Assembly (NCBI GenBank): GCA_017397935.1
Contig: JAFQHN010000013.1
Coordinates: 1 to 60,867 of the forward strand
Origin: Bacillota bacterium
GTDB lineage: Bacteria > Bacillota > Dehalobacteriia > UBA4068 > UBA4997
DNA: 60,867 nt
Direction: 5' to 3'
Shown: piece by piece, positions 1 through 60,867 of the stretch
How the letters are laid out: every line of letters starts with the position of its first letter
Numbering within the stretch: position 1 is the first letter of the stretch
Notes under the pieces: model-generated
Database searches by the model: none
Seen by the model: only the letters and a program-made list of their open reading frames with translations
What the model was told of the DNA's origin: nothing
Translations under genes and position numbers: made by a program

Positions 1-210
1 ATCCGATTCCATAACAGTCTCTTTACGCTCCGCCAGAAGATGAAGAATTTTAAGCAGACACATATGCGCCTCAAACTGATACCTGTCTGCTTTGCGCGCA
101 CATTCACAATACTCTCTGAGCGCCTTTTCATAATCTGACATAGGCTTTTCCATACCACGCTGCTCTTGTGTTGCCATCACAGGGGCAGCGTGTTCATTTG
201 CAAGCTCCAT
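1..210 (-). CDS. Partial unrecognised gene, cut by window start
   Basis: An open frame of 70 codons runs from an ATG at 208-210 to the window edge without a stop. A purine-rich ribosome site (GGGAGGGGGTG) lies about 7 bases before that ATG, which supports the start. The visible product is hydrophilic and helical, rich in Glu, Lys and Arg, with no recognisable domain. It lies immediately downstream, on the same strand, of the small HTH gene at 266-472, so the two are probably co-transcribed. By position it belongs to the integrative element whose integrase is at 3721-4815. The function is unknown and the C-terminus is outside the window. Confidence 0.6.
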   Translation of the reverse strand, partial: MELANEHAAPVMATQEQRGMEKPMSDYEKALREYCECARKADRYQFEAHMCLLKILHLLAERKETVMESD

Positions 211-265
211 CCTTTTCACCCCCTCCCTTTATACGGCCTGAAATATGTTGCATTTCTGGGACGGA

Positions 266-472
266 TTACGCAAAAAAAATTTCCCCTTTGTCATACGCCT
301 CTGTTATACCCAAGATAGCACATATACAATCAGCTTGTTCCAATGTAAAACTTGATTTACCATTTATTTTGCTATTCATTGTATTTGTTCCAATACCCAG
401 CTCATCTGCCAGCATTTTTTGTGTATAACCTTGCTCTGCCATCCTGCCCAGCAATTTATTCTTATTAAGCAT
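266..472 (-). CDS. Small Cro/CI-type HTH protein
   Basis: The product is about 68 residues and is mostly one helix-turn-helix DNA-binding domain: TQKMLADELGIGTNTMNSKI has the spacing of a lambda-repressor-like HTH. The ATG at 472 is preferred because AAGGAGGG sits 6 bases upstream; an ATG at 478 would touch the ribosome site. It is divergent from the second HTH gene at 644, as in the early control region of phages and integrative elements. Its own promoter (TTGACA, 17 bases, TAATAT) is visible at 513-541. It is likely a Cro- or excisionase-like regulator of the element; the exact target is not known. Confidence 0.8.
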   Translation of the reverse strand: MLNKNKLLGRMAEQGYTQKMLADELGIGTNTMNSKINGKSSFTLEQADCICAILGITEAYDKGEIFFA

Positions 473-512
473 TTCCATCCCTCCTTGTTTGTCGCATTTC
501 TGGGTCAACATC

Positions 513-541
513 ATATTATCACTGTTTTACATTTGTGTCAA
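513..541 (-). promoter_or_regulatory. Sigma70-type promoter for the leftward HTH gene
   Basis: Read on the minus strand, TTGACA (536-541) and TAATAT (513-518) are separated by 17 bases. The start of transcription would fall about 35 bases before the ATG at 472. Confidence 0.7.
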
Positions 542-569
542 CCCATTTTCGCAACTTTATTTCATTTTT

Positions 570-612
570 TTGCAATTAAACATTGCAATTTTGATACACA
601 TTATTATATAAT
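570..612 (+). promoter_or_regulatory. Promoter with overlapping operator for the repressor gene
   Basis: A perfect inverted repeat, TTGCAAT-5 bases-ATTGCAA, occupies 570-588. Its right arm provides the -35 (TTGCAA, 583-588), followed 18 bases later by TATAAT at 607-612. A repressor bound to the palindrome would occlude RNA polymerase, so this is a good candidate for autoregulation by the HTH protein encoded at 644. Confidence 0.65.
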
Positions 613-643
613 AGGTCTGTAATAGACTTGCGAGGTGAAATTA

Positions 644-1057
644 GTGGATAAAAGAAGATTACGAATAAGAGAGTTAATGGAACGATTGGAAATGTCATAT
701 AGACAATTAGCCGAACGCACAGGTATTCCCAGTTCTGTATTACAACGATATGTTACTAACAACACGAACAAAATGTCAATTGACTACTTTGAGCAAATTG
801 CCAACGCCCTTGGAGTTTCACCACTATATCTTATGGGGTGGACAGACGATGAACATTACACCATAGATAAAACTGCTCCGCCAAAGGATGTTTACACCTA
901 CGCCGAGCAAACGCACATAAAAAAATACCGTTCTCTGTCACCCAATGGGCAAAAAACGGTAGATAATATGTTAGACAATTTAGTAGCCTTAGAAGATTCT
1001 ATGTCTGAAAAAGAAAAAATCGTCCCAGAACAGTCATCAGACGGCAAGGCAATGTAG
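644..1057 (+). CDS. HTH repressor of the integrative element
   Basis: The protein is about 137 residues. Residues ~5-65 form a lambda-repressor-like HTH (SYRQLAERTGIPSSVLQRYV followed by the typical LGVSPLYLMGW ending). The C-terminal half is charged and has no S24 peptidase signature, so it is not a LexA/CI self-cleaving repressor. The GTG at 644 is preferred over the in-frame GTG at 635 because GAGGTG (632-637) overlaps the latter and is 6 bases from the former. It is transcribed away from the HTH gene at 266-472 and directly upstream of the nuclease gene, which starts 37 bases after its stop. Probable role: immunity or repression for the element. Confidence 0.82.
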   Translation: MDKRRLRIRELMERLEMSYRQLAERTGIPSSVLQRYVTNNTNKMSIDYFEQIANALGVSPLYLMGWTDDEHYTIDKTAPPKDVYTYAEQTHIKKYRSLSPNGQKTVDNMLDNLVALEDSMSEKEKIVPEQSSDGKAM

Positions 1058-1094
1058 TCTATATAAAGTTTCAATAGCATTGAAGGTGGTACAG

Positions 1095-2576
1095 ATGATT
1101 GAATCCATCTTTGATTGGATTTTCAGTTTTGCATTTGAATTTAGATATATCATTCTCTTTTCAATAATTATAGGCATTATACTTTTATGCCTTGATTATC
1201 GAGAACGCAACCGCAGCTACGCAAAATTGGCACAAGAAACCAGAATATTGCGCCAACAAATTGCCGAATTGCCACAAAAAGAAAAGCTATTAAGGCAAAT
1301 CGATGCCTTAAATTTTGATTATGAACAGCTACAAAGACGGTTTAACAAAGAGCAAAGAAAAGCAGATAAATTGATTTCCGAAATCAAGGCCTGCAAAAAT
1401 AAAAACGAAGAACTCACTCTCCAAAACGATGAATTCACTTTTCAAAACGGAGAACTCATTTTTCAAAACGAAGAACTAACTCTTCAAAACGAAGAACTCA
1501 CTTTTCAAAACAAAAAACTCACTTTTCAAAACAAAGACCTTTCTCAGCAAAATACCGACCTGCAAGATTTTTTTACCAAGCACAATGTAGAACAATTGGT
1601 TAAACAAAATGAGGCTCTACACAGTTTGGTTGAAGAAAAGCTTATGCAATATCCTTGGCTGGCCAAAGAATATGCCGATTATCAGTATATATTTGAGGAA
1701 CGTCAATCCAAGATATTGGCTACCAAAGCCAATCCGGCCATTAAAGCAGCAGCACAACTAAAAAATATTGCCAAAGAAAAACGCGAGTTGCAACAACTTT
1801 GTAAACTGCAAGAGTATCAACTCAATTTTTATGAAAAAGTTTTTCCATGGCTGGAAGACATCAAAGAAACCGATATTTACGAAATATGGCAATCAACTCA
1901 AAAAACTGCCGAATATGACGAAACAGACGAGTACCACACATTAAGCAAATGGCTTTCTCCGGAAGAGTACGAAAACCTATCTACCCAAGAAAAATACCAG
2001 CTGGCATTAGACCGTTATCAAAAACGCCATAAATCAAACTGGGAGGTAGGCATTGAATTTGAACGATATATTGGCTACAAGTTTGAAATGGCTGGTGAAA
2101 ATGTTAAATATATCGGCGCAACCAAAGGTTTAGAGGATATGGGACGAGACTTAATTGTTGAAAAGCCAGATAAAATTAGAGTTATACAATGCAAACGATG
2201 GGCTCAACACAAAACTATTCACGAAAAGCATATCTTTCAACTATATGGGTCAATGGTAATGTTAGGCATAAACAACCCACAAAAGCCGTTGGAAGGCTTG
2301 CTTATAACAACCGCTCCATTATCACCAACAGCCCAACAATGTGCTGATTATCTTCACATTAGAATAAAAACTATAAATCCTGAGTCCCTTGCCAATGGCT
2401 ACCCTGTTATCAAATGCAATATATCTCGCAAGGACAACACCAAAATCTATCACTTACCGTTTGACCAACAATATGACCGAGTTGTTATTGAACCAAGCAG
2501 AGGAGAGTTTTACGCTCATACCATTGCCGAAGCAGAGGAAGCAGGTTTCCGTAGAGCCTGGAAGCATATTTGCTAA
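1095..2576 (+). CDS. Membrane-anchored coiled-coil Mrr-like restriction endonuclease
   Basis: The product is about 493 residues. Residues ~10-35 form one transmembrane helix. Residues ~40-170 are a long coiled coil built partly from seven-residue repeats of the type EELTFQN. Residues ~315-430 carry a PD-(D/E)xK nuclease domain of the Mrr_cat type: GRDLIVEK supplies Asp352 and VIQCKRW supplies Gln365-x-Lys367. The C-terminal ~55 residues (YHLPFDQQYD...AEEAGFRRAW) resemble the small Ada-like/topoisomerase-like accessory domain without its cysteines. The ATG at 1095 is chosen because GAAGGTGG ends 5 bases before it; the in-frame ATG at 1080 lacks a site. Mrr proteins cut modified or foreign DNA. 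Its place in a mobile element and its membrane anchor suggest a defence role, which is inference. Confidence 0.78.
   Translation: MIESIFDWIFSFAFEFRYIILFSIIIGIILLCLDYRERNRSYAKLAQETRILRQQIAELPQKEKLLRQIDALNFDYEQLQRRFNKEQRKADKLISEIKACKNKNEELTLQNDEFTFQNGELIFQNEELTLQNEELTFQNKKLTFQNKDLSQQNTDLQDFFTKHNVEQLVKQNEALHSLVEEKLMQYPWLAKEYADYQYIFEERQSKILATKANPAIKAAAQLKNIAKEKRELQQLCKLQEYQLNFYEKVFPWLEDIKETDIYEIWQSTQKTAEYDETDEYHTLSKWLSPEEYENLSTQEKYQLALDRYQKRHKSNWEVGIEFERYIGYKFEMAGENVKYIGATKGLEDMGRDLIVEKPDKIRVIQCKRWAQHKTIHEKHIFQLYGSMVMLGINNPQKPLEGLLITTAPLSPTAQQCADYLHIRIKTINPESLANGYPVIKCNISRKDNTKIYHLPFDQQYDRVVIEPSRGEFYAHTIAEAEEAGFRRAWKHIC
1407..1553 (+). repeat. Seven tandem 21-bp in-frame repeats coding heptads
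   Basis: Seven consecutive 21-bp units begin at 1407, 1428, 1449, 1470, 1491, 1512 and 1533, each close to GAAGAACTCACTTTTCAAAAC. Because 21 is a multiple of three and of the heptad, gain or loss of a unit would lengthen or shorten the coiled coil without breaking the frame. Confidence 0.9.
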
Positions 2577-2724
2577 ACTACACCGGCAAACTTATATCAT
2601 CGTCAAGACAGCGTCCTTGGGTTGCCTGGCAAAATAAAATGGTTGTTTCCAAAATGTAAATAGTTCAACAACATGGCTCACGCTTAGCTCCCCAATAAAA
2701 CCAGATAGAAAGGTTACATCCCAA

Positions 2725-2784
2725 ATGAAAACAATATATGACCAAATCGCCGCCCTCGGTCAATCCCTTGGTGCCGACAATTAA
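2725..2784 (+). pseudogene. Possible 19-codon gene remnant ending at the 10-bp repeat
   Basis: An ATG preceded by a weak AGAAAGG opens a 19-codon frame (MKTIYDQIAALG...) whose stop lies inside the first copy of the repeat at 2781. The amphipathic start looks like the beginning of a real protein, so this may be the 5' stub of a gene cut when the repeat formed. It could equally be chance. Confidence 0.3.
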
Positions 2785-2830
2785 CCGGACTTAACCGGAC
2801 TTAACCGGACTTAGCCGGACTTAGCCGGAC
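2781..2830 (+). repeat. Five tandem 10-bp repeats, TTA(A/G)CCGGAC
   Basis: Three copies of TTAACCGGAC are followed without gap by two copies of TTAGCCGGAC. The array ends 16 bases before the -35 of the promoter at 2847. The repeat is about one helical turn, so a protein bound to each unit would align on one face of the DNA. An iteron-like or regulatory role is possible; nothing else in the window repeats this sequence. Confidence 0.9.
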
Positions 2831-2846
2831 AAAATATATATTTTTC

Positions 2847-2876
2847 TTGACAATTTAATGAATTTTAGCATATAAT
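2847..2876 (+). promoter_or_regulatory. Strong promoter of the putative antitoxin RNA
   Basis: TTGACA at 2847-2852 and TATAAT at 2871-2876 are perfect matches to the vegetative consensus, with an 18-base spacer. The start of transcription is expected near 2883. Confidence 0.8.
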
Positions 2877-2882
2877 ACAGAG

Positions 2883-3036
2883 GGTGCTGGGGCATTTAGC
2901 TCCGGTGCACAAATGGAATATACCGCTCCTTGCGTGTATGTTTTACCTCCGCGGATGACGGGGTAGCAAAAATGTAGAATATCATCCACTTGTATGTGCA
3001 CCATTCCCTCCTTATGCTATCTAAGGAGGGAATTTT
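2883..3036 (+). ncRNA. Putative type III antitoxin RNA with two imperfect repeats
   Basis: A perfect promoter leads into about 150 bases with no convincing reading frame that end in a strong terminator directly before a toxin-like gene. Two imperfect repeats of about 42 bases can be aligned at ~2904-2947 and ~2962-3002: both start GGT(G/A), contain AAATG(TA)GAATAT, then (T)GTATG and end with ACC. GGTGCAC (2903-2909) can pair with GTGCACC (2996-3002). In type III systems the antitoxin is a repeat RNA cut by and bound to the toxin, and the terminator sets the RNA-to-toxin ratio. The arrangement matches; the RNA sequence itself is not one I recognise. Confidence 0.6.
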
Positions 3037-3038
3037 TT
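3004..3038 (+). terminator. Rho-independent terminator between antitoxin RNA and toxin gene
   Basis: TTCCCTCCTTA (3004-3014) and TAAGGAGGGAA (3022-3032) form a perfect 11-bp stem with a 7-base loop followed by six T. The right arm also contains the only Shine-Dalgarno-like sequence before the toxin ATG, so folding of the terminator would hide that site. Confidence 0.88.
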
Positions 3039-3046
3039 ATTCTCCT

Positions 3047-3514
3047 ATGAAGATTATTACTATCAACAAAGACATTGCCGCTGCTCTCAGCGCTCTGGAT
3101 GACGAATTTCTGTTTAACAAACAAGGCCGCCCCTGTTTGCTTATCATTAGGCTGAAATATCGCAACCGCAAGATGAACTTTGCAGTCCCTTTTCGCTCCA
3201 ATATTCCACCTGCTGAGCAAAAAGCAAACTATTTCCCGTTACCACCCAGAAGCACAACCAAACCCAAGCACCGGCACGGCCTGCATTTTACAAAAATGTT
3301 CCCAATCGACAAACAATATACCCAAAAATTTAATATTGCCGGCAATGCAGACTACATACTGTTCAACAGCATCATCAGCAAAAACTCACAGCAAATAGTC
3401 AAGCAAGCCCAGACCTATCTTGATAATTATGCCAACGGTACCCAAACACCTTATGCTACAAACATAGACGCTATGATGGACTATCTTTTCCACAAAGAAG
3501 AATCCAACCTGTAA
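3047..3514 (+). CDS. Type III toxin (ToxN/CptN/TenpN-like endoribonuclease), putative
   Basis: The protein is about 155 residues from the ATG at 3047; an earlier in-frame ATG at 2990 would run through the terminator and is rejected. Features that recall the TenpN/CptN branch of type III toxins are the early GRPCLLIIRL strand, NFAVPFRSNI (family form: FAIPLRSHI), then HGLHFTKMFPI and a C-terminal helix with the pattern I-x6-Q-x2-YL-x2-Y. These toxins are ribonucleases neutralised by a repeat RNA encoded just upstream, which is what the 2883-3036 segment looks like. AAGGAGG lies 16 bases upstream, inside the terminator stem, so translation may be weak. The family call is from memory of the pattern, without alignment. 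Confidence 0.6.
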   Translation: MKIITINKDIAAALSALDDEFLFNKQGRPCLLIIRLKYRNRKMNFAVPFRSNIPPAEQKANYFPLPPRSTTKPKHRHGLHFTKMFPIDKQYTQKFNIAGNADYILFNSIISKNSQQIVKQAQTYLDNYANGTQTPYATNIDAMMDYLFHKEESNL

Positions 3515-3621
3515 GAAGGTGTTATCCTGATGAAGAGCCTGCCTTATGGGAATAACCACACATAAAGTTAAACAAAAAAAAGGCCTCTCACCCTGCGGCA
3601 ACAGGATGAGAGACCACATAA

Positions 3622-3676
3622 GAGTGATTTGAGATATACTCCCAAAACCAACATCATCAGTATATCACAATCACTC
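3622..3676. promoter_or_regulatory. Long inverted repeat upstream of the integrase gene
   Basis: GAGTGATTTGAGATATACT (3622-3640) and AGTATATCACAATCACTC (3659-3676) are nearly perfect complements around an 18-base loop. It lies 44 bases before the integrase ATG, without a T tract, so it is more likely a protein-binding site or an attenuating leader hairpin than a terminator. A smaller hairpin (GGCCTCTCA...TGAGAGACC) precedes it at ~3580-3614. Confidence 0.65.
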
Positions 3677-3720
3677 CGTATTTTCTACTGTATTTTTCAA
3701 GAAAAAAGGAGTGTTTTTTT

Positions 3721-4815
3721 ATGACCAAAAATCAAACCATCCAACGCTTTGCCACCGTGGAGCTGGCCAACGGCCAAAAAAAGCGCATCGCTGCCCGCGG
3801 CAAAACCGAGCGAGAAGCCTTACAAAAGTTAGCTAAGCTCCAAGCAGAATATGCAGCCGGCATTCGCACAGCCAATGGCAACACAAAACTCCGCCTCTGG
3901 TATGAGCAATGGTTAGAGATTTACAAGCTGCCCAGCATCACCATAGCCAGCGCAGATAATATCCGCATAGCCTTTCGCAAATACTTTCTCCCTCTTCTGG
4001 GAGAAATGCCCATTAGCAAAATCAAGCCGCTGCACATCAAACAAGCCGTAAATCAGTTCCAGGGCCTCTCCAAAAGCTACGCAAAAAAGAATTTTGCCTT
4101 CCTCAAAGAATGTTTCGATGCAGCACGTGCCAACGGTCTTATAATTTCCAACCCCTGCGCTGATGTCAAACTGCCCACCGTCAAGCCGGCCGAAGAACGC
4201 CGAGCCTTAACCGAGCAAGAGCAAAAGCTGTTTCTAACTGCCATCAAACAGCATAATTACGGTCTGCTGTTCGGTATATCTTATGCCTGCGGCCTGCGCC
4301 CGGGCGAGGCCCGTGCTCTTCGCTGGTCAGATATTGATTTCAAACAAAAGCTGGTTCACATCACCCACGCCGTAGAGAACAAAACAGATAACCTCAAAGC
4401 TCCCAAAACAGCCGCCGGCATCCGCACCGTTACCATCCCCAACTGGTATCTGGCCGAGCTCGCCAAACGCCCAATCCCCATCAACCGGGATGCCTTTATC
4501 TTCGGCAACGGTCGTACCCCTATTAACGAACGTCTCTATAAACGTTCCTGGCACAGCCTAATGCGCACTATGGATATTTTGAACGGCGCAACCCTATACC
4601 GCAATCAAATCATCAAAAGCACGCTGGATAACCGGCTCAGTCCATATTATCTACGCCACACATACGCCACCAAGCTGGCCGAACATAATATCCCCCTCAA
4701 AGAGGCGCAACGACTGCTTGGCCACACCAAGCCGGAGATGACTCTCCGCTTTTATCAGCATTGTACCGAAAAAATGCAGGAAGAAACCAAATCCGTTCTC
4801 AGAGATATAATATAG
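3721..4815 (+). CDS. Tyrosine integrase of the element
   Basis: The product is 364 residues, the usual size for Tn916/phage-type integrases. Residues ~1-50 look like an arm-binding domain, ~55-150 the SAM-like core-binding domain, and ~165-350 the catalytic domain. Catalytic residues visible are Arg193 (CGLRPGEARALRW), Lys229, Arg312, His335 (LLGHT) and Tyr345. The usual His of the HxxR box is Tyr309 here. AAAAGGAGTG lies upstream of the ATG. The gene ends 125 bases from the 3' end of tRNA-Pro, the typical position of an integrase next to its attachment site. It would catalyse integration and excision of the 1-4.8 kb element, whose other end lies outside the window. Confidence 0.92.
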   Translation: MTKNQTIQRFATVELANGQKKRIAARGKTEREALQKLAKLQAEYAAGIRTANGNTKLRLWYEQWLEIYKLPSITIASADNIRIAFRKYFLPLLGEMPISKIKPLHIKQAVNQFQGLSKSYAKKNFAFLKECFDAARANGLIISNPCADVKLPTVKPAEERRALTEQEQKLFLTAIKQHNYGLLFGISYACGLRPGEARALRWSDIDFKQKLVHITHAVENKTDNLKAPKTAAGIRTVTIPNWYLAELAKRPIPINRDAFIFGNGRTPINERLYKRSWHSLMRTMDILNGATLYRNQIIKSTLDNRLSPYYLRHTYATKLAEHNIPLKEAQRLLGHTKPEMTLRFYQHCTEKMQEETKSVLRDII

Positions 4816-4890
4816 TGTTGCAGGCGTGTTGCAGCTGACCTCATCAAAAAGGACAAAAATCCACCGTTATTCCCTTAAAAAAACACACAA

Positions 4891-4938
4891 AAAAAGACCT
4901 GCAAAACGCACAATCAATGCTTTTAGCAGGTCTTTTTA
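4891..4938. terminator. Bidirectional terminator between integrase and tRNA-Pro
   Basis: AAAAAGACCTGC and GCAGGTCTTTTTA form a 12-bp stem, with A and T tracts on either side. It can stop both the integrase transcript and the leftward tRNA-Pro transcript. Confidence 0.8.
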
Positions 4939-4940
4939 TA

Positions 4941-5018
4941 TGGTCGGAGCGACACGACTTGAACGTGCGGCCTCTACCACCCCAAGGTAGCGCTCTAGCC
5001 AAACTGAGCTACGCCCCG
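4941..5018 (-). tRNA. tRNA-Pro (anticodon GGG)
   Basis: On the minus strand the acceptor stem CGGGGCG pairs with CGCTCCG (one G-U), the D-arm GTAGCTCAG and T-arm GTTCAAGTC are canonical, and the anticodon stem CTACC/GGTAG holds loop TTGGGGT, anticodon GGG. CCA is encoded (4941-4943). The 3' end faces the integrase gene, so it is the probable attB/attR site. Confidence 0.93.
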
Positions 5019-5126
5019 TGACACCATTACATTATATTGTTATTATTCGGTTTTGTCAAGGGGTTTTGCAGAAATATCGCAATTTTTTACAATTTTTTCT
5101 GCAACCCCTTGTTCCCAGCCCCAAAA

Positions 5127-6815
5127 TTAAACCTGCTGCACCAATTCGGCACAGGCAAAGGTCTGGTGCACCTCGGTAATACGCAGCAGCCGCTTCTGGC
5201 CCACAAACTCCGCACCGTCACGCACCAAAATAACATAGCCGTTAATGCGGCAGATGGCATCGGCCTTGTTGGCGTTGTGCTTCTCACACAAAAAGCAATC
5301 GCACAGCTCGCCTTCCTCAAACGGAGCCTGGTTCAGCCTGGCCAAATCTCCCGAGAAAATACGCACCACATACTCGGTCATTTTCAGCTCAGAGTTGCCC
5401 TTTACGCACAGCTTTTTGCCGAAACGCTTTTCCAGCGCCGCCTTGGTTTCGCCCGCCGGCCCCATAATATAAGAAGAAATTATGGGGTTGGTTTCAATGG
5501 CAATCGCCGGCTCATCCGTACGGGCAGCCAGCTTGGCCAATTCATCCAAAATATCCACAAACACGCTTTCCTCCGAGGCCACAGTGCCTTTGCCGCCGCA
5601 GAACGGGCAGGAGCGCTCAAAAACCTCTTGCAGAGTATGGCCGTTCTTCTTGCGTGTCATCTCCACCAAACCAAGCTGCGTAAAGCCCAGCACATTGGTC
5701 TTCACCCGGTGGCCGGACATCGCCTCGCGCAGCGCATCCAGAACACGATTGCGGTCATCCTCCTCCTTCATATCAATGAAGTCCACGATGATAATGCCGC
5801 CGATATTCCGCAGCTGCAACTGACGGGCCACCTCCTGCGCCGCCTCAATATTGGTGCGTAATACAACATCAGAGAAGGTCTGCGCCGAATTGCCGACATA
5901 CTTGCCGGTGTTCACGTCGATAATCGTAAACGCCTCCAAATGCTGGATGATAAGATAGCCGCCGCATTTCAGCCAAACCTTGTCGGCCAGCGCCTGCTTT
6001 AACTGCGCCGGGATATTATACACCGCCATCACATCGTGCTCGGGCAGGGTAATTTTGCTTTGATATTCGGGCGCAATCGCATTAACCACGCCCGCCAGAT
6101 TTTCCGCCGTCTGCTCGCTGTTCACATAAATATGCTCAATCTCGCCGTAGAAGGTATCACGCACCACCCGCTGCAATAAGCCCTGGTCCTGGTACAGCAG
6201 GGACACCGCCGAGGTTGCCGCACTTTTGCCCAGCAGCCATTTCCACAGCTTCAACAGGGCACGCACATCACGGGCCAACTCCTCCTCGGCCACCTCCATG
6301 GCAGCGGTGCGTATGATGGCGCCCATACCGCTTGGCAGCAAATCACGCATCAAACTTAACAATCTCTGGCGCTCGTCCTCGTCCTCAATACGGCGGCTGA
6401 TAGTAATGCAGGGCGAGGTGGGCAGCAGCACCAAAAACCGCCCCGGCAGCGTGGGGTTCATGGTAAGCCGTGCCCCTTTGTTGCCGGTGGGTTCTTTCAG
6501 CACCTGCACCATAACCTCCTGCCGCGGCCGCAGCACCTTGTTTATCGGCAGCCCCGGTTCCATCAAGTTGCCCTCGTCGTCCAGCTTGTGCGCCACCACA
6601 TCACGCAGGTGCAAAAAGCCGTTCTTCGCCTCACCAAAATTCACAAAAGCCGCCTGCATACCGGGCAGCACATTCTCCACCACCGCCTTGTAAACATTAC
6701 CGACAATGGTGCGCTGATATTCTCGCTCAACATAAATTTCCGCCAAACGGTCATCGTCCAGCAACGCCACCAGGGTTTCAAATTCGTCTTGTTTCACAAT
6801 GATATTACGCTTCAT
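5127..6815 (-). CDS. rng: Ribonuclease E/G family endoribonuclease
   Basis: The 562-residue protein matches the RNase G length and lacks the long C-terminal scaffold of RNase E. Residues ~35-110 form the S1 RNA-binding domain (IVGNVYKAVVENVLPGMQAAFVNFG). The central DNase I-like part contains FTIIDVNTGKYVG and GGIIIVDFIDM with the acidic metal ligands. CPFCGGKG near residue 405 is the zinc-link motif used for subunit dimerisation. It cuts single-stranded RNA with a 5'-monophosphate preference and acts in rRNA maturation and mRNA decay. It sits downstream of the DUF2344 and radical SAM genes on the same strand, a frequent arrangement in Clostridia. Confidence 0.95.
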   Translation of the reverse strand: MKRNIIVKQDEFETLVALLDDDRLAEIYVEREYQRTIVGNVYKAVVENVLPGMQAAFVNFGEAKNGFLHLRDVVAHKLDDEGNLMEPGLPINKVLRPRQEVMVQVLKEPTGNKGARLTMNPTLPGRFLVLLPTSPCITISRRIEDEDERQRLLSLMRDLLPSGMGAIIRTAAMEVAEEELARDVRALLKLWKWLLGKSAATSAVSLLYQDQGLLQRVVRDTFYGEIEHIYVNSEQTAENLAGVVNAIAPEYQSKITLPEHDVMAVYNIPAQLKQALADKVWLKCGGYLIIQHLEAFTIIDVNTGKYVGNSAQTFSDVVLRTNIEAAQEVARQLQLRNIGGIIIVDFIDMKEEDDRNRVLDALREAMSGHRVKTNVLGFTQLGLVEMTRKKNGHTLQEVFERSCPFCGGKGTVASEESVFVDILDELAKLAARTDEPAIAIETNPIISSYIMGPAGETKAALEKRFGKKLCVKGNSELKMTEYVVRIFSGDLARLNQAPFEEGELCDCFLCEKHNANKADAICRINGYVILVRDGAEFVGQKRLLRITEVHQTFACAELVQQV

Positions 6816-6897
6816 AAGCCAAACCCCGTCATCTTAAAAATTCTTCCAACCAAAATAACCAAAATAACCTTAAAATAAACCAAACCAAAACCAAATT

Positions 6898-7560
6898 TTA
6901 CGGTAAATGACGCTCGCCGTTGTTATCAACCACCCACAACTGCTTACGCACCGTCTTATAAGCCAAATCCGGCGGCATAATCGCCCCGATAACCTCCATC
7001 GGCTTCACCGCGCCCTCCGCATTAAAGGGAATTTCCAGCTTCAAGCTGTTGCCCTGCATTTCCAGCAGGCTGACACCGGCCTTAATATCAATCAGCTTCT
7101 CGCCCTTTTTGGGGTGGACACGCACAATTTCCAGCTTGTCCGCCTCGGCAAAAGCCTGCACATTGGCCGCAAGCTCAGCCAGCAGCTCGGCATTTTCCTC
7201 GCAGATAACCTCATATTCCGTCAAATTGATAACCGCCATCAGCGCAGGTGTCGGCCCCTCATTCAACATACGGCCACCCTGCACACGCACCGCATCGGGC
7301 AGCGCCTTGTTCAGCTTTTCGATAATTTCCTCGGGCGGCAGTTCTCTTTGCAGCTGCAAATCACAATACTCAGCCATCCCCTCAATGCCCACACCGCGCG
7401 GCGGGCCAAAGCTGATTCTCGGGTGCGGATTAAAGCCCTCGGAATACGCCACCGGCAAACCGGCCCTAAGCAGAGAACGGGTAAACAGTTTCAACAAATC
7501 CAAATGAGAGAGAAACTTCAACACGCCCGTCACACTGAAAGAAAAACGAAAGGTTGCCAT
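6898..7560 (-). CDS. DUF2344 (TIGR03936) radical-SAM-linked protein
   Basis: The start is the ATG at 7558-7560, 5 bases after AAAGGAGG and overlapping the TAA of the radical SAM gene (TAATG), which implies translational coupling; a longer frame to 7692 is an overlap artefact. The 220-residue product begins RFSFSVTGVLKFLSHLDLLK and contains SEGFNPHPRISFGPP, both diagnostic of this family. The family nearly always accompanies, or is fused to, the TIGR03960 radical SAM protein. Its biochemical role has not been established; a link to tRNA or RNA modification is often assumed. Confidence 0.9.
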   Translation of the reverse strand: MATFRFSFSVTGVLKFLSHLDLLKLFTRSLLRAGLPVAYSEGFNPHPRISFGPPRGVGIEGMAEYCDLQLQRELPPEEIIEKLNKALPDAVRVQGGRMLNEGPTPALMAVINLTEYEVICEENAELLAELAANVQAFAEADKLEIVRVHPKKGEKLIDIKAGVSLLEMQGNSLKLEIPFNAEGAVKPMEVIGAIMPPDLAYKTVRKQLWVVDNNGERHLP

Positions 7561-9446
7561 TATTCCGCCTCCTTTGCTGCCGCAGCCGTCACATAGCGGT
7601 TGTCGCAGTCCAACGCCTGGCACACACCGCAGCCGCTGCACGGCCCCTTGCGGCAATCCGCCGTAGTCTGCGCCCGGCCGGCCTTCTGCCACTCATGCCA
7701 CAGCCAACGCTTGTTGGCACCACAGTCAATATGCTCCCAGGGCAGCAGCTCGTCCTTATCAAAAATACGCTCCGCATAGGCAGCCGGGTCAATACCCACA
7801 TTAGCAAACGCCGTCAGCCACGCCTCATAATCAAAATGCTCATGCCAGGAATCAAACTTACAGCCCAATTTATGCGCTTCCAGCAGGGCGGCACCCAAAC
7901 GGCGGTCACCACGGCTGAAAACACCCTCCAAAAAGCTAACTTCAATATCATGGCAGTTCAGACGCGCCCCACGAATAGGCTTAAATGCCGCATACAGCAG
8001 CTCCCGCTTGCGGGCCAGCTCCTCACGGCTGTTCTGGCCAAACCATTGGAAGGGCGTATCACATTTGGGCACAAAGAACGACACGCTGACGGTAATGCTC
8101 AGCCGACGCTTTTGGCCGCTCGCCCCCATCTGCAAAATGCGCTTGGCCAAATCGGCAATACCCAGCAGATCCTCATCGGTTTCATACGGCAGACCGGCCA
8201 TAAAATACAGTTTGAACGACGACCAACCACCGGCCAGAGCCGAGGATACAGCCGCAAAAATATCATCCTCATTTACGCCCTTGTTGATGATGTCACGCAG
8301 GCGCTGTGTGCCGGCCTCGGGTGCAAAAGTCATACCGGATTTCCGCACCGTCTGTATCCTCTCCGCCAAACCGACAGAAAGCGCATCCACACGCAGGCTG
8401 GGCAGCGAAACACTCACCCCATCGGCGGCATGGTCGGCAATCAAAGTATCAATCAAAGGCTCCACACAGGAGTAATCCGCGGTAGAAAGGCTGAGCATAC
8501 CCACCTCATCATAACCGGTGCAGGCCAGCGCCTTGGCCGCCTGCTCACGCAGAACTTCCAGCGATTTCTCACGCACAGGGCGGTAAATTATCCCCGCCTG
8601 GCAAAAACGGCAGCCACGGTTGCAGCCGCGCATAACCTCAATCACGGCACGGTCATGCACGATCTGAGAAAACGGCACGATCTGCTCACACGGGAAGGGT
8701 ACGCTGTCCATATCCTTAATGATGCGCTTGGTAACCTTGGCCGGCGCAAAATCTGCCACCTGCATCTCGGTCAGGCGGCCCTCGGCATCATACTGCGGCT
8801 GATAAAATTTGGGCACATAAATACCGTTAAGCTTACAGGCCTTCCGCAAAAATTCATCACGGCCAAGGCCCTGTTTGCGGCACTCGGTGTATAAATCCAG
8901 CAGTTCCCGCTCGATTTCCTCGCCCTCACCAATCACAAACAAATCAAAAAAATCCACCAGCGGCTCAGGATTATAAGCGCACGGGCCGCCGGCCAACACC
9001 AGCGGATACTCCCAATCACGGCGGTCAGCAGCCAGCAGCGGAATTTCCGCCAGTTCCAGCATATTCAAAATATTGGTGAAGCTCATCTCATATTGCAGCG
9101 TCACGCCCACCACATCAAAATCACGCACAGCATGATAATTCTCCCAGCTAAACAGGGGGATGTGCTGCTCGCGCATCAATTTTTCCATATCCACCGCAGG
9201 CGCAAAACTGCGCTCAAAGGCATACTCCGGCCGACGGTTTACCGCCTCATACAGCACACGCATCCCCAAATGAGACATACCAATCTCATACAAATCGGGG
9301 AACAGCAGCACCATGGTGGCCTCACACTTGGCCCAATCCTTGGTAATCGCATTATACTCGCCGCCCAAATACTGTGCCGGCTTGTCCACATAAGGCAGCA
9401 GTCGGCCCTCAACCTCTGCCACCCAGCTTTTTACAGGTTCTCGCAA
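7560..9446 (-). CDS. TIGR03960-family radical SAM protein
   Basis: The 628-residue protein has an N-terminal cobalamin-binding-like Rossmann region (residues ~1-200, including LFPDLYEIGMSHLGMRVLYE) and a central radical SAM domain whose [4Fe-4S] motif is GCNRGCRFCQAG. The C-terminus is Cys-rich (CRKGPCSGCGVCQALDC) and could hold a further cluster or zinc. It shares an overlapping stop/start with the DUF2344 gene and lies upstream of rng. The family is widespread in Bacillota but its substrate is unknown. Confidence 0.92.
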   Translation of the reverse strand: MREPVKSWVAEVEGRLLPYVDKPAQYLGGEYNAITKDWAKCEATMVLLFPDLYEIGMSHLGMRVLYEAVNRRPEYAFERSFAPAVDMEKLMREQHIPLFSWENYHAVRDFDVVGVTLQYEMSFTNILNMLELAEIPLLAADRRDWEYPLVLAGGPCAYNPEPLVDFFDLFVIGEGEEIERELLDLYTECRKQGLGRDEFLRKACKLNGIYVPKFYQPQYDAEGRLTEMQVADFAPAKVTKRIIKDMDSVPFPCEQIVPFSQIVHDRAVIEVMRGCNRGCRFCQAGIIYRPVREKSLEVLREQAAKALACTGYDEVGMLSLSTADYSCVEPLIDTLIADHAADGVSVSLPSLRVDALSVGLAERIQTVRKSGMTFAPEAGTQRLRDIINKGVNEDDIFAAVSSALAGGWSSFKLYFMAGLPYETDEDLLGIADLAKRILQMGASGQKRRLSITVSVSFFVPKCDTPFQWFGQNSREELARKRELLYAAFKPIRGARLNCHDIEVSFLEGVFSRGDRRLGAALLEAHKLGCKFDSWHEHFDYEAWLTAFANVGIDPAAYAERIFDKDELLPWEHIDCGANKRWLWHEWQKAGRAQTTADCRKGPCSGCGVCQALDCDNRYVTAAAAKEAE

Positions 9447-9499
9447 AATTATCGCTCCTCAAATATCGCCAAAAAATCGCAATATTATATATATTGTAA

Positions 9500-10321
9500 C
9501 TAAATTTTATTCGGCAGAGGGTTGCGCTTTTCCTTTTTTATTTTGCTATTTTTGCTTTCAGTTTTATCACCGCTTCTCATCAGCACCTGCGATATATAAG
9601 CCGCACCCTGCCCCTGCCGCAGCCGCCCCAGCAGCCAATCCCCCTCAATCAGCCGCCCGTCATATATCAGCCAATTCCGCCGGCCGGGAGAAAACCGCCG
9701 CACCGCCCGGTAAATCGGCACATCCCGCCGCAGATAAATCACCCGCCGCGGACGCAGACTTTGCCCCACCGTGGCCGTCAACGCCGCCATGTGCAGATAC
9801 GACAGGTTTTCCTCCTCTCTCAGCGCCAGCAGATACAACCAGCCTGCCCCCAATAACAGCCAGCGGCTAAGCCCAAAGTACGCCACGCACAGCACCAGGC
9901 ACAGCGCCGCCGACCTTGCCCCAAACAGCAGCGCACGGGATACCGCCAGCCAGCCAAACAGGCCGCCCGAAAGCCCCCGCAGTATTTTTCCGCCGTCCAG
10001 CGGCAAAATCGGCAGCAAATTTACCACCGCCAGCACAAAATTTACCTGCGCCCCCGCCTGCCAACCCAGCCACAGGCACAACCGGCACATCAACAGATTA
10101 ACCAACGGCCCTGCCGCCGCCGTCACGGCCTCCCGCCAACCCTGGCAAGCGGCATCGGTCATCACGGCCACCCCCAGCCAGCCACGCCCTTTTAATCCGC
10201 CCGATAATCCCAGCAACCGCAGCATCAGCAAATGTCCGCCCTCATGCAGCAGCCAACCTGCCAGCAAAGCCGACGCCAACTCTGCCCAGCCAGCCGTGAT
10301 AAAGGGTGAGAGCGCCGTCAT
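9500..10321 (-). CDS. spoIVFB: SpoIVFB-like M50 site-2 metalloprotease
   Basis: The 273-residue membrane protein carries LLHEGGHLLM (HExxH zinc motif, residues ~26-30) and, about 100 residues on, NLLPILPLDGG, the second zinc/Asp motif of M50 peptidases. The C-terminal ~90 residues are cytosolic and Arg-rich in place of a clear CBS domain. In sporulation SpoIVFB cleaves pro-sigma-K in the mother-cell membrane. Its start overlaps the end of the upstream spoIVFA-like gene by four bases, the usual pair arrangement. No sigma-K gene is in the window. It could instead be a house-keeping site-2 protease. Confidence 0.85.
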   Translation of the reverse strand: MTALSPFITAGWAELASALLAGWLLHEGGHLLMLRLLGLSGGLKGRGWLGVAVMTDAACQGWREAVTAAAGPLVNLLMCRLCLWLGWQAGAQVNFVLAVVNLLPILPLDGGKILRGLSGGLFGWLAVSRALLFGARSAALCLVLCVAYFGLSRWLLLGAGWLYLLALREEENLSYLHMAALTATVGQSLRPRRVIYLRRDVPIYRAVRRFSPGRRNWLIYDGRLIEGDWLLGRLRQGQGAAYISQVLMRSGDKTESKNSKIKKEKRNPLPNKI

Positions 10322-11097
10322 TTCGGCCCCTTTACAAACAAAAACGGGTCATACGGCTCGCCGTCCTGCAATACCTGAAAATACAGCATCCCGTCGGTGA
10401 TCCGCCCCACGACCTCGCCCTGCCGCAGCACATCACCCACCGCCGCCTCCACCGCAATCTCACCGATATAAACAGTTTCCAGACCGGCCGTATGCTGCAA
10501 CACCACGCGCTCGCCGTCAATAACCTCCGTCACCTCCCCAATCGCTGCCGCCTTGATTGGCTGCTCCTTCTGGCAAAAAATTTGCAGACCAAGCAGCGGC
10601 AGGCCCTCCGCCGTCACCTCACCAAAGGCCCCCTGCATCAGGCCGCTGGTCGGCAAAATCAGCACCGGCAGGCCCTCGTCATCCACCACCGCCGCCGCCA
10701 GATAAGCTTCGTCCGGCTGCTCACCGATAACATCATCAACCTCATCACCAACAACCTCATCACCGCTGACAGCTTCATCATCACCAACAACCTCATCGCC
10801 AACATCATTCAAATCAGCCGCCTTGTCCTCATCGGCCGGCTGTTTTATCTCCTGCCAGATGTCCAGCAGACCGTTTACAGCCATAGCCTGCTGATTATCC
10901 TGCCGTGCCAGCGCCACCACATAGCGCACACCCTCGCCCAGCTCCGTTTCCTGCTCATACCCCCAAACCACGCCGCCAAACAGCAGCAGCGCTGCCAGGC
11001 CCTGCCACATCAGCCGCCGCAGCCAGCCGCCGGCAGCTCTTGTCTCCGTCCTCCGCGGCGGATAATCTCCGCCCGTAAACAAATCCCGGTTTGCCAT
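10318..11097 (-). CDS. spoIVFA: SpoIVFA-like degenerate M23 protein
   Basis: The ATG at 11097 (MANRDLF...) is used because a GGGGGAGGG tract lies just upstream; a frame beginning at 11127 is less likely. The ~259-residue protein has a cytosolic N-terminus, one transmembrane segment (residues ~30-50), an acidic linker with repeated (G)DEVVGD units at ~100-130, and a C-terminal M23/LysM-like beta domain (EVTEVIDGERVVLQHTAGLETVYIG). The metallopeptidase HxH is replaced by LYFQV, so it is probably not a peptidase. SpoIVFA anchors and restrains SpoIVFB, the next gene. Confidence 0.82.
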   Translation of the reverse strand: MANRDLFTGGDYPPRRTETRAAGGWLRRLMWQGLAALLLFGGVVWGYEQETELGEGVRYVVALARQDNQQAMAVNGLLDIWQEIKQPADEDKAADLNDVGDEVVGDDEAVSGDEVVGDEVDDVIGEQPDEAYLAAAVVDDEGLPVLILPTSGLMQGAFGEVTAEGLPLLGLQIFCQKEQPIKAAAIGEVTEVIDGERVVLQHTAGLETVYIGEIAVEAAVGDVLRQGEVVGRITDGMLYFQVLQDGEPYDPFLFVKGPK

Positions 11098-11245
11098 AAT
11101 TGCCCTCCCCCAAACTACCAAAATCAACTGCCAAATTCACTACAATATATGCCAAGCCTTGCCCGATTAGACATCCAAACAGACGCAAAAAAAAGCCGCC
11201 TGACCGCATTTACGCAGCCAAACGGCTATTCATCTGTCATTCAAA

Positions 11246-11761
11246 TTAAAATCGGTTGTGCGGCACATTTTGCAGCACCGGCTTGATGATAAGGCGCTCA
11301 ATACGGCGGTTGACATAAGTCCAGCGGAACTCCTTAGCCAGCGAAATCGGCTTTAACAGCACCGAATCCACCCCGGCCAGATTCGCCCCCAGAATATCCG
11401 TCAGCAGCTGGTCACCAATCATCAGCGTCTGCCGCTGCTCCACACCCAGCAGCCGCATCGCCCGCTTGTACCCCACCGGCAGCGGCTTTCTCGCCTTGCT
11501 CACAAACTGCAAACCAAGCTGCTCCGCCAGCGGCCGCAATCTCTCCGCCGAGTTGTTGGAGATAATGCACCCCTGCAAATTGCTGTCCGCCAGGGCGGCA
11601 AACCAGGCCACCACCTCCGGCGCAATATCCGGTGAATTCCAGGTGGTTATGGTGTTATCCACATCAAACAGCAGCGCACGGTAGCCCAGCCTCTCCAACT
11701 CGGCCAAATCCAGCAGCGCCAGGCGGTCATAGTAAGCCCGCGGGCGAAACAATCCCAACAT
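11246..11761 (-). CDS. yqeG: YqeG-family HAD phosphatase
   Basis: The protein of about 171 residues starts MLGLFRPRAYYDRL, like other YqeG members; the alternative GTG at 11770 adds three residues and has no better ribosome site. HAD motif I is LLFDVDNTI, motif II lies in GCIISNNS, and motif IV is LMIGDQLLTDILGAN. YqeG proteins are small soluble HAD phosphatases related to the mitochondrial phosphatidylglycerophosphate phosphatase Gep4; the bacterial role is not settled. It follows nuo on the same strand but is separated from nuoM by 33 bases. Confidence 0.88.
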   Translation of the reverse strand: MLGLFRPRAYYDRLALLDLAELERLGYRALLFDVDNTITTWNSPDIAPEVVAWFAALADSNLQGCIISNNSAERLRPLAEQLGLQFVSKARKPLPVGYKRAMRLLGVEQRQTLMIGDQLLTDILGANLAGVDSVLLKPISLAKEFRWTYVNRRIERLIIKPVLQNVPHNRF

Positions 11762-11794
11762 CAGCAGCACCCAATCTCAAACATTCTTTCAATT

Positions 11795-13270
11795 TCACAG
11801 CCCGGCCGCCGCCAGCAAAGCCTGAACAGAGCCGTCCATATACTCAACCATCACATCAGGCTGCAAGCCAAAATACAGCGTCAGCACCAGCAGCACCAGC
11901 ATGGGCACCAGCTCAAACCAATGAATATCATGCACGCCCTGCATATTCTGCGGCAGCGTACCGTACGCCACCCGCTGGAAGGCCCACAGATAATAACCAA
12001 CGGCCAGCACCGCACCCAAAGCCACCAACAGCACCAAAAGGCCAAAACGCTCAAACACGCCCAGCATCACGCTGAACTCGGCAAAGAAACCCATAAAACC
12101 GGGTATGCCCATCGACGCAAAGAACGCCAGCACCATCACCGTCATCGCCACCGGCATTTTGCCGTACAGGCCGCCCAGCAGGCTGATTTGACGGGTGCCG
12201 CAGTTGTGCTGGATAACACCGCAGGCCATAAACAGCATCGCAGAAATCAGGCCGTGTGCCACCATCTGGTAAACAGCACCAAGGATACCGGCCTCATTCA
12301 TAGCCGCCAAACCAATCAGCACAAAACCCATGTGGCTGATGGACGAATACGCAATCAACTTCTTCAAATCGTCCTGCGTAAAGGCCGCATAAGAGCCATA
12401 AACAATGCTGAGCAGCGCCAGCACCACCACCACCGGGGTATAAAGCATGGCCGCATCCGGGTTGATAAGATAAGCCACACGGATAAGACCGTAGCCGCCC
12501 ATTTTCAGCAATACGCCAGCCAGCAGCACAGATGCCGCCGTAGGCGCCTCAACGTGGGCATCGGGCAGCCAGGTATGCACCGGCACCACCGGCAGCTTTA
12601 CGCAAAACGCAAACAGCAGCGCCGGAAAAACCAACAGCTGGAAGCCAACATCAAAGCCGGCCGCCGTAATCTCCGGGATAAGAAAGGTATAATGTCCCAG
12701 AATCTCGCCCGCCTTAAAGAACATGGCGCCAATGGCCAGCAGCATGATCAGCGAGGCCACATGGGTATAAATCAAAAACTTCATCGAGGCATAGCTGCGG
12801 CGTGCACCGCCCCAAATGCCGATCAGGAAGAACATCGGAATCAGCACGATCTCCCAGAAGATATAAAACAGGAAGAAATCCAGCGCCGAGAACACACCCA
12901 GCACACCGGTTTCCAGCACCAACAGCAGGCCAAAATAAAACGGCGCACGCTCGGTGATATTCCAGGAATATACCACCACCAAAAAGCCCAGCAGAGCCGT
13001 CAGCAAAAACAGCGGCAGGGATAAACTGTCCAAACCAACCGCAAAAGAAACGCCAAACGCCGGAAACCACTCGGTGATCTGCGCAAACTGAAAATCCGCC
13101 AGCGCCGGGTCATATCCCGCCAAAACAAAGCCGGAGCCAATCAGCACCGCCAGCGATGCCGCCAGCGCAATATACTTGGCCACGGCCGGCTGCTTATGCA
13201 GCGCCAAAATCAACAGCGCCCCCAACAATGGCAAGGCAAGCAAAACAGTAATAATACTCAATTTGTCCAC
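11795..13270 (-). CDS. nuoM: Complex I antiporter-like subunit NuoM, second copy
   Basis: This is a 491-residue, about 14-helix protein of the NuoM type. It has the proton-channel Glu140 (DFFLFYIFWEIVLIP), Lys225 (FCVKLPVVPVHTWLPDAHVEAPT) and the NuoM-type C-terminus. It is clearly homologous to the NuoM at 14726-16222 yet far from identical, so it is an old duplication or separate acquisition rather than a recent tandem copy. It is the last gene of the nuo operon, 15 bases after nuoN. A fourth antiporter subunit, together with the enlarged NuoL, fits the '2M' complex I described in several bacterial lineages. Confidence 0.93.
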   Translation of the reverse strand: MDKLSIITVLLALPLLGALLILALHKQPAVAKYIALAASLAVLIGSGFVLAGYDPALADFQFAQITEWFPAFGVSFAVGLDSLSLPLFLLTALLGFLVVVYSWNITERAPFYFGLLLVLETGVLGVFSALDFFLFYIFWEIVLIPMFFLIGIWGGARRSYASMKFLIYTHVASLIMLLAIGAMFFKAGEILGHYTFLIPEITAAGFDVGFQLLVFPALLFAFCVKLPVVPVHTWLPDAHVEAPTAASVLLAGVLLKMGGYGLIRVAYLINPDAAMLYTPVVVVLALLSIVYGSYAAFTQDDLKKLIAYSSISHMGFVLIGLAAMNEAGILGAVYQMVAHGLISAMLFMACGVIQHNCGTRQISLLGGLYGKMPVAMTVMVLAFFASMGIPGFMGFFAEFSVMLGVFERFGLLVLLVALGAVLAVGYYLWAFQRVAYGTLPQNMQGVHDIHWFELVPMLVLLVLTLYFGLQPDVMVEYMDGSVQALLAAAGL

Positions 13271-13285
13271 TCTCCTTTGCTCATC

Positions 13286-14725
13286 TTACCACAAAGCCAC
13301 AGCCGCCGCCGATGCCAGCTCGGTCAGCATATTGGGCAGCAGACCCATTACCAGCAGCAGCGCCACCGTCAGCCAAATTGCCCAACAATCCGAGCAAAAT
13401 CCCTTCTTCGGGGTCATAATCAGCTCAACCTCCACCGGTTTGGTATACATCTCACGGATAACCCGTGCGTAATATACCAGCGAAAGTGCACTGTTCAACA
13501 CCAAAATAACCGCCAGCACCGTGTACCAGCCGCCCCTGCCAATGGCCGATACCACCATCAGCATTTTGCCCCAAAAGCCCAGCAGCGGAGGCACACCGCC
13601 GTACGATAACAAAATCAGCATCAACGCCGCCGAAACCCACGGCAGCTGCTTGGCCAAGCCACGGAAGTGACTGAGCGTTGTGCCGCCCTTATGTTTGGCC
13701 ACCAGACGCAGCGCAAAAAACGCACCAATCGTCATCAATGCGTGCGCCCAAATGTGCAGAAACGAACCTGCCACACCCATCACCGAACCGACCGCAATAC
13801 CCACAGGGATATTACCGGCGTGCGCCACGCTGGAATACGCCAGCATACGCTTAACATCGTTTTGCTGCAGAGCCATCACGTTGCCCACCGTCATGGTAAC
13901 GGCACACAACACGCCCAGCAGCAGGGCAGAAACCGGCGACCAGAACACAAAAGTCACCAGCACCAGCTTCATCGCCACAATAAACGCACCCTTTTGCGTT
14001 ACGCCGGAGATAAAACCGGTGGTAGCCTCCGATGCGCCCTCATAAGTATCGGCCGCCCACATATGCATGGGCACCATGGCCATTTTGTAGCCAAAACCCA
14101 CCAACAGCAGCACATAAGCCAGCGCCGGCAGCGGATGCACACCCAACACCGCAATAACCTCAGCCGCCGCCATAATATCCAGTGACCCGGTAAAGCCGTA
14201 CAGCAGAGAAAGTCCGTAAATAATCACCGCCGAGGAAAAAGCGCCCATCAAATAATATTTCAGCGCTGCCTCCTTGCCCCTGGGATTGTTCGAATCAATC
14301 ATCGGCAGGGTATAAGTCGCAATACTGGCCAGCTCAAAACCAATGGTCAGCGTGATAAAATCCGTCGCACTCGGAATAATAATCAAACCCAGCATAGCCA
14401 CCACCAACAGCGCATAATACTCACGCGCCTTGGGCAGGGTTTCGGTAAAATCGTGCGAGCCGATAATGTTAATGCAGCCCATAGCCAGCAGCATAACCTT
14501 GGCAAACACCGCAAAATTGTCCATGCGGTACGCGCCGCCCATAATGTCGGCCTCGATACCCCATAAAGCCGCACACATCAGCGTATCCACCGCCAACGCC
14601 ACCGCGGCCAGCGCCCAGGCAAAGTTGTGCGCCTTCTTGGGCAGCAGCATAATTATAATCGCCACCAACAGCAGCAAAAGCTCAGGCAGCAGCAAAATCA
14701 ACTGGTCGAGAGTCAAAGAACTCAT
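13286..14725 (-). CDS. nuoN: Complex I subunit NuoN
   Basis: The 479-residue polytopic protein carries NuoN signatures: ATDFITLTIGFELASIATYTLP near residue 120, PRGKEAALKYYLMGAFSSAV after it, and MVPMHMWAADTYEGASEATT for the central Lys/Trp region. NuoN is the antiporter-like subunit nearest to NuoK/J in the membrane arm. Its start codon abuts the stop of the upstream nuoM, so translation is coupled. Size and motifs are normal. Confidence 0.95.
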   Translation of the reverse strand: MSSLTLDQLILLLPELLLLLVAIIIMLLPKKAHNFAWALAAVALAVDTLMCAALWGIEADIMGGAYRMDNFAVFAKVMLLAMGCINIIGSHDFTETLPKAREYYALLVVAMLGLIIIPSATDFITLTIGFELASIATYTLPMIDSNNPRGKEAALKYYLMGAFSSAVIIYGLSLLYGFTGSLDIMAAAEVIAVLGVHPLPALAYVLLLVGFGYKMAMVPMHMWAADTYEGASEATTGFISGVTQKGAFIVAMKLVLVTFVFWSPVSALLLGVLCAVTMTVGNVMALQQNDVKRMLAYSSVAHAGNIPVGIAVGSVMGVAGSFLHIWAHALMTIGAFFALRLVAKHKGGTTLSHFRGLAKQLPWVSAALMLILLSYGGVPPLLGFWGKMLMVVSAIGRGGWYTVLAVILVLNSALSLVYYARVIREMYTKPVEVELIMTPKKGFCSDCWAIWLTVALLLVMGLLPNMLTELASAAAVALW

Positions 14726-16222
14726 TTAACGCACACCTCCCAACAAGTCGATAATATACGCCGTACCCTGGCCAATCATATCGGTAATCGGCGCGGGATA
14801 CACACCCAGCACCAGTACCAGCACGCCCAGCACCACCAGCGGCACCGCCTGAAACCACTGCACATCGTGCGGTTTTTTCTCAATCAAATCGCGGCTGGGG
14901 GTGCCAAAATAAGCTCTCTCCAACGCCCACAGATAATAAGCCGCCGTCAAAATCATCGATACCATCGCAATCACGGTCAGCAGCTTGTTCACCGAAAAAG
15001 CCCCCATAAACACCATCAGTTCAGGGATAAAACCCAGCAAACCGGGCAAACCAACCGAGGCAAAGAAGCTAAACACCGTCAGCGCCGAAAGTTTGGGCAA
15101 AACCGTGGCCACGCCGCCCAAATCACCGATACGGCGGGTACCAACACTGTGCTGCAATATACCGCAGACCATAAACAGCATGGCCGAAATCAAGCCGTGG
15201 GCAAACATTTGCAGCACCGCACCGTTAAACGCACGCTCCTGCATCATCGCCAGGCCAAACAGCAACAGACCCATGTGGCTGACGGACGAATAAGCGATCA
15301 TCTTCTTCAAATCGTCCTGCGCTATCGCCAGCAGCGCCGCGTACAGCATACTGATGACGCCCAAAACCGCCATCGGCAGCGCATAATGCACGGCCGCCTC
15401 GGGCAGCATCCCAAATGCAATACGCACCAGACCGTAGCCGCCCATTTTCAGCATTACCGCCGCCAAAAACACCGAGCCGCCGGTCGGAGCCTCAACATGA
15501 GCATCGGGCAGCCAGGTATGGAAGGGCACAGTCGGAATCTTCACGGCAAAACCGAAGAACAACGCCGGGAAAATCAAATATTGCAGCCCAACCGGCAGCT
15601 GCACATAATCGCTGATGACCAGCATATTAAAGGTATAATACCCCAACTGCTGTTCTGCCGCAAAAAACATGGCAAAGATGCCCACCAGCATTATCAGAGA
15701 AGCCACGTGCGTATAAACGAAGAACTTGATCGCCGCATAACGCCGACGCGGGCCGCCCCAACCCAGAATCATAAAGTACATGGGGATAAGCACAACTTCC
15801 CAGAACAAATAGAACAGGAAGAAATCCAGCGCTGAGAACACACCGAACAAACCACATTCCAACAAAAACAGCAGCGCAAAATATGTACGCAGGTCCTTGT
15901 GCTCATCAAACGATAACAACACCACCAGCGGCGTCAGCAGGCTGGTCAGCAGCACCAGCGGCATACTGAGTCCGTCCAGCCCCACCGTATAGGTGATACC
16001 AAAGGTCTTGATCCAATCCATATAGGTGGCGTACTGGAAGTCTCCGCTGGCCAGGTCATATTTATAACCCATCAGCATGATGATGTTCAGCGCCAACGGC
16101 AGCAGCGAAAGCACAAACGCCAAACCCTTAACCAAGCGGTCACTCTTGGCAACGGTCCCGGTGATAAAAATTATCGCAGCGGCCAACAGCGGCAGGAAGA
16201 TAAGCAGATTTAACAGGTTCAC
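14726..16222 (-). CDS. nuoM: Complex I antiporter-like subunit NuoM, first copy
   Basis: The 498-residue protein has Glu142 (FYLFWEVVLIPMYFMI), Lys228 (FAVKIPTVPFHTWLPDAHVEAPTGGS) and DDLKKMIAYSSVSHMG, the standard NuoM elements of the proton path. Its ATG overlaps the end of nuoL by four bases and its stop abuts nuoN, the canonical L-M-N order; this makes it the positional nuoM and the copy at 11795 the extra one. Confidence 0.95.
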   Translation of the reverse strand: MNLLNLLIFLPLLAAAIIFITGTVAKSDRLVKGLAFVLSLLPLALNIIMLMGYKYDLASGDFQYATYMDWIKTFGITYTVGLDGLSMPLVLLTSLLTPLVVLLSFDEHKDLRTYFALLFLLECGLFGVFSALDFFLFYLFWEVVLIPMYFMILGWGGPRRRYAAIKFFVYTHVASLIMLVGIFAMFFAAEQQLGYYTFNMLVISDYVQLPVGLQYLIFPALFFGFAVKIPTVPFHTWLPDAHVEAPTGGSVFLAAVMLKMGGYGLVRIAFGMLPEAAVHYALPMAVLGVISMLYAALLAIAQDDLKKMIAYSSVSHMGLLLFGLAMMQERAFNGAVLQMFAHGLISAMLFMVCGILQHSVGTRRIGDLGGVATVLPKLSALTVFSFFASVGLPGLLGFIPELMVFMGAFSVNKLLTVIAMVSMILTAAYYLWALERAYFGTPSRDLIEKKPHDVQWFQAVPLVVLGVLVLVLGVYPAPITDMIGQGTAYIIDLLGGVR

Positions 16223-18111
16223 AGGAACATCACCCCTCCCATCGCCGCCAGCAGCAGGGCAACCACGCCCACCAGCACCAGCGCCAGATAACTTTGCATA
16301 TTGCCCAGCGCGTACCGTCTAAGATACACACCGCAGCCGCTGACCACAAAACAGAAGCCGCGCACCAAGCCGTCCACCACATGATAATCAAACCAGCGGC
16401 AGAAATCAGCCAGCTTAACATTCGCCCTGGCCACCAGATTAACCACGCCGTCAACCGCATAACGGTCACCGCAATCACCCAAATTGGCCAAGCCAACCGC
16501 CACCAGAGCAGAGATTTTCTCATACAGGCGGTCAATATAATATCTGTTCAGCAGCAGCTTATGTACCGGAGAGAAAGCCGCCGCAATTTTGGCAGGGTCA
16601 ATCACACGGAAGAAATATACCGCAGCCGAAGCGCCCACGCCCAGCGCCACCGCACACACAGATACGATCATCGGCAGGTGTGTGTCGGGGGTATGCATCT
16701 CGCCCGTCAGCAGCATGGAAACCGGCTTGGTCAACGCACCGCTGCCCAGCGCAAACACCGAAAGTACCGCCAGCGGCAAAATCATCGGCAGCGGGCTCTC
16801 ATGCCCATGATAATCGCCCAGCTTAGGCCCGGTAAACGCCACAAAAAACAGGCGGAACATATAAAACGCCGTCAGCATACTGGTAAAGGCCAGCAGCCAA
16901 AAAGCCACCGGCGACGCATGATAAGCCGCCAGCAAAATTTCGTCCTTACTCCAAAAACCGGCAAACGGCGGAATACCGGCGATGGAAACCGTCGCCGCCA
17001 GAATGGTCAGGCCCGTTACCTTCTGGTACTTCAACAGGCCGCCCATCTGATAAATGTCGTTGCTGCCGGCACAATGGATAGCCGAACCGGCCCCCATAAA
17101 CAGCAGCGCCTTAAAGAAGGCGTGGTTCAGCAAATGCAGCACCGCCGCCACATAGTTCAGCGAACCCAGCGCCACCACCATAAAGCCCAGCTGGCTAAGC
17201 GTGGAAAACGCCAAAATCCGCTTAAAATCACAGTTTACCAGCGCCATCAGGGCGGTGCCCAGCGCCGTAACCGTACCAATAACGATCATAAAATCGGTTG
17301 CCGCAGGTGCCGCCGCCAACAGCGGAAACAGCCGCGCACACAGATAAATACCGGCCTTAACCATGGTTGCCGCGTGGATAAGCGCCGAAACAGGCGTGGG
17401 GCCTTCCATGGCATCGGGCAGCCAAACGTGCAGCGGGAACTGCGCCGATTTACCGATAACACCGCCAAAGATGCAGAACATTGCCACCGTCAGCCACATT
17501 CCATCAAAATTACCGGCTACCACCGCGTCAATCATCACCTGATAATCAAAGCTGCCAAACATATCAAACAGCAAAATGATGCCGATAAGCATGATAACAT
17601 CGCCCACACGGGTTACTAAAAATGCCTTTTTGGCCGCCGCAGCCGCGCTGGGTTTAATAAACCAAAAACCAATCAGCAGATAAGAACACAAGCCCATGAT
17701 CTCCCAGAAGATGAAGGCTTGCAGCAGGTTGTTGGCCAGCAGCACCGAGAGCATGGCAAACACAAACAACTGCACCTCGGCAAAAAACCGCAGCAAACCC
17801 TGCTCATGCTCCATATACCCGTAGGCATACAGCAAAATCAGCGTGGCCAAAAAAGATACCAGCAGCAGCAAAATCAATGACAAATTATCCAGCAAAAAGC
17901 CAAAGCTGATGTCATCAAACCAGATAAAAGACAGCTCATACCGCCCACCGCCAAAAATCTCAGGCGCACAGGCCGCCGCCAAACAAAATGAAGCCACGGT
18001 ACCGCAGATACCGACAAATGCAGATTTTAACCCCAGCTTATTGCCAAACAGCAGCGTCAGCAGCAGACCCGCCAACACCGGCATGGGTATCAACCAAGAA
18101 TATTGCAGCAT
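16219..18111 (-). CDS. nuoL: Complex I subunit NuoL with enlarged lateral helix
   Basis: The 630-residue protein has the NuoL core: Glu137 (FWEIMGLCSYLLIGFW), Lys221 (GKSAQFPLHVWLPDAMEGPTPVSALIHAATMV) and FSKDEI. After IDRLYEK (residue ~526) the segment leading to the last membrane helix is about 25 residues longer than in ordinary NuoL. It contains two VDG(V/L)V units starting at residues 553 and 579, exactly 26 apart. This is the amphipathic lateral helix that runs along the membrane arm; lengthening it by about this amount is what is needed to span an additional NuoM. The gene lies 59 bases downstream of a lipoprotein gene. Confidence 0.94.
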   Translation of the reverse strand: MLQYSWLIPMPVLAGLLLTLLFGNKLGLKSAFVGICGTVASFCLAAACAPEIFGGGRYELSFIWFDDISFGFLLDNLSLILLLLVSFLATLILLYAYGYMEHEQGLLRFFAEVQLFVFAMLSVLLANNLLQAFIFWEIMGLCSYLLIGFWFIKPSAAAAAKKAFLVTRVGDVIMLIGIILLFDMFGSFDYQVMIDAVVAGNFDGMWLTVAMFCIFGGVIGKSAQFPLHVWLPDAMEGPTPVSALIHAATMVKAGIYLCARLFPLLAAAPAATDFMIVIGTVTALGTALMALVNCDFKRILAFSTLSQLGFMVVALGSLNYVAAVLHLLNHAFFKALLFMGAGSAIHCAGSNDIYQMGGLLKYQKVTGLTILAATVSIAGIPPFAGFWSKDEILLAAYHASPVAFWLLAFTSMLTAFYMFRLFFVAFTGPKLGDYHGHESPLPMILPLAVLSVFALGSGALTKPVSMLLTGEMHTPDTHLPMIVSVCAVALGVGASAAVYFFRVIDPAKIAAAFSPVHKLLLNRYYIDRLYEKISALVAVGLANLGDCGDRYAVDGVVNLVARANVKLADFCRWFDYHVVDGLVRGFCFVVSGCGVYLRRYALGNMQSYLALVLVGVVALLLAAMGGVMFL

Positions 18112-18170
18112 TTTTCTTCTTCCAATCTTCTTATATTATTCCAACGGATATTTTAATATTTTCAGCCGTT

Positions 18171-18680
18171 TTACCCGGCAATTTCCTCATCAGCCACGGC
18201 CTCGGTGGGATAAATTCCGCTAAGCTCCTCCACCACAGTCCATTCGCCGCCATGCACAAATGCCCGCACCACATCGTGGTAAGATTTATCAACCAGATTT
18301 TCAATGCCCACATTGTAGCTTAAATTTATGCCGTCCAGCTCCACCTGGCCAAAATCGCCCAGCTCCTCAATCATGCCCAATGAGGAATCCTCGGCGTGTT
18401 CGGCGGTATCGTATTCCTGCGATACACGCATATATTGCAGCACACCCTGCTGCCAATGCAGATAAAACATGGTGTGCAAAATGCCCTTGTCGTTCTCGCC
18501 TTGCTCGAAATATTTTTCCACCACCAGGTCGGCGTCATCGTTCTCGGTCACCGTCATGATCTCATCAATTTCTTCTCTGTTAACGACATTATTGGCAATC
18601 GCCTCACAGCCGGCCATAACAACCAGCATCAACATCAGCAAACAGCATACCGGCAGCTTCAATCTGTTCAATTTCATCAT
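18171..18680 (-). CDS. Lipoprotein embedded between nuoK and nuoL
   Basis: This 169-residue protein has a signal peptide with lipobox VVMAGC (Cys ~24), so it is predicted to be exported and lipid-anchored. The mature part is acidic, with no domain I recognise. It has GGGGAGGA 4 bases before the ATG, begins 14 bases after nuoK and ends 59 bases before nuoL, so it is transcribed within the nuo operon. No lipoprotein belongs to the known core of complex I. It may be an accessory or assembly factor on the outer face of the membrane arm, or a passenger gene; the sequence does not decide. Confidence 0.85.
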   Translation of the reverse strand: MMKLNRLKLPVCCLLMLMLVVMAGCEAIANNVVNREEIDEIMTVTENDDADLVVEKYFEQGENDKGILHTMFYLHWQQGVLQYMRVSQEYDTAEHAEDSSLGMIEELGDFGQVELDGINLSYNVGIENLVDKSYHDVVRAFVHGGEWTVVEELSGIYPTEAVADEEIAG

Positions 18681-18694
18681 TAAATCCTCCCCGC

Positions 18695-19132
18695 TTAACC
18701 ACGCAGCCTTTGGAACTGTTCCAAATCAACAGTACCACGCTGACGGTACAGCGCCAAGCCAATCGCCAGACCAATCGCCACCTCGGCCGCAGCCAGCGCC
18801 AGCACAAAAATCACCATCACGCTGCCCGTGCTCTGGCCAAAATGCTGTGCAAACGCCAGAAAGTTAATGTTGGCTGCATTCAGCATCAGCTCAATCGAAA
18901 TAATGGCCGCAATCAGGTTGCGCCGTGTCAGCACGCCCAGCAAACCAACGGTAAACAGCAGCGCACCCAGCAGCAAATAATGCGTCAAGCCCAGATTAAA
19001 CACAAAATCAATGCCCCAGCGCACCATTTCACCCAAATCAAAGGCGGAAATCAACTCCCCGGCCTTGTTCAGCGCAGGCAGCACCAGCTGGTCTTTTATC
19101 TTAATCAGCAAATCAAAGAATATCTCAAACAT
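18695..19132 (-). CDS. nuoK: Complex I subunit NuoK with N-terminal extension
   Basis: Residues ~46-145 are a normal NuoK: LLLGALLFTVGLLGVLTRRNLIAAIISIELMLNAANINF with the buried glutamate of helix 2, then AAAEVAIGLAIGLALYRQRG. The N-terminal ~45 residues precede the usual start and are not part of the standard subunit of about 100 residues. The extension is mostly amphipathic and could lie on the membrane surface. No alternative start near the conserved core has a better ribosome site. Confidence 0.92.
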   Translation of the reverse strand: MFEIFFDLLIKIKDQLVLPALNKAGELISAFDLGEMVRWGIDFVFNLGLTHYLLLGALLFTVGLLGVLTRRNLIAAIISIELMLNAANINFLAFAQHFGQSTGSVMVIFVLALAAAEVAIGLAIGLALYRQRGTVDLEQFQRLRG

Positions 19133-19157
19133 AACAGCACCTCTTACTTATGCCCTG

Positions 19158-19691
19158 CTATTCGGCCTTTTTGTCAGCCTTGTCATCCGCCTGCGTGGTG
19201 ATAATGGCCGCCACCAAAGCCGCCAGCAGCAGCATGGCCATGGCCTCAAACGCCACAGGATATTGGTTCAGCAGGCCGTCCGCCAGTTCAATATACGGCA
19301 CAGGTTCAATGGCTGCGGTTTCTCCCGTAAGCGGCAGGCCGGTAAAATGAGTAAACATAATCACGCCAAACAGCGCCGCCCCCACCAGCACGGCAGCGAT
19401 TACACCGCCCAGCCATTTATGAGACCACAGGTTGGTGCGGCTTAAATCACCGCTTTTGTGGTTGATAAGCAGCAGCGCCAGCACGATAAGCACCGCCACG
19501 CTGCCAGCATAAACGATAACCTGTACGCCGCCGATAAAATCCGCCTGCAAGCTGAAAAATACACCGGCCACACTCAGCAAGCAACCAAGAAAAGACAAAA
19601 ATGTGTGGAACATATTACGCAGCACCAGCGTCCCCAGCGCAAAAATCGTCACCAGACCGGCCAGCGCAAAAAAAGTCAAGGTTTGCAGCAT
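19158..19691 (-). CDS. nuoJ: Complex I subunit NuoJ
   Basis: The 177-residue protein has five predicted membrane helices and the NuoJ core LVLRNMFHTFLSFLGCLLSVAGVFFSLQADFIGGVQVIVYAGSV, where the conserved helix 3 contains the pi-bulge. Its start overlaps the nuoI stop by one base. It ends DDKADKKAE, a charged cytosolic tail. Confidence 0.93.
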   Translation of the reverse strand: MLQTLTFFALAGLVTIFALGTLVLRNMFHTFLSFLGCLLSVAGVFFSLQADFIGGVQVIVYAGSVAVLIVLALLLINHKSGDLSRTNLWSHKWLGGVIAAVLVGAALFGVIMFTHFTGLPLTGETAAIEPVPYIELADGLLNQYPVAFEAMAMLLLAALVAAIITTQADDKADKKAE

Positions 19692-20203
19692 TATTTGTCG
19701 CCCCCTTCCTCAACTTTCGCCGCAGATGCAGCAGGTGCCGCAGGTGCGGCAGGCTTAGGTGTAATCACCGGTTTGGGCAGCGGCGGTTTCTCGCCGTATT
19801 TGGAACGCGGTGCCTCCATATTGCCGTCCGCCAGCAAATCCTGCGGCACATCCGATGCCAAATACACCGCCGTCTCAAAATCCTGCGTAAAATGCAGGCA
19901 GCCCTTGGGGCAGGCCTCCACGCACAGACCGCAATACAGACAATACTGGCGGTCCATCACAAACTCGGTGCAGATTTTTTTATTTTCCTCATCCTTCTCA
20001 AACTTCTGGCGAATAACCTTGTTGGGGCAGGCCATGGCACACAGGCCGCAGTTAATGCAGGCCTCCTTATCCAGGGCAAAGCTGCCACCGCGCCAACGGT
20101 CAGGAAGATTAGGTTTTTCTTCGGGATATTTTTCTGTCAGCCTTTTGCTTGCCGCCTCTTTGCCGGTAACCATCAGGCCCTTCAAAATGCCTTTTCCGAA
20201 CAT
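19691..20203 (-). CDS. nuoI: Complex I iron-sulfur subunit NuoI
   Basis: The 170-residue ferredoxin-like subunit has two CxxCxxCxxxCP motifs (CINCGLCAMACP, CLYCGLCVEACP), which hold clusters N6a and N6b. The N-terminal amphipathic helix is normal. The last ~35 residues are an Ala/Pro-rich tail ([19 protein letters not shown]) absent from classical NuoI, probably a flexible linker that could contact an electron-donating partner. No NuoE, F or G is encoded nearby, so NuoI is the outermost redox subunit in this operon. Confidence 0.94.
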   Translation of the reverse strand: MFGKGILKGLMVTGKEAASKRLTEKYPEEKPNLPDRWRGGSFALDKEACINCGLCAMACPNKVIRQKFEKDEENKKICTEFVMDRQYCLYCGLCVEACPKGCLHFTQDFETAVYLASDVPQDLLADGNMEAPRSKYGEKPPLPKPVITPKPAAPAAPAASAAKVEEGGDK

Positions 20204-20260
20204 CTTGCCACTCCCTCATTATCTCAATCTATATTATATTAAGCAGTAATTTTTCCAAAT

Positions 20261-21310
20261 TTATGCCAGCAGATAAACCACCACGCCGGTCACCAGCACA
20301 TTGGCCAGCATCAACGGCACCAGCACCTTCCAACAAAATGTCAGCACATGGTCGGCACGGATACGCGGAAACGACCAGCGCACCCAGATAAAAAAGCTCA
20401 TAATCACAAAGGTTTTCAGCAAAAACCATACCCAGCCCGGCAAAAAGGGCCCGGTAAAGCCGCCCAAAAACAGCGTGGTTGCCAAACCGGCCGCCACAAA
20501 CATATTACAGTACTCCGCCAGATAAAACAGCGCATACCGCATACCGGAATACTCGGTGAAAACACCGGCGGTCAGCTCACTCTCACCCTCAGGCAAGTCA
20601 AACGGAGCACGGTTACACTCCGCCAGTGCCGTGATAAGATAAACCACAAAGGCCACCGGCTGCAAGCACACCAGCCAGATGTTTCCGGTCTGCCAATCAA
20701 TAATCTGGTTCAGATTAAAAGTCCCGGCTACCATGATAACGCTGAGAATACACAGCGCCTGCGGCACCTCATAGCTGATAGCCTGGTTAACCACACGCAT
20801 CGCGCCCATCATCGCAAACTTGTTGTTGGATGCATACCCGGCACACAGCACCGGCAGGCTGGCCAGCGTCGTCACCGCCATTATGTAAACCACACCCAAT
20901 TCCAAATCCAGCGCCGTCATCCCCTCACCAAAGGGCATGGCAGCAAGCGCCAGCATCGGCGGCACAAAAGCCAGCAAAGCCGCCAGCAAATGCACATTTT
21001 TATCCGCACCGTCGGGCACAATATCTTCCTTCATCACCAGCTTTATCGCGTCACCCACGGTATGAAACCAACCGTTGGGGCCAAGTCGGTTGGGGCCGGG
21101 CCGCCGTTGGATATAACCGGCCAGTTTACGCTCCCAGATTACATAAAACAGGGCGCAGAACACGCACACAATGACGATACCCAGCCAATAAACCGCCACC
21201 ATCGCCACCTCGGCCAGACCAACGGGCAACCCCAGCAAATTCAGCAGCCAGACAAACAAAGCCCTGCACAAATCGGCAATATTAACAAATATATTGTTAA
21301 CAAATTCCAT
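20261..21310 (-). CDS. nuoH: Complex I subunit NuoH
   Basis: The ATG at 21310 is used; GAGG lies about 8-10 bases before it, while an upstream TTG at 21331 has none. The ~349-residue protein has eight membrane helices. RRPGPNRLGPNGWFHTVGDAIKLVMKED and EGESELTAGVFTEYSGMRYALFYLAEY are the quinone-chamber loops, with the Glu/Arg pairs that couple quinone chemistry to the membrane arm. The position after nuoD and before nuoI skips nuoEFG. Confidence 0.95.
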   Translation of the reverse strand: MEFVNNIFVNIADLCRALFVWLLNLLGLPVGLAEVAMVAVYWLGIVIVCVFCALFYVIWERKLAGYIQRRPGPNRLGPNGWFHTVGDAIKLVMKEDIVPDGADKNVHLLAALLAFVPPMLALAAMPFGEGMTALDLELGVVYIMAVTTLASLPVLCAGYASNNKFAMMGAMRVVNQAISYEVPQALCILSVIMVAGTFNLNQIIDWQTGNIWLVCLQPVAFVVYLITALAECNRAPFDLPEGESELTAGVFTEYSGMRYALFYLAEYCNMFVAAGLATTLFLGGFTGPFLPGWVWFLLKTFVIMSFFIWVRWSFPRIRADHVLTFCWKVLVPLMLANVLVTGVVVYLLA

Positions 21311-21360
21311 AACAGTATCCTCAATCCTCAAATAATTTCGGCAGATTATTCAGCAAAATA

Positions 21361-22479
21361 TTAAGCATCGATCTCGCCCAGCACAATGTCAAAGCTGGCG
21401 ATGATCGTCACCAGGTCTGCCATCTTATGTCCGGGCATCAGCTCGCTGTAAATCGCAATATTATCAAAAGAAGGCCGGCGGAAGTGTACCCGCAGCGGGT
21501 TGGTCTTGCCGTCAGATGCCACCATGCAGCCCATAATTCCCTTGGGGTTCTCGGTCTGGGCATAAGCCTCACCGGCCGGCACACGCAGCACCTTGGGCAC
21601 CTTGCCCATGATCTCGCCGCCCTCGGTTTCCTTCAACGCCGCATAAATATCCTTGATAAGCTGATAAATTACCTCGCACTCCTCCATGCGCTGCACATAA
21701 CGGGCATGGCAGTCACCCGCCTGCTGTACCGGCACCTTAAACTTAAAGCGGTCATACAGGCAATACGGCGCATCCCGCCGCAAATCATAGCTTACCCCCG
21801 ATGCACGAAGATTTGCGCCCGTCAGACCATAAGCCTTGGCCTGCTCGGCAGTTACCACGCCCACACCCTTGGTACGGTGAAGGAAAATCTCGTTCTCATC
21901 CACCAATTTATGATACATCTCCAAAAACGGCGGAAACTCATCCAGCAGCTTTTGCAGTGCCGCATCACATTGTTCATTCCAGTCAGCCTGCACACCGCCA
22001 AAGCGGATATACCCCTGCGTCATGCGTGCGCCGCACAGGGCAGACATCACTTCCAGCGCATATTCACGCTGCTGATACGGATAAAACACGGCCGAAACCG
22101 CACCCAGGTCCATAATATAAATGCCAATGCCCACCATATAAGAGGCCAATCGCATGATCTCGCAGCTAAGCATACGCAGCAGGCTGGCACGCTCCGGGAT
22201 TTCCACCCCCAGCAGCTTCTCCACCGCCAACGCATACGGCAAATTATTATTCACCCCGGCCAGATAATCCAGACGGTCGGTGTAAGGCATACCCTGCACA
22301 TAAGTACGGCTTTCCAGCAGCTTCTCCATGCCGCGGTGCAGATAACCGATCTGCGGGTCGGCAGAAACACAGGTTTCGCCGTCAAAATCCGCCACGATCC
22401 GCAAAACACCGTGGGTACTGGGGTGCTGCGGGCCCATATTCAGCGTATAACGCTCGCTGTTCACATTCAAGTTTTGCAT
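21361..22479 (-). CDS. nuoD: Complex I 49-kDa subunit NuoD
   Basis: The 372-residue protein begins with NMGPQHPSTHGVLR, the quinone-site beta loop, whose His is the expected quinone ligand; IGYLHRGMEKLLESRTY follows. It lacks the Ni-binding cysteines of group 4 hydrogenases, so this is a complex I subunit and not a hydrogenase large subunit. The C-terminus GHKMADLVTIIASFDIVLGEIDA is complete. It overlaps the nuoC stop by one base and is not fused with nuoC. Confidence 0.96.
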   Translation of the reverse strand: MQNLNVNSERYTLNMGPQHPSTHGVLRIVADFDGETCVSADPQIGYLHRGMEKLLESRTYVQGMPYTDRLDYLAGVNNNLPYALAVEKLLGVEIPERASLLRMLSCEIMRLASYMVGIGIYIMDLGAVSAVFYPYQQREYALEVMSALCGARMTQGYIRFGGVQADWNEQCDAALQKLLDEFPPFLEMYHKLVDENEIFLHRTKGVGVVTAEQAKAYGLTGANLRASGVSYDLRRDAPYCLYDRFKFKVPVQQAGDCHARYVQRMEECEVIYQLIKDIYAALKETEGGEIMGKVPKVLRVPAGEAYAQTENPKGIMGCMVASDGKTNPLRVHFRRPSFDNIAIYSELMPGHKMADLVTIIASFDIVLGEIDA

Positions 22480-22967
22480 CAGTCCAGCCGCCTCCTGCCC
22501 TGGTATTTGGTCGGCTGATGCACAAAATCCTTGCGCAGCGGCCAGCCCTCAAAGCCGTCCCACATCAAGATACGGCGTAAATCGGGGTGTCCGGCAAACT
22601 CAATGCCAAACATATCATAAACCTCGCGTTCCAGCCAGTTGGCTGCCTTCCATACCGCACACAGGCTGTTTACCTGCGGCTCCTCACGGCTTATTTCCAC
22701 TTTCAGCGTGATCAAATCCCCGTTTTGGTAATTCCCCACCTGATAAATCAGACGGAATTTGCCCTCGGCCAGATAATCCACCGCCGTAATGTCCGCCAGA
22801 AACTCATACCCGGCGCTCAGCAAATACTCAGCCGCAGGCAGCAAAACCTCCGCCTGCACCATATATTCGCTGTCGGTGTTCTCAATCAATTCAATTTTAT
22901 CGGCAAAGCGGGCGGCAAATTCGGCTGCCACCTGCTGTTTGCCTGCAATTTCCACATTATTTAACAT
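22479..22967 (-). CDS. nuoC: Complex I 30-kDa subunit NuoC
   Basis: The ATG at 22967 is preferred to the adjacent GTG at 22970. The 162-residue protein ends with [36 protein letters not shown], the family signature. NuoC stabilises the NuoB-D-I connecting module. It overlaps nuoB by 11 bases. Confidence 0.94.
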
Positions 22968-23529
22968 CACGCACCACCTGCTGTCTTTCCGGGTGCAGCA
23001 ACTTCGCTTTCAGTTGCAGCATACCATCAATCAAAGCCTCCGGTCTGGGCGGGCAACCGGGAACATAAACATCCACCGGCACCACCTTGTCCGCACCGGC
23101 CACCACCGAGTACGAATCCACAAACGGGCCACCGCTTATCGCACAGCTGCCCATGGCGATGACCCACTTTGGTTCGGGCATCTGGTGATACAGCAGCTCC
23201 ACCGCAGGGCGCATTTTCTCGGTAATCGTACCGGCCACGATCATCACGTCCGCCTGTCTGGGAGAGTTACGGAAAACCTCATAACCAAACCGAGACATAT
23301 CAAAGCGGCTCTGCGTCGTACAAATCATTTCAATCGCACAGCAGGCCAGACCAAATTGCAGCGGCCAAAGCGACCAGCCCGTGCCCCAGCGGAACAGTTT
23401 ATCCAAACTGGTCAGCAGGATACCGCGTTTTTCCAGCTCCTCCTGCGTCAACAAATCGTGTGAATTATTAGGATCGCCCTCCGGCATACCGCCGCGCTGC
23501 GGAAAGCGCACATTAGTTTTCAATGCCAT
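22957..23529 (-). CDS. nuoB: Complex I iron-sulfur subunit NuoB
   Basis: The 190-residue protein carries the four ligands of cluster N2: the paired Cys in [10 protein letters not shown], one in [12 protein letters not shown] and one in [10 protein letters not shown]2 passes electrons to quinone at the NuoB/NuoD interface. It overlaps nuoA by 10 bases. The length is normal. Confidence 0.95.
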
Positions 23530-23876
23530 TTCAGCACGCCCTCCTTCCAGGCATAGGCCAAACCGGCCGTCAAAATTACAATAAACACAAACATCTCAAT
23601 CAGCGCCGCCAAGCCCATATCGCCAAAGCCCAAGGCCCACGGCAGCAAAAACATCATTTCCACATCAAATAAAAGAAAAATCAAACCGGTTAAAAAATAA
23701 GACGGTTTGAAGCGCACCCAAGCATTACCCATGGGCGGCATACCGCACTCATAGGTTGAACATTTCTCCTTATAAGGATTTCTCGTTTGCAGCAAACGGG
23801 ACACCACCAGCGCCGCACAGGCAAAAAATATTGCCCCCAAAAACAAAATGCCAACTGATGCATACTGTACCAGCAT
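23520..23876 (-). CDS. nuoA: Complex I subunit NuoA
   Basis: The 118-residue, three-helix protein contains [40 protein letters not shown], the diagnostic NuoA loop and helix. It is the first gene of the nuo operon, with GAGGGG before its ATG. The 275 bases between it and the divergent amidase gene must hold both promoters; several AT-rich -10-like sequences occur there, but none with a clear consensus -35. Confidence 0.94.
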
Positions 23877-24151
23877 TACTTTCCCCTCATTTCCTGTCTA
23901 AATTTTTACAGCAAAAATTTTTGATAATTTCTGCCTGTATATCCCCATTTCTGCGTCTGTTCGGCTCTTATCAAACCGTTTTTAAGCACCACAAACACTA
24001 TATCTTGTGTTTTTGGCCAAAAAATCACCCTCTGCAAAAATAAAAATATTCATTTTATTATATAATATTCCAAACAAATAGTAAATAGCAATTTGTGGTC
24101 TGCGGCATAAAATACAGCAAAAATACAATATGCAAAAGGGAGTTTTTCACC

Positions 24152-24718
24152 ATGGCAATCAAAATTTTTATTGACCAGGGACACAATCCGCAAAACCCCA
24201 ACGCCGGTGCCGAGGCAGGCGGCGTGAGAGAACAGGATGTCAATTACACCGTCGGCATTATGCTGGCCGATATGTTAAACCAAAATCCCAACTTCCAGGC
24301 CTTAACCTCTCGCAATTCCCCCGATGAACAGCTCGGCTATGATACCATAAGCAGCCTGGCCGCCCGCGTACAGGCCGCCAACAGCTGGGGCGCCGATTAC
24401 TTCATCAGCATCCACTGCAACGCCAGCGAGACTTTAACCGCCAGCGGCAGCGAGGCCTACGTTTATCGGCTTGACAGCGAAGCCGCCGTCCTTGCCGAAT
24501 ATCTGCTGATCGGCCTCAACAACGCCACCGGCCTTGCCAACCGCGGCGTGTTCCAAAACACCGGTCTTTATGTGCTGCGCCGCACTTATATGCCCGCCGT
24601 GCTGGTAGAATTGGGTTACCTCACCAACCCAACTGACCGCTTCCTCCTCACCACCGACCCTCAATCCTTCGCCCGCGGCCTGTATAACGGCCTGTTGACT
24701 TACTTCGGCTTGGCTTAA
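24152..24718 (+). CDS. N-acetylmuramoyl-L-alanine amidase (Amidase_3)
   Basis: The ATG at 24152 follows AAAAGGGAG and begins MAIKIFIDQGHNPQNPNAG; an upstream in-frame ATG at 24095 has no site. The 188-residue protein is a bare Amidase_3 domain. Zinc ligands are His in DQGHNP, Glu in GVREQD and His in FISIHCNAS; the catalytic Glu is in AVLVELGYLTN. It has no signal peptide and no cell-wall-binding domain, so it could be a mother-cell CwlD-like enzyme or a lysin-like protein. Its stop overlaps the convergent DHHW gene by four bases. Confidence 0.88.
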   Translation: MAIKIFIDQGHNPQNPNAGAEAGGVREQDVNYTVGIMLADMLNQNPNFQALTSRNSPDEQLGYDTISSLAARVQAANSWGADYFISIHCNASETLTASGSEAYVYRLDSEAAVLAEYLLIGLNNATGLANRGVFQNTGLYVLRRTYMPAVLVELGYLTNPTDRFLLTTDPQSFARGLYNGLLTYFGLA

Positions 24719-25794
24719 TCCGCCAATTCCTGCCGCGCCACCGGCTCACGCTCGCCCAACAACATCAGCCGTGCCGAGAACTCCGGCAGACACAGCACCC
24801 GTGCATAATTCAAAAACAACACCTCATCCACGCCGCTCTCCTCAATAATCTCCACCGCATTAAAACGGCTGTTGCGGGGGTCGATCACGTGTATCTCATC
24901 ATAATGCGCCGTCAGCCAGGGCAGCACCGTGTTGGCGTAAGAGTCCTTGATGACGGCCAGCTTACGGCCGGTTTGCGCCCCCGTTTCCAGCTTGATATAC
25001 GGCAAATCACCGCCCATAAAAAAGGCATATTTGTTCGTCTGCCCCAGATACCAGCTTTTATACACCCCCGTCGAGGCGTGCGGCTGTCCGCTGTTGTCCC
25101 AATATGTATATTTCACATCATACGGCATCTGATAATAATACAGCCTGTCCAACCTGCGGGCCAACTGCAAACTGCCCGTCGCCCCCGCAATAGAGCCTAA
25201 AAAGGCTGTTTCGCTGTCGATAAGCGGCCAGGCGTCCTCTGTCAGCGGCTCCAAACCAAGCGCCTCGGCCACCTGCGTATAAGCCAGATACCCTGCCCGA
25301 GCCGTCCAATGGTGGTCGCTGCCAAAATACAAATATTCATCCTTGTGCGCCGCCAGCACAGGGTATAGTTCAATCGACACAAAACGCTCATCCAACCCTG
25401 CGGCGGCCTCCTTAATCAACTGCTGCTGGTCGGGGAAAAGTCCTCCCATATCCTCCGTCAGGTCAAAAGCTGCCGCCGTGGGTGCCAGCACCGAATACAG
25501 CCTTACATCCGGCGGCAGCTTGTCCGCCATGCCGTTCAGCGCACTCACATACATTCCCCGGCTTACCGCGCTCAGCCCTTCAAAATGCGCATAACCCTTG
25601 CCGTCCACCACCAAAAACTGCTCATACTCCTCGGCCTGTCCGGTGGCATACCCTATCTCGGCCTGCTGCTGTCGCTCAGCCGCCGTTGTTCCGTCGGGCA
25701 GCAGCGCCGCAATCTCGGTGTTTCCGCCCAGTAGCAGCGCCGCCGCCAATATGCCGGAAACTCCCCATAATTTCACCGATTTTGTTTTTACCAT
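24715..25794 (-). CDS. DHHW-family exported protein (AlgX/alginate-acetylation-like)
   Basis: The ATG at 25794 follows GGGAGGAAATGTG. The ~359-residue product has an N-terminal hydrophobic anchor or signal (WGVSGILAAALLLGG) and the DHHW box FGSDHHWTARAGYLAY near residue 160. VIKDSYANTVLPWL supplies a GDS-like Ser and FLNYARVL the end of the fold. This family is related to SGNH-type acyltransferases that work with MBOAT proteins on surface polymers, but no MBOAT gene is adjacent. The substrate is unknown. Confidence 0.82.
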   Translation of the reverse strand: MVKTKSVKLWGVSGILAAALLLGGNTEIAALLPDGTTAAERQQQAEIGYATGQAEEYEQFLVVDGKGYAHFEGLSAVSRGMYVSALNGMADKLPPDVRLYSVLAPTAAAFDLTEDMGGLFPDQQQLIKEAAAGLDERFVSIELYPVLAAHKDEYLYFGSDHHWTARAGYLAYTQVAEALGLEPLTEDAWPLIDSETAFLGSIAGATGSLQLARRLDRLYYYQMPYDVKYTYWDNSGQPHASTGVYKSWYLGQTNKYAFFMGGDLPYIKLETGAQTGRKLAVIKDSYANTVLPWLTAHYDEIHVIDPRNSRFNAVEIIEESGVDEVLFLNYARVLCLPEFSARLMLLGEREPVARQELAD

Positions 25795-25991
25795 CACATT
25801 TCCTCCCAAACCCCATCACATATACACTAACATACATCAAAATTATACTTTATACCGTCACGCAAAGCAAGCCGCCCCGTCTTGCCAAATATTTTTTGCA
25901 AAAATTCAGCATTTTTTTGGCATAACCCCTTGACAAATTCAACATTTTTCTGTAATATACTGTTTGCACGGTTTATTCCGTGCGCTGATAT

Positions 25992-26068
25992 GGCGGTGTA
26001 GCCCAGTTGGTTAGAGCACACGGTTCATACCCGTGGTGTCACTGGTTCGAATCCAGTCACCGCTACCA
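25992..26068 (+). tRNA. tRNA-Met, elongator (anticodon CAT)
   Basis: Acceptor GGCGGTG/CACCGCT, D-arm GTAGCCCAG, anticodon stem CACGG/CCGTG with loop TTCATAC, and T-arm GGTTCGAATCC are all regular; CCA is encoded. The anticodon stem lacks the three G-C pairs of initiator tRNA, and the acceptor matches Bacillota elongator tRNA-Met, although a lysidine-modified Ile tRNA also reads CAT. Confidence 0.9.
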
Positions 26069-26073
26069 TATTT

Positions 26074-26150
26074 GGCACGTTGGAGAAGCGGCTTAACTCA
26101 CCAGCCTCTCACGCTGGCATTCATGGGTTCGAATCCCATACGTGTCACCA
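26074..26150 (+). tRNA. tRNA-Glu (anticodon CTC)
   Basis: It starts 5 bases after tRNA-Met. Acceptor GGCACGT/ACGTGTC with one G-U, anticodon stem CCAGC/GCTGG and loop CTCTCAC give anticodon CTC. The T-arm GGGTTCGAATCCC is regular and CCA is encoded. It is co-transcribed with tRNA-Met. Confidence 0.9.
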
Positions 26151-26153
26151 CAC

Positions 26154-26188
26154 AAAAGGTTCTGCTTACCGCAGAGCCTTTTTTTTAT
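26154..26188 (+). terminator. Terminator of the tRNA-Met/tRNA-Glu operon
   Basis: AAGGTTCTGC pairs with GCAGAGCCTT across a short loop and is followed by eight T. Confidence 0.85.
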
Positions 26189-26258
26189 CTGATTTTAATT
26201 TTACCACACCCGGCCGCAAATTACCACCGTTTTTAATATCCAATTCCCATCCGCACAT

Positions 26259-26307
26259 AAAAATAATCGGAGAACTTTCACACAGTCCTCCGATTATTTT
26301 TGTTTTT
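26259..26307. terminator. Terminator downstream of araD
   Basis: AAATAATCGGAG and CTCCGATTATTTTT form a long stem around a loop of about 14 bases, with A and T tracts on both sides. It ends the minus-strand pentose operon and can insulate it from the tRNAs. Confidence 0.8.
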
Positions 26308-26323
26308 ATCAGCTTTTCGGCAA

Positions 26324-27022
26324 TCATTTACCCTGCCCGTAATATGCACCGGCGCCGTGCTTGCGCAGGTAGTGCTTATCCAGCAGCTCCTGCTGCATCG
26401 GCTGCAATTCGGGGTTCAGCGTCAACGCTTGCAGCGCCATAAAAGCCACTTCTTCCAGCACCACCGCATTATGCACCGCTTCCATAGCATCCTTGCCCCA
26501 GGCAAACGGGCCGTGGCTATGCACCAGCACCGCCGGCACCTGCACAGGGTCAATCCCACGCGCAGTAAAGGTTTCGATCATCACCGTGCCGGTCTCCTTC
26601 TCATACTCGCCGCCGATTTCCGCCGCCGTCATTTTGCGTGTGCAGGGAATCTCGCCGTAAAAATAATCGCCCTGCGTAGTGCCAAAAGCCGGTATCCCCC
26701 GCCCGGCCTGCGCAAAGCTGGTGGCCCAACGGGAATGTGTATGCACCACACCGCCAATGCCGGCAAAGGCTTTATACAGCTCCAAATGGCTGGGCGTGTC
26801 CGATGACGGCTTGTAATGCCCCTCCACCACGTTGCCGTCCAAATCCACCACCACCATGTCCGCCGCCTGCATACCGTCATACTCCACACCGCTCGGTTTA
26901 ATAACCACCAAACCGCTCTCACGGTCAATCCCGCTGACGTTGCCCCAGGTAAAAGTCACCAAACCGTGCTTGGGCAGCAGCAAATTCGCCTGCAAAACCT
27001 GTTCTTTCAGTTGCTCCAACAT
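26324..27022 (-). CDS. araD: L-ribulose-5-phosphate 4-epimerase
   Basis: The ATG at 27022 is preferred (GTGAGG about 8 bases before); another lies at 27028. The 232-residue class II aldolase-like protein has [23 protein letters not shown] and zinc-binding [13 protein letters not shown], and a further metal His in [12 protein letters not shown]. It converts L-ribulose-5-phosphate to D-xylulose-5-phosphate. It is the last gene of the pentose operon, after araA, and completes the AraBAD set. Confidence 0.95.
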
Positions 27023-27064
27023 CGGCATATCCTCACTTTTTCATCAAGATTAGATTATTTCCAA

Positions 27065-28528
27065 TTACTTCAACTTCCAGGCCAAATCCATCAGGAACAG
27101 CTGTTCTTCCAGCTTTTCGGGCGTGGTATCACGGTTGATATGCACAAATTCAACATCCATCATTCTCGCCCAATCACGCAGCTGGCCTGCACTCACATCA
27201 TAGCTCAAAACCGAATGATGTGCGCCGCCGGCCAAAATCCAGCATTCCAGGCCGGTTGCCAGGCTGGGCTCGGCCTTCCACATCACGCGAGCCACGGGCA
27301 GGTTGGGCATGGTCATGATCGGCTTCACGCACTCCACATCCTGCACGATAAGACGGAAACGGCCGCCCATATCAATCAGCGTAGCCACCACAGCTTTGCC
27401 TGCTTTACCCTCAAAAACCAGACGCGCCGGGGCCTCACGGTCACCGATACCCAGCTCATGCACTTCAATTCTCGGCTTATCACCGGCCAGGCTGGGGCAA
27501 ACCTCCAACATATGGGCACCCAGGCTGTACTCGCTGCCCTTGGCCAGATGATAAGTGTAGTCCTCCATAAAGGCCGAGGCGCCGTTGCCGCCCTCACCCA
27601 TAGCCTTCATGATAGCGGTCAGTGCGCTCACTTTCCAGTCACCCTCACCGCCGTAGCCGTAACCCAGCGCCATCAGATGCTGAGAAGCCAGACCGGGCAG
27701 CTGCTTCATGCCGTACAAATCCTGGAAGGTGTTGGAGAACGCCATGCAGCCCTCGGCGTCCATCATCTTCTTAATGGCAATCTCGGCACGGGCCTGATAA
27801 CGCACAGTTTCAATATCATCGGTCGCCATATCATAGCTGGCGGTGTAATCAGCCATCAAGGCATCAATTTCGGCCTCGGTCACGGCATTCATGGTCTCCA
27901 CCAGCTGGCCAACAGGCCAGGTGTTAACCTGCCAGCCCAACTGCATCTGGGCCTCCACCTTATCGCCCTCGGTCACCGCAACCTCACGCATATTGTCGCC
28001 AAAGCGCATAACCTTCATATCTCTGGACACAGCCACACCAACAGCTGCCTTCATCCAATCACCCAGACGCTGCTGAACCTCCTCATCCTGCCAGTAACCG
28101 GCCACCACCTTGCGCTGCATACGCAGACGCGCAGTAATAAAACCATGCTCTCTGTCGCCATGAGCTGACTGGTTCAGGTTCATAAAGTCCATATCAATTT
28201 CTTCGTTGGGTATCTCCTGATTATACTGGGTGGCAAAGTGGCAATAAGGCTTCTGCAAGTTGGCAAAGCCGTTTATCCACATCTTGCTGGGAGAGAAAGT
28301 ATGGCACCAGGTGATAACACCGGCGCAGTTCTCATCATAATTTGCCTCACGGATAACATCGGCAATCTCCTTGTTGCTCTTGGCGGTCACCTTATACACC
28401 AGCGGATAAGGCAAAACCTCGGACAACTTTGCGGCCATCTCGGCAGAACGCTCAGCCACAGTTGCCAAAACCTCCGGCCCGTACAAAGACTGGCTGCCCA
28501 CCACAAACCAAAATTCATATTTACGCAT
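27065..28528 (-). CDS. araA: L-arabinose isomerase
   Basis: The ATG at 28528 follows GGAGGAAAAATTT. The 487-residue protein starts YEFWFVVGSQSLYGPEVL and has GVITWCHTFSPSKMWINGF, GYGYGGEGDWK and the C-terminal GGAHHSVLSYD, all AraA signatures; metal ligands include the two glutamates and histidines of these segments. It isomerises L-arabinose to L-ribulose in the cytosol. It sits between araB and araD, with about 190 bases separating it from araB that include a 16-bp tandem repeat. Confidence 0.96.
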   Translation of the reverse strand: MRKYEFWFVVGSQSLYGPEVLATVAERSAEMAAKLSEVLPYPLVYKVTAKSNKEIADVIREANYDENCAGVITWCHTFSPSKMWINGFANLQKPYCHFATQYNQEIPNEEIDMDFMNLNQSAHGDREHGFITARLRMQRKVVAGYWQDEEVQQRLGDWMKAAVGVAVSRDMKVMRFGDNMREVAVTEGDKVEAQMQLGWQVNTWPVGQLVETMNAVTEAEIDALMADYTASYDMATDDIETVRYQARAEIAIKKMMDAEGCMAFSNTFQDLYGMKQLPGLASQHLMALGYGYGGEGDWKVSALTAIMKAMGEGGNGASAFMEDYTYHLAKGSEYSLGAHMLEVCPSLAGDKPRIEVHELGIGDREAPARLVFEGKAGKAVVATLIDMGGRFRLIVQDVECVKPIMTMPNLPVARVMWKAEPSLATGLECWILAGGAHHSVLSYDVSAGQLRDWARMMDVEFVHINRDTTPEKLEEQLFLMDLAWKLK

Positions 28529-28642
28529 AAATTTTTCCTCCATATTAAGAGTTTATTTCAATACACCGTTCTTTTTTTCAATCACCTATTGCCGTTGACG
28601 GCAGGCGCATCGTCCGTTTTCGCACACCCTCCGCCGGCGACA

Positions 28643-28720
28643 AGTCACTTTTTACATAAGTTACTTTTTACATAAGTCACTTTTTACATAAGTCACTTTT
28701 TACATAAGTTACTTTTTACA
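28643..28720. repeat. Tandem 16-bp repeats between araB and araA
   Basis: Four full and one partial copy of AGT(C/T)ACTTTTTACATA follow each other at 28643, 28659, 28675, 28691 and 28707. The last copy contains the araB stop codon. On the transcribed strand the unit reads TATGTAAAAAGTGACT. Units differ only by C/T at one place. No hairpin is formed by a single unit. Confidence 0.92.
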
Positions 28721-30242
28721 GCACCTCGGCAGCAGCTTTCTCCACCGCCAAACCGCGCTTAAACATCTGCATATAAGCATCAAAACCGGCCACATCGGCA
28801 GCCTCGGGCTGCAAAGTGCTGCTTTCGGCGTCCGCAAAAACCTTATCGGCCAAATACGCCTCCAAGGCCTCTCCCTCATCCTTTTGCAGCAGATAAGCGG
28901 CCAACAGCGCCATGCCGTAAGGCCCGCCCTCACCGGCAGTTGTCATGCAGGTCACCGGTGCGTTGCAGGCAGCCGCCAGATATTTCTGCCCCACCACCGG
29001 CGTCTTAAACAAACCGCCGTGCCCGGTCAAGGAATCAATCTGCACTCCGTCCGCTGCCAAAATATCCATGCCGATTTTCAGCGTAGCCATCGTGGCGTAA
29101 AGCTGCGCCCGCAAAAAGTTCGCCAGATTAAACCTGCTCTCCGCCTTGCGTATAACCATCGGGCAGCCCTCGTCCAAATGCGTCACGCCCTCGCCCGCCA
29201 GATAATTATAAACCAGCATACCGCCGCAATCAGCGTCGCCTTCCAGGCTCTTGTTATACAGCTTGGTAAAAAGCTCGCCCGTGTCGGGCTCCGCCCCAAA
29301 AAGCTGCGCCAGCTCTTGCAGCACCTTCACCCAGGCGTTCATATCGTTGGTGCAGTTATTACAATGCACCATAGCCACCGCCGCACCGCTGGGCGTCGTC
29401 ACCAAATCAATCTCCGGGTACACCTTGGAGAGCGGCTTTTCCAGCACCACCATCGAGAAGATAGAAGTCCCTGCCGATACATTACCCGTTCTCGGGGCCA
29501 CCGCATTGGTCGCCGTCATACCGGTGCCCGCGTCACCCTCCGCCGGGGCAAAGGGGATACCAGCCGCCAGCAAATTATCCAGCAGCTCTGCACCGCTTGC
29601 AGTCAACTCACCGGCAGGCACACCGGCCGGCAAAACTTTCGGTAGCAAATCGCGGATATTCCACGGCTGTTCGGCGGTCAACTCCTCAAACTTCGCCAAC
29701 ATTCCCTCATCATAAGCCAATTTCTCGCTGTTGATTGGGAAGATACCGCTGGCCTCACCAATACCCACCGCATTAACGCCCGTCAGCATATAATGCACAT
29801 AACCGGCCAGCGTGGTAATATGCGCCACACGCCCAATATGCTCCTCACCGTTCAGCACCGCCTGATACAGGTGGGCAATACTCCAACGCTGCGGGATATT
29901 AAAGCCAAACAGCGCCGTCAGCTTGTCCGCAGCCTCACCCGTAATGGTGTTCTGCCAGGTACGGAAGGGCACCAGCAGGTTCCAATCCGCATCAAAAGCC
30001 AAATACCCGTGCATCATGCCGGATACACCCATGGCCGCAATACTGCCGCGGTCCTCAATACCGGCCAGCGCAGCCTTCAAGCCCTGCCAAACCTCGGCCA
30101 AATCATAAGTCCACACGCCGTTTTCATAGCTGCTGGCCCAGGTATAATCGCCGCTGTCCACCGGCTGGTGCGCCTCATCAATCGTCACCGCCTTAATGCG
30201 CGTAGAACCCAACTCAATGCCCAGATAAGTTTTATTTGCCAT
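28716..30242 (-). CDS. araB: Ribulokinase (FGGY family)
   Basis: The 508-residue carbohydrate kinase starts [19 protein letters not shown], the phosphate-1 loop of FGGY kinases, followed by [13 protein letters not shown] and [25 protein letters not shown]. The C-terminal [25 protein letters not shown] and [14 protein letters not shown] support ribulokinase rather than xylulokinase, as do the neighbours AraA and AraD. It phosphorylates L-ribulose. AAGGAGGTG precedes the ATG. Its stop codon lies inside the 16-bp repeat array. Confidence 0.93.
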
Positions 30243-30285
30243 CGGCTTGCACCTCCTTAAAAAATTTTCTCAGATAACTGCCAAA

Positions 30286-31341
30286 TTATTTGCTCTTACC
30301 CTTGCGGCGCAGCACCAGGCTCTGGATAACCAGGAACAGGCAAATCATCGCCGCCACGGTAATATTCGTCCACCAGGCCTCATCCAAACCCAGCGAAGAT
30401 ACGATATTCTTAATGGTGCTCAAACTCAGCACACCAAAGAAGGTGCCCATAATGTTGCCCACGCCGCCGGTCAGCATGGTGCCGCCGATGATCGAGGCCG
30501 CAATCGCGTTCATTTCCGCACCGGCCGCATGAGAAGGCGAGCCCGAACCAACGTGCATAAAATACACAAAACCGCCGATACCGGCCAGCAGGCCGCACAG
30601 CAAATGCGCCATAAATTTGGTGTTCTTCACGTTAATGCCCAGCATATTGGCACTCTGTGCGTTGCCGCCCACAGCGTAGAAGTTACGGCCCAGCTTCGTC
30701 CAGCGCAGCAGCATAAACAGCAAAATAACCGTCACAATCGCCACAACCACGCCGATTTCCACATACGCCGGCACATAATTGCCCAGCTTGTTCACCGAGC
30801 CCATACCCGGCACATACAGTCTGGTCGCCTTCAACGCCTGGAAACCCTCATGCGCCACATTAAACTGCGTCGCATTCACAATGGTGGTCATGCCCTTGGC
30901 AAAAAACATACCGGCCAGCGTCACAATAAACGGCTGAATTTCCAGATACGCCACCAAAAAGCCCTGCACCGCACCAAACGCCAGGCCAATGCCCAGCGCC
31001 AGCAGCACAGCCGTCAGCACGCTGCCGCCGTTAAAATCCAAATGCACCGCACAGCTCATGCACACCAGCGCCGTCAATGTGCCGACCGAAATATCAATGC
31101 CCCCGGTGATCATTACCAAACTCATGCCGCACGCCAGAATAATCAGGCTGGCATTATCATTCAAAATGTTAAAAAACGCCTGCGGCTTCAAAAAGCCGGA
31201 CCCTAAGAAAATCACCGCCGATGCATACATCACCACAAAAACCACCACAGTGATCAGCAGCAGCAGGTTGGTGTCAGACATCCCGCTGATAAATCCGCGT
31301 TTCTTATTCCCGTTCATTTTTTCGTTCATCTTCCGTGCCAT
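30286..31341 (-). CDS. Sugar ABC transporter permease (second of pair)
   Basis: The ATG at 31341 lies one base after the upstream permease stop and follows AAAGGAGG. The ~351-residue protein is a BPD_transp_2 (RbsC/YjfF-like) permease with about ten helices. It contains ITGGIDISVGTLTALVCMSCAV and VGGNAQSANMLGINVKNTKFMAHLLCGLLAGIGGF. Two distinct permease genes following one double ATPase is the YtfQ-YtfR-YtfT-YjfF arrangement of furanose importers. The cargo here is probably arabinose, given the araBAD genes in the same operon. Confidence 0.9.
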   Translation of the reverse strand: MARKMNEKMNGNKKRGFISGMSDTNLLLLITVVVFVVMYASAVIFLGSGFLKPQAFFNILNDNASLIILACGMSLVMITGGIDISVGTLTALVCMSCAVHLDFNGGSVLTAVLLALGIGLAFGAVQGFLVAYLEIQPFIVTLAGMFFAKGMTTIVNATQFNVAHEGFQALKATRLYVPGMGSVNKLGNYVPAYVEIGVVVAIVTVILLFMLLRWTKLGRNFYAVGGNAQSANMLGINVKNTKFMAHLLCGLLAGIGGFVYFMHVGSGSPSHAAGAEMNAIAASIIGGTMLTGGVGNIMGTFFGVLSLSTIKNIVSSLGLDEAWWTNITVAAMICLFLVIQSLVLRRKGKSK

Positions 31342-31342
31342 A

Positions 31343-32476
31343 TCAAGCCGCCTCCTTTGCGCCCTTATTCGGGCCATCGGTTGGCTTTTCGGCCGTCTTG
31401 CGCTCGTTAAACTTCTTAAAAATTTCGTTCAACTTCTGCCGCACCACCGGCGCAGAGAGCACCACCAGAATAATTACCACCACCGCTTTGTACGCAGGCA
31501 AAGCACTGGATACCACATTGAATTTATACAGCGTCGTCGTCAAAAACTGAATAACATAGGCACCCAAAATCGAAGCGCCCATATTGAATTTGCCGCCGGA
31601 GAGTGCGTTTCCGCCCAGCGCCACCGCCAAAATGGCGTCCATCTCAATATCCTTGGCCACCACGGAATAGTTAATGGTAGAAAAACGGCTTACCTTAATA
31701 AAGCCGGCCACCGCCACACACAGGCCCAGGATTATGTAGGTGATAAGCTTTACCTTGGCCGGGTCAATGCCGTTCAACCGCGAGGAATGGGGGTTGATGC
31801 CCACCGCCTGCGAGTACAGACCCAGCGTGGTAAATTTCAGCGTCAGCGCAATCAATATCATGCACGCCACCGCAATAAATATCGGCGTCGGGATGGGTAT
31901 GCCCGGAATAAAATTGCCGAAATACCCAAACACCGCATCATCAATAATCGGCAGCTCATTGTTGTTTATCCATGCCGCAATCGAGCGCCCCGCCGTAAAC
32001 AAAATCAGCGTGGCCACCATTGGCTGAATGTTAAAATACGATACCAGCACGCCGTTAAAAGCGCCAAACAGCATGGCCACCAGACAGCAGATCAAAAACG
32101 CCACAAAAATCGGTGCCTGCAATTCATCCGGCCGCGATTCGGTACCGCACAGCACCCGCAGCACCACGCTGCCCGCAATCGCAATCGTCGCCCCCACGCT
32201 GATGTCCTGGCCGCCCGATGCCGCCGTCACCAGCGTCATACCAATGGCCAAAATCACCAACTCCGAGGCATTGTCCAAAATCGTGATCAAATATCCGGAG
32301 AGCACAGGGTCACCTGCGCTGCTGTACCCCATCTTGATCTCAAAAAAAGACGGGTCCATCACCAGGTTAAAAATCACCAGCGCCAGCAAAGCCGCCAGCG
32401 GAATACAAATCTGGTTATGCAGCAAGCCGGAGATCACACCGCCCTTTTTGGCGGCCGTTTTATTAGATGTACTCAT
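31343..32476 (-). CDS. Sugar ABC transporter permease (first of pair)
   Basis: The 377-residue BPD_transp_2 permease contains LVTAASGGQDISVGATIAIAGSVVL and AVGINPHSSRLNGIDPAKVKLITYI, which resemble YtfT. It shares a one-base overlap with the ATPase gene upstream. A Lys/Glu-rich tail extends at the C-terminus. It would form a heterodimeric channel with the next gene's product. Confidence 0.9.
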   Translation of the reverse strand: MSTSNKTAAKKGGVISGLLHNQICIPLAALLALVIFNLVMDPSFFEIKMGYSSAGDPVLSGYLITILDNASELVILAIGMTLVTAASGGQDISVGATIAIAGSVVLRVLCGTESRPDELQAPIFVAFLICCLVAMLFGAFNGVLVSYFNIQPMVATLILFTAGRSIAAWINNNELPIIDDAVFGYFGNFIPGIPIPTPIFIAVACMILIALTLKFTTLGLYSQAVGINPHSSRLNGIDPAKVKLITYIILGLCVAVAGFIKVSRFSTINYSVVAKDIEMDAILAVALGGNALSGGKFNMGASILGAYVIQFLTTTLYKFNVVSSALPAYKAVVVIILVVLSAPVVRQKLNEIFKKFNERKTAEKPTDGPNKGAKEAA

Positions 32477-33987
32477 TATTCACCTCCGGCAATGGTTGCC
32501 ATAATCTTATTCTGCGTCAAATCCTCACCCGTCAGCTCACCAACCACCTTGCGGTCACGCATTACGATAAGCCGGGAACAGGTACGCAGCATCTCATCAA
32601 TCTCCGAGGAAATAAAAGTCACGCTCTTGCCTTCCTCGGCCAGCTTCAACGCCAGCTTCTGAATTTCAATCTTGGTACCGATGTCGATACCGCGGGTAGG
32701 CTCGTCCAAAATCAAATACACCGGGTCAGTCAGCAGCCAGCGCGCCAAAATCACCTTCTGCTGATTGCCGCCCGAAAGCTGCTTGATAGGAGTTTCAGTA
32801 GACGCGGTTTTGATATCCAACAGGGCGATATACTCATCGGCAAATTTCTCGGCCTGTGCACGGGATGCCGGTTTCATCGGCCCCTGCATCACCTGCATCG
32901 CCAAAATAATATTATCCCGAACAGATAAATCCCCCACAATGCCGTCCTGCTTGCGGTCCTCCGGCAGATACCCAATGCCGTGCTTCATGGCGTCACGGGG
33001 CTTGGTGATACGCACCTTCTCGCCGTCCATCATCACCTGGCCGCCCAACACCTTGTCCGCCCCAAAAATCGCGCGCACACACTCGCTGCGGCCGGAGCCC
33101 AAAAGGCCGGTAAAGCCGTTTACCTCACCCTTGCGGATAGCAAAGTCAAAGGGTTTAATGCCGGCATCACTCACCAGCTTGCTCGCCTGCAAAACAGGCG
33201 CGCCGTCCGATACCACAGTCTCGCCTTCGCCCTCCTTCTTAATCTCCGAGAGGTCGTCCAACTCTTTACCCAGCATCTTCGATACCAACTGTACGCGCGG
33301 CAGATTTTCAATGGCATATTCGCCCACCAGCTTGCCGTCACGCAGCACCGTAATACGGTCACAAACCTCATACACCTGGTCCAGAAAGTGCGTAACAAAC
33401 AGGATACCCACGCCCTTGGCCTTCAAATCGCGCATCAGCTTAAAAAGCTTGGCCACCTCCTGCTCGTCCAGAGAGGATGTCGGCTCGTCCAAAATCAGAA
33501 TTTTACATTCCATATCCACCGCACGGGCAATGGCCACCATCTGCTGAACCGCAATCGAGCAGCTGGCCAACTGTTGCGTGGGGCTGGCCGGAATTTGCAG
33601 CGATTCCAAAATCCTGCCGGCACGCTCGTTAATATCCTTCCATTTGGTAAACGCACCCTTTGTCCGCCCGATAAACATATTCTCGGCTACCGTCAGGTTG
33701 GCACACAGCGTAATCTCCTGGTAAACCGTGCTGATACCGATATTCTGTGCGTCCTGCGGCGAGCTGATTTTAACAGGCGCATCCTTGCCCGCAATATAAA
33801 TTTGTCCGCCATCCTTGGGGTATACACCGGTAAGCACCTTGATAAGAGTGGATTTGCCCGCACCGTTTTCGCCCATCAAAGCGTGGATCTCGCCTTCCCG
33901 CAGCGTAAAATCCACATCTTGCAGCGCTTTCACCCCGGGGAAGTGTTTGCAGATTCCGCGCATTTCAAGTACTGCGCCCTCTTGCAT
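32476..33987 (-). CDS. Sugar ABC transporter double ATPase
   Basis: The ATG at 33987 is chosen because GGAGG precedes it; the ATG at 34008 has no site. The ~503-residue protein has two ABC domains, as in RbsA/AraG/YtfR. The first has Walker A GENGAGKST and Walker B ILILDEPTSSLD. The second has the degenerate P-loop GLLGSGRSE, signature QLSGGNQQKV and LILDEPTRGIDIG. It energises uptake through the two permeases. Confidence 0.94.
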   Translation of the reverse strand: MQEGAVLEMRGICKHFPGVKALQDVDFTLREGEIHALMGENGAGKSTLIKVLTGVYPKDGGQIYIAGKDAPVKISSPQDAQNIGISTVYQEITLCANLTVAENMFIGRTKGAFTKWKDINERAGRILESLQIPASPTQQLASCSIAVQQMVAIARAVDMECKILILDEPTSSLDEQEVAKLFKLMRDLKAKGVGILFVTHFLDQVYEVCDRITVLRDGKLVGEYAIENLPRVQLVSKMLGKELDDLSEIKKEGEGETVVSDGAPVLQASKLVSDAGIKPFDFAIRKGEVNGFTGLLGSGRSECVRAIFGADKVLGGQVMMDGEKVRITKPRDAMKHGIGYLPEDRKQDGIVGDLSVRDNIILAMQVMQGPMKPASRAQAEKFADEYIALLDIKTASTETPIKQLSGGNQQKVILARWLLTDPVYLILDEPTRGIDIGTKIEIQKLALKLAEEGKSVTFISSEIDEMLRTCSRLIVMRDRKVVGELTGEDLTQNKIMATIAGGE

Positions 33988-34060
33988 AACAAAGTCGCCT
34001 CCGTTCATTTCAGAACTCTTATTTCTAATAATCTTATCTGCTAATCTTATTTAACAACCA

Positions 34061-34603
34061 TTATTTAACAACTATGCTTTCTATCATTTCCTCGAAAATC
34101 GGTCTATAATTTTCAAACTCACTGACTTTTGCCGTACAACTAACCCTTACATAATGTTCTTCCGTTTCAAAAAAGTGCATCACAAAACGCATATTCAAAC
34201 CGGCTTCATCTGTAAAATAGAATTCGCAAGCTTTGGTTTTAATTCCGTTTACCGTCAGCGATTTAGACTCTGTCAACTGTACTTCTTCCGCCGGCAGAGT
34301 GTTCATATCATACGCAGTCATCTGCACAAGGGCATCGTAATATTCATCGGCAGTAATGGCATAATCAGACTTCAATTCGTCATAAATCATAAATGCCGCG
34401 GCGCCCTGTGGCGATTCCAGAACAAGATCTATTCCTGCCACATCTTCTTCCGGCGTGCGTGTCCAATCCCCCGGCGCAGTTGCTTCATATCCTTTTTCAT
34501 AACTTGCAAAAGTAATCGGCTTCGGTTCGTCACTTTCGCTGCCGCAAGCAGCCATACCCAGCAACATAACCGATACCAAACCGGCTGCTAAAATCTTTTT
34601 CAT
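34061..34603 (-). CDS. Small lipoprotein (PsbP/DUF1795-like) within the transport operon
   Basis: The 180-residue protein has a signal peptide with lipobox GMAACG (Cys ~20). The mature region, SYEKGYEATAPGDWTRT... to RPIFEEMIESIVVK, has the alpha-beta-alpha layout of PsbP/DUF1795-type stress or transport-associated lipoproteins. It is unusual to find one between the sugar-binding protein and the ATPase of an ABC importer. The function is unknown. Confidence 0.8.
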   Translation of the reverse strand: MKKILAAGLVSVMLLGMAACGSESDEPKPITFASYEKGYEATAPGDWTRTPEEDVAGIDLVLESPQGAAAFMIYDELKSDYAITADEYYDALVQMTAYDMNTLPAEEVQLTESKSLTVNGIKTKACEFYFTDEAGLNMRFVMHFFETEEHYVRVSCTAKVSEFENYRPIFEEMIESIVVK

Positions 34604-34751
34604 ACCTTACCCACCCTATCAACCAATTTTCCCTAATTTTTTTCTCTTTTTCATACCGAAAAAAAGCACGCAGTACGGATATACGGACATATAATCCCCA
34701 CACCGTACCACGTGCCATTTAATAACCAAGCTTAAATCGCAGACCAATCAA

Positions 34752-35735
34752 TTAGATGCCGTACTGGTCAACATCTTCCTGGGTAATGGTAGCAGCGTCA
34801 AAGCCCTTTTCGTCCATAATTACAACCTTCTCGGCAGGAGCATTGCCGGCTTCCAGACCCTGAATGATCTCGTTGATGTAAGATGCCTGGAAGGGGTTGC
34901 ACTGACCGTCATAGTTCCAGTTGCCTGCCAGCAGCTCTTCCAGAGCCCACTTGTTGCAGTCAAAGCCCATGATGATAACGTCGCCGTCAACACCGTGAGT
35001 GATGTTGGCCTTATCCAGAGCAGCAACAGCGCCCTTGGCCATGTCGTCGTTTTCAGCATAAATTACGTTGAATTCTTCGCCGGAGTCAATAACAGCCTGA
35101 ACAATCTGCTGTGCGGTTTCGGCATTCCATTCAGCGGTCTGCTGGGTAACCATAGTCCAGTTGTCGTTAGCAGCAACAGCAGCATCCAATGCGCCGGTGC
35201 GGCCAATCTGAGCAGAAGAGCCCATTACACCCTGGATATGAACAACTTTGTATTCGTCCAGACCCTGAGCAGTCAGCCAATCAACAGCAGTCTGGCCTTC
35301 CTTAGCCATATCGGATACGATAGAAGCTACATACAGGCTCTCATCAGCGTCAATGGTACGGTCAAACAGAATTACCTGGATACCGGCATTCTGAGCATCA
35401 GTCAGCACGGAATCCCAACCGGCAGTACCGGCTGCGGAAATCAACAGATAGTCAACTTCGTCCTGAATGAACTTCTGGGCAGCAGCGATCTGCTCATCGT
35501 TCTTCAAGCTGTAAGCGAAGGATGCCTCATAGCCGTTTTCCTCGGTAAAGGTAGCCTTCATGTCCTTATCGTTGGCAGTACGATAACCGGACTCGTTGGG
35601 GTCATTGTTGATAATACCAACTTTGATCAGGGTTTGCTCTTCATTGCCACCGGTAGCAGGGGTGTCGTCGCCGCCGCAGGCAGCCAGACCCAACACCATC
35701 ATGACAGTCAAAAGCATTGCAAGAAACTTCTTCAT
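34752..35735 (-). CDS. Sugar-binding lipoprotein of ABC importer (YtfQ/RbsB-like)
   Basis: The 327-residue periplasmic-binding-like protein has lipobox LGLAACG (Cys ~20) and a type I Peripla_BP_4 fold: KVGIINNDPNESGYR, YLLISAAGTAGWDSVL, VILFDRTIDADESLYVASIVSDM and NVIYAENDDMAKGAVAAL. The Asp-Arg-Thr-Ile and Glu-Asn-Asp-Asp segments line the sugar site in YtfQ-type proteins. It is the promoter-proximal gene of the araBAD operon. Arabinose or arabinofuranose is the likely ligand. Confidence 0.92.
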   Translation of the reverse strand: MKKFLAMLLTVMMVLGLAACGGDDTPATGGNEEQTLIKVGIINNDPNESGYRTANDKDMKATFTEENGYEASFAYSLKNDEQIAAAQKFIQDEVDYLLISAAGTAGWDSVLTDAQNAGIQVILFDRTIDADESLYVASIVSDMAKEGQTAVDWLTAQGLDEYKVVHIQGVMGSSAQIGRTGALDAAVAANDNWTMVTQQTAEWNAETAQQIVQAVIDSGEEFNVIYAENDDMAKGAVAALDKANITHGVDGDVIIMGFDCNKWALEELLAGNWNYDGQCNPFQASYINEIIQGLEAGNAPAEKVVIMDEKGFDAATITQEDVDQYGI

Positions 35736-35791
35736 TTTTCTTTCCTCGCTTTCTTTTTTTTAGAGGCTCTGCGCCTCTTTTACTTACCTGT

Positions 35792-35820
35792 ATTATACTG
35801 AATACACACCCAAAAGTCAA
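35792..35820 (-). promoter_or_regulatory. Promoter of the pentose operon
   Basis: On the minus strand TTGACT (35815-35820), 17 bases, TATAAT (35792-35797). The leader then contains a hairpin AGAGGC/GCCTCT at ~35761-35777 followed by the GAGG ribosome site of the binding-protein gene. No AraR-type operator was recognised. Confidence 0.75.
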
Positions 35821-35919
35821 TCCACCTTTTACCATATCCAATAATATTTACAACATAATATTCATAATTTTTTTTCCTATATTATACAAGATAAAAATTA
35901 TATCGCAAAAAATACAAAT

Positions 35920-35997
35920 TGAAAACCGTTTTCATATTGACATCTCCCCCCAATGTGATATAATATCCCCTGTATCAGAATATGAAAATCATTTTCA
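35920..35997 (+). promoter_or_regulatory. Promoter flanked by two Fur-family (7-1-7) operators
   Basis: TTGACA (35937-35942), 16 bases and TATAAT (35959-35964) form the promoter of the regulator gene. TGAAAAC-C-GTTTTCA at 35920-35934 lies just upstream of the -35, and TGAAAAT-C-ATTTTCA at 35983-35997 lies just after the expected transcription start. Both are perfect 7-1-7 palindromes, the architecture bound by Fur, Zur and PerR dimers. The 320 bases from 35736 to 36056 hold nothing else apart from the divergent pentose promoter. Confidence 0.8.
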
Positions 35998-36056
35998 AAT
36001 TATACGGTTTTACACCATCAATTTATACAATCAATTCGGGAGGCTTCCTTTATATA

Positions 36057-36482
36057 ATGAAAAAATCGCCTTATCAAACCAAACAAATGGCCCTGTTATC
36101 CGCTTACCTGCTGGATACCAGGGGGCGCCATCTCACCGTCAGCGAAATCTGTGAGTATTTCAAAAGCCGGGGCGTACAGATGGGCACCACCACGGTTTAC
36201 CGCCACTTGGAGGCCATGGTGCAGGAGGGCGTCGTCGCCAAATACACCGTCGATGGCAGCAGCAGCGCCTGTTTTGAATATCTGGGCCACCGCGAGGACT
36301 GCCACCAACCCACCTGCGTGCATTGCAAGTGCGAGACCTGCGGCAAACTCATCCACCTGCACTGTGATGAGCTGACCAATGTGGGGCAGCATTTGCTGGG
36401 GCACCACGGCTTTGCCGTCAATCCGCTGCGCACCGTTTTTTACGGCGTCTGCGAGGACTGCCGCCAACTTGCCGACCGTTAA
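36057..36482 (+). CDS. zur: Fur-family metalloregulator, probably Zur
   Basis: The ATG at 36057 gives a 141-residue protein; the in-frame ATG at 35982 lies in the operator and has no ribosome site. GGGAGG is 13 bases upstream, a long spacing. Residues ~10-75 form the winged helix (HLTVSEICEYF... MGTTTVYRHLEAMVQEGVV). The dimerisation half has Cys-rich CVHCKCETCGKLIHLHCDE and a final CEDC, giving the structural Cys4 zinc site and His/Cys regulatory ligands. The next genes are znuA-znuC-znuB, which favours Zur over Fur or PerR. Confidence 0.85.
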   Translation: MKKSPYQTKQMALLSAYLLDTRGRHLTVSEICEYFKSRGVQMGTTTVYRHLEAMVQEGVVAKYTVDGSSSACFEYLGHREDCHQPTCVHCKCETCGKLIHLHCDELTNVGQHLLGHHGFAVNPLRTVFYGVCEDCRQLADR

Positions 36483-36693
36483 TTGTCAACCAAACGGTCA
36501 CACTCGCGTAAACATTTCCGGTTTTGTCCGCTTTTTCGGCCAAAATCACCCCAAATCGGCCCCCAAACCCCGTGTTTTCCACCGATTTCCGGTCACTTTT
36601 CCACCGTTTTCGGCCGATTTCCCACCTGTTTTAATGGTAAATCGCACACTCCTTTCGCCATAATTCACTTAATATTTAATGAGGTATTTTATA

Positions 36694-37650
36694 ATGAAAA
36701 AACTGCTTTCTATACTGCTGGCCGCCCTCATGCTGCTCACCCTCACCGCCTGTGGCGATGACAAAACCCCAGCTAAACCCCATGATGATACCGCCGGGCA
36801 GCAGCAAATCGTTACCACCAACATCGCTGCTTATGATTGGCTGACCGAGTTGACACAGGGCAGCAGCGCCTTTAATCTCACCCTGCTCGGCGGCGGCATA
36901 GATATGCATAGCTACCAACCCACCACCAATGATCTAATCGCCATATCTACCTGTGATTATCTTGTTTTTTGCGGCGGTGAATCAGATGCCTGGGTGCGTG
37001 ATTTTATGCAAAATTCCGACACAAATATGCAGTATTTAAGCCTGTTGGACGCCCTCGGAGAGGCCGCCTGCCCCACCGACCACGACCATGACCACGACCA
37101 TGACCACGACCATGATATGACAAACTATGACGAACACGTTTGGCTCTCTTTAACAAACGCCCAGCTATACCTGCTGATGATGGCAGAAACCCTCTCCCAG
37201 CTTGACCCTGACGGCGCGGACATTTACCGTCAAAATGCCGTCAATTACAGCCAATCCCTGGCCCTCCTCCACGCCGAATATCAAGATGTAGTAGTCTCCG
37301 CCGCCCACCATACTATACTTGTGGCCGACCGCTTCCCCTTCTGTTATCTTGTGCGGGACTACGGCATTGAGTACTTTGCCGCCTTTCCCGGCTGCTCGTC
37401 AGAGACCAACGCCAGCTTTGAAACGATTGCGTTTCTGGCAGATAAGGTGGATGAGCTGGGGATCAAGACCGTGCTGACGATTGACAAATCTGACCAAAAG
37501 ATTGCCAACACCGTCATCCAGAACACCAAGGCGCAGGACGCTCGGATTTTGACTTTGCACTCCTTGCAGACACGGGAGGCAGAGGACGGAATGGATTATC
37601 TGGCGGTGATGGAACAGAACCTGCGTGTGTTGGAGCAGGCATTGAATTAA
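36694..37650 (+). CDS. znuA: Zinc-binding lipoprotein ZnuA
   Basis: The ATG at 36694 follows GAGG by 9 bases. The ~318-residue cluster A-I binding protein has lipobox LTLTACG (Cys ~18) and a His-Asp loop of alternating HDHDHD at residues ~131-143, the zinc-acquiring loop of ZnuA proteins. Metal ligands expected are His in DMHSYQPT, His in NYDEHVWLS, His in SAAHHTILV and the acidic residue in LTIDKSDQ. It delivers Zn2+ to ZnuBC. Confidence 0.92.
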   Translation: MKKLLSILLAALMLLTLTACGDDKTPAKPHDDTAGQQQIVTTNIAAYDWLTELTQGSSAFNLTLLGGGIDMHSYQPTTNDLIAISTCDYLVFCGGESDAWVRDFMQNSDTNMQYLSLLDALGEAACPTDHDHDHDHDHDHDMTNYDEHVWLSLTNAQLYLLMMAETLSQLDPDGADIYRQNAVNYSQSLALLHAEYQDVVVSAAHHTILVADRFPFCYLVRDYGIEYFAAFPGCSSETNASFETIAFLADKVDELGIKTVLTIDKSDQKIANTVIQNTKAQDARILTLHSLQTREAEDGMDYLAVMEQNLRVLEQALN

Positions 37651-37690
37651 GCCGTTTAACAGGGCTTTTATTAAGGAGACTACCCGATAT

Positions 37691-38431
37691 ATGGCACTTA
37701 TTAGTTGTGAAAATTTAACGCTGGGCTATGACGGCAAGCCGATTTTGCAGGGCTTGAATTTTACCGTAAATGCCGGTGATTATCTGTGCATTGTGGGCGA
37801 AAACGGCAGCGGCAAATCCACGCTGATGCGGACGCTGCTGCACCTGCAACCGCCCATGGGCGGCAAAATCACTATGGGTGACGGACTGACGCAGGACGAG
37901 CTGGGGTATCTGCCGCAGCAAACAGCTTGGCAACAGGATTTTCCGGCCTCGGTCAGGGAGATCGTGCAGTCCGGCTGCCAGGGGCATTGTGGCCTGCGCC
38001 CGTGGTACAATAAAAAGGAGAAGGCTCTAGTGGCGGCCAACCTGGCCAAAATGGGTCTGACCGAGCTGCAAAACCGCTGCTACCGTGAGCTTTCCGGTGG
38101 TCAGCAGCAGAGGGTGTTGCTGGCGCGGGCGTTGTGTGCCACCCAGAAGGTGCTGCTGCTGGACGAGCCGGTTTCGGGGCTGGACCCGCTGGTGACGGCC
38201 GAGATGTACCAGTTGATTGCCGATTTGAACCGCAGCGACGGCGTGGCGGTTATCATGATTTCTCACGATATGGGGGCGGCGCTGAGCTATGCCAGCCATA
38301 TTTTGCACATTGGCGAGTCGATTTTCTTCGGGACGCTGGACGAGTACCGCCAAAGTGAACAGGGACGCCGTTTTGCCGAGGCTGATATTGCTGATATTGC
38401 CGAGAACGGAAGCGAGGTGACCGCCCGATGA
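37691..38431 (+). CDS. znuC: Zinc ABC transporter ATPase ZnuC
   Basis: The 246-residue ABC protein has Walker A GENGSGKST, Q-loop GYLPQQ, signature ELSGGQQQRV and Walker B VLLLDEPVSGLD, then the H-loop MISHDM. It follows znuA by 40 bases and overlaps znuB by 4. Confidence 0.92.
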   Translation: MALISCENLTLGYDGKPILQGLNFTVNAGDYLCIVGENGSGKSTLMRTLLHLQPPMGGKITMGDGLTQDELGYLPQQTAWQQDFPASVREIVQSGCQGHCGLRPWYNKKEKALVAANLAKMGLTELQNRCYRELSGGQQQRVLLARALCATQKVLLLDEPVSGLDPLVTAEMYQLIADLNRSDGVAVIMISHDMGAALSYASHILHIGESIFFGTLDEYRQSEQGRRFAEADIADIAENGSEVTAR

Positions 38432-39285
38432 CTGCTGTTGACCAATCCGTCATCGCCACCCTGCTGAACGCCTGGCAGTACCCCTTTGTGCGGTATGCGC
38501 TGGCCGTGGGCATTTTGATTGCGCTGTGCTCATCTCTGCTGGGGGTGACGCTGGTGCTGAAACGCTTTTCCTTCATCGGCGACGGCTTATCCCATGTGGC
38601 CTTCGGCGCGATTGCGATTGCATCGGTGCTGAATTTGAGCAACGATATGCTGTTTGTGCTGCCGGCCACCGTTTGCTGTGCCATCCTGCTGCTGGTGGGC
38701 GGCGAGCGTGCCAAAATCAAGGGTGACGCGGCCATAGCCATGATTTCGGTCGGCTCGCTGGCCATTGGTTATCTGCTGATGAATATGTTTTCCACCTCGG
38801 CCAATATCTCGGGCGACGTGTGCAGCACGCTGTTTGGCAGCACCGCCATTTTGACGCTGAGCAAGAGCGAGGTTTGGCTTTGCACGGTGCTCTCTATGCT
38901 GGTGGTGGTGATTTTTGTGCTGTTCTACCACAAGATTTTTGCGGTGACCTTTGACGAGAATTTTGCGCGGGCGGTGGGCACACGGGCAGGGGCTTATAAC
39001 CTGCTGATTGCCGTGGTGATTGCGGTTATCATCGTGCTGGCCATGAATTTGGTAGGCTCGCTGTTGATTTCGGCGCTGGTGATCTTCCCGGCGATTTCGG
39101 CCATGCGGGTGTTCAAGACCTTTCGGGCGGTGACTATTTGCTCGGCGGCGTTCTCGGTGGTCTGCGCCGTCAGCGGCATTTTGATTGCGATTCTGGCGGA
39201 TACGCCTGTCGGCTCGACCATTGTGGCAGTGGACATGGCCGGCTTTGCGCTGTTTGCCCTGCTGGGGCGGCTGCTGGCCCGCTGA
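38428..39285 (+). CDS. znuB: Zinc ABC transporter permease ZnuB
   Basis: The 285-residue ABC-3 family permease has about eight helices. Signature segments are CSSLLGVTLVLKRFSFIGDGLSHVAFGAIAI near the N-terminus and VGSLLISALVIFPAISAMRVFKTF in the second half. It ends the zur-znuACB operon, closely followed by a terminator. Confidence 0.92.
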   Translation: MTAVDQSVIATLLNAWQYPFVRYALAVGILIALCSSLLGVTLVLKRFSFIGDGLSHVAFGAIAIASVLNLSNDMLFVLPATVCCAILLLVGGERAKIKGDAAIAMISVGSLAIGYLLMNMFSTSANISGDVCSTLFGSTAILTLSKSEVWLCTVLSMLVVVIFVLFYHKIFAVTFDENFARAVGTRAGAYNLLIAVVIAVIIVLAMNLVGSLLISALVIFPAISAMRVFKTFRAVTICSAAFSVVCAVSGILIAILADTPVGSTIVAVDMAGFALFALLGRLLAR

Positions 39286-39305
39286 TCCACACCAAAACTG
39301 CATAT

Positions 39306-39346
39306 AAAAATGGCATAACCTTTGGGGCTATGCCATTTATTTTTTT
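39306..39346 (+). terminator. Terminator after znuB
   Basis: AAATGGCATA and TATGCCATTT flank a loop containing ACCTTTGGGGC; a run of T follows. It also faces the end of the convergent hpf gene. Confidence 0.8.
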
Positions 39347-39364
39347 ATAATTTTTTCCGGGTTA

Positions 39365-39883
39365 TTATTCGGGCTGCAACAGGCCGTAATTGTCATCCTT
39401 GCGCTTATAAACCACATTGGTTTCGCCGGTTTCATCATTTACGAAGGCAAAGAAGCTGTGGCCGAGCAGTTCCATCTGCATAATAGCCTCATCAACCGAG
39501 AGCGGTTTTTTATCGAAGCGTTTGTTTTTAACCAGCTTTTCATCATTGGGCAAAGGCTCAATTTCCTTCATCGAATTGCGCTGAGCGTCCTTGCGGAAAC
39601 GCTTTTCCAGCCTGGTTTTGTGCTTGCGCACCTGACGCTCCAACTTCTCTACGGCCAGGTCGATGCAGGAGTACATATCATTACCGTTTACCTCGCTGCG
39701 CAGCAGCAAGCCGTCTACATTGATGGTGACTTCTACAACATGGGTATCTTTAACCACATTATGCAGCACGGAAACCTCATCAACGCCGCCCATCATTTTA
39801 TCAAACTTAGCCAGACGCTTCTCAGCATAATCACGCATCGCCGGGGTAACGTCGTTTTTTCTCGATCTTACATTGATGTTCAT
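39365..39883 (-). CDS. hpf: Long-form ribosome hibernation promoting factor
   Basis: The 172-residue protein has the HPF/RaiA domain at residues ~1-100 (INVRSRKNDVTPAMRDYAEKRLAKFD) and the C-terminal dimerisation domain at ~118-172 (PLSVDEAIMQMELLGHSFFAFVNDE...NVVYKRKDDNYGLLQ). The two-domain form dimerises 70S ribosomes into 100S particles in stationary phase. It is monocistronic, convergent with znuB. Confidence 0.95.
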   Translation of the reverse strand: MNINVRSRKNDVTPAMRDYAEKRLAKFDKMMGGVDEVSVLHNVVKDTHVVEVTINVDGLLLRSEVNGNDMYSCIDLAVEKLERQVRKHKTRLEKRFRKDAQRNSMKEIEPLPNDEKLVKNKRFDKKPLSVDEAIMQMELLGHSFFAFVNDETGETNVVYKRKDDNYGLLQPE

Positions 39884-40064
39884 AAAATCACCTTCCGTTT
39901 TATCTATTTCCTACGGTCTGCTCCTCACAGCCGAGCGACCATTGGTTTTACTTTATTTTGTTAGGTGTATAATTATACGCAAGGGCGGCAAAATCCTGCC
40001 GCCCCCGTAAAATTTATTGTAAAATTTGTATTTGGAAGAAGATTTTATGCCTATGACGAGAGGC

Positions 40065-40110
40065 TTTTCCACAATGTTTTCCGCAGTTTTCCGGTGGATA
40101 ATGTGGATAA
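40065..40110. promoter_or_regulatory. Cluster of DnaA-box-like sites
   Basis: TGTGGATAA at 40102-40110 is a perfect DnaA box on the reverse strand. GGTGGATAA (40093-40101) abuts it and TTTTCCACA (40065-40073) lies 20 bases before; each differs from the consensus at one or two positions. The rest of the 333-base interval 39884-40216 shows no gene. Confidence 0.55.
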
Positions 40111-40216
40111 GTCTGTTAATAAGTGCATTTAACTGGGGATTTTGCCCCAAAATTTTACACAAATTAGCCCAAACGGACAAAATCTGCCCCCAACCGCACC
40201 AATTTCTGCGGCCGCA

Positions 40217-41152
40217 TCATTCGGCGTTGGGCTCTCCCAAATCCAGCGGGATATAACCGGCAGCACGGATGGCAGCCTCGCCCTTATCGGACAAAATCCA
40301 ATCATGCAGGCGCATGGTGGGACTGTCGGCCGGCTCATCGGCACGCACGGCCAGATAATACTCATTCAGCAGGGGATAGGTGCCGTCGGCAATCGTTTCA
40401 TCGCTGGGGAGCACGCCGTCTACCGCCACAAAGCGCAGGCCCGGCTGGCTATACATATAGTTTGCGTAATAGAAAACCGAGAAACCAAGAGCGTTGTCGG
40501 TGTTATCGTAAGTGGCCAGATCCTCAATCAGCTCACCCATTTCGGCAGGGCGCAGCTCGGTGGGGGCGGCCATCGGCTCATCATCGGTCATCAGCAGCTT
40601 CATAAACAGGCTTTGGCTGCCGCTGGCATCCGGGCGCTGGAAGGCCACGATAGGCAAATCAGCACCGCCGACCTGCTGCCAGTTGGTGATTTGGCCGGTG
40701 TAGATGTCGATAAGCTGCTGCCGTGTCAAATTCTGCACGGGGTTGTCCTCATTGACGATAAATACCAGCGCATCACGGCCGATGGGGGTAATGTCAAGCT
40801 CCGTCCCGATATTGGCCAGCTCATCCTTGACGACCTCGGCGGCCTCATAAACCAGCAGCAAATCGGAATAGCCGTAAGCCAGCTGATACCAGGCGCCGGA
40901 GGTTTTGTTGCAGGTGGTGTACTGCTCGGCCTCGGCCTGGGTGATGCCAGTGGTTTCCTGCATGATTTGCACCATCATGGGCAGGTTGGCGGTGGAGCCG
41001 TCTACCACGGGGTATTCTTCCGGAGTGAGCAGCGGCGGATCGGCCTGTTTAACCGGGTCATCACCGGTACAGCCGGCCATTAAACCCAGCGCAGCGGCCG
41101 CCACCAGCAGCAGGGAGGATAATCTACATAAACTGTTCCGCAAATTCTTCAT
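40217..41152 (-). CDS. PstS-like phosphate-binding lipoprotein, orphan
   Basis: The 311-residue protein has lipobox LGLMAGC (Cys ~28) and a type II binding-protein fold. DGSTANLPMM is the oxyanion loop, GRDALVFIVNEDNPVQNLTRQQLIDIYTGQITNW is the PstS hallmark, and FQRPDASGSQSLFMKLLM follows. No pstC, pstA, pstB or phoU is adjacent, so it may be a phosphate sensor or feed a transporter encoded elsewhere. It could also bind another oxyanion. Confidence 0.85.
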   Translation of the reverse strand: MKNLRNSLCRLSSLLLVAAAALGLMAGCTGDDPVKQADPPLLTPEEYPVVDGSTANLPMMVQIMQETTGITQAEAEQYTTCNKTSGAWYQLAYGYSDLLLVYEAAEVVKDELANIGTELDITPIGRDALVFIVNEDNPVQNLTRQQLIDIYTGQITNWQQVGGADLPIVAFQRPDASGSQSLFMKLLMTDDEPMAAPTELRPAEMGELIEDLATYDNTDNALGFSVFYYANYMYSQPGLRFVAVDGVLPSDETIADGTYPLLNEYYLAVRADEPADSPTMRLHDWILSDKGEAAIRAAGYIPLDLGEPNAE

Positions 41153-41210
41153 AACTATGCACTCTCCTCATTATTTGTTATCTTAATCTTATTATCTTAA
41201 TCTTATTATC

Positions 41211-42140
41211 TTAATCTTCCAGTTCGGTGAACAGGGATTCTTTGTAAACCCAGTTGCCGTCAAAATCCATCAGGCCCTGCTCAAAGCCTTTGCGGCAGGT
41301 GATATAGCCGTCGGTCATAATGCCACATTCATTCAGGCCCTCAATCATAATACTGCCGTCAACATCCAGTATATCATACAGACTGACATTCTGCGAGCCG
41401 GTGTACGAGGCAACAAAATACGGCAGGCGGCCATAGCCGACAGATGCGTCATCGTACGCCCTGTAAATATAATCGTAATCTTTGGTGAGAGTTACGGGAT
41501 TGCCCTGCACATCCCAGACCTCGGAAGCGCTTTTCCAGCTATTCCAATTTTCATCGTGCATATTGTAGGTTATCACAACAATGGTGCCGTTTTGCTCCAT
41601 GGAGATGGAATCACACAGCATACCCTCGGGCAGTTCAAGCTGCTGTTCCAGCAGCAGGGAGCCGTCATAATTGAGAATCTGATAGCCCGAACGGTCATTT
41701 GCGGCCACCAGGAAAAGACCGGTGGATAAATCTCCGCCGCTGTAAACAAAGCTGATATTGCCTTCCTGTTGGAAATCAATGTGATTGAGCTGATCACCCC
41801 AAGCATCATAGAAGGTGACAATGCTGTTATGCGTGAGATAACGCCAATCATCGGGGAGATATTCACGGTCATACTGCCACTTCATCACGCCCTTTTGCTT
41901 GCCGTCATTGTCGGTTAGCAGAGAAACGGTGCTGTCTGCGCTGCCCTGGGCGACCATTACACCGTTCTCATTGAGAATACCGCGGTAATCGTCCAGATAA
42001 TAGTTTATCAGCTTGGGCGCCGGCTGGGTGGCCGTCTGTGCTCCGTCATCGGCAGGGGTGCCCTGCGAACAGCCGCATAGGGCCAGCAGAGTAACAGCCG
42101 CCAGCAAAGGGCCGGCCAAAAATTTCTTCTTCATAATCAT
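41211..42140 (-). CDS. Lipoprotein of unknown function, WG-repeat-like
   Basis: The ATG at 42140 follows GAAGGGAG by 4 bases; MIMKKKF is the start. The ~309-residue product has lipobox LLALCGC (Cys ~25). The mature part has successive short beta-rich units with a Gly/Asp turn and aromatic residues (YDAWGDQLNHIDF, NYDGSLLLEQQ, DVQGNPVTL, DVDGSIMIEG, DFDGNWVY), resembling WG or beta-propeller repeats. It follows the PstS-like gene upstream on the same strand; a functional link is unproven. Confidence 0.75.
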   Translation of the reverse strand: MIMKKKFLAGPLLAAVTLLALCGCSQGTPADDGAQTATQPAPKLINYYLDDYRGILNENGVMVAQGSADSTVSLLTDNDGKQKGVMKWQYDREYLPDDWRYLTHNSIVTFYDAWGDQLNHIDFQQEGNISFVYSGGDLSTGLFLVAANDRSGYQILNYDGSLLLEQQLELPEGMLCDSISMEQNGTIVVITYNMHDENWNSWKSASEVWDVQGNPVTLTKDYDYIYRAYDDASVGYGRLPYFVASYTGSQNVSLYDILDVDGSIMIEGLNECGIMTDGYITCRKGFEQGLMDFDGNWVYKESLFTELED

Positions 42141-42282
42141 ACAACTCCCTTCATCACAAAAAACTATCAACAGGCACGGCACAATTCCATACCTTTATAA
42201 TCGGTATATTCTATGCGGATTCGGACAACACCTGCCGCAATAATCGACAGGGCATAACATTTTTTTGCGAAGCAAATTACGG

Positions 42283-42312
42283 TTGCAAAGCGAGGCCAAG
42301 CTATGTTATAAT
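42283..42312 (+). promoter_or_regulatory. Promoter of metN-metI
   Basis: TTGCAA (42283-42288), 18 bases, TATAAT (42307-42312). The 80-base leader contains no recognisable S-box or other SAM aptamer before the AGAAGGAAGAAAGGCGG ribosome site. Confidence 0.65.
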
Positions 42313-42396
42313 ACAATTTAGTCCAAGAATCGGGCCGATGAGCCACGGTTCAATTTTATTACTTAATTTTAGAAGGAAGAAAGGCGGTATAAATTT

Positions 42397-43443
42397 ATGC
42401 TGGACAACCAATCGGTTATCATCCGCCTGAAAAATCTCAGCAAAACTTACACCACCAAAAGCGGTGATGTGCACGCTCTGCGTGACATCAATCTGGAAAT
42501 TCATCAGGGCGAGATTTTCGGCGTTATCGGATTATCCGGCGCCGGCAAGAGTACACTGGTGCGCTGCATTAACTATTTGGAACGCCCCACCGGCGGCGAG
42601 GTTATGGTGGACGGCAAAATTCTGGGCGAGCTGAACAATAATGAGCTGAACCAGACGCGTCAGGGTATCGGCATGATTTTTCAGCAGTTTAACCTGCTGA
42701 TGCAGAAAACGACGGTGGAGAACATCTGCTTCCCGCTGGAAATTGCCAAGGTGCCCAAGGATCAGGCCAGAAAACGCGCCCTGGAACTGCTGGAAATGGT
42801 GGGTTTGGCGGACAAGGCCAAGGCTTATCCTGCACAGCTTTCCGGCGGCCAGAAGCAGCGTGTGGCCATTGCCAGAGCGTTGGCCACCAACCCCAAGGTA
42901 CTGCTGTGCGATGAGGCGACATCGGCACTGGACCCGGCCAGCACCCGTTCTATTTTGGCGTTGTTGAAGGATATTAACGCCAAGCTGGGCATTACCATTG
43001 TTATTATCACCCATGAGATGAGCGTGATTGAGGAGATTTGTCAGCGGGTGGCCATTATCGACAAAAGCCGGATCGCCGAATGTGGTAATGTGCGGGAGAT
43101 TTTTGCGCGGCCCCAGAGTAATATTGCCAAGACGCTGGTGTTCCCCAACCACGGGCAGACCAACACCATGACCAACACCAACTGCTGCCGTATTGTGTTT
43201 GACGGCCACAGCTCTTATGAGCCGGTGATTGCAAACATGGTGCTGGAATTTAAGCAGCCGGTGAACATCATCCTGGCTGACAGCAAGAACATTGGAGGCC
43301 GTGCCTTTGGCCAGATCGTATTGCAGCTGCCAAGTGACGCTGCGGTGGCGGCCAAAATGCAGCAATATTTGCAGATGAAGGGCCTGACGGTGGAAGTTTT
43401 TGAGGCTGATGCCAGCTTGGAGGTGAGCGCCAATGACCGCTGA
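42397..43443 (+). CDS. metN: Methionine ABC transporter ATPase
   Basis: The 348-residue protein has an ABC domain: Walker A GLSGAGKST, signature QLSGGQKQRV, Walker B VLLCDEATSALDP, H-loop IITHEM. A C-terminal NIL/ACT-like domain at ~270-340 (CRIVFDGHSSYEPVIANMVLEF) binds methionine and inhibits transport in the MetN family. It overlaps metI by 11 bases. Confidence 0.95.
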   Translation: MLDNQSVIIRLKNLSKTYTTKSGDVHALRDINLEIHQGEIFGVIGLSGAGKSTLVRCINYLERPTGGEVMVDGKILGELNNNELNQTRQGIGMIFQQFNLLMQKTTVENICFPLEIAKVPKDQARKRALELLEMVGLADKAKAYPAQLSGGQKQRVAIARALATNPKVLLCDEATSALDPASTRSILALLKDINAKLGITIVIITHEMSVIEEICQRVAIIDKSRIAECGNVREIFARPQSNIAKTLVFPNHGQTNTMTNTNCCRIVFDGHSSYEPVIANMVLEFKQPVNIILADSKNIGGRAFGQIVLQLPSDAAVAAKMQQYLQMKGLTVEVFEADASLEVSANDR

Positions 43444-44092
43444 ACAGATGGTTGAAATTTTAAGCAGCGAGACAGTAAACACGCTGGTGCTGACCATAAC
43501 ATCTACGCTGTTTGCCTATATTATCGGCCTGCCGCTGGGTATTATTTTGATTTTGACGGATAAGGACGGTATTCATCCCAACGCTGTCACCAACTCGGTG
43601 CTGGGGTTTGTGGTGAATATGCTGCGCTCGGTACCGTTTTTGATTTTGATGGTGTGGATGATCCCGGTAACAAGAGAGATTGTGGGCACCACGATTGGCA
43701 ACAAAGGTACCATGCTGCCGCTGGTGGTGGCGGCCGCACCGTTTGTGGCCCGTATGGTGGAAAGCTCTATCAAGGAGGTTGACCACGGTATTATTGAGGC
43801 GGCGCAGTCGATGGGCGCACCTACCGGCAAAATCATCACCAAGGTTATGCTGGGCGAGGCTTTGCCCTCTCTGCTGGTTGGTTTTTCCATCACCATTACC
43901 ACCATTTTGGGCTATACCGCGTTGGCCGGTTTTGCGGGCGGCGGCGGTTTGGGCAAGGTGGCTGTGAACTACGGCTATTACAAATATCAGGACGATATTA
44001 TGACGCTGGCGGTAATTTTGCTGGTTATTCTGGTGCAGATCTTCCAGGAGACCGGTATGCGGCTGGCCAAGCGTTGTGACAAGCGCCAGTAA
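43433..44092 (+). CDS. metI: Methionine ABC transporter permease
   Basis: The 219-residue five-helix permease contains ESSIKEVDHGIIEAAQSMGAPTGKIITKVMLGEALPSLL, the EAA loop of MetI, and ALAGFAGGGGLGKVAVNYGYYKYQ near the end. It works with MetN and MetQ and is followed by a terminator. Confidence 0.95.
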   Translation: MTAEQMVEILSSETVNTLVLTITSTLFAYIIGLPLGIILILTDKDGIHPNAVTNSVLGFVVNMLRSVPFLILMVWMIPVTREIVGTTIGNKGTMLPLVVAAAPFVARMVESSIKEVDHGIIEAAQSMGAPTGKIITKVMLGEALPSLLVGFSITITTILGYTALAGFAGGGGLGKVAVNYGYYKYQDDIMTLAVILLVILVQIFQETGMRLAKRCDKRQ

Positions 44093-44112
44093 ATTTTAAC
44101 CGTACATAATTA

Positions 44113-44155
44113 TAAAGGCATTTAGGCTGTGAGGCAGCACGAATGCCTTTTTTAT
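44113..44155 (+). terminator. Terminator between metI and metQ
   Basis: AAAGGCATT and AATGCCTTT pair across a loop that contains a second small stem, followed by a T tract. metQ then has its own -10 (TATAAT at ~44201), so binding protein and transporter can be expressed at different levels. Confidence 0.75.
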
Positions 44156-44239
44156 TTAATATTAGTGCAAAAAAAGCTGGATTTTTATGGACAAGTATTG
44201 TATAATAAGTCAATATTATTTATTTTGGAGGGATTACCT

Positions 44240-45070
44240 ATGAAAAAGCTAGTTTCTTTGCTGTTGCTGCTGAGCCTGACCCTGGTTGGCGCTGTTGGCT
44301 GCGGCGGCGACGATGCCACCAACAACGGTGACAACACCGAGTTGACCCCCGTTGTGGTTGGCGCTACCCCTACTCCTCATGCTGAGGTTTTGGAGGTATT
44401 GAAGCCGATGATGGCTGAGGCCGGTTATGATTTGCAGATTGTTGAGTTTACTGATTATGTTCAGCCCAACCTCACTCTGGAAAACGGCGAATTGGACGCA
44501 AACTACTTCCAGCACATCACTTACATGAACAACTTTAACGAGGAAAACGACACACATCTGGTTTCCATCGCTGACATTCACTATGAGCCGATGGGCATTT
44601 ACGCCGGCAAGACTGCTGCTCTGGACGCTTTGGCTGAGGGCGCAACCGTTGGCGTACCTGCTGACACCACCAATGAAGCACGCGCATTGCTGCTGCTGGA
44701 AGCTGCCGGTCTGATCAAGCTGAACCCCGAAGCAGGCCTGACCGCTACCATCCATGACGTTACCGAGAACGCCCTGAACCTGGAAATCATCGAGATGGAG
44801 GCTGCTCAGCTACCCCGTTCTCTGGCTGACCTGGACATCGCTGTTATCAACGCCAACTACGCATTGCAGGCAGAACTGTCCGTTACCGACGCTTTGATGG
44901 CCGAGGCTGCTGATTCTACCGCTGCACAGGCTTATGCCAACGTTCTGACTGTTCGTGAAGGCGATGAGCAGGACGCCGGTCTGCTGGCTCTGGTTGACGC
45001 ATTGAAGAGCGACACCTGCCGTGACTTCATCATCGAAACCTACAACAACAGCGTTCAGCCCTTGTTCTAA
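44240..45070 (+). CDS. metQ: Methionine-binding lipoprotein MetQ
   Basis: The ATG at 44240 follows GGAGGGA; upstream in-frame ATGs are rejected. The 276-residue NlpA-family protein has lipobox VGAVGC (Cys ~19), then TPVVVGATPTPHAEVLE and NYFQHITYMNNFNEEN, both MetQ signatures. The spacing of a terminator and a private promoter before it suggests high expression. It binds L- or D-methionine outside the membrane. Confidence 0.95.
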   Translation: MKKLVSLLLLLSLTLVGAVGCGGDDATNNGDNTELTPVVVGATPTPHAEVLEVLKPMMAEAGYDLQIVEFTDYVQPNLTLENGELDANYFQHITYMNNFNEENDTHLVSIADIHYEPMGIYAGKTAALDALAEGATVGVPADTTNEARALLLLEAAGLIKLNPEAGLTATIHDVTENALNLEIIEMEAAQLPRSLADLDIAVINANYALQAELSVTDALMAEAADSTAAQAYANVLTVREGDEQDAGLLALVDALKSDTCRDFIIETYNNSVQPLF

Positions 45071-45090
45071 TCACAACACAACAAAAAATC

Positions 45091-45126
45091 AACGCACCTC
45101 TTTATCATAAGGGGTGCGTTTTTTTA
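45091..45126 (+). terminator. Terminator after metQ
   Basis: AACGCACCTCTT and AAGGGGTGCGTT pair, followed by seven T. Confidence 0.85.
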
Positions 45127-45218
45127 TACATATCTACTTTTTGTTATACCCACAACAGCGGCATAATAACCATGGCCGCAGATGATGCCAAACAGGGTGT
45201 GATCCAATAAAACATCAT

Positions 45219-45266
45219 AACAAAAACGGGAACCACATGACCTAAATCATGTTGCTTCCCGTTTTT
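45219..45266. terminator. Strong bidirectional hairpin before the restriction gene
   Basis: AAAAACGGGA-A and TTCCCGTTTTT form the base and ACATGA/TCATGT the top of a long stem. It lies inside the 402-base gap 45071-45472. The rest of that gap holds the metQ terminator and, near 45393-45431, TTGAGT-TATAAT as a likely promoter for the restriction-modification genes. Confidence 0.75.
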
Positions 45267-45472
45267 CATGTTGGCAGGTTTTGAGGAAGGCACTCCCCAA
45301 CAAGATTACATGAGAGCAAAATGCGTAATAAGCAAAACTTGGACCCATGGTAAAATATTGCTCTTTGCCCAATGCATATCCATGGATTAGAAAATGATGT
45401 AATTGAGTTCTGGTGCAATCTGTGTTATAATATATACTATAAAAATGTCCATTCAGAAAAGGAGCAACTTCT

Positions 45473-46312
45473 ATGAAATATACTGAAGAAAAAGCATTGT
45501 TTGCTGCTGCATTGAAAGAATTTGCAGCAACGTTAGCAGAGAAAATCGCGCAGGACGATGAATGGACCATTCGTGGTTTTATTGATGTGTTCAAGAATAT
45601 CTATACCATTTCGGCTGATACGAAAATTGTTTCTAAGATTTTGGAACTTCATCTTTTCCCTCATTTTCTAAGTTTTGCCGAGCGGACAGGCTATGAGATT
45701 GAATTGGCTACTTATCAAAATTGGTATCCTGATCTGACATTTGTCAAGAAAGCAAACTCAGATATTAAGTTTGCGGTTGATCTCAAAACAACATATAGAG
45801 ATGAGGATTATCCAGGATTCTGCAACGGCTTTACATTAGGTTCCCATGGGGAGTATTTCATAGACAGAACAAGTACAAAAAATATCCAATTTCCGTATGA
45901 ACAATACAGCGGTCATTTTTGTCTAGGAATAATCTATTCAAGAGCGGAATTACCTAAAAACGAAGAATTTCATGTCTATACCATTGATGATGTAGGTTCA
46001 ATCCCTGCTGTAATTCGCAATTTTACTTTCTTTGCGGAAGAAAAGTGGCGTATTGCCGGGGATAAAGGAGGCAGTGGAAATACTGCAAATATTGGCAGTA
46101 TCCAATATATCCCGGATATTCTTAGTGGCAATGGAGTTTTCGCAAAAGCTGGCGAAGAGTATTTTGATGATTATTGGGCTAATTTTGGCAAAATGGAAGT
46201 AACGGACATTTCAGGAAAGCGGAAAAAGCTGTCCTCTTTTGTTGAATATCTTCGTTATCGCAATTTGCCTGATACCCTAAATAATCCAAAGCCACCCAAA
46301 AGGAAGGGGTGA
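45473..46312 (+). CDS. EcoRV-type restriction endonuclease
   Basis: The 279-residue protein aligns by eye to R.EcoRV (about 245 residues): ADTKIVSKILELHLFP, WYPDLTF, FAVDLKTTY, NIQFPYEQY, EKWRIAGDKGGSGNTANIGSI and EYFDDYWANFGKME all have direct counterparts. Catalytic Asp87, Asp103 and Lys105 keep the 16-and-2 spacing of EcoRV Asp74, Asp90 and Lys92. The expected target is GATATC, cut blunt; this is inference from similarity. The gene is AT-rich compared with the surrounding core genes, has its own promoter and is followed 4 bases later by the methyltransferase gene, so it was probably acquired as a pair. Confidence 0.93.
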   Translation: MKYTEEKALFAAALKEFAATLAEKIAQDDEWTIRGFIDVFKNIYTISADTKIVSKILELHLFPHFLSFAERTGYEIELATYQNWYPDLTFVKKANSDIKFAVDLKTTYRDEDYPGFCNGFTLGSHGEYFIDRTSTKNIQFPYEQYSGHFCLGIIYSRAELPKNEEFHVYTIDDVGSIPAVIRNFTFFAEEKWRIAGDKGGSGNTANIGSIQYIPDILSGNGVFAKAGEEYFDDYWANFGKMEVTDISGKRKKLSSFVEYLRYRNLPDTLNNPKPPKRKG

Positions 46313-46316
46313 CTAA

Positions 46317-47213
46317 ATGAATAAAATATTTGTACCTCCGATCAAAATACAGGGCATAAAGACAAAAATCGTTCCCTTGATTCAAAAAAGCGTATCGCTG
46401 TCGACTGATTCCGTTTGGATTGAACCCTTTATGGGATCGGGCGTTGTAGGATTTAATATCGCGGCAAAAAACGCTATATTCGCTGATACGAATCCATATA
46501 TCATTGATTTCTACAATCGGATCAAAGATGGTGATATAACTTCTCATAAGGTGCGTGCTTTTCTTGAGCAAGAAGGAAAATTACTTGAAACCGGAGATTC
46601 GGATTATTACTATTGCGTAAGAGATCGATTCAATGAGCATCACGATGTATTGGACTTCTTATTTTTGAATAGAGCATGCTTTAATGGTATGATTCGTTTT
46701 AACAGAAATTACGAATTCAATGTTCCATATGGACATAAGCCCCAGCGTTTTTCAAAGGCATATGTGACAAAAATAGTGAACCAAGTCAAATATGTTGAAG
46801 ATATGCTGAAAACCCATTCGTGGACATTTCTGTGCCAATCATTTGAAAAAACGATTGAAATGGCGAGGACAAAAGATTTTATTTATTGTGACCCACCATA
46901 TATTGGACGAAATGTAGATTACTATGATAGTTGGGATGAAGAATCAGAAATAGCTTTAAGCAAGGCCCTTTCACAAAGTGGGGCAAAATTTATGTTGTCT
47001 ACCTGGGATCATAATGATTATAGACAAAATGAGTATATTGACACTGTATGGGCGTTTTGTCATAAAGTAACGTGCGAGCATTTCTATCATGTGGGCGCAA
47101 AGCAAGAAAACAGAAATCCGGTTATTGAAGCGCTGTTGACAAACTATGCAATTACTGGTAATACAAATGAATTGGTAGAACAACGTCCTGTGCAATTATC
47201 TTTTGCATTTTAG
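46317..47213 (+). CDS. EcoRV-type adenine-N6 DNA methyltransferase (D12 class)
   Basis: The 298-residue protein is a Dam/D12-class enzyme: motif I EPFMGSGVVGFN (residues 36-47), motif IV DPPY (192-195) and FADTNPYIIDFYN between. NRACFNGMIRFNRNYEFNVPYGHKP is typical of M.EcoRV and Dam relatives. GGAAGGGGTG overlaps the end of the nuclease gene. It would methylate the first adenine of GATATC to protect the host. Endonuclease before methylase in one transcript is a risky order unless a second promoter exists, and none is obvious. Confidence 0.92.
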   Translation: MNKIFVPPIKIQGIKTKIVPLIQKSVSLSTDSVWIEPFMGSGVVGFNIAAKNAIFADTNPYIIDFYNRIKDGDITSHKVRAFLEQEGKLLETGDSDYYYCVRDRFNEHHDVLDFLFLNRACFNGMIRFNRNYEFNVPYGHKPQRFSKAYVTKIVNQVKYVEDMLKTHSWTFLCQSFEKTIEMARTKDFIYCDPPYIGRNVDYYDSWDEESEIALSKALSQSGAKFMLSTWDHNDYRQNEYIDTVWAFCHKVTCEHFYHVGAKQENRNPVIEALLTNYAITGNTNELVEQRPVQLSFAF

Positions 47214-47277
47214 AGGCGATATATTATTTTATGGGAGTTAACCCGTCACATCTTTGTAATTTTATACCTATCTATAA

Positions 47278-47320
47278 AAAAAGCGGCTCTGACTTGTCAT
47301 CAGAACCGCATTTTTTATGG
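47278..47320. terminator. Terminator after the methyltransferase gene
   Basis: GCGGCTCTGA and TCAGAACCGC pair with flanking A and T tracts, so it can serve both the plus-strand R-M operon and the minus-strand pduL. Confidence 0.8.
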
Positions 47321-47337
47321 ATTGACCTGGGATGGGA

Positions 47338-47979
47338 TTAGATTTGCTCGCACTCGTTCATCAGCACCAGCGCACGGGATTCAGCGGTGATCTTGAAGGC
47401 GTTGGCCTCATCGGTATCAATGTGCAAATCCTTGGCGTGGGCCTCGCCGACACGGGCAGGCACGGCAAACAGACAGCCGGATTTATCGCCGGTGCGGATG
47501 TAAATATCCACACGCTGACGGTCTTTAATGCCCAGCTTGGCGGCTTCATCGGTGTGCAGGTGCAGATGAGTGGCCGCGCAGATAACGCCGCTTTCAATCA
47601 TAATGTAACCGTTGGGTCCCAGCAAAATGCAGCCGTGGGTACCCTCCAAATCGCCGGAATCGCGCACCAGAGCGGTGATACCGGCCTGACGGGCCTCGGT
47701 GGCGGAAAGCTCTACCTGCGTTTCAGCTCTCAGCGGGCCGAGAATACGCACATTTTCAATCATACCCTTGGGGCCGATAACCGAAAGCTTCTCCTCGGCG
47801 GCAAACTGGCCGGGCTGGGTAAGCTTCTTCTGCACCGTCAGCTCATAGCCCTCGCCGAACAATTTTTCCAAATCAGCCTTGCACAGATGAACATGGTGAT
47901 TGGACACGCCAACCGTGGTAACCGCCGGGTTGGTTTCATCAGACAAAACTGCTTCATCAATCGTAAATTTACGAATCAT
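47338..47979 (-). CDS. pduL: PduL-type phosphate acyltransferase
   Basis: The 213-residue protein has the two PduL beta-barrel halves with zinc-binding HHVHL (residues ~28-32) and HLHLHTDEA (~138-146). No obvious N-terminal encapsulation peptide precedes the first barrel and no microcompartment shell gene is nearby. It therefore probably acts in the cytosol as phosphotransacetylase, linking acetyl- or propionyl-CoA with the acyl phosphate. Confidence 0.93.
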   Translation of the reverse strand: MIRKFTIDEAVLSDETNPAVTTVGVSNHHVHLCKADLEKLFGEGYELTVQKKLTQPGQFAAEEKLSVIGPKGMIENVRILGPLRAETQVELSATEARQAGITALVRDSGDLEGTHGCILLGPNGYIMIESGVICAATHLHLHTDEAAKLGIKDRQRVDIYIRTGDKSGCLFAVPARVGEAHAKDLHIDTDEANAFKITAESRALVLMNECEQI

Positions 47980-48057
47980 TTTTCAACCTCCGATTTATAA
48001 TACCGAAAAATTTGTATTATCAGCATATCACAAAAGCGCTGCCGCCGCAAGCAGCAA

Positions 48058-48495
48058 TTACTCCAAATATTTACGCATATATTGGCGCAGACGCTCGGCC
48101 GCAGCCTCATCATCACCGCAATCTTCCAGCAGCTGCGCCATCAGCCCGGCCTGCGAGATACCCCGGCCGGCCAAATCAGCGTCAGGCTCTTTCAGGCGGC
48201 CCAATTCCTCCGGTGTCAGCGGTTCGATAAAGTCCAAATCGACAGCCAACTGCGAGAAATAACCGGTGGTGGGGGCATATTTATCAGCCTCGGCAGTATC
48301 ATCGGGCGCATCGTCATCGGCCTGGCGCAGCGACATAAGCTGCAACAGCTGCGGCAGCAGGTTGGCTTCGGCTTCATCGGGGTGTGCCAAATAATAGTTG
48401 ATAAGCTCCCAGATGTCCTCGGCCGTTAATTTTCCGCGGCGCCCCAAAAGCTCCTGCAATTCCTCCGGAAGATCCGCAAAATTATTTTTGACCAA
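48058..48495 (-). CDS. Unrecognised acidic soluble protein
   Basis: The frame starts with TTG at 48495, supported by GAGGAGGTT about 6 bases upstream. The ~145-residue product is strongly acidic and helical, with no membrane segment, and ends EDCGDDEAAAERLRQYMRKYLE. No family is recognised. It is the middle of three same-strand genes; 46 bases separate it from the next upstream gene. Confidence 0.7.
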   Translation of the reverse strand: MVKNNFADLPEELQELLGRRGKLTAEDIWELINYYLAHPDEAEANLLPQLLQLMSLRQADDDAPDDTAEADKYAPTTGYFSQLAVDLDFIEPLTPEELGRLKEPDADLAGRGISQAGLMAQLLEDCGDDEAAAERLRQYMRKYLE

Positions 48496-48541
48496 AACGC
48501 CAACCTCCTCTCAGCGGCCAATTTCTACTGCTTATAAGGCC

Positions 48542-49147
48542 CTACTTATTGTTTTTGCGCAGCTTGACCTTAACCTGCAAATTGCGGGTGTTTTCCATAA
48601 TAATGTCTTTGATCTGCTGCTTTTCATCGGAACGGAATTCATCCAGCGGCAGGACAACCATGTGGAAACGGTACAGCTTGAAGAGAATGGCGTTCTCGGA
48701 TTCGGTAATTCTGGTGAACTCACGCCAACGCAAACGGCGATCTCCGTGCTGGCTGCATACCGAAACGCCCTTGAAATTAAGTACAAAGCGCTGGTCATTA
48801 ACCCAAAAATCATTGTTCTTTTTGATATTGCCCATTTGCGTGCCCACAAATACCGGCATACCTATCAGCGCCACAAAAACCGTAACTAAAATGGAAATTT
48901 TGGTGAACGCAGGCTCATCGGGGTTGGTGAAAGTGCCGTTAATCAGGGACTGAGCCAGCATAACAATGGCAATAAGAATTACCAGCTGCGAAAAGGTACG
49001 GTGGAAGAACTCATATTTATGAGCCTTTTGGTACTGTTCATCGCTGATGCTCACCTTAAATTTAAGCTCGCGGATTTCCAGCTTATGATTTTTGCGTGCA
49101 TCTCTTTGCGCCTTAGCGCCTACAACTTCTCCGTTAATATCAGCCAA
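48542..49147 (-). CDS. YcxB-like two-helix membrane protein
   Basis: The start is a TTG at 49147 with GAGGAGGT 7 bases upstream; no ATG with a site exists. The 201-residue protein has a charged cytosolic N-terminus, two transmembrane helices (~55-75 and ~85-105) and a C-terminal domain (NDQRFVLNFKGVSVCSQHGDRRLRWREFTRITES...MVVLPLDEF) resembling the YcxB-like/PH-type domain. The function is unknown. Confidence 0.7.
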   Translation of the reverse strand: MADINGEVVGAKAQRDARKNHKLEIRELKFKVSISDEQYQKAHKYEFFHRTFSQLVILIAIVMLAQSLINGTFTNPDEPAFTKISILVTVFVALIGMPVFVGTQMGNIKKNNDFWVNDQRFVLNFKGVSVCSQHGDRRLRWREFTRITESENAILFKLYRFHMVVLPLDEFRSDEKQQIKDIIMENTRNLQVKVKLRKNNK

Positions 49148-49206
49148 ATCAATGACCTCCTCTAATAAAATAATAAAAATTTAATAAAATTTGCTGCCGA
49201 ATTTGA

Positions 49207-49908
49207 TTACAGATTAAGGCAAACCAGCAAGCTGCCGTCGGTCAGCGTAATCTGTGCGTTATTTGTCTGCACGATGTTGCTGATGCCCAGCGATTGCTGC
49301 CGCCTGAGCGCACTCTGCAAGGGATAAGCAAAGCCTTTAAGCTGCACCAGCCGGCTTTCCTCGGCCAGGGAGATGAGCGAGAGAGTACGCCCCGCAAAAC
49401 CGCCAAGCTGCAACGTGCGTGGCTCATCCGCGGCGCAAAAGGGCACCAGAATTTCCGCATCATGGGCCAGCATAACGCAGATACCCTGCCGCGCCAGCTT
49501 CTCGGCACAGGCGATGTTGGCCAGCAGATGGTCGGTACGCCCACCAAGAGCTCCCAGCACCAGCAGCCGCCGGAATCCTCGCCCAACCAGCAAATCCAGC
49601 AGGAACTCGCCGTCGGTCAAATCCTTGGCTGCCGGCAGCGTAATAATCTCCGCCCCGGCTGACCGGCACTCCGTCAGCAGCGGCTCCGTCAGCGAATCAA
49701 AATCACCCACCAGCAAATGAGGCACCCGGCCTGCCGCCAATGCAGCAGCGGCCCCGGCATCGGCAGCCGCCAGATAAGCCGCAGATTTAAGGTAAGCCGC
49801 CAGCCACTCTGCCTGCGGAGGATTGCCGCCCAGCAGCACCACCGCCGTTTGCTTATCATTTGCGGCCGATGTGCCTGCCAGAAGATTTTCAGCTTGCAGC
49901 AACAGCAT
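49207..49908 (-). CDS. thiN: Thiamine pyrophosphokinase
   Basis: The ATG at 49908 follows AAGGAGG by 6 bases; the longer frame to 49971 is rejected. The 233-residue protein has the TPK catalytic domain with DAGAAAAL, VGDFDSLT and KDLTDGE, the metal- and pyrophosphate-binding acidic sites. GALGGRTDHLLANI and the C-terminal thiamine-binding domain QSLGISNIV-x-TNNAQITLTDGSLLV follow. It converts thiamine to thiamine diphosphate. No TPP riboswitch or other thi gene is adjacent. Confidence 0.93.
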   Translation of the reverse strand: MLLLQAENLLAGTSAANDKQTAVVLLGGNPPQAEWLAAYLKSAAYLAAADAGAAAALAAGRVPHLLVGDFDSLTEPLLTECRSAGAEIITLPAAKDLTDGEFLLDLLVGRGFRRLLVLGALGGRTDHLLANIACAEKLARQGICVMLAHDAEILVPFCAADEPRTLQLGGFAGRTLSLISLAEESRLVQLKGFAYPLQSALRRQQSLGISNIVQTNNAQITLTDGSLLVCLNL

Positions 49909-50118
49909 TTTACGCCTCCTTATCCCCCACCTCTGCCGATACTCAAACAGACATAATATTATATTATACACTAAACGGTTATGAATTTATAGTGGTTTTT
50001 GGTATTTTCCATGCTTTTCCGACAAAATTCTTAATAAAATCAGCGGTGTTTGGGGGTATAAGCGGACGGTGGCGCACATAATAATTAAGCGCCGAGAAAA
50101 AAGCGAGGGGGCCGCCGC

Positions 50119-50559
50119 ATGAACAGACCGCATTTTAATTTGCCGCCGAGAATTTACGCCGTGGCGCACCGCCTGAATCTGCTGTGGGCGCTGTTGGTGG
50201 GGCTGCTGCCGCCGCTGGCCGCCTTGGGCGTAATAACGGTGTGGTATCACCTGCCGCTTGATGCGACGGTAAGTTTTTGGCCGCTGACGCCGGTGGTGCT
50301 GCTGCTATCGCCGTTTGCAGGTGGATTTACATATTGCCGCCGAAGGGCGCAGGCGGATTTGACGGATGGTGCGCTGCCGGCTTTTTGGCTGTGGGCGGCC
50401 GGTGTGGCCGAGTGGATCGCGGTGCTGGGGCTGCCGGAGTGGCAGAACTGCCTGGTATCGCTGGTGTGCGCCCTGATTGCCGGGATTACCGGCGGAATGT
50501 CGGCGCAGAGGATTGCCAAAATACACGAAAAGCAGGCGGCGGCTAAAAATTCTGCTTAA
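50119..50559 (+). CDS. Unrecognised small membrane protein
   Basis: The 146-residue product has four predicted helices (WALLVGLLPPLAALGVITVW, LTPVVLLLSPFAGGFTY, FWLWAAGVAEWIAVLGL, LVSLVCALIAGITGGMSA) and short basic loops. GCGAGGGGG precedes the ATG. It lies between divergently placed thiN and tRNA-Leu, alone on its strand. The layout recalls TIGR04086-like sporulation membrane proteins, but no motif confirms this. Confidence 0.65.
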   Translation: MNRPHFNLPPRIYAVAHRLNLLWALLVGLLPPLAALGVITVWYHLPLDATVSFWPLTPVVLLLSPFAGGFTYCRRRAQADLTDGALPAFWLWAAGVAEWIAVLGLPEWQNCLVSLVCALIAGITGGMSAQRIAKIHEKQAAAKNSA

Positions 50560-50642
50560 ATTTGCAAAAATTTTGTAAAAAAGTCTTGCATTTATCTGCC
50601 GCATAATATATAATATTGTTTGTAGTTGTTACCGCAACATAC

Positions 50643-50729
50643 GCCGAAGTGGTGGAATCGGCAGACGCGCCGGACTCAAAATCCGGTCTTGGCAACAAGG
50701 TGTGGGTTCAAGTCCCACCTTCGGCACCA
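50643..50729 (+). tRNA. tRNA-Leu (anticodon CAA)
   Basis: A class II tRNA of 87 bases including encoded CCA. Acceptor GCCGAAG/CTTCGGC, D-arm with GGTGGAATCGGCAGACGC, anticodon stem CCGGA/TCCGG with loop CTCAAAA (CAA), a variable arm TCTTGGCAACAAGG and T-arm GTGGGTTCAAGTCCCAC. Confidence 0.95.
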
Positions 50730-51090
50730 TCGAAAAAGGACATTCTTGGGAATGTCCTTTTTTTGTGCGTAAAAATAGGTTGATGTGGAAATTTGGATAG
50801 CGGCAATTTGGATAGTGCTGATTGGAAGCATAAAAAAGGCAAAAAAAATTTAATAAATTATTTTGTCCACCTTGGGCAGCATTGAGAAAGGACGGCCTTG
50901 GGAATGTCCTTTTTTTGTGCGTAAAAATAAGTTGGTGTGGAAATTTGGATAGCGGCAATTTGGATAGTGCTGATTGGGGCATAAAAAAGACAAAAAAATT
51001 TAATAAATTATTTTGTCCACCTTCGGCACCATCGAAAAAGGACATTCTTATGGATGTCCTTTTTTTGTGCGTAAAAGTTGATGTCTGGTG
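50715..51090 (+). repeat. Three tandem ~150-bp repeats copying the tRNA-Leu 3' end
   Basis: Units begin CCACCTTCGGCACCATCG at 50715, 50867 and 51017 (periods 152 and 150; the third is partial). Each contains the last ~15 bases of tRNA-Leu with CCA, a GGACATTC/GAATGTCC terminator hairpin, GTGCGTAAAA, two AATTTGGATAG boxes and an AT-rich end, AATTTAATAAATTATTTTGT. The third copy matches the true tRNA end better than the second, in which GGCACC has become GGCAGC. There is no gene in this interval. Confidence 0.9.
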
Positions 51091-51106
51091 ATGCATGGGG
51101 ACATGA

Positions 51107-51150
51107 AAAAGGCGATACTTGGTTACAACAACCAGGCATCGCCTTTTTCT
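51107..51150. terminator. Bidirectional terminator
   Basis: AAAAAGGCGAT...TTGGTT pairs with AACCAGGCATCGCCTTTTT. It separates the repeat region from the convergent DUF1413 gene. Confidence 0.85.
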
Positions 51151-51174
51151 ATCAGCAATCTAATATAGCATGAC

Positions 51175-51534
51175 TTAGTCTATTTTCTTATAAGTGTAAA
51201 CTGCACGACGCTTAATGGTGCGATTGGGTATGAAACTAATACCTAATTCCGGATGGTCTGTTATATGATTATAGAAGTTTTTACCAAGGACTCCGGCGTT
51301 GCCTCTGTCAATTTGAGACCATTCTTCATCTGTGTAGGCATCAGGCACGGTAAACTCTTGGTTTTCAAAATTACCGGCCTGAATTCTTTTTATCACCTCA
51401 TCTATCGAAAAAATGGTTACCTCTCCAAAAAGCTTATAGCGAATATACTCTTGGATAGTCATACATTTTGCAGCAGCGTCAGCCTCTAAGCGCTCACTGT
51501 ATTCCTGATTTAAGTCAAATCTAAATGTTACCAT
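51175..51534 (-). CDS. DUF1413 protein with ribbon-helix-helix-like N-terminus
   Basis: The 119-residue protein starts MVTFRFDLNQEYSERLEADAAA, like a ribbon-helix-helix or CopG-type strand and helix (residues ~1-40). It ends in a DUF1413 domain (FTVPDAYTDEEWSQIDRGNAGVLGKNFYNHI, then RRAVYTYKK). DUF1413 proteins are small, often plasmid- or phage-linked, and function like antitoxins or regulators of unknown target. CAAGGAGG precedes its ATG. Its promoter overlaps a long inverted repeat, suggesting autoregulation. No toxin gene is next to it. It is AT-rich relative to neighbours. Confidence 0.82.
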   Translation of the reverse strand: MVTFRFDLNQEYSERLEADAAAKCMTIQEYIRYKLFGEVTIFSIDEVIKRIQAGNFENQEFTVPDAYTDEEWSQIDRGNAGVLGKNFYNHITDHPELGISFIPNRTIKRRAVYTYKKID

Positions 51535-51568
51535 AATATAATATCCTCCTTGAATTTACAAAATGCTT

Positions 51569-51621
51569 ACATCGTATGCTGGCGTTACGCACATAATAGC
51601 ATCGCCAGCAGTCGATGTCAA
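51569..51621 (-). promoter_or_regulatory. Promoter with overlapping palindromic operator for DUF1413 gene
   Basis: TTGACA (51616-51621), 17 bases and TATTAT (51593-51598) form a near-consensus minus-strand promoter. ACATCG-TA-TGCTGGCG (51569-51584) and CGCCAGCA-GT-CGATGT (51603-51618) are perfect complements except for the two inner dinucleotides, and bracket the -10. The remaining 51622-51863 shows no gene; a short imperfect hairpin (TACGGCAGCTTGGCCGTA) is at ~51703-51720. Confidence 0.78.
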
Positions 51622-51863
51622 TAGTTTTGAACAAATTTTTACTTAAAAACCAGCATTTGATTGTATAAATTCTTTTGCAGGATCAAACAATGGCCACATA
51701 ATTACGGCAGCTTGGCCGTATTACCAGATAAGGCATAAAATCGCCCTCCGTGCAGATTAGAATGACCGCCTGACAGCCGCCGTAAAGCTTCTCAGTAATT
51801 TTGGGTATGTATATGCCCCATAAACTGCGCTGAAATCAAACATTCTGCTGTTCATCATCTTTA

Positions 51864-52397
51864 TCAGGGCAGCAGCAGTCCGCCGATCAGCATCAGATAT
51901 TCCGGCGCTTTGTTATCCTGCACCCACAGTATCGGCTTATCAAAATATTTCTCACAAACCTTGCCCACATCACCGCCAAGAGCTTCAATGGAATAACGCA
52001 GTTTGTCCGGATAGCGGCATACCTGCCCCTGCGCCCGCCGGCAATCACTGCATAATGCACAGCTGCCGCCTGATAAGTAAAGACTGCCCGGATGTTCTGC
52101 TTCCATCTCGCTAAGCCGCTGATCAAAGCCCGGTTTCTCGCTGTGCAGAGCCGCCACCAGCTCAGCGCTGCCCATTTCATCTGACGGCCTGAGCACCAGC
52201 GCATACAAACGCAGCTTATTATACTTATGCCAGATGTCCATAGGATCAAACTCAAACGGCGGGCAAGACCATTTGATGTTGTAATTATCACATTGTTGAC
52301 AGCAGGCCAGAAACTTCGGCACATCAATGCACTCGGCCAAAAACTCCTGATAATCACCCACAACAGTCTCCATACGCTCGGTAATATAATTTGCCAT
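51864..52397 (-). CDS. DUF2284 predicted metal-binding protein
   Basis: The ATG at 52397 follows AAGGAGG by 9 bases. The 177-residue protein has paired Cys sets CCQQCDNYNIKWSCPP (residues ~32-47) and CALCSDCRRAQGQVCRYP (~113-130), the DUF2284 pattern, likely for Fe-S or zinc. Related proteins are found beside corrinoid enzymes and methyltransferases in anaerobes, but the function is not established. It lies just downstream of the ECF transporter gene cluster, on the same strand direction but with its own spacing. Confidence 0.85.
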   Translation of the reverse strand: MANYITERMETVVGDYQEFLAECIDVPKFLACCQQCDNYNIKWSCPPFEFDPMDIWHKYNKLRLYALVLRPSDEMGSAELVAALHSEKPGFDQRLSEMEAEHPGSLYLSGGSCALCSDCRRAQGQVCRYPDKLRYSIEALGGDVGKVCEKYFDKPILWVQDNKAPEYLMLIGGLLLP

Positions 52398-52506
52398 CAA
52401 TAAAAACCTCCTTTATCATCAGCACTTTTTTATTATTATAATATAATACCTTTACATAAATAAAGAAAAAGTTATCGGATAATGATAAACCGATAACTTT
52501 CTATCT

Positions 52507-55152
52507 TTACTCCACCAGACCGTATTTGACCTTGATGCGATCCAGCTTTTCCAGCATCGGTTCGGCAGCAAACCAGAGGAATAGCCATGTGCCGGCGGCG
52601 TGGACACAATCCACCGGGAATCCCGATATGTAATAGGTCATCAGCATCTGCCAGTTCAGTTCGTGCATATACATAAGCGCCGAGGCAGGGTTCATAATGC
52701 CACCGTAAATGATAATAGCTGCAAGTGCGCCATAAATACACAGAGACATTCGGCTGCGCCGCAGCCAGCCCTTACGGAAGAGTACCCCGGCCAGAAAACC
52801 GATAATACCCATACAAAACATCTGCCAGGGCGCCCACGGCCCCTGAGAGAACATCAGATTGGATACCAGCATGGTCATCGCACCCACCAGAAAACCGGTT
52901 TCGCCGCCCATAGCCACACCTGCGATGATCGTCAGTGCCATTACCGGCTTAAACTCCGGCAGCATAAAGAATGCCGCACGGCCGGCCACACCTATGGCGC
53001 ACAGCACCGCAATCAGCACCAACTCCCGCGCCTGTGGCTTGCGGCTTTCAAAGATCAGGAAAAACGGTATCATACATTCCAGCAGTATCAGCAGAGAGAT
53101 GAAATAATACTTCTTGCCGACGAGATAAGTCTCGCCTATAAATAAAGTAAGCGGTATCGTCAGCAATATCAAAACCGTCGCCACCATAGTGCGTTTGGAC
53201 AGTTTGCGTTTCTCCTTTGGTGTTTGCAGCAGATAATCCGGCCGCGGTACATGACGGAATACCGCCGCAGCAAAAACAAACATCGCACCGATCATCCAGG
53301 CATACAGAGTAAGCTGATCCTGCGCCAGTGCAGTCATTCCCTCTGCGTTTATCATCGCAGAAAGATCGGTCACACCCATCGTCTGCACCAACAGCATTAT
53401 CGTTACCGCGCCCGATGCCGCCGCCAGCAGCTTTCGCCACCAGGGAAGCGGCTTGGGCTGCCAGTTTGCGGTATTTTCGGCAGGCTGCGGCAGAACAAAA
53501 TCATCACCTTGCAGCTCCGGTACAGGCGGCAGTTCACCGCCGCAGGCCGCTATCAGATCCTCGGTGGTCACCGCACGGGGCAGCAGCAGCCGCGCCATAC
53601 GGTTGGCCGATGTAGTATAGAAATTATTGCCGGAGAAGAATGTGCGGGGGGATGCCTGAGTCACGATATTGCCGTCAAAGAACAGCGCACAGGTATGAGC
53701 ATGGCGCGCGCAAAACTCAATATCATGGCTCACCATCAATATGGTGACACCACGCCGCAGCAGCACCTGCACGATCTCGGCAAAGACCTGCTTGAATTCT
53801 GCGTCCAGGCCCTTGGTCGGCTCGTCCATCAGCAATATTTCGGGGTCCAGCAGCAGCACCTTGGCCAAGGCGGTACGCTGCTGTTCGCCGCCGGAGAGGT
53901 CATAAGGGTGCCGGTCAAGGAGTTCTTCCAGGCGGCAAAGCTGCACCACCTGCGCCACACCGGCCTCTTTATCCTGCCGGCTAAGCCTGCTGCCGCGCAG
54001 TATCTCAAAGAGATCTTCGCGCACGGTTTTTTTGACGAACAACGACTGCGGATCCTGCGGCAGCACACCCACGCTGCCGTTGATGCGCACCTGCCCACGG
54101 TAAGGCTTCAACAAACCGGCCAGCATTTTCAGACTGGTGGTTTTGCCGGTGCCGTTGCCGCCCAGCAGCGCCATAAACTCACCCTTACGCACATTAAGTG
54201 AGAGGCCTTTTACAATATCGGGTGCATCCTTCTCATACTTAAACCACAAATCATCAGCAGTAATGGCAATATCCCCGGCATAAGCATGACGCGGCTCATC
54301 CGGGAGCTCTGCCAGCGGATTTGCCGCCGCAAACCCGGTCAGCCAATCCCGACCCTCACGCACGGTGACGGGACATTCCGCCTCATTGGGCACTGCCGCC
54401 CACACCCGCATCGCCGTCGGCATCGCCAGGAACATTGAATGTCCTTTATCCTTCAACAGCTTGCCAACCTCGGCCGGCTCACCGGTGCAAAGCAGCCTGC
54501 CCTTATCCATAACAGCCACCTTGGTTGCCAGCGGAAAAGCCTCCTCCAAGCGGTGCTCGGTCAGGATGATGGTTGTACCGAGTTCACGGTTGATTTTGCC
54601 GAGTGTCGCCAGAAAATCCGATGCCGCGATAGGGTCAAGCTGGCTGGTCGGCTCGTCCAATATCAGAACACTGGGCTGCATGGCCATCACCGAGGCCAGA
54701 TTAAGCAGTTGTTTTTGCCCGCCCGATAACTCGGTGACATTTTTATAAAACCATGTCTGAATACCAAAAAACGATGCCATCTCCGCTACCCGACGGCGTA
54801 TCGTCAGCGTATCATAGCCAAGGCTCTCCAAACCGAAAGCCAGCTCATGCCACACCTTATCCGTCACGATCTGATTCTCCGGTGATTGCTGCACAAAGCC
54901 GATTTTCTGGCTCTGTGTCCGCTGATCCAGCTCATCCAGCGGCACACCCTCAAACAAAATCTCACCGCTGCGGCGGCCGTGCGGCGCCAATACCGTCTTT
55001 AACTGCCGCAGCAAAGTCGATTTGCCGCACCCGGAAGGCCCGCAGAGGATGATGAATTCACCCGGCTCAATACGCAGCGACACATCATTGATGGTGTTGT
55101 CTTTTTGCTCCGGATACGCAAAACTCAGGTTTCGTATCGCAAACGTTGCCAT
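52507..55152 (-). CDS. Fused ECF transporter: two ATPase domains plus S component
   Basis: The start is the ATG at 55152 after GGGAGGACAG; the frame open to 55329 is an overlap with ecfT. The 881-residue protein has ATPase 1 (Walker A at 38-46 GPSGCGKST, signature ELSGGQKQLL ~141, Walker B VLILDEPTSQLD ~162), ATPase 2 (GGNGTGKTT ~331-339, DLSGGEQQRT ~418, ILLMDEPTKGLD ~439), a linker, and six or more helices from ~575 to the end. The last ~210 residues (ELVLIAVLCAIGVAGRAAFF...MTMLVSNLMFSQGPWAPWQM) are an ECF S component. Usually these are three proteins. With EcfT upstream it forms a complete importer; a cobalamin riboswitch and DUF4430 proteins in the operon suggest a corrinoid ligand. Confidence 0.9.
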   Translation of the reverse strand: MATFAIRNLSFAYPEQKDNTINDVSLRIEPGEFIILCGPSGCGKSTLLRQLKTVLAPHGRRSGEILFEGVPLDELDQRTQSQKIGFVQQSPENQIVTDKVWHELAFGLESLGYDTLTIRRRVAEMASFFGIQTWFYKNVTELSGGQKQLLNLASVMAMQPSVLILDEPTSQLDPIAASDFLATLGKINRELGTTIILTEHRLEEAFPLATKVAVMDKGRLLCTGEPAEVGKLLKDKGHSMFLAMPTAMRVWAAVPNEAECPVTVREGRDWLTGFAAANPLAELPDEPRHAYAGDIAITADDLWFKYEKDAPDIVKGLSLNVRKGEFMALLGGNGTGKTTSLKMLAGLLKPYRGQVRINGSVGVLPQDPQSLFVKKTVREDLFEILRGSRLSRQDKEAGVAQVVQLCRLEELLDRHPYDLSGGEQQRTALAKVLLLDPEILLMDEPTKGLDAEFKQVFAEIVQVLLRRGVTILMVSHDIEFCARHAHTCALFFDGNIVTQASPRTFFSGNNFYTTSANRMARLLLPRAVTTEDLIAACGGELPPVPELQGDDFVLPQPAENTANWQPKPLPWWRKLLAAASGAVTIMLLVQTMGVTDLSAMINAEGMTALAQDQLTLYAWMIGAMFVFAAAVFRHVPRPDYLLQTPKEKRKLSKRTMVATVLILLTIPLTLFIGETYLVGKKYYFISLLILLECMIPFFLIFESRKPQARELVLIAVLCAIGVAGRAAFFMLPEFKPVMALTIIAGVAMGGETGFLVGAMTMLVSNLMFSQGPWAPWQMFCMGIIGFLAGVLFRKGWLRRSRMSLCIYGALAAIIIYGGIMNPASALMYMHELNWQMLMTYYISGFPVDCVHAAGTWLFLWFAAEPMLEKLDRIKVKYGLVE

Positions 55153-56021
55153 TTTCTGTCCTCCCATACATCCAGAATCACCGGCGTCAGGCACAGCGCC
55201 AAATATACCAGCTGAAAGCTGATTGGGAAGGCTCCGCCCAAGACGCCTTTGATGTCTGGAAAATACCGCCACGCCATACCGCCGCTCAGCCAGCCGGATG
55301 TTATATAAAACCCACAGTAAGCCAGCCAACAGAGTGCGGCCTTATCCCTCTCATCAAAACGATAAATTGAAAAAGCAGTACGCCCGGGCAGACCATAACC
55401 GCGGCTTTTCATGCTGTCAGCCGTTTCGATAGCATTCTCCAAGCTCCACGTTACCATAATGGAGAAAACGGTAACAGCATTTTTCAGCCTCTCCAGGATA
55501 CTGCCCTCGGCCATATCCCGCCCCACACAGCGCTGGGCATCCGCCACCACAGCAAACTGTGCCTTGAACTTCGGCACAAAACGCAGCGTCATTGAAAGCA
55601 CCAGACTGAGTGCCGGTATGATACGGCCAAAAAGATAAACAAATTTATCCGATGTCATCACCGCAGTATAACAGGAAAACCAGGTAATGATCGCTGCCAG
55701 CATCGCCGCGGCAGCAATACCGTAAACGATACTTTCCAGCGTAAGGGGGTTGCCGGTGGGCAGATAAGTAAGAATAGTTTTGCCCTCATGGTTAAATACC
55801 GGATTGATGACCGCCGCCAGCAGCATCATCGGCAGCATATACAGCAAGGAGAAGCGCACTGCTTTGTCGCCGTTGAGATAAACGGCATAAGCCAGCGCCG
55901 CCGCCAGAGATATGTACAGGCTGACGGGGTGCATAAAAAACATCGTAAAAAACAGCACCAAACCAAAATACAGAAAATTCACCAGCGGATGATAACCGGC
56001 AAAGGTATCTCTGTTTGACAT
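55125..56021 (-). CDS. ecfT: ECF transporter T component
   Basis: The 298-residue integral membrane protein has the CbiQ/EcfT fold. Cytosolic coupling helices contain AETADSMKSRGYG (the Ser-Arg-Gly motif) after SMTLRFVPKFKAQF. Its last 28 bases overlap the start of the fused ATPase gene. It couples both ATPase domains to the S component. Confidence 0.92.
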   Translation of the reverse strand: MSNRDTFAGYHPLVNFLYFGLVLFFTMFFMHPVSLYISLAAALAYAVYLNGDKAVRFSLLYMLPMMLLAAVINPVFNHEGKTILTYLPTGNPLTLESIVYGIAAAAMLAAIITWFSCYTAVMTSDKFVYLFGRIIPALSLVLSMTLRFVPKFKAQFAVVADAQRCVGRDMAEGSILERLKNAVTVFSIMVTWSLENAIETADSMKSRGYGLPGRTAFSIYRFDERDKAALCWLAYCGFYITSGWLSGGMAWRYFPDIKGVLGGAFPISFQLVYLALCLTPVILDVWEDRKWQRLRYET

Positions 56022-56056
56022 TTTATATCACTCTCATCTGATATTACACATAAAAC

Positions 56057-56977
56057 CTATGCGGCCATATTACCTGCCGAATAGCCGCCGCCAATATCAT
56101 TACCCAAATCACAGGTATATTCCCAGCAGATAACATCGCCATCCTGCAACTGATAACGGCTGGAACCGTAATTCGGGAACCAATCATTGACCTTATACAT
56201 CCAGCCGGAAAGCTCGCCCACATCAAACTCATAAAGGTTGTGGATGCCCTCGATATAGGCGCTGTTGTAGATGGGTGTATCCTCGTATTCCATATGTATC
56301 TTCTGCTGCTTGCATACCCGTTGCAGCACATTGAACACACTCTCGCCCTCATAGAAGGTGACCGTCAGCGGCTTTAATATCCAGCCGTCCTCCGGCACCA
56401 GCTCCACTTTCTCAGGGTCACAATAAGCAATATTGTCCAAAATCGTTGAGCAGTTGATGGATATGGTACAGCTGTAAGCGGTACTGCCGATGGTCACATC
56501 CTGAGGTTCCACCGGCACCGGTTTTCCCTCCGGTACCGGATCTGTCTGGTATCTGTCCTTGCCGGTTTCCGGGTTGATAACCATTACCGGCTCGTCCACA
56601 ATCTCATCGGCAGGATCATCGGTCGGCTGCGGTTCATCAATCGGCTCATCATTAGCAGACACATTATTATCAGGCTCATCAGGTGTTGCGGTCTGCTGCG
56701 TGTTATCAGTTTCAGTACCCGGTTCATCGGTCGGCTGAGGGTCATCAGCTTCACCGTTGTTATCATCAGCCACGGCAGCATCAATATCAGTATCAATATC
56801 GGTATCGGCAGGCTGTTCACCGGAAATTTCATCACCCACCACAGCGTTATTGGCAACGTCATTACCCACGTTCCAGCCATGAGAACCGGGGGCATTACCG
56901 CCGACATAAAACGCCACCGCCAGCGCAGCGATAATGATGAGCGGCAGTATTATCTTCCATTTATTTTTTGGCGTCAT
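56057..56977 (-). CDS. Membrane-anchored DUF4430 (transcobalamin-C-like) protein
   Basis: The 306-residue protein has an N-terminal transmembrane anchor (WKIILPLIIIAALAVAFYVGG), about 110 residues of acidic, Pro/Thr/Gln-rich linker with repeated DEP and QPTD(E/D)P units, and a C-terminal DUF4430 domain (~205-290: TVTFYEGESVFNVLQRVCKQQ...GELSGWMYKVNDWFPN...LQDGDVICWEYTCD). DUF4430 is related to the beta domain of human transcobalamin/intrinsic factor. It sits between the cyclase-fold SLH gene and ecfT, so it may hand a bound ligand to the transporter. Confidence 0.85.
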   Translation of the reverse strand: MTPKNKWKIILPLIIIAALAVAFYVGGNAPGSHGWNVGNDVANNAVVGDEISGEQPADTDIDTDIDAAVADDNNGEADDPQPTDEPGTETDNTQQTATPDEPDNNVSANDEPIDEPQPTDDPADEIVDEPVMVINPETGKDRYQTDPVPEGKPVPVEPQDVTIGSTAYSCTISINCSTILDNIAYCDPEKVELVPEDGWILKPLTVTFYEGESVFNVLQRVCKQQKIHMEYEDTPIYNSAYIEGIHNLYEFDVGELSGWMYKVNDWFPNYGSSRYQLQDGDVICWEYTCDLGNDIGGGYSAGNMAA

Positions 56978-56994
56978 ATTACTCCGACACTCCT

Positions 56995-58641
56995 TTACAG
57001 CAGCTCTGCCTTATCCAGCAGATTATACAGCATCTGGGCAATCTCACAGCGCAGAATGGCACGCCCGGGCTCAATGTTCAAATCGCTCTGGTCCAGAATG
57101 TCCTCGCTGTAACAAAAAGCCACAAACTCCCGCGCCCAATCGTTGATGGTCACATAATCACCAAATTGCGCCAGCATATTCAGCACCTCATGGCTCTCCA
57201 TCTCGGTATCCATACCGCAAAGCCTGGCAGCACGAGCCACCATTGCAGCGGCCTCCTGCCGGGTAATCTTGCTGTTCGGCTCAAAGGTGGCTGCCGAAGT
57301 ACCATTGACAATACCGTAATAATTGGCAGTATCAATATAGGCCGCATACCAGGCGCCGGGTTTAATATCGCTGAATACGTTTCGGGCAGAAGTCTCCAAC
57401 CCCAGGGCACGCACCACGATAGCCGCAAATTCAGCCCTCGTCATGGTATCATTCGGACGGAAGATATACGCACCATTGGCGGCCTCACCGGTAATAATAC
57501 CACGGGAAGCCAGCGCCTCCACAGCAGCCTGATTGGCGTGGGCCTTAATATCGGTAAAAGTCATCCCGGCGGAAGTCACAGCCACCGGCTTTACAGCGGC
57601 ATCTTTGCCGGGCAGACCGATGCTAACACTTTCATTATCAACACCTACGGAGATAGTGCAATCATTCATACGGTACAGGCTGTTTTGGCCCTTTTCAGCG
57701 CGCATAGCCGCCACGAGGCCATAAAAACCCTGCTCGGTCGCCATCTGATTGGTGCCGCCGCCGGCAACATGACAGAAGCTGCCATCGGCCTGACGATAGG
57801 TCAGCAGATTATCCAGCAGAGAATTGCCGTCTTTAATGAAGCGGGGATCGTTGATATCAATACCCAGTTCACACAGCGCCGTGATTACCTGCACCACACT
57901 TTCCAGATTGGTGGTACCGTAGCTGCTGTAACCGCCTTTATCATTCTGCATATCACTCAGGCAGGCCAGCGCTTTTTCTGTCGCTGCCTTTACCTTGGGC
58001 TGATCCTGGTATTTGGCCAGCGCCTGCAGTGCCATACCGGTGATATCAGCATCGGCCGCGCTGCTGCCGCCTTTGGCAGTCAGATTCCAGCCGCCGTCAT
58101 CAAGCTGACGGGAAATTATCTCATCAATATACATCTGACGGGTGGCCTGCGTTTTGGCCCCGGCATTCACCGGCATCTCATAACCGGCGCTGTCCAGCGC
58201 AATCAATGCCCAAATAGGGCCGTTGATACCCTGCCAAATCGTTTTATCAAAATCTCCCAGCGGTGTCAGCAGGTTATAGCCGGCCACATCGGCAGGGTCA
58301 GCACCGATAGCCGAGAGAGCCACGATAACACGGGAATATTCGGTATATTTCTTCTTGTGCAGCACACCGTCACATTCCTTTACGCAGTCTTCCACCGCTG
58401 CGTAATAATCCTGCCAATACTCCTGCGGCACATCATAACCGCTGCGTGCCAACCCCAGCACTGCCCACTCGCCGCCGATGGAGGCGACCTGCGGTTCTTT
58501 AACAGCTTTCAGCATATACGCCGCAGTCTTACTAACAGCATCATCCAAACTGCTGTTTGCCGCCAGCGCCGGCATCGCCACGCTGACCATCAATAACAAT
58601 GTCAGCAATACGCCCAGGCATTTCATTCTCAAAGTTTTCAT
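56995..58641 (-). CDS. SLH-anchored terpenoid-cyclase-fold protein (transcobalamin-alpha-like)
   Basis: The ATG at 58641 is 6 bases after GGGGAGGA; the ATG at 58647 touches it. The 548-residue protein has a signal peptide ending ALAA, an alpha/alpha barrel of the prenyltransferase/squalene-cyclase repeat type at ~30-330 (QLDDGGWNLT, QNDKGGYSSYGTTN, QADGSFCHV), and three S-layer homology domains at ~365-548 (FTDIKAHANQAAVEALASRGIITG; FSDIKPGAWYAAYI; NDWAREFVAFCYSEDIL). Barrel plus the DUF4430 domain of the next gene together correspond to the alpha and beta domains of cobalamin-binding proteins. It is controlled by the riboswitch leader upstream. Confidence 0.88.
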   Translation of the reverse strand: MKTLRMKCLGVLLTLLLMVSVAMPALAANSSLDDAVSKTAAYMLKAVKEPQVASIGGEWAVLGLARSGYDVPQEYWQDYYAAVEDCVKECDGVLHKKKYTEYSRVIVALSAIGADPADVAGYNLLTPLGDFDKTIWQGINGPIWALIALDSAGYEMPVNAGAKTQATRQMYIDEIISRQLDDGGWNLTAKGGSSAADADITGMALQALAKYQDQPKVKAATEKALACLSDMQNDKGGYSSYGTTNLESVVQVITALCELGIDINDPRFIKDGNSLLDNLLTYRQADGSFCHVAGGGTNQMATEQGFYGLVAAMRAEKGQNSLYRMNDCTISVGVDNESVSIGLPGKDAAVKPVAVTSAGMTFTDIKAHANQAAVEALASRGIITGEAANGAYIFRPNDTMTRAEFAAIVVRALGLETSARNVFSDIKPGAWYAAYIDTANYYGIVNGTSAATFEPNSKITRQEAAAMVARAARLCGMDTEMESHEVLNMLAQFGDYVTINDWAREFVAFCYSEDILDQSDLNIEPGRAILRCEIAQMLYNLLDKAELL

Positions 58642-58827
58642 CTTCATTCCTCCCCTACTATTTTTAAGCTGACAGATAACGCATCAGAACAGCCGCCAGA
58701 TTTGGCATGGCCGTAAGTGGCCACTTGGTGAAGCTATCGCCATCAGCTAATTACCCAATTTATTAAAAACTGCGATTACAGGTTGCTTTCATACAGCGTG
58801 ATACTGTCCATACGCACTTGACCGCAA

Positions 58828-58875
58828 TAAAAAAACGCTCAACAAATACAGCGCCAAAGCGCCTGGTATTCGTTG
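58828..58875 (-). terminator. Second terminator in the leader of the SLH-cyclase gene
   Basis: On the minus strand AACGAATACCAGGCGC and GCGCTGTATTTGTT form a long, slightly imperfect stem, followed by GAGCG and seven T. It is downstream of the riboswitch terminator, so the RNA must pass two stops before the gene. Confidence 0.75.
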
Positions 58876-58959
58876 GACGTCGGTTCTTCCGTAGGTCCGG
58901 CCTCTCAGCCTGCCCAGCGCGACCGCTGAGCCAAATATTAAATTATGCCAAACATACTG

Positions 58960-59150
58960 TATAAAAAAACCGCCCTCCGGCAAAGTGCCGACGGACGATA
59001 CACAAGCAAGCATCCAGTGACGGCAGACGCACAAAAACAGCCCAACGTATCTGGCTTAACCCCTCTCAGGAGGTATCACAGTGACCTACTCGTGGGGAAT
59101 CTCACCCCGTTCCGTTTCTGAATTATTTCAGCAGACTGTTCGTTTATTCA
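58960..59150 (-). ncRNA. Cobalamin riboswitch with terminator
   Basis: On the minus strand the core reads ACGGAACGGGGTGAGATTCC at ~59098-59117, then GTAGGTCACTGTGA at ~59078-59091, and TTAAGCCAGATAC at ~59047-59059. This is the conserved GGAA-GGUG-AA-UCC / CACUGU / AGCCAG series of the B12 class. A terminator (CCGTCGGC/GCCGGAGGGCGG, then T7) is at 58962-58996. A promoter lies at 59164-59192. When the corrinoid is bound, transcription of the downstream uptake genes should stop. Confidence 0.85.
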
Positions 59151-59163
59151 TTTATACTGGTAT

Positions 59164-59192
59164 ATGATACCATATATTTTTTTTGATTGCAA
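59164..59192 (-). promoter_or_regulatory. Promoter of the riboswitch leader
   Basis: On the minus strand TTGCAA (59187-59192), 17 bases, TATCAT (59164-59169). Transcription should begin near 59156, shortly before the aptamer. Confidence 0.7.
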
Positions 59193-59235
59193 GACAGCAA
59201 GGTGTTTTTTTCGATTTTGCCTGATAGCACAGCAG

Positions 59236-59282
59236 AAAAATGGCCCCTTCTCCCCCTAAAACAGGAGGAAAAGGAGCCATTT
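59236..59282 (-). terminator. Terminator after the DUF4430-SLH gene
   Basis: TGGCTCCTTTTCC and GGGGAGAAGGGGCCA pair on the minus strand, followed by a T tract. It separates the partial gene from the riboswitch-controlled operon. Confidence 0.8.
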
Positions 59283-59289
59283 ACAGCTG

Positions 59290-60867
59290 TTATTTTGCGG
59301 TATTTTCCAGATAACGCATCAGGATCGTTGCCACCTCGGCGCGGGTAGCCTTACCCTTGGCGTCGATGACATTACCGGTTTTGCCGGTAATCAATCCCTC
59401 GGCATTGGCCCACTGCATAGCTTCTTTTGCATAGTCACTCACTCCATTTGCATCATTAAAAGCAAGTGTATTCTCAGCTGCAATCGGGTTGCCAGCATAA
59501 CGCCAAAGCATAACTGCCAACTGCTCACGGGTAATGTTATCATTCGGGCCGAAGCTGCCGTCAGCATAGCCGCCGACGATTTTGTTCATCTCTGCCCAAC
59601 GGATAGCATCGGAATACCAGGTGCCGTTTGCAATATCAGCAAAGGCTGCATTGCCTTCTACTGCCGGGCTGCCGGCCAGACGGTACAGGATAGTGGTGAT
59701 CATCGCACGGCTGGTTGCCTGTTCAGGTGCGAAGGTGTTTTCAGTAACACCGGTCATCAGGCCTTTATCGGCAACATACTGAATGGCATCTGCCGCCCAA
59801 TGATCCTTTACATCGACGAAATTGCTTTCAGCAGGAGTGATTGTCTCACCAGTCAGTTCGGCGTAGGCTTTCTCGGCCTCTTTCAGCACATCCAGGTTGG
59901 ATACCAGTTCCTTCTGCGCATCAGTCAGGGCTTCATAAGCTGCACGGGCAGCCTTAATGGCCTCAGCGCTGTTTTCATCCACCTTGCCGATAGCCGCGAT
60001 CAGATTTTTGACCTCATTCGCAGCAGCACGATCCTCAGTAGTTATAGTCACACTGCCGCCTTCATCACGGTCGGTATCATCAGTATAGTCCACTACGTAA
60101 TACCATACCAGCTTGTCGCCGTCATTCAGGGTCTTGCCATCCATACCAATACCGGGAGCAACACCATTTATCCTGTACTTCCAGCCGGAATTGGGCCCCT
60201 CGGTAAACTCTGCCAAAGTTGTGCCCTTGTAAGTGATGGAACGCACGTAATCGGGATCAGCCTCATAAGAGAAACCGGATTTATTATCCAAAACCTTATA
60301 AAAAGCATCAGCAACCGTCGCACCGGCATCCAGCTTGATATTATGGGCAGAGATCCAGGTCGCATTATGAGTAATCAAAGAGAAAGAAACCGTAATACCT
60401 TCTTTGGTATCACCGGAGCTGCCACTACCACCGGTGGTTCCGCCGCTTTCCGCCTCAGCAACAGTCACAGTGCAAAAAGCCGGCACAACAGGTACATCCG
60501 TAAATTCCTTCTCTATATAACTGTTAGTAGCATAATCCCAGGCCGAACCGATATAAGAAGCCGTACCGCCGACTTCTACGGTATAAGTCCCGGCAGCAGC
60601 AAAATTCAGATTAAAGCTGCCGTCATCCGCAACGCTGGTCGCCATCGTGGTTACGGTCTCACCGTCAGCATCATACACGTTTACCGCTGCCCCCTTGGGC
60701 GCTACCACAGTAATACCACCGGCCAAACCATTGACGCTGAAAGAACCGGATTTGCCAACAGTCATATCAACGGTGTCATCCTCAAAATAAGCATAGAGAT
60801 CAGAATAATACGTTGTATCACGGTAGAAGTACGCATTGATAACATCATTTGCTTTTAATTCCGTCAA
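59290..60867 (-). CDS. DUF4430 protein with three S-layer homology domains, partial
   Basis: The reading frame is open to the window edge, so the N-terminus, including any signal peptide, is missing; the visible part is 525 residues. Residues ~50-115 look like a beta-sandwich or Ig-like segment (GTYTVEVGGTASYIG). Residues ~155-255 form a DUF4430 domain (NIKLDAGATVADAFYKVLD...GPNSGWKYRINGVAPGIGMDGKTLNDGDKLVWYYVVDY). A helical linker (~275-345) and three SLH domains (~350-525: FVDVKDHWAADAIQYVADKGLMTG; FADIANGTWYSDAIRWAEMNKIVGG; FNDANGVSDYAKEAMQWANAEGLITG) follow. It is a surface ligand-binding protein, probably part of the same uptake system. Confidence 0.9.
   Translation of the reverse strand: MTELKANDVINAYFYRDTTYYSDLYAYFEDDTVDMTVGKSGSFSVNGLAGGITVVAPKGAAVNVYDADGETVTTMATSVADDGSFNLNFAAAGTYTVEVGGTASYIGSAWDYATNSYIEKEFTDVPVVPAFCTVTVAEAESGGTTGGSGSSGDTKEGITVSFSLITHNATWISAHNIKLDAGATVADAFYKVLDNKSGFSYEADPDYVRSITYKGTTLAEFTEGPNSGWKYRINGVAPGIGMDGKTLNDGDKLVWYYVVDYTDDTDRDEGGSVTITTEDRAAANEVKNLIAAIGKVDENSAEAIKAARAAYEALTDAQKELVSNLDVLKEAEKAYAELTGETITPAESNFVDVKDHWAADAIQYVADKGLMTGVTENTFAPEQATSRAMITTILYRLAGSPAVEGNAAFADIANGTWYSDAIRWAEMNKIVGGYADGSFGPNDNITREQLAVMLWRYAGNPIAAENTLAFNDANGVSDYAKEAMQWANAEGLITGKTGNVIDAKGKATRAEVATILMRYLENTAK

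Follow-up and report, generated by a model that had tools for sequence, protein, structure and literature searches.

The window analyzed here is a 60,867 nt stretch of DNA from a Bacillota bacterium, a gut-type Clostridia bacterium (GCA_017397935.1, contig JAFQHN010000013.1; GTDB Dehalobacteriia; UBA4068; UBA4997). On the minus strand, a promoter-like site is followed by a cobalamin-riboswitch-like leader and four tightly spaced genes. The features in and around this operon are as follows.

59290..60867, minus strand, 3′ portion of the gene for an upstream surface receptor with DUF4430 (Pfam 2e-12) and three SLH repeats (Pfam 1e-32)
59239..59281, minus strand, strong intrinsic terminator 3′ of the upstream receptor gene (20-pair stem, 3-nt loop, T-run)
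59164..59192, minus strand, promoter-like site TTGCAA-17-TATCAT with TG before the −10 (consensus scan only)
59008..59140, minus strand, putative aptamer of a divergent cobalamin riboswitch, P6 arm short (RF01482, relative-trained model, motif positions)
58970..58997, minus strand, intrinsic terminator directly after the aptamer (13-pair hairpin, then seven T)
58874..58911, minus strand, 38-nt leader element with one further copy in the genome, 5′ of a receptor N-terminal gene on contig C26
56995..58647, minus strand, secreted alpha/alpha-toroid protein of 550 aa with C-terminal SLH repeats (signal peptide by eye; Pfam SLH, SQHop_cyclase_C)
56057..56977, minus strand, DUF4430 protein of 306 aa with an N-terminal membrane anchor and acidic linker (Pfam DUF4430 3e-19)
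55125..56021, minus strand, EcfT transmembrane component, CbiQ family (Pfam CbiQ 6e-10)
52507..55152, minus strand, fused EcfA-EcfA′-S component of 881 aa (two sets of Walker A/B and signature motifs)
52510..53211, minus strand, S domain of CbrT type within the fused protein (PDB profile match 6FNP)
51864..52400, minus strand, DUF2284 protein gene (Pfam 2.5e-21)

Pfam searches thus found the whole gene set named in a prior sequence-only reading, i.e. an SLH-anchored cyclase-fold protein, a DUF4430 protein, EcfT and a fused ATPase-ATPase-S protein, on the minus strand. The alpha/alpha and DUF4430 genes are separated by 17 nt and the DUF4430 and EcfT genes by 35 nt; the EcfT and ATPase genes overlap by 28 nt. 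The window carries only the 3′ portion of the operon, with the upstream receptor gene exiting the contig end. Homologues of this receptor in relatives show the same position and domains, reach approximately 2950 aa and often contain an alpha/alpha domain as well. With the product of this receptor gene, encoded ahead of the alpha/alpha and DUF4430 pair, the system has three surface proteins. The DUF2284 gene adjoins the operon on its 3′ side, a hairpin and T-run read from the sequence lie in between, and its transcript is probably separate. In some relatives (L077, L106, L115, L119, L121, L160) it is situated inside the operon, between the EcfT and ATPase genes. Immediately 5′ of the alpha/alpha gene there is a leftover SLH gene end (LAAVLMRYLSA-stop), which suggests a rearrangement. 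A search of Rfam with the 38-nt leader element gave no credible match.

The leader displays the conserved cobalamin riboswitch core, GGAA..GGUGAnAnUCC..ACUGU..AAGYCAG, together with P1, P4 and P6 pairing. P1 is formed by positions 59140-59134 and 59042-59036, the core extends over 59113-59051, and a P13-like hairpin is found at 59030-59010. No cobalamin family in Rfam matches the element at its gathering score. The best match is to the AdoCbl family RF01482 over 59140..59008, at 18.6 bits (E = 0.24 in a search of 211 nt against 4227 families), 31 bits under the gathering score of 50, and a whole-genome search with RF00174 at E ≤ 10 did not return the element. A covariance model built from seven relatives, with the window excluded, gave 19.0 bits (E = 1.8e-5 in a search space of 701 nt, filters off), the next best hit being 2.0 bits. 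A loose core-motif pattern, written partly from this element, matched once in the window vs. none of 60 shuffled windows. The promoter-like site lies approximately 24 nt 5′ of the aptamer; the consensus scan found two such sites vs. 1.5 expected from shuffles. There is no Rfam or relative-trained model match that would indicate a second riboswitch in 58650-58975. By these sequence criteria the leader appears to be a real but divergent cobalamin-type riboswitch, predicted to bind corrinoids, and the terminator at 58970..58997 is likely its expression platform. The P6 arms vary among the long and short riboswitches, and a mixed MAFFT alignment of these was unusable, two of the loci being on the other strand.

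The low Rfam score could reflect decay or a changed ligand. The leader might be a decayed remnant, with the operon driven from a strong riboswitch found before the receptor gene on contig C26. In line with this, the receptor gene of the closest relative (G026) ends 19 nt 5′ of the alpha/alpha gene with no riboswitch in between, and the leftover SLH gene end points to rearrangement at this site. However, the leader keeps its core motifs, 7-bp P1, P13-like hairpin, 13-bp terminator and promoter-like site intact, the upstream receptor unit is set off from the riboswitch-led unit by a strong terminator, and locus L107 carries a 68.8-bit riboswitch in the same interval between receptor and alpha/alpha gene. 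A remnant is thus considered rather improbable. Riboswitch homologues also occupy this position in R. bromii (L178), G030 and other related operons. The earlier statement that a cobalamin riboswitch leads the operon is upheld as to cobalamin-type regulation; the copy in the window is weak, while those of many relatives are unambiguous.

EcfT is present and both ATPases have intact motifs; the fused protein matches Pfam ABC_tran twice (3e-58) and ECF S-component families at about 2e-8. In a blind test, a profile of the S domain searched against the whole PDB retrieved 6FNP, the CbrT of ECF-CbrT, with E = 7e-20, the next match being at 0.044. As a single sequence, the S domain matched CbrT alone (E = 1.5e-9), and hhalign of the S domain vs. 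CbrT gave 98.7% over 169 columns. From these comparisons, CbrT appears to be the only S component of solved structure with homology to this one. ECF-CbrT of Lactobacillus delbrueckii is a demonstrated B12 importer, which carries cobalamin and cobinamide (PMC5997447). The system here shares the S-component family and the ECF architecture, but CbrT of L. delbrueckii uses a common ECF module, whereas here the ATPases and S domain are fused in a single chain, EcfT is dedicated and surface receptors are present. The similarity supports prediction of a corrinoid ECF importer. A riboflavin assignment, suggested by the Pfam label ECF-ribofla_trS, was rejected; CbrT itself scores with the same two Pfam families and the label is therefore uninformative.

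The DUF4430 protein yields an AF2 model with a pLDDT of 86. In a blind fold comparison, all 17 PDB matches of this model at E ≤ 0.001 are transcobalamin, intrinsic factor or haptocorrin. The DUF4430 sequence profile gives no transcobalamin match in the PDB, the likeness being visible only in the fold comparison. The model supports a transcobalamin-like fold, i.e. the beta-grasp/SLBB or beta domain, for DUF4430. The alpha/alpha protein (Pfam SLH E = 8e-25; AF2 model pLDDT 90.6) resembles class II terpene cyclases, GH88/105-type toroids and transcobalamin, the last at rank 15 behind terpene cyclases and glycoside-processing toroids, with TM-scores all modest. As modeled, its fold is generic and matches toroids in general. 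The weak Pfam score, under the curated cut-off, the operon context and the SLH anchor argue against a squalene-cyclase enzyme.

In the vertebrate carriers transcobalamin, intrinsic factor and haptocorrin, the beta domain is the closest match of the DUF4430 fold and the other domain is an alpha/alpha toroid. Those carriers are soluble and single-chain, whereas here the two domains lie on different anchored proteins and there are additional DUF4430 copies. The proposal that the two carrier domains are represented on two surface proteins is supported for DUF4430, whose predicted fold is transcobalamin-like, and is not established for the generic alpha/alpha fold. Neither the relay that the sequence-only reading drew from gene order nor a split pair acting from two proteins is established; 20 of 80 related loci carry alpha and DUF4430 domains on one chain, and a third surface protein is found here.

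The operon recurs across Clostridia. Among the 80 related loci, the fused ATPase-ATPase-S gene is present in 73, EcfT in 71, DUF4430 in 58 and the alpha/alpha domain in 50. In many genomes of the order, RF00174 matches above cut-off are found 5′ of the corresponding operons. In 50 other genomes, a cobalamin riboswitch match lies within 25 kb upstream on the same strand in 35 vs. the opposite strand in 10, matched by coordinates alone irrespective of contig identity. The survey shows a recurrent linkage of DUF4430, ECF and riboswitch. In some relatives the neighbours are tied to B12: the MTHFR gene (metF) adjoins EcfT, and a gene of the DUF71 family, which has been linked to B12 salvage (PMC3541065), is found. 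Anchors are interchangeable among relatives, being SLH, dockerin (including R. bromii) or LPXTG. Cultured species with the operon include Ruminococcus bromii, Sporobacter termitidis and Fusibacter paucivorans. R. bromii is reported to lack the ability to synthesise B12 (PMC6231298); it carries the operon, and no FecCD/BtuC homologue was found in either of the two strains searched.

The genome of the window encodes B12-dependent enzymes, namely a MetH-like protein and a methylmalonyl-CoA mutase with MeaB. The operon itself contains no FecCD-type permease or BtuF-type binding protein, consistent with the suggestion of a route other than BtuBFCD. However, BtuF/C/D-type genes are present elsewhere in the genome behind a strong cobalamin riboswitch (L008), so that the operon is an additional route and not a replacement.

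The locus is probably the 3′ part of an operon for scavenging corrinoids (the vitamin B12 family) by surface capture and ECF import. At low intracellular cobalamin the riboswitch, presumably an OFF switch, would allow read-through of the terminator at 58997-58970. The operon would then yield S-layer-anchored corrinoid-binding proteins, the alpha/alpha toroid and the DUF4430/SLH receptor. The membrane-tethered DUF4430 protein may receive the ligand near the membrane by hand-over, and the CbrT-type S domain of the dedicated ECF transporter would move it through the membrane with ATP. A more tentative extension is a "split transcobalamin", in which the S-layer toroid and the tethered DUF4430 protein close on one corrinoid and pass it to the S domain, with anchors swapped by lineage (SLH, dockerin, LPXTG); the B12 receptor of R. 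bromii might then sit on the amylosome scaffold.

Alternatively, the operon could import another tetrapyrrole, chiefly heme, with the riboswitch merely tying it to cobalamin status or with specificity shifted within the family. The L. sakei locus in question has five genes, probably homologous and in the same layout, DUF4430 included. Uptake of heme is reported for this Latilactobacillus sakei ECF system in a Verplaetse preprint cited by PMC7299338. In the sister species L. curvatus, the genes run LPXTG protein-DUF4430-EcfT-ATPases-S, the S component also matches CbrT (3e-14), and a search of this operon (L198) detected no cobalamin riboswitch. Against heme are the cobalamin riboswitches repeatedly found 5′ of the operon in Clostridia, the match of the DUF4430 fold to B12 carriers, and the adjoining metF and DUF71 family genes. 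A further point comes from rtpR, the gene of the AdoCbl-dependent ribonucleotide reductase. In Lacticaseibacillus rhamnosus a DUF4430 gene adjoins rtpR, and a protein there is annotated as "Additional lipoprotein component of putative cobalamin ECF transporter" (PMC9963975). Import of heme or another tetrapyrrole by the operon in the window is considered unlikely, though it is the one serious alternative. A cobalt/nickel importer of CbiMNQO type, supplying B12 biosynthesis, would fit the CbiQ match of EcfT and the many riboswitch-controlled anaerobic corrin genes elsewhere in the genome, but is highly improbable, as a CbiM/NikM-type S component is absent, the S domain matches CbrT and no metal S component, and a metal ion would hardly call for large surface receptors that carry transcobalamin-like domains.

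Corrinoid scavenging of this kind is less novel than the sequence-only reading implied; ECF-CbrT is a proven B12 importer (PMC5997447), and B12 scavenging by transcobalamin-like proteins of cbiO/cbiQ operons was proposed by Burroughs et al. 2007 (PMC1796856). The systems described there likewise have SLBB (DUF4430) proteins that are secreted, plus alpha/alpha toroids and a second SLBB protein at the surface, and their operons hold CbiO and CbiQ. The 2007 paper makes no mention of SLH or S-layer anchors, unlike here, and its passages on these systems name no CbrT-type S component or riboswitch. The present analysis adds that the S component is of CbrT type, that the operon is linked to riboswitches and that its anchors are interchangeable. 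In Bacteroides, the surface lipoproteins BtuG and BtuH (PMC6143338, PMC8941943) also capture B12 at the surface before import, but these are other proteins, in a Gram-negative envelope, with import by BtuB/BtuFCD.

Corrinoid surface capture in Gram-positive gut bacteria is largely obscure compared with Bacteroides. The anchoring, to the S-layer here and by cellulosome-type docking in R. bromii, together with the matching transporter, makes the 2007 idea testable. In this operon the animal B12 carriers have a bacterial counterpart that can be tested; a Gram-positive origin was proposed for their DUF4430-type domain. Judging from the versions that carry dockerin, cellulosome-type scaffolds may hold vitamin receptors besides glycan enzymes.

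The window makes up contig C11 in a genome of 1.59 Mb (28 contigs, 99.4% complete) whose named congeners are MAGs of Clostridia/Peptococcaceae type. Its minus strand carries four tightly packed genes (alpha/alpha plus SLH, DUF4430, EcfT and ATPase-ATPase-S, 5′ to 3′) behind a promoter-like site, an aptamer and an intrinsic terminator. The fused ATPase-ATPase-S protein starts at 55152 (ATG with ribosome-binding site), not at 55329.

Features at the putative corrinoid operon in the window (minus strand) and at its probable 5′ half on contig C26 of the same genome
59192-59164, minus: promoter-like site
59140-59008, minus: aptamer, preceding the alpha/alpha plus SLH gene
58997-58970, minus: intrinsic terminator, 3′ of the aptamer and before the four genes
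58911-58874, minus: 38-nt element, copy 1, before a surface-protein gene
52400-51864, minus: DUF2284 gene, downstream of the ATPase-ATPase-S gene
G000:C26:55677-58073 (L009): riboswitch, small gene, beginning of a giant secreted protein that is cut by the contig end
G000:C26:56414-56451 (L009:6415-6452): 38-nt element, copy 2, before a surface-protein gene

With 2 sites found against 1.5 expected, the promoter scan does no better than chance and by itself counts for little. A hairpin and T-run separate the ATPase-ATPase-S and DUF2284 genes, thus the latter is probably a separate transcript in the window; several relatives have it within the operon.

The ECF transporter had been proposed to import cobalamin, and this is supported by the S domain. 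Its alignment shows one significant relative among all PDB sequences, 6FNP (E = 7e-20; next 0.044), which is CbrT of the ECF-CbrT B12 transporter, and the window sequence alone matches only 6FNP (1.5e-9). The Pfam riboflavin label on this domain is uninformative since CbrT itself matches the same families.

The leader was also read as a cobalamin riboswitch. It gives no Rfam call at threshold, and a genome-wide RF00174 search misses it while scoring four other places at 71-96 bits; RF01482 scores it at 18.6 bits, with a correct core. A covariance model trained on seven short-P6 cobalamin elements from relatives, with the window left out, gives 19.0 bits (E = 1.8e-5, 701 nt searched; next best there 2.0 bits). 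A related locus, L107, carries a 68.8-bit cobalamin riboswitch at the equivalent place, directly before the alpha/alpha gene. Nearest in architecture is an element of related genome G030 (L096:4817-4960, 47.7 bits; 26 bits under the relatives' model). The window element, judged by sequence, is thus a divergent member of the cobalamin riboswitches, although one below the Rfam threshold. Tandem cobalamin riboswitches, a long one then a short-P6 one, precede the receptor gene in G029 and G028 (L079/L080).

A likeness of the two surface domains to those of vertebrate cobalamin carriers was upheld for the predicted DUF4430 fold. The DUF4430 model (pLDDT 86) has 17 matches with E ≤ 0.001 among all PDB folds, and all 17 are transcobalamin, intrinsic factor or haptocorrin, a relationship shown by fold comparison and invisible by sequence search. 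The alpha/alpha model (pLDDT 90.6) matches toroids in general, with terpene cyclases first and transcobalamin 15th; therefore the predicted toroid would fit a carrier without being diagnostic of one.

Dockerin_1 is found in 9 of 10 scanned receptors lacking SLH, which suggests display on a cohesin scaffold (amylosome/cellulosome). Homologous B12-type receptors with dockerin instead of SLH occur in Ruminococcus bromii (L174:3232-5217 and a second, L178:3307-5208, also with Dockerin_1) and at L123, L129, L130, L135, L142, L154, L155 and L164. In Latilactobacillus curvatus the plasmid-borne version is anchored through LPXTG, thus the receptor anchor is exchangeable. A 778-aa SLH protein on contig C4 (L007:6641-8977), with no other recognised domain and a 92-bit cobalamin riboswitch about 1 kb upstream, is possibly another corrinoid surface protein.

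The window holds the 3′ part of the operon, and a gene at 59290-60867 (DUF4430 and three SLH) runs off the contig end. The C26 end is probably the 5′ half: it carries a cobalamin riboswitch of 71.6 bits, a small gene whose homologue opens the G027 operon, and the beginning of a large secreted protein. The 38-nt element (core GAGGCCGGACC[T/C]ACGGAAGAACCGACGTCC, followed by a hairpin and T-run; no credible Rfam match) has exactly two copies in the genome, each before a surface-protein gene of the inferred operon. This restriction and the gene content of the C26 end suggest that a single operon is split between C26 and C11. At about 58740-58675 (minus), directly before the alpha/alpha gene, lies a leftover SLH-gene 3′ end (LAAVLMRYLSA*) similar to the way the receptor ends in G026 (L088), a sign of a rearrangement that would have put the riboswitch segment there.

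Within the order, 35 genomes share this gene set, often with above-cut-off RF00174 matches just upstream. Among 80 named loci, picked by S-domain similarity, the ATPase-ATPase-S fusion is found in 73, EcfT in 71, DUF4430 in 58, the toroid in 50 and SLH in 34, with alpha and DUF4430 domains on one chain in 20; these counts are minima since several contigs end inside the operon. The expected DUF4430-ECF-riboswitch linkage was recovered: in 50 of those genomes, a cobalamin riboswitch ≤25 kb upstream lies on the same strand in 35 and on the opposite strand in 10 (paired by coordinate alone and not by contig), and the covariance model confirms cobalamin elements inside at least 15 loci. In G027 EcfT is separated from the ATPase gene by an inserted xylose-isomerase-like TIM-barrel gene and a gene of the DUF71/diphthamide-synthase family (L078:12428-14085). 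In two genomes metF (methylenetetrahydrofolate reductase) is directly upstream of EcfT (L084:5745-6626, L085:5864-6745), and surface proteins are absent there.

A rival to take seriously is that the operon imports heme, not corrinoid. The L. sakei heme ECF locus reportedly has the same layout, and no cobalamin riboswitch could be detected at the related operon of L. curvatus. Work cited in PMC7299338 reports heme import by the L. sakei system. The locus is best explained as an operon for corrinoid capture and import, a reading we consider quite probable. Surface-bound corrinoid would be handed over in order toward ECF import, with toroid and DUF4430 domains perhaps forming a split carrier on separate proteins, and the riboswitch may switch the operon off in response to corrinoid.

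This kind of system is already known as a prediction. Burroughs et al. 2007 (PMC1796856) suggested B12 scavenging as the role of SLBB (now DUF4430) proteins that occur with toroids in CbiO/CbiQ operons, and lateral transfer as the way in which animals gained the combination. In PMC9963975 an L. rhamnosus protein carries the annotation 'Additional lipoprotein component of putative cobalamin ECF transporter'. To this prediction the present analysis adds the relationship to CbrT, the linkage to riboswitches and anchoring through SLH or dockerin.

Ruminococcus bromii reportedly cannot synthesise B12 (PMC6231298). FecCD permease, the other family searched, was not found in either strain searched, thus the operon appears to be the only B12 importer recognised there. 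The window genome encodes MetH-like and methylmalonyl-CoA mutase B12-dependent enzymes, and MeaB. The route was described as different from BtuBFCD, but the same genome also has a riboswitch-led BtuF/C/D-type operon; on contig C13 (L006, L192) BtuF/C/D-type genes lie inside a riboswitch-led anaerobic corrin operon (CbiK, CbiA-type, CbiD, CbiF, CbiG, CbiH, CbiJ/E/T, CbiP, adenosyltransferase). CbiL and uroporphyrinogen-III methylase were not seen, as only four tetrapyrrole-methylase genes were found (CbiF, CbiH, the CbiJ/E/T fusion and one on C25, by length probably RsmI). Unless an assembly gap accounts for this absence, the organism would be unable to carry de novo corrin synthesis to its end and would depend on uptake.
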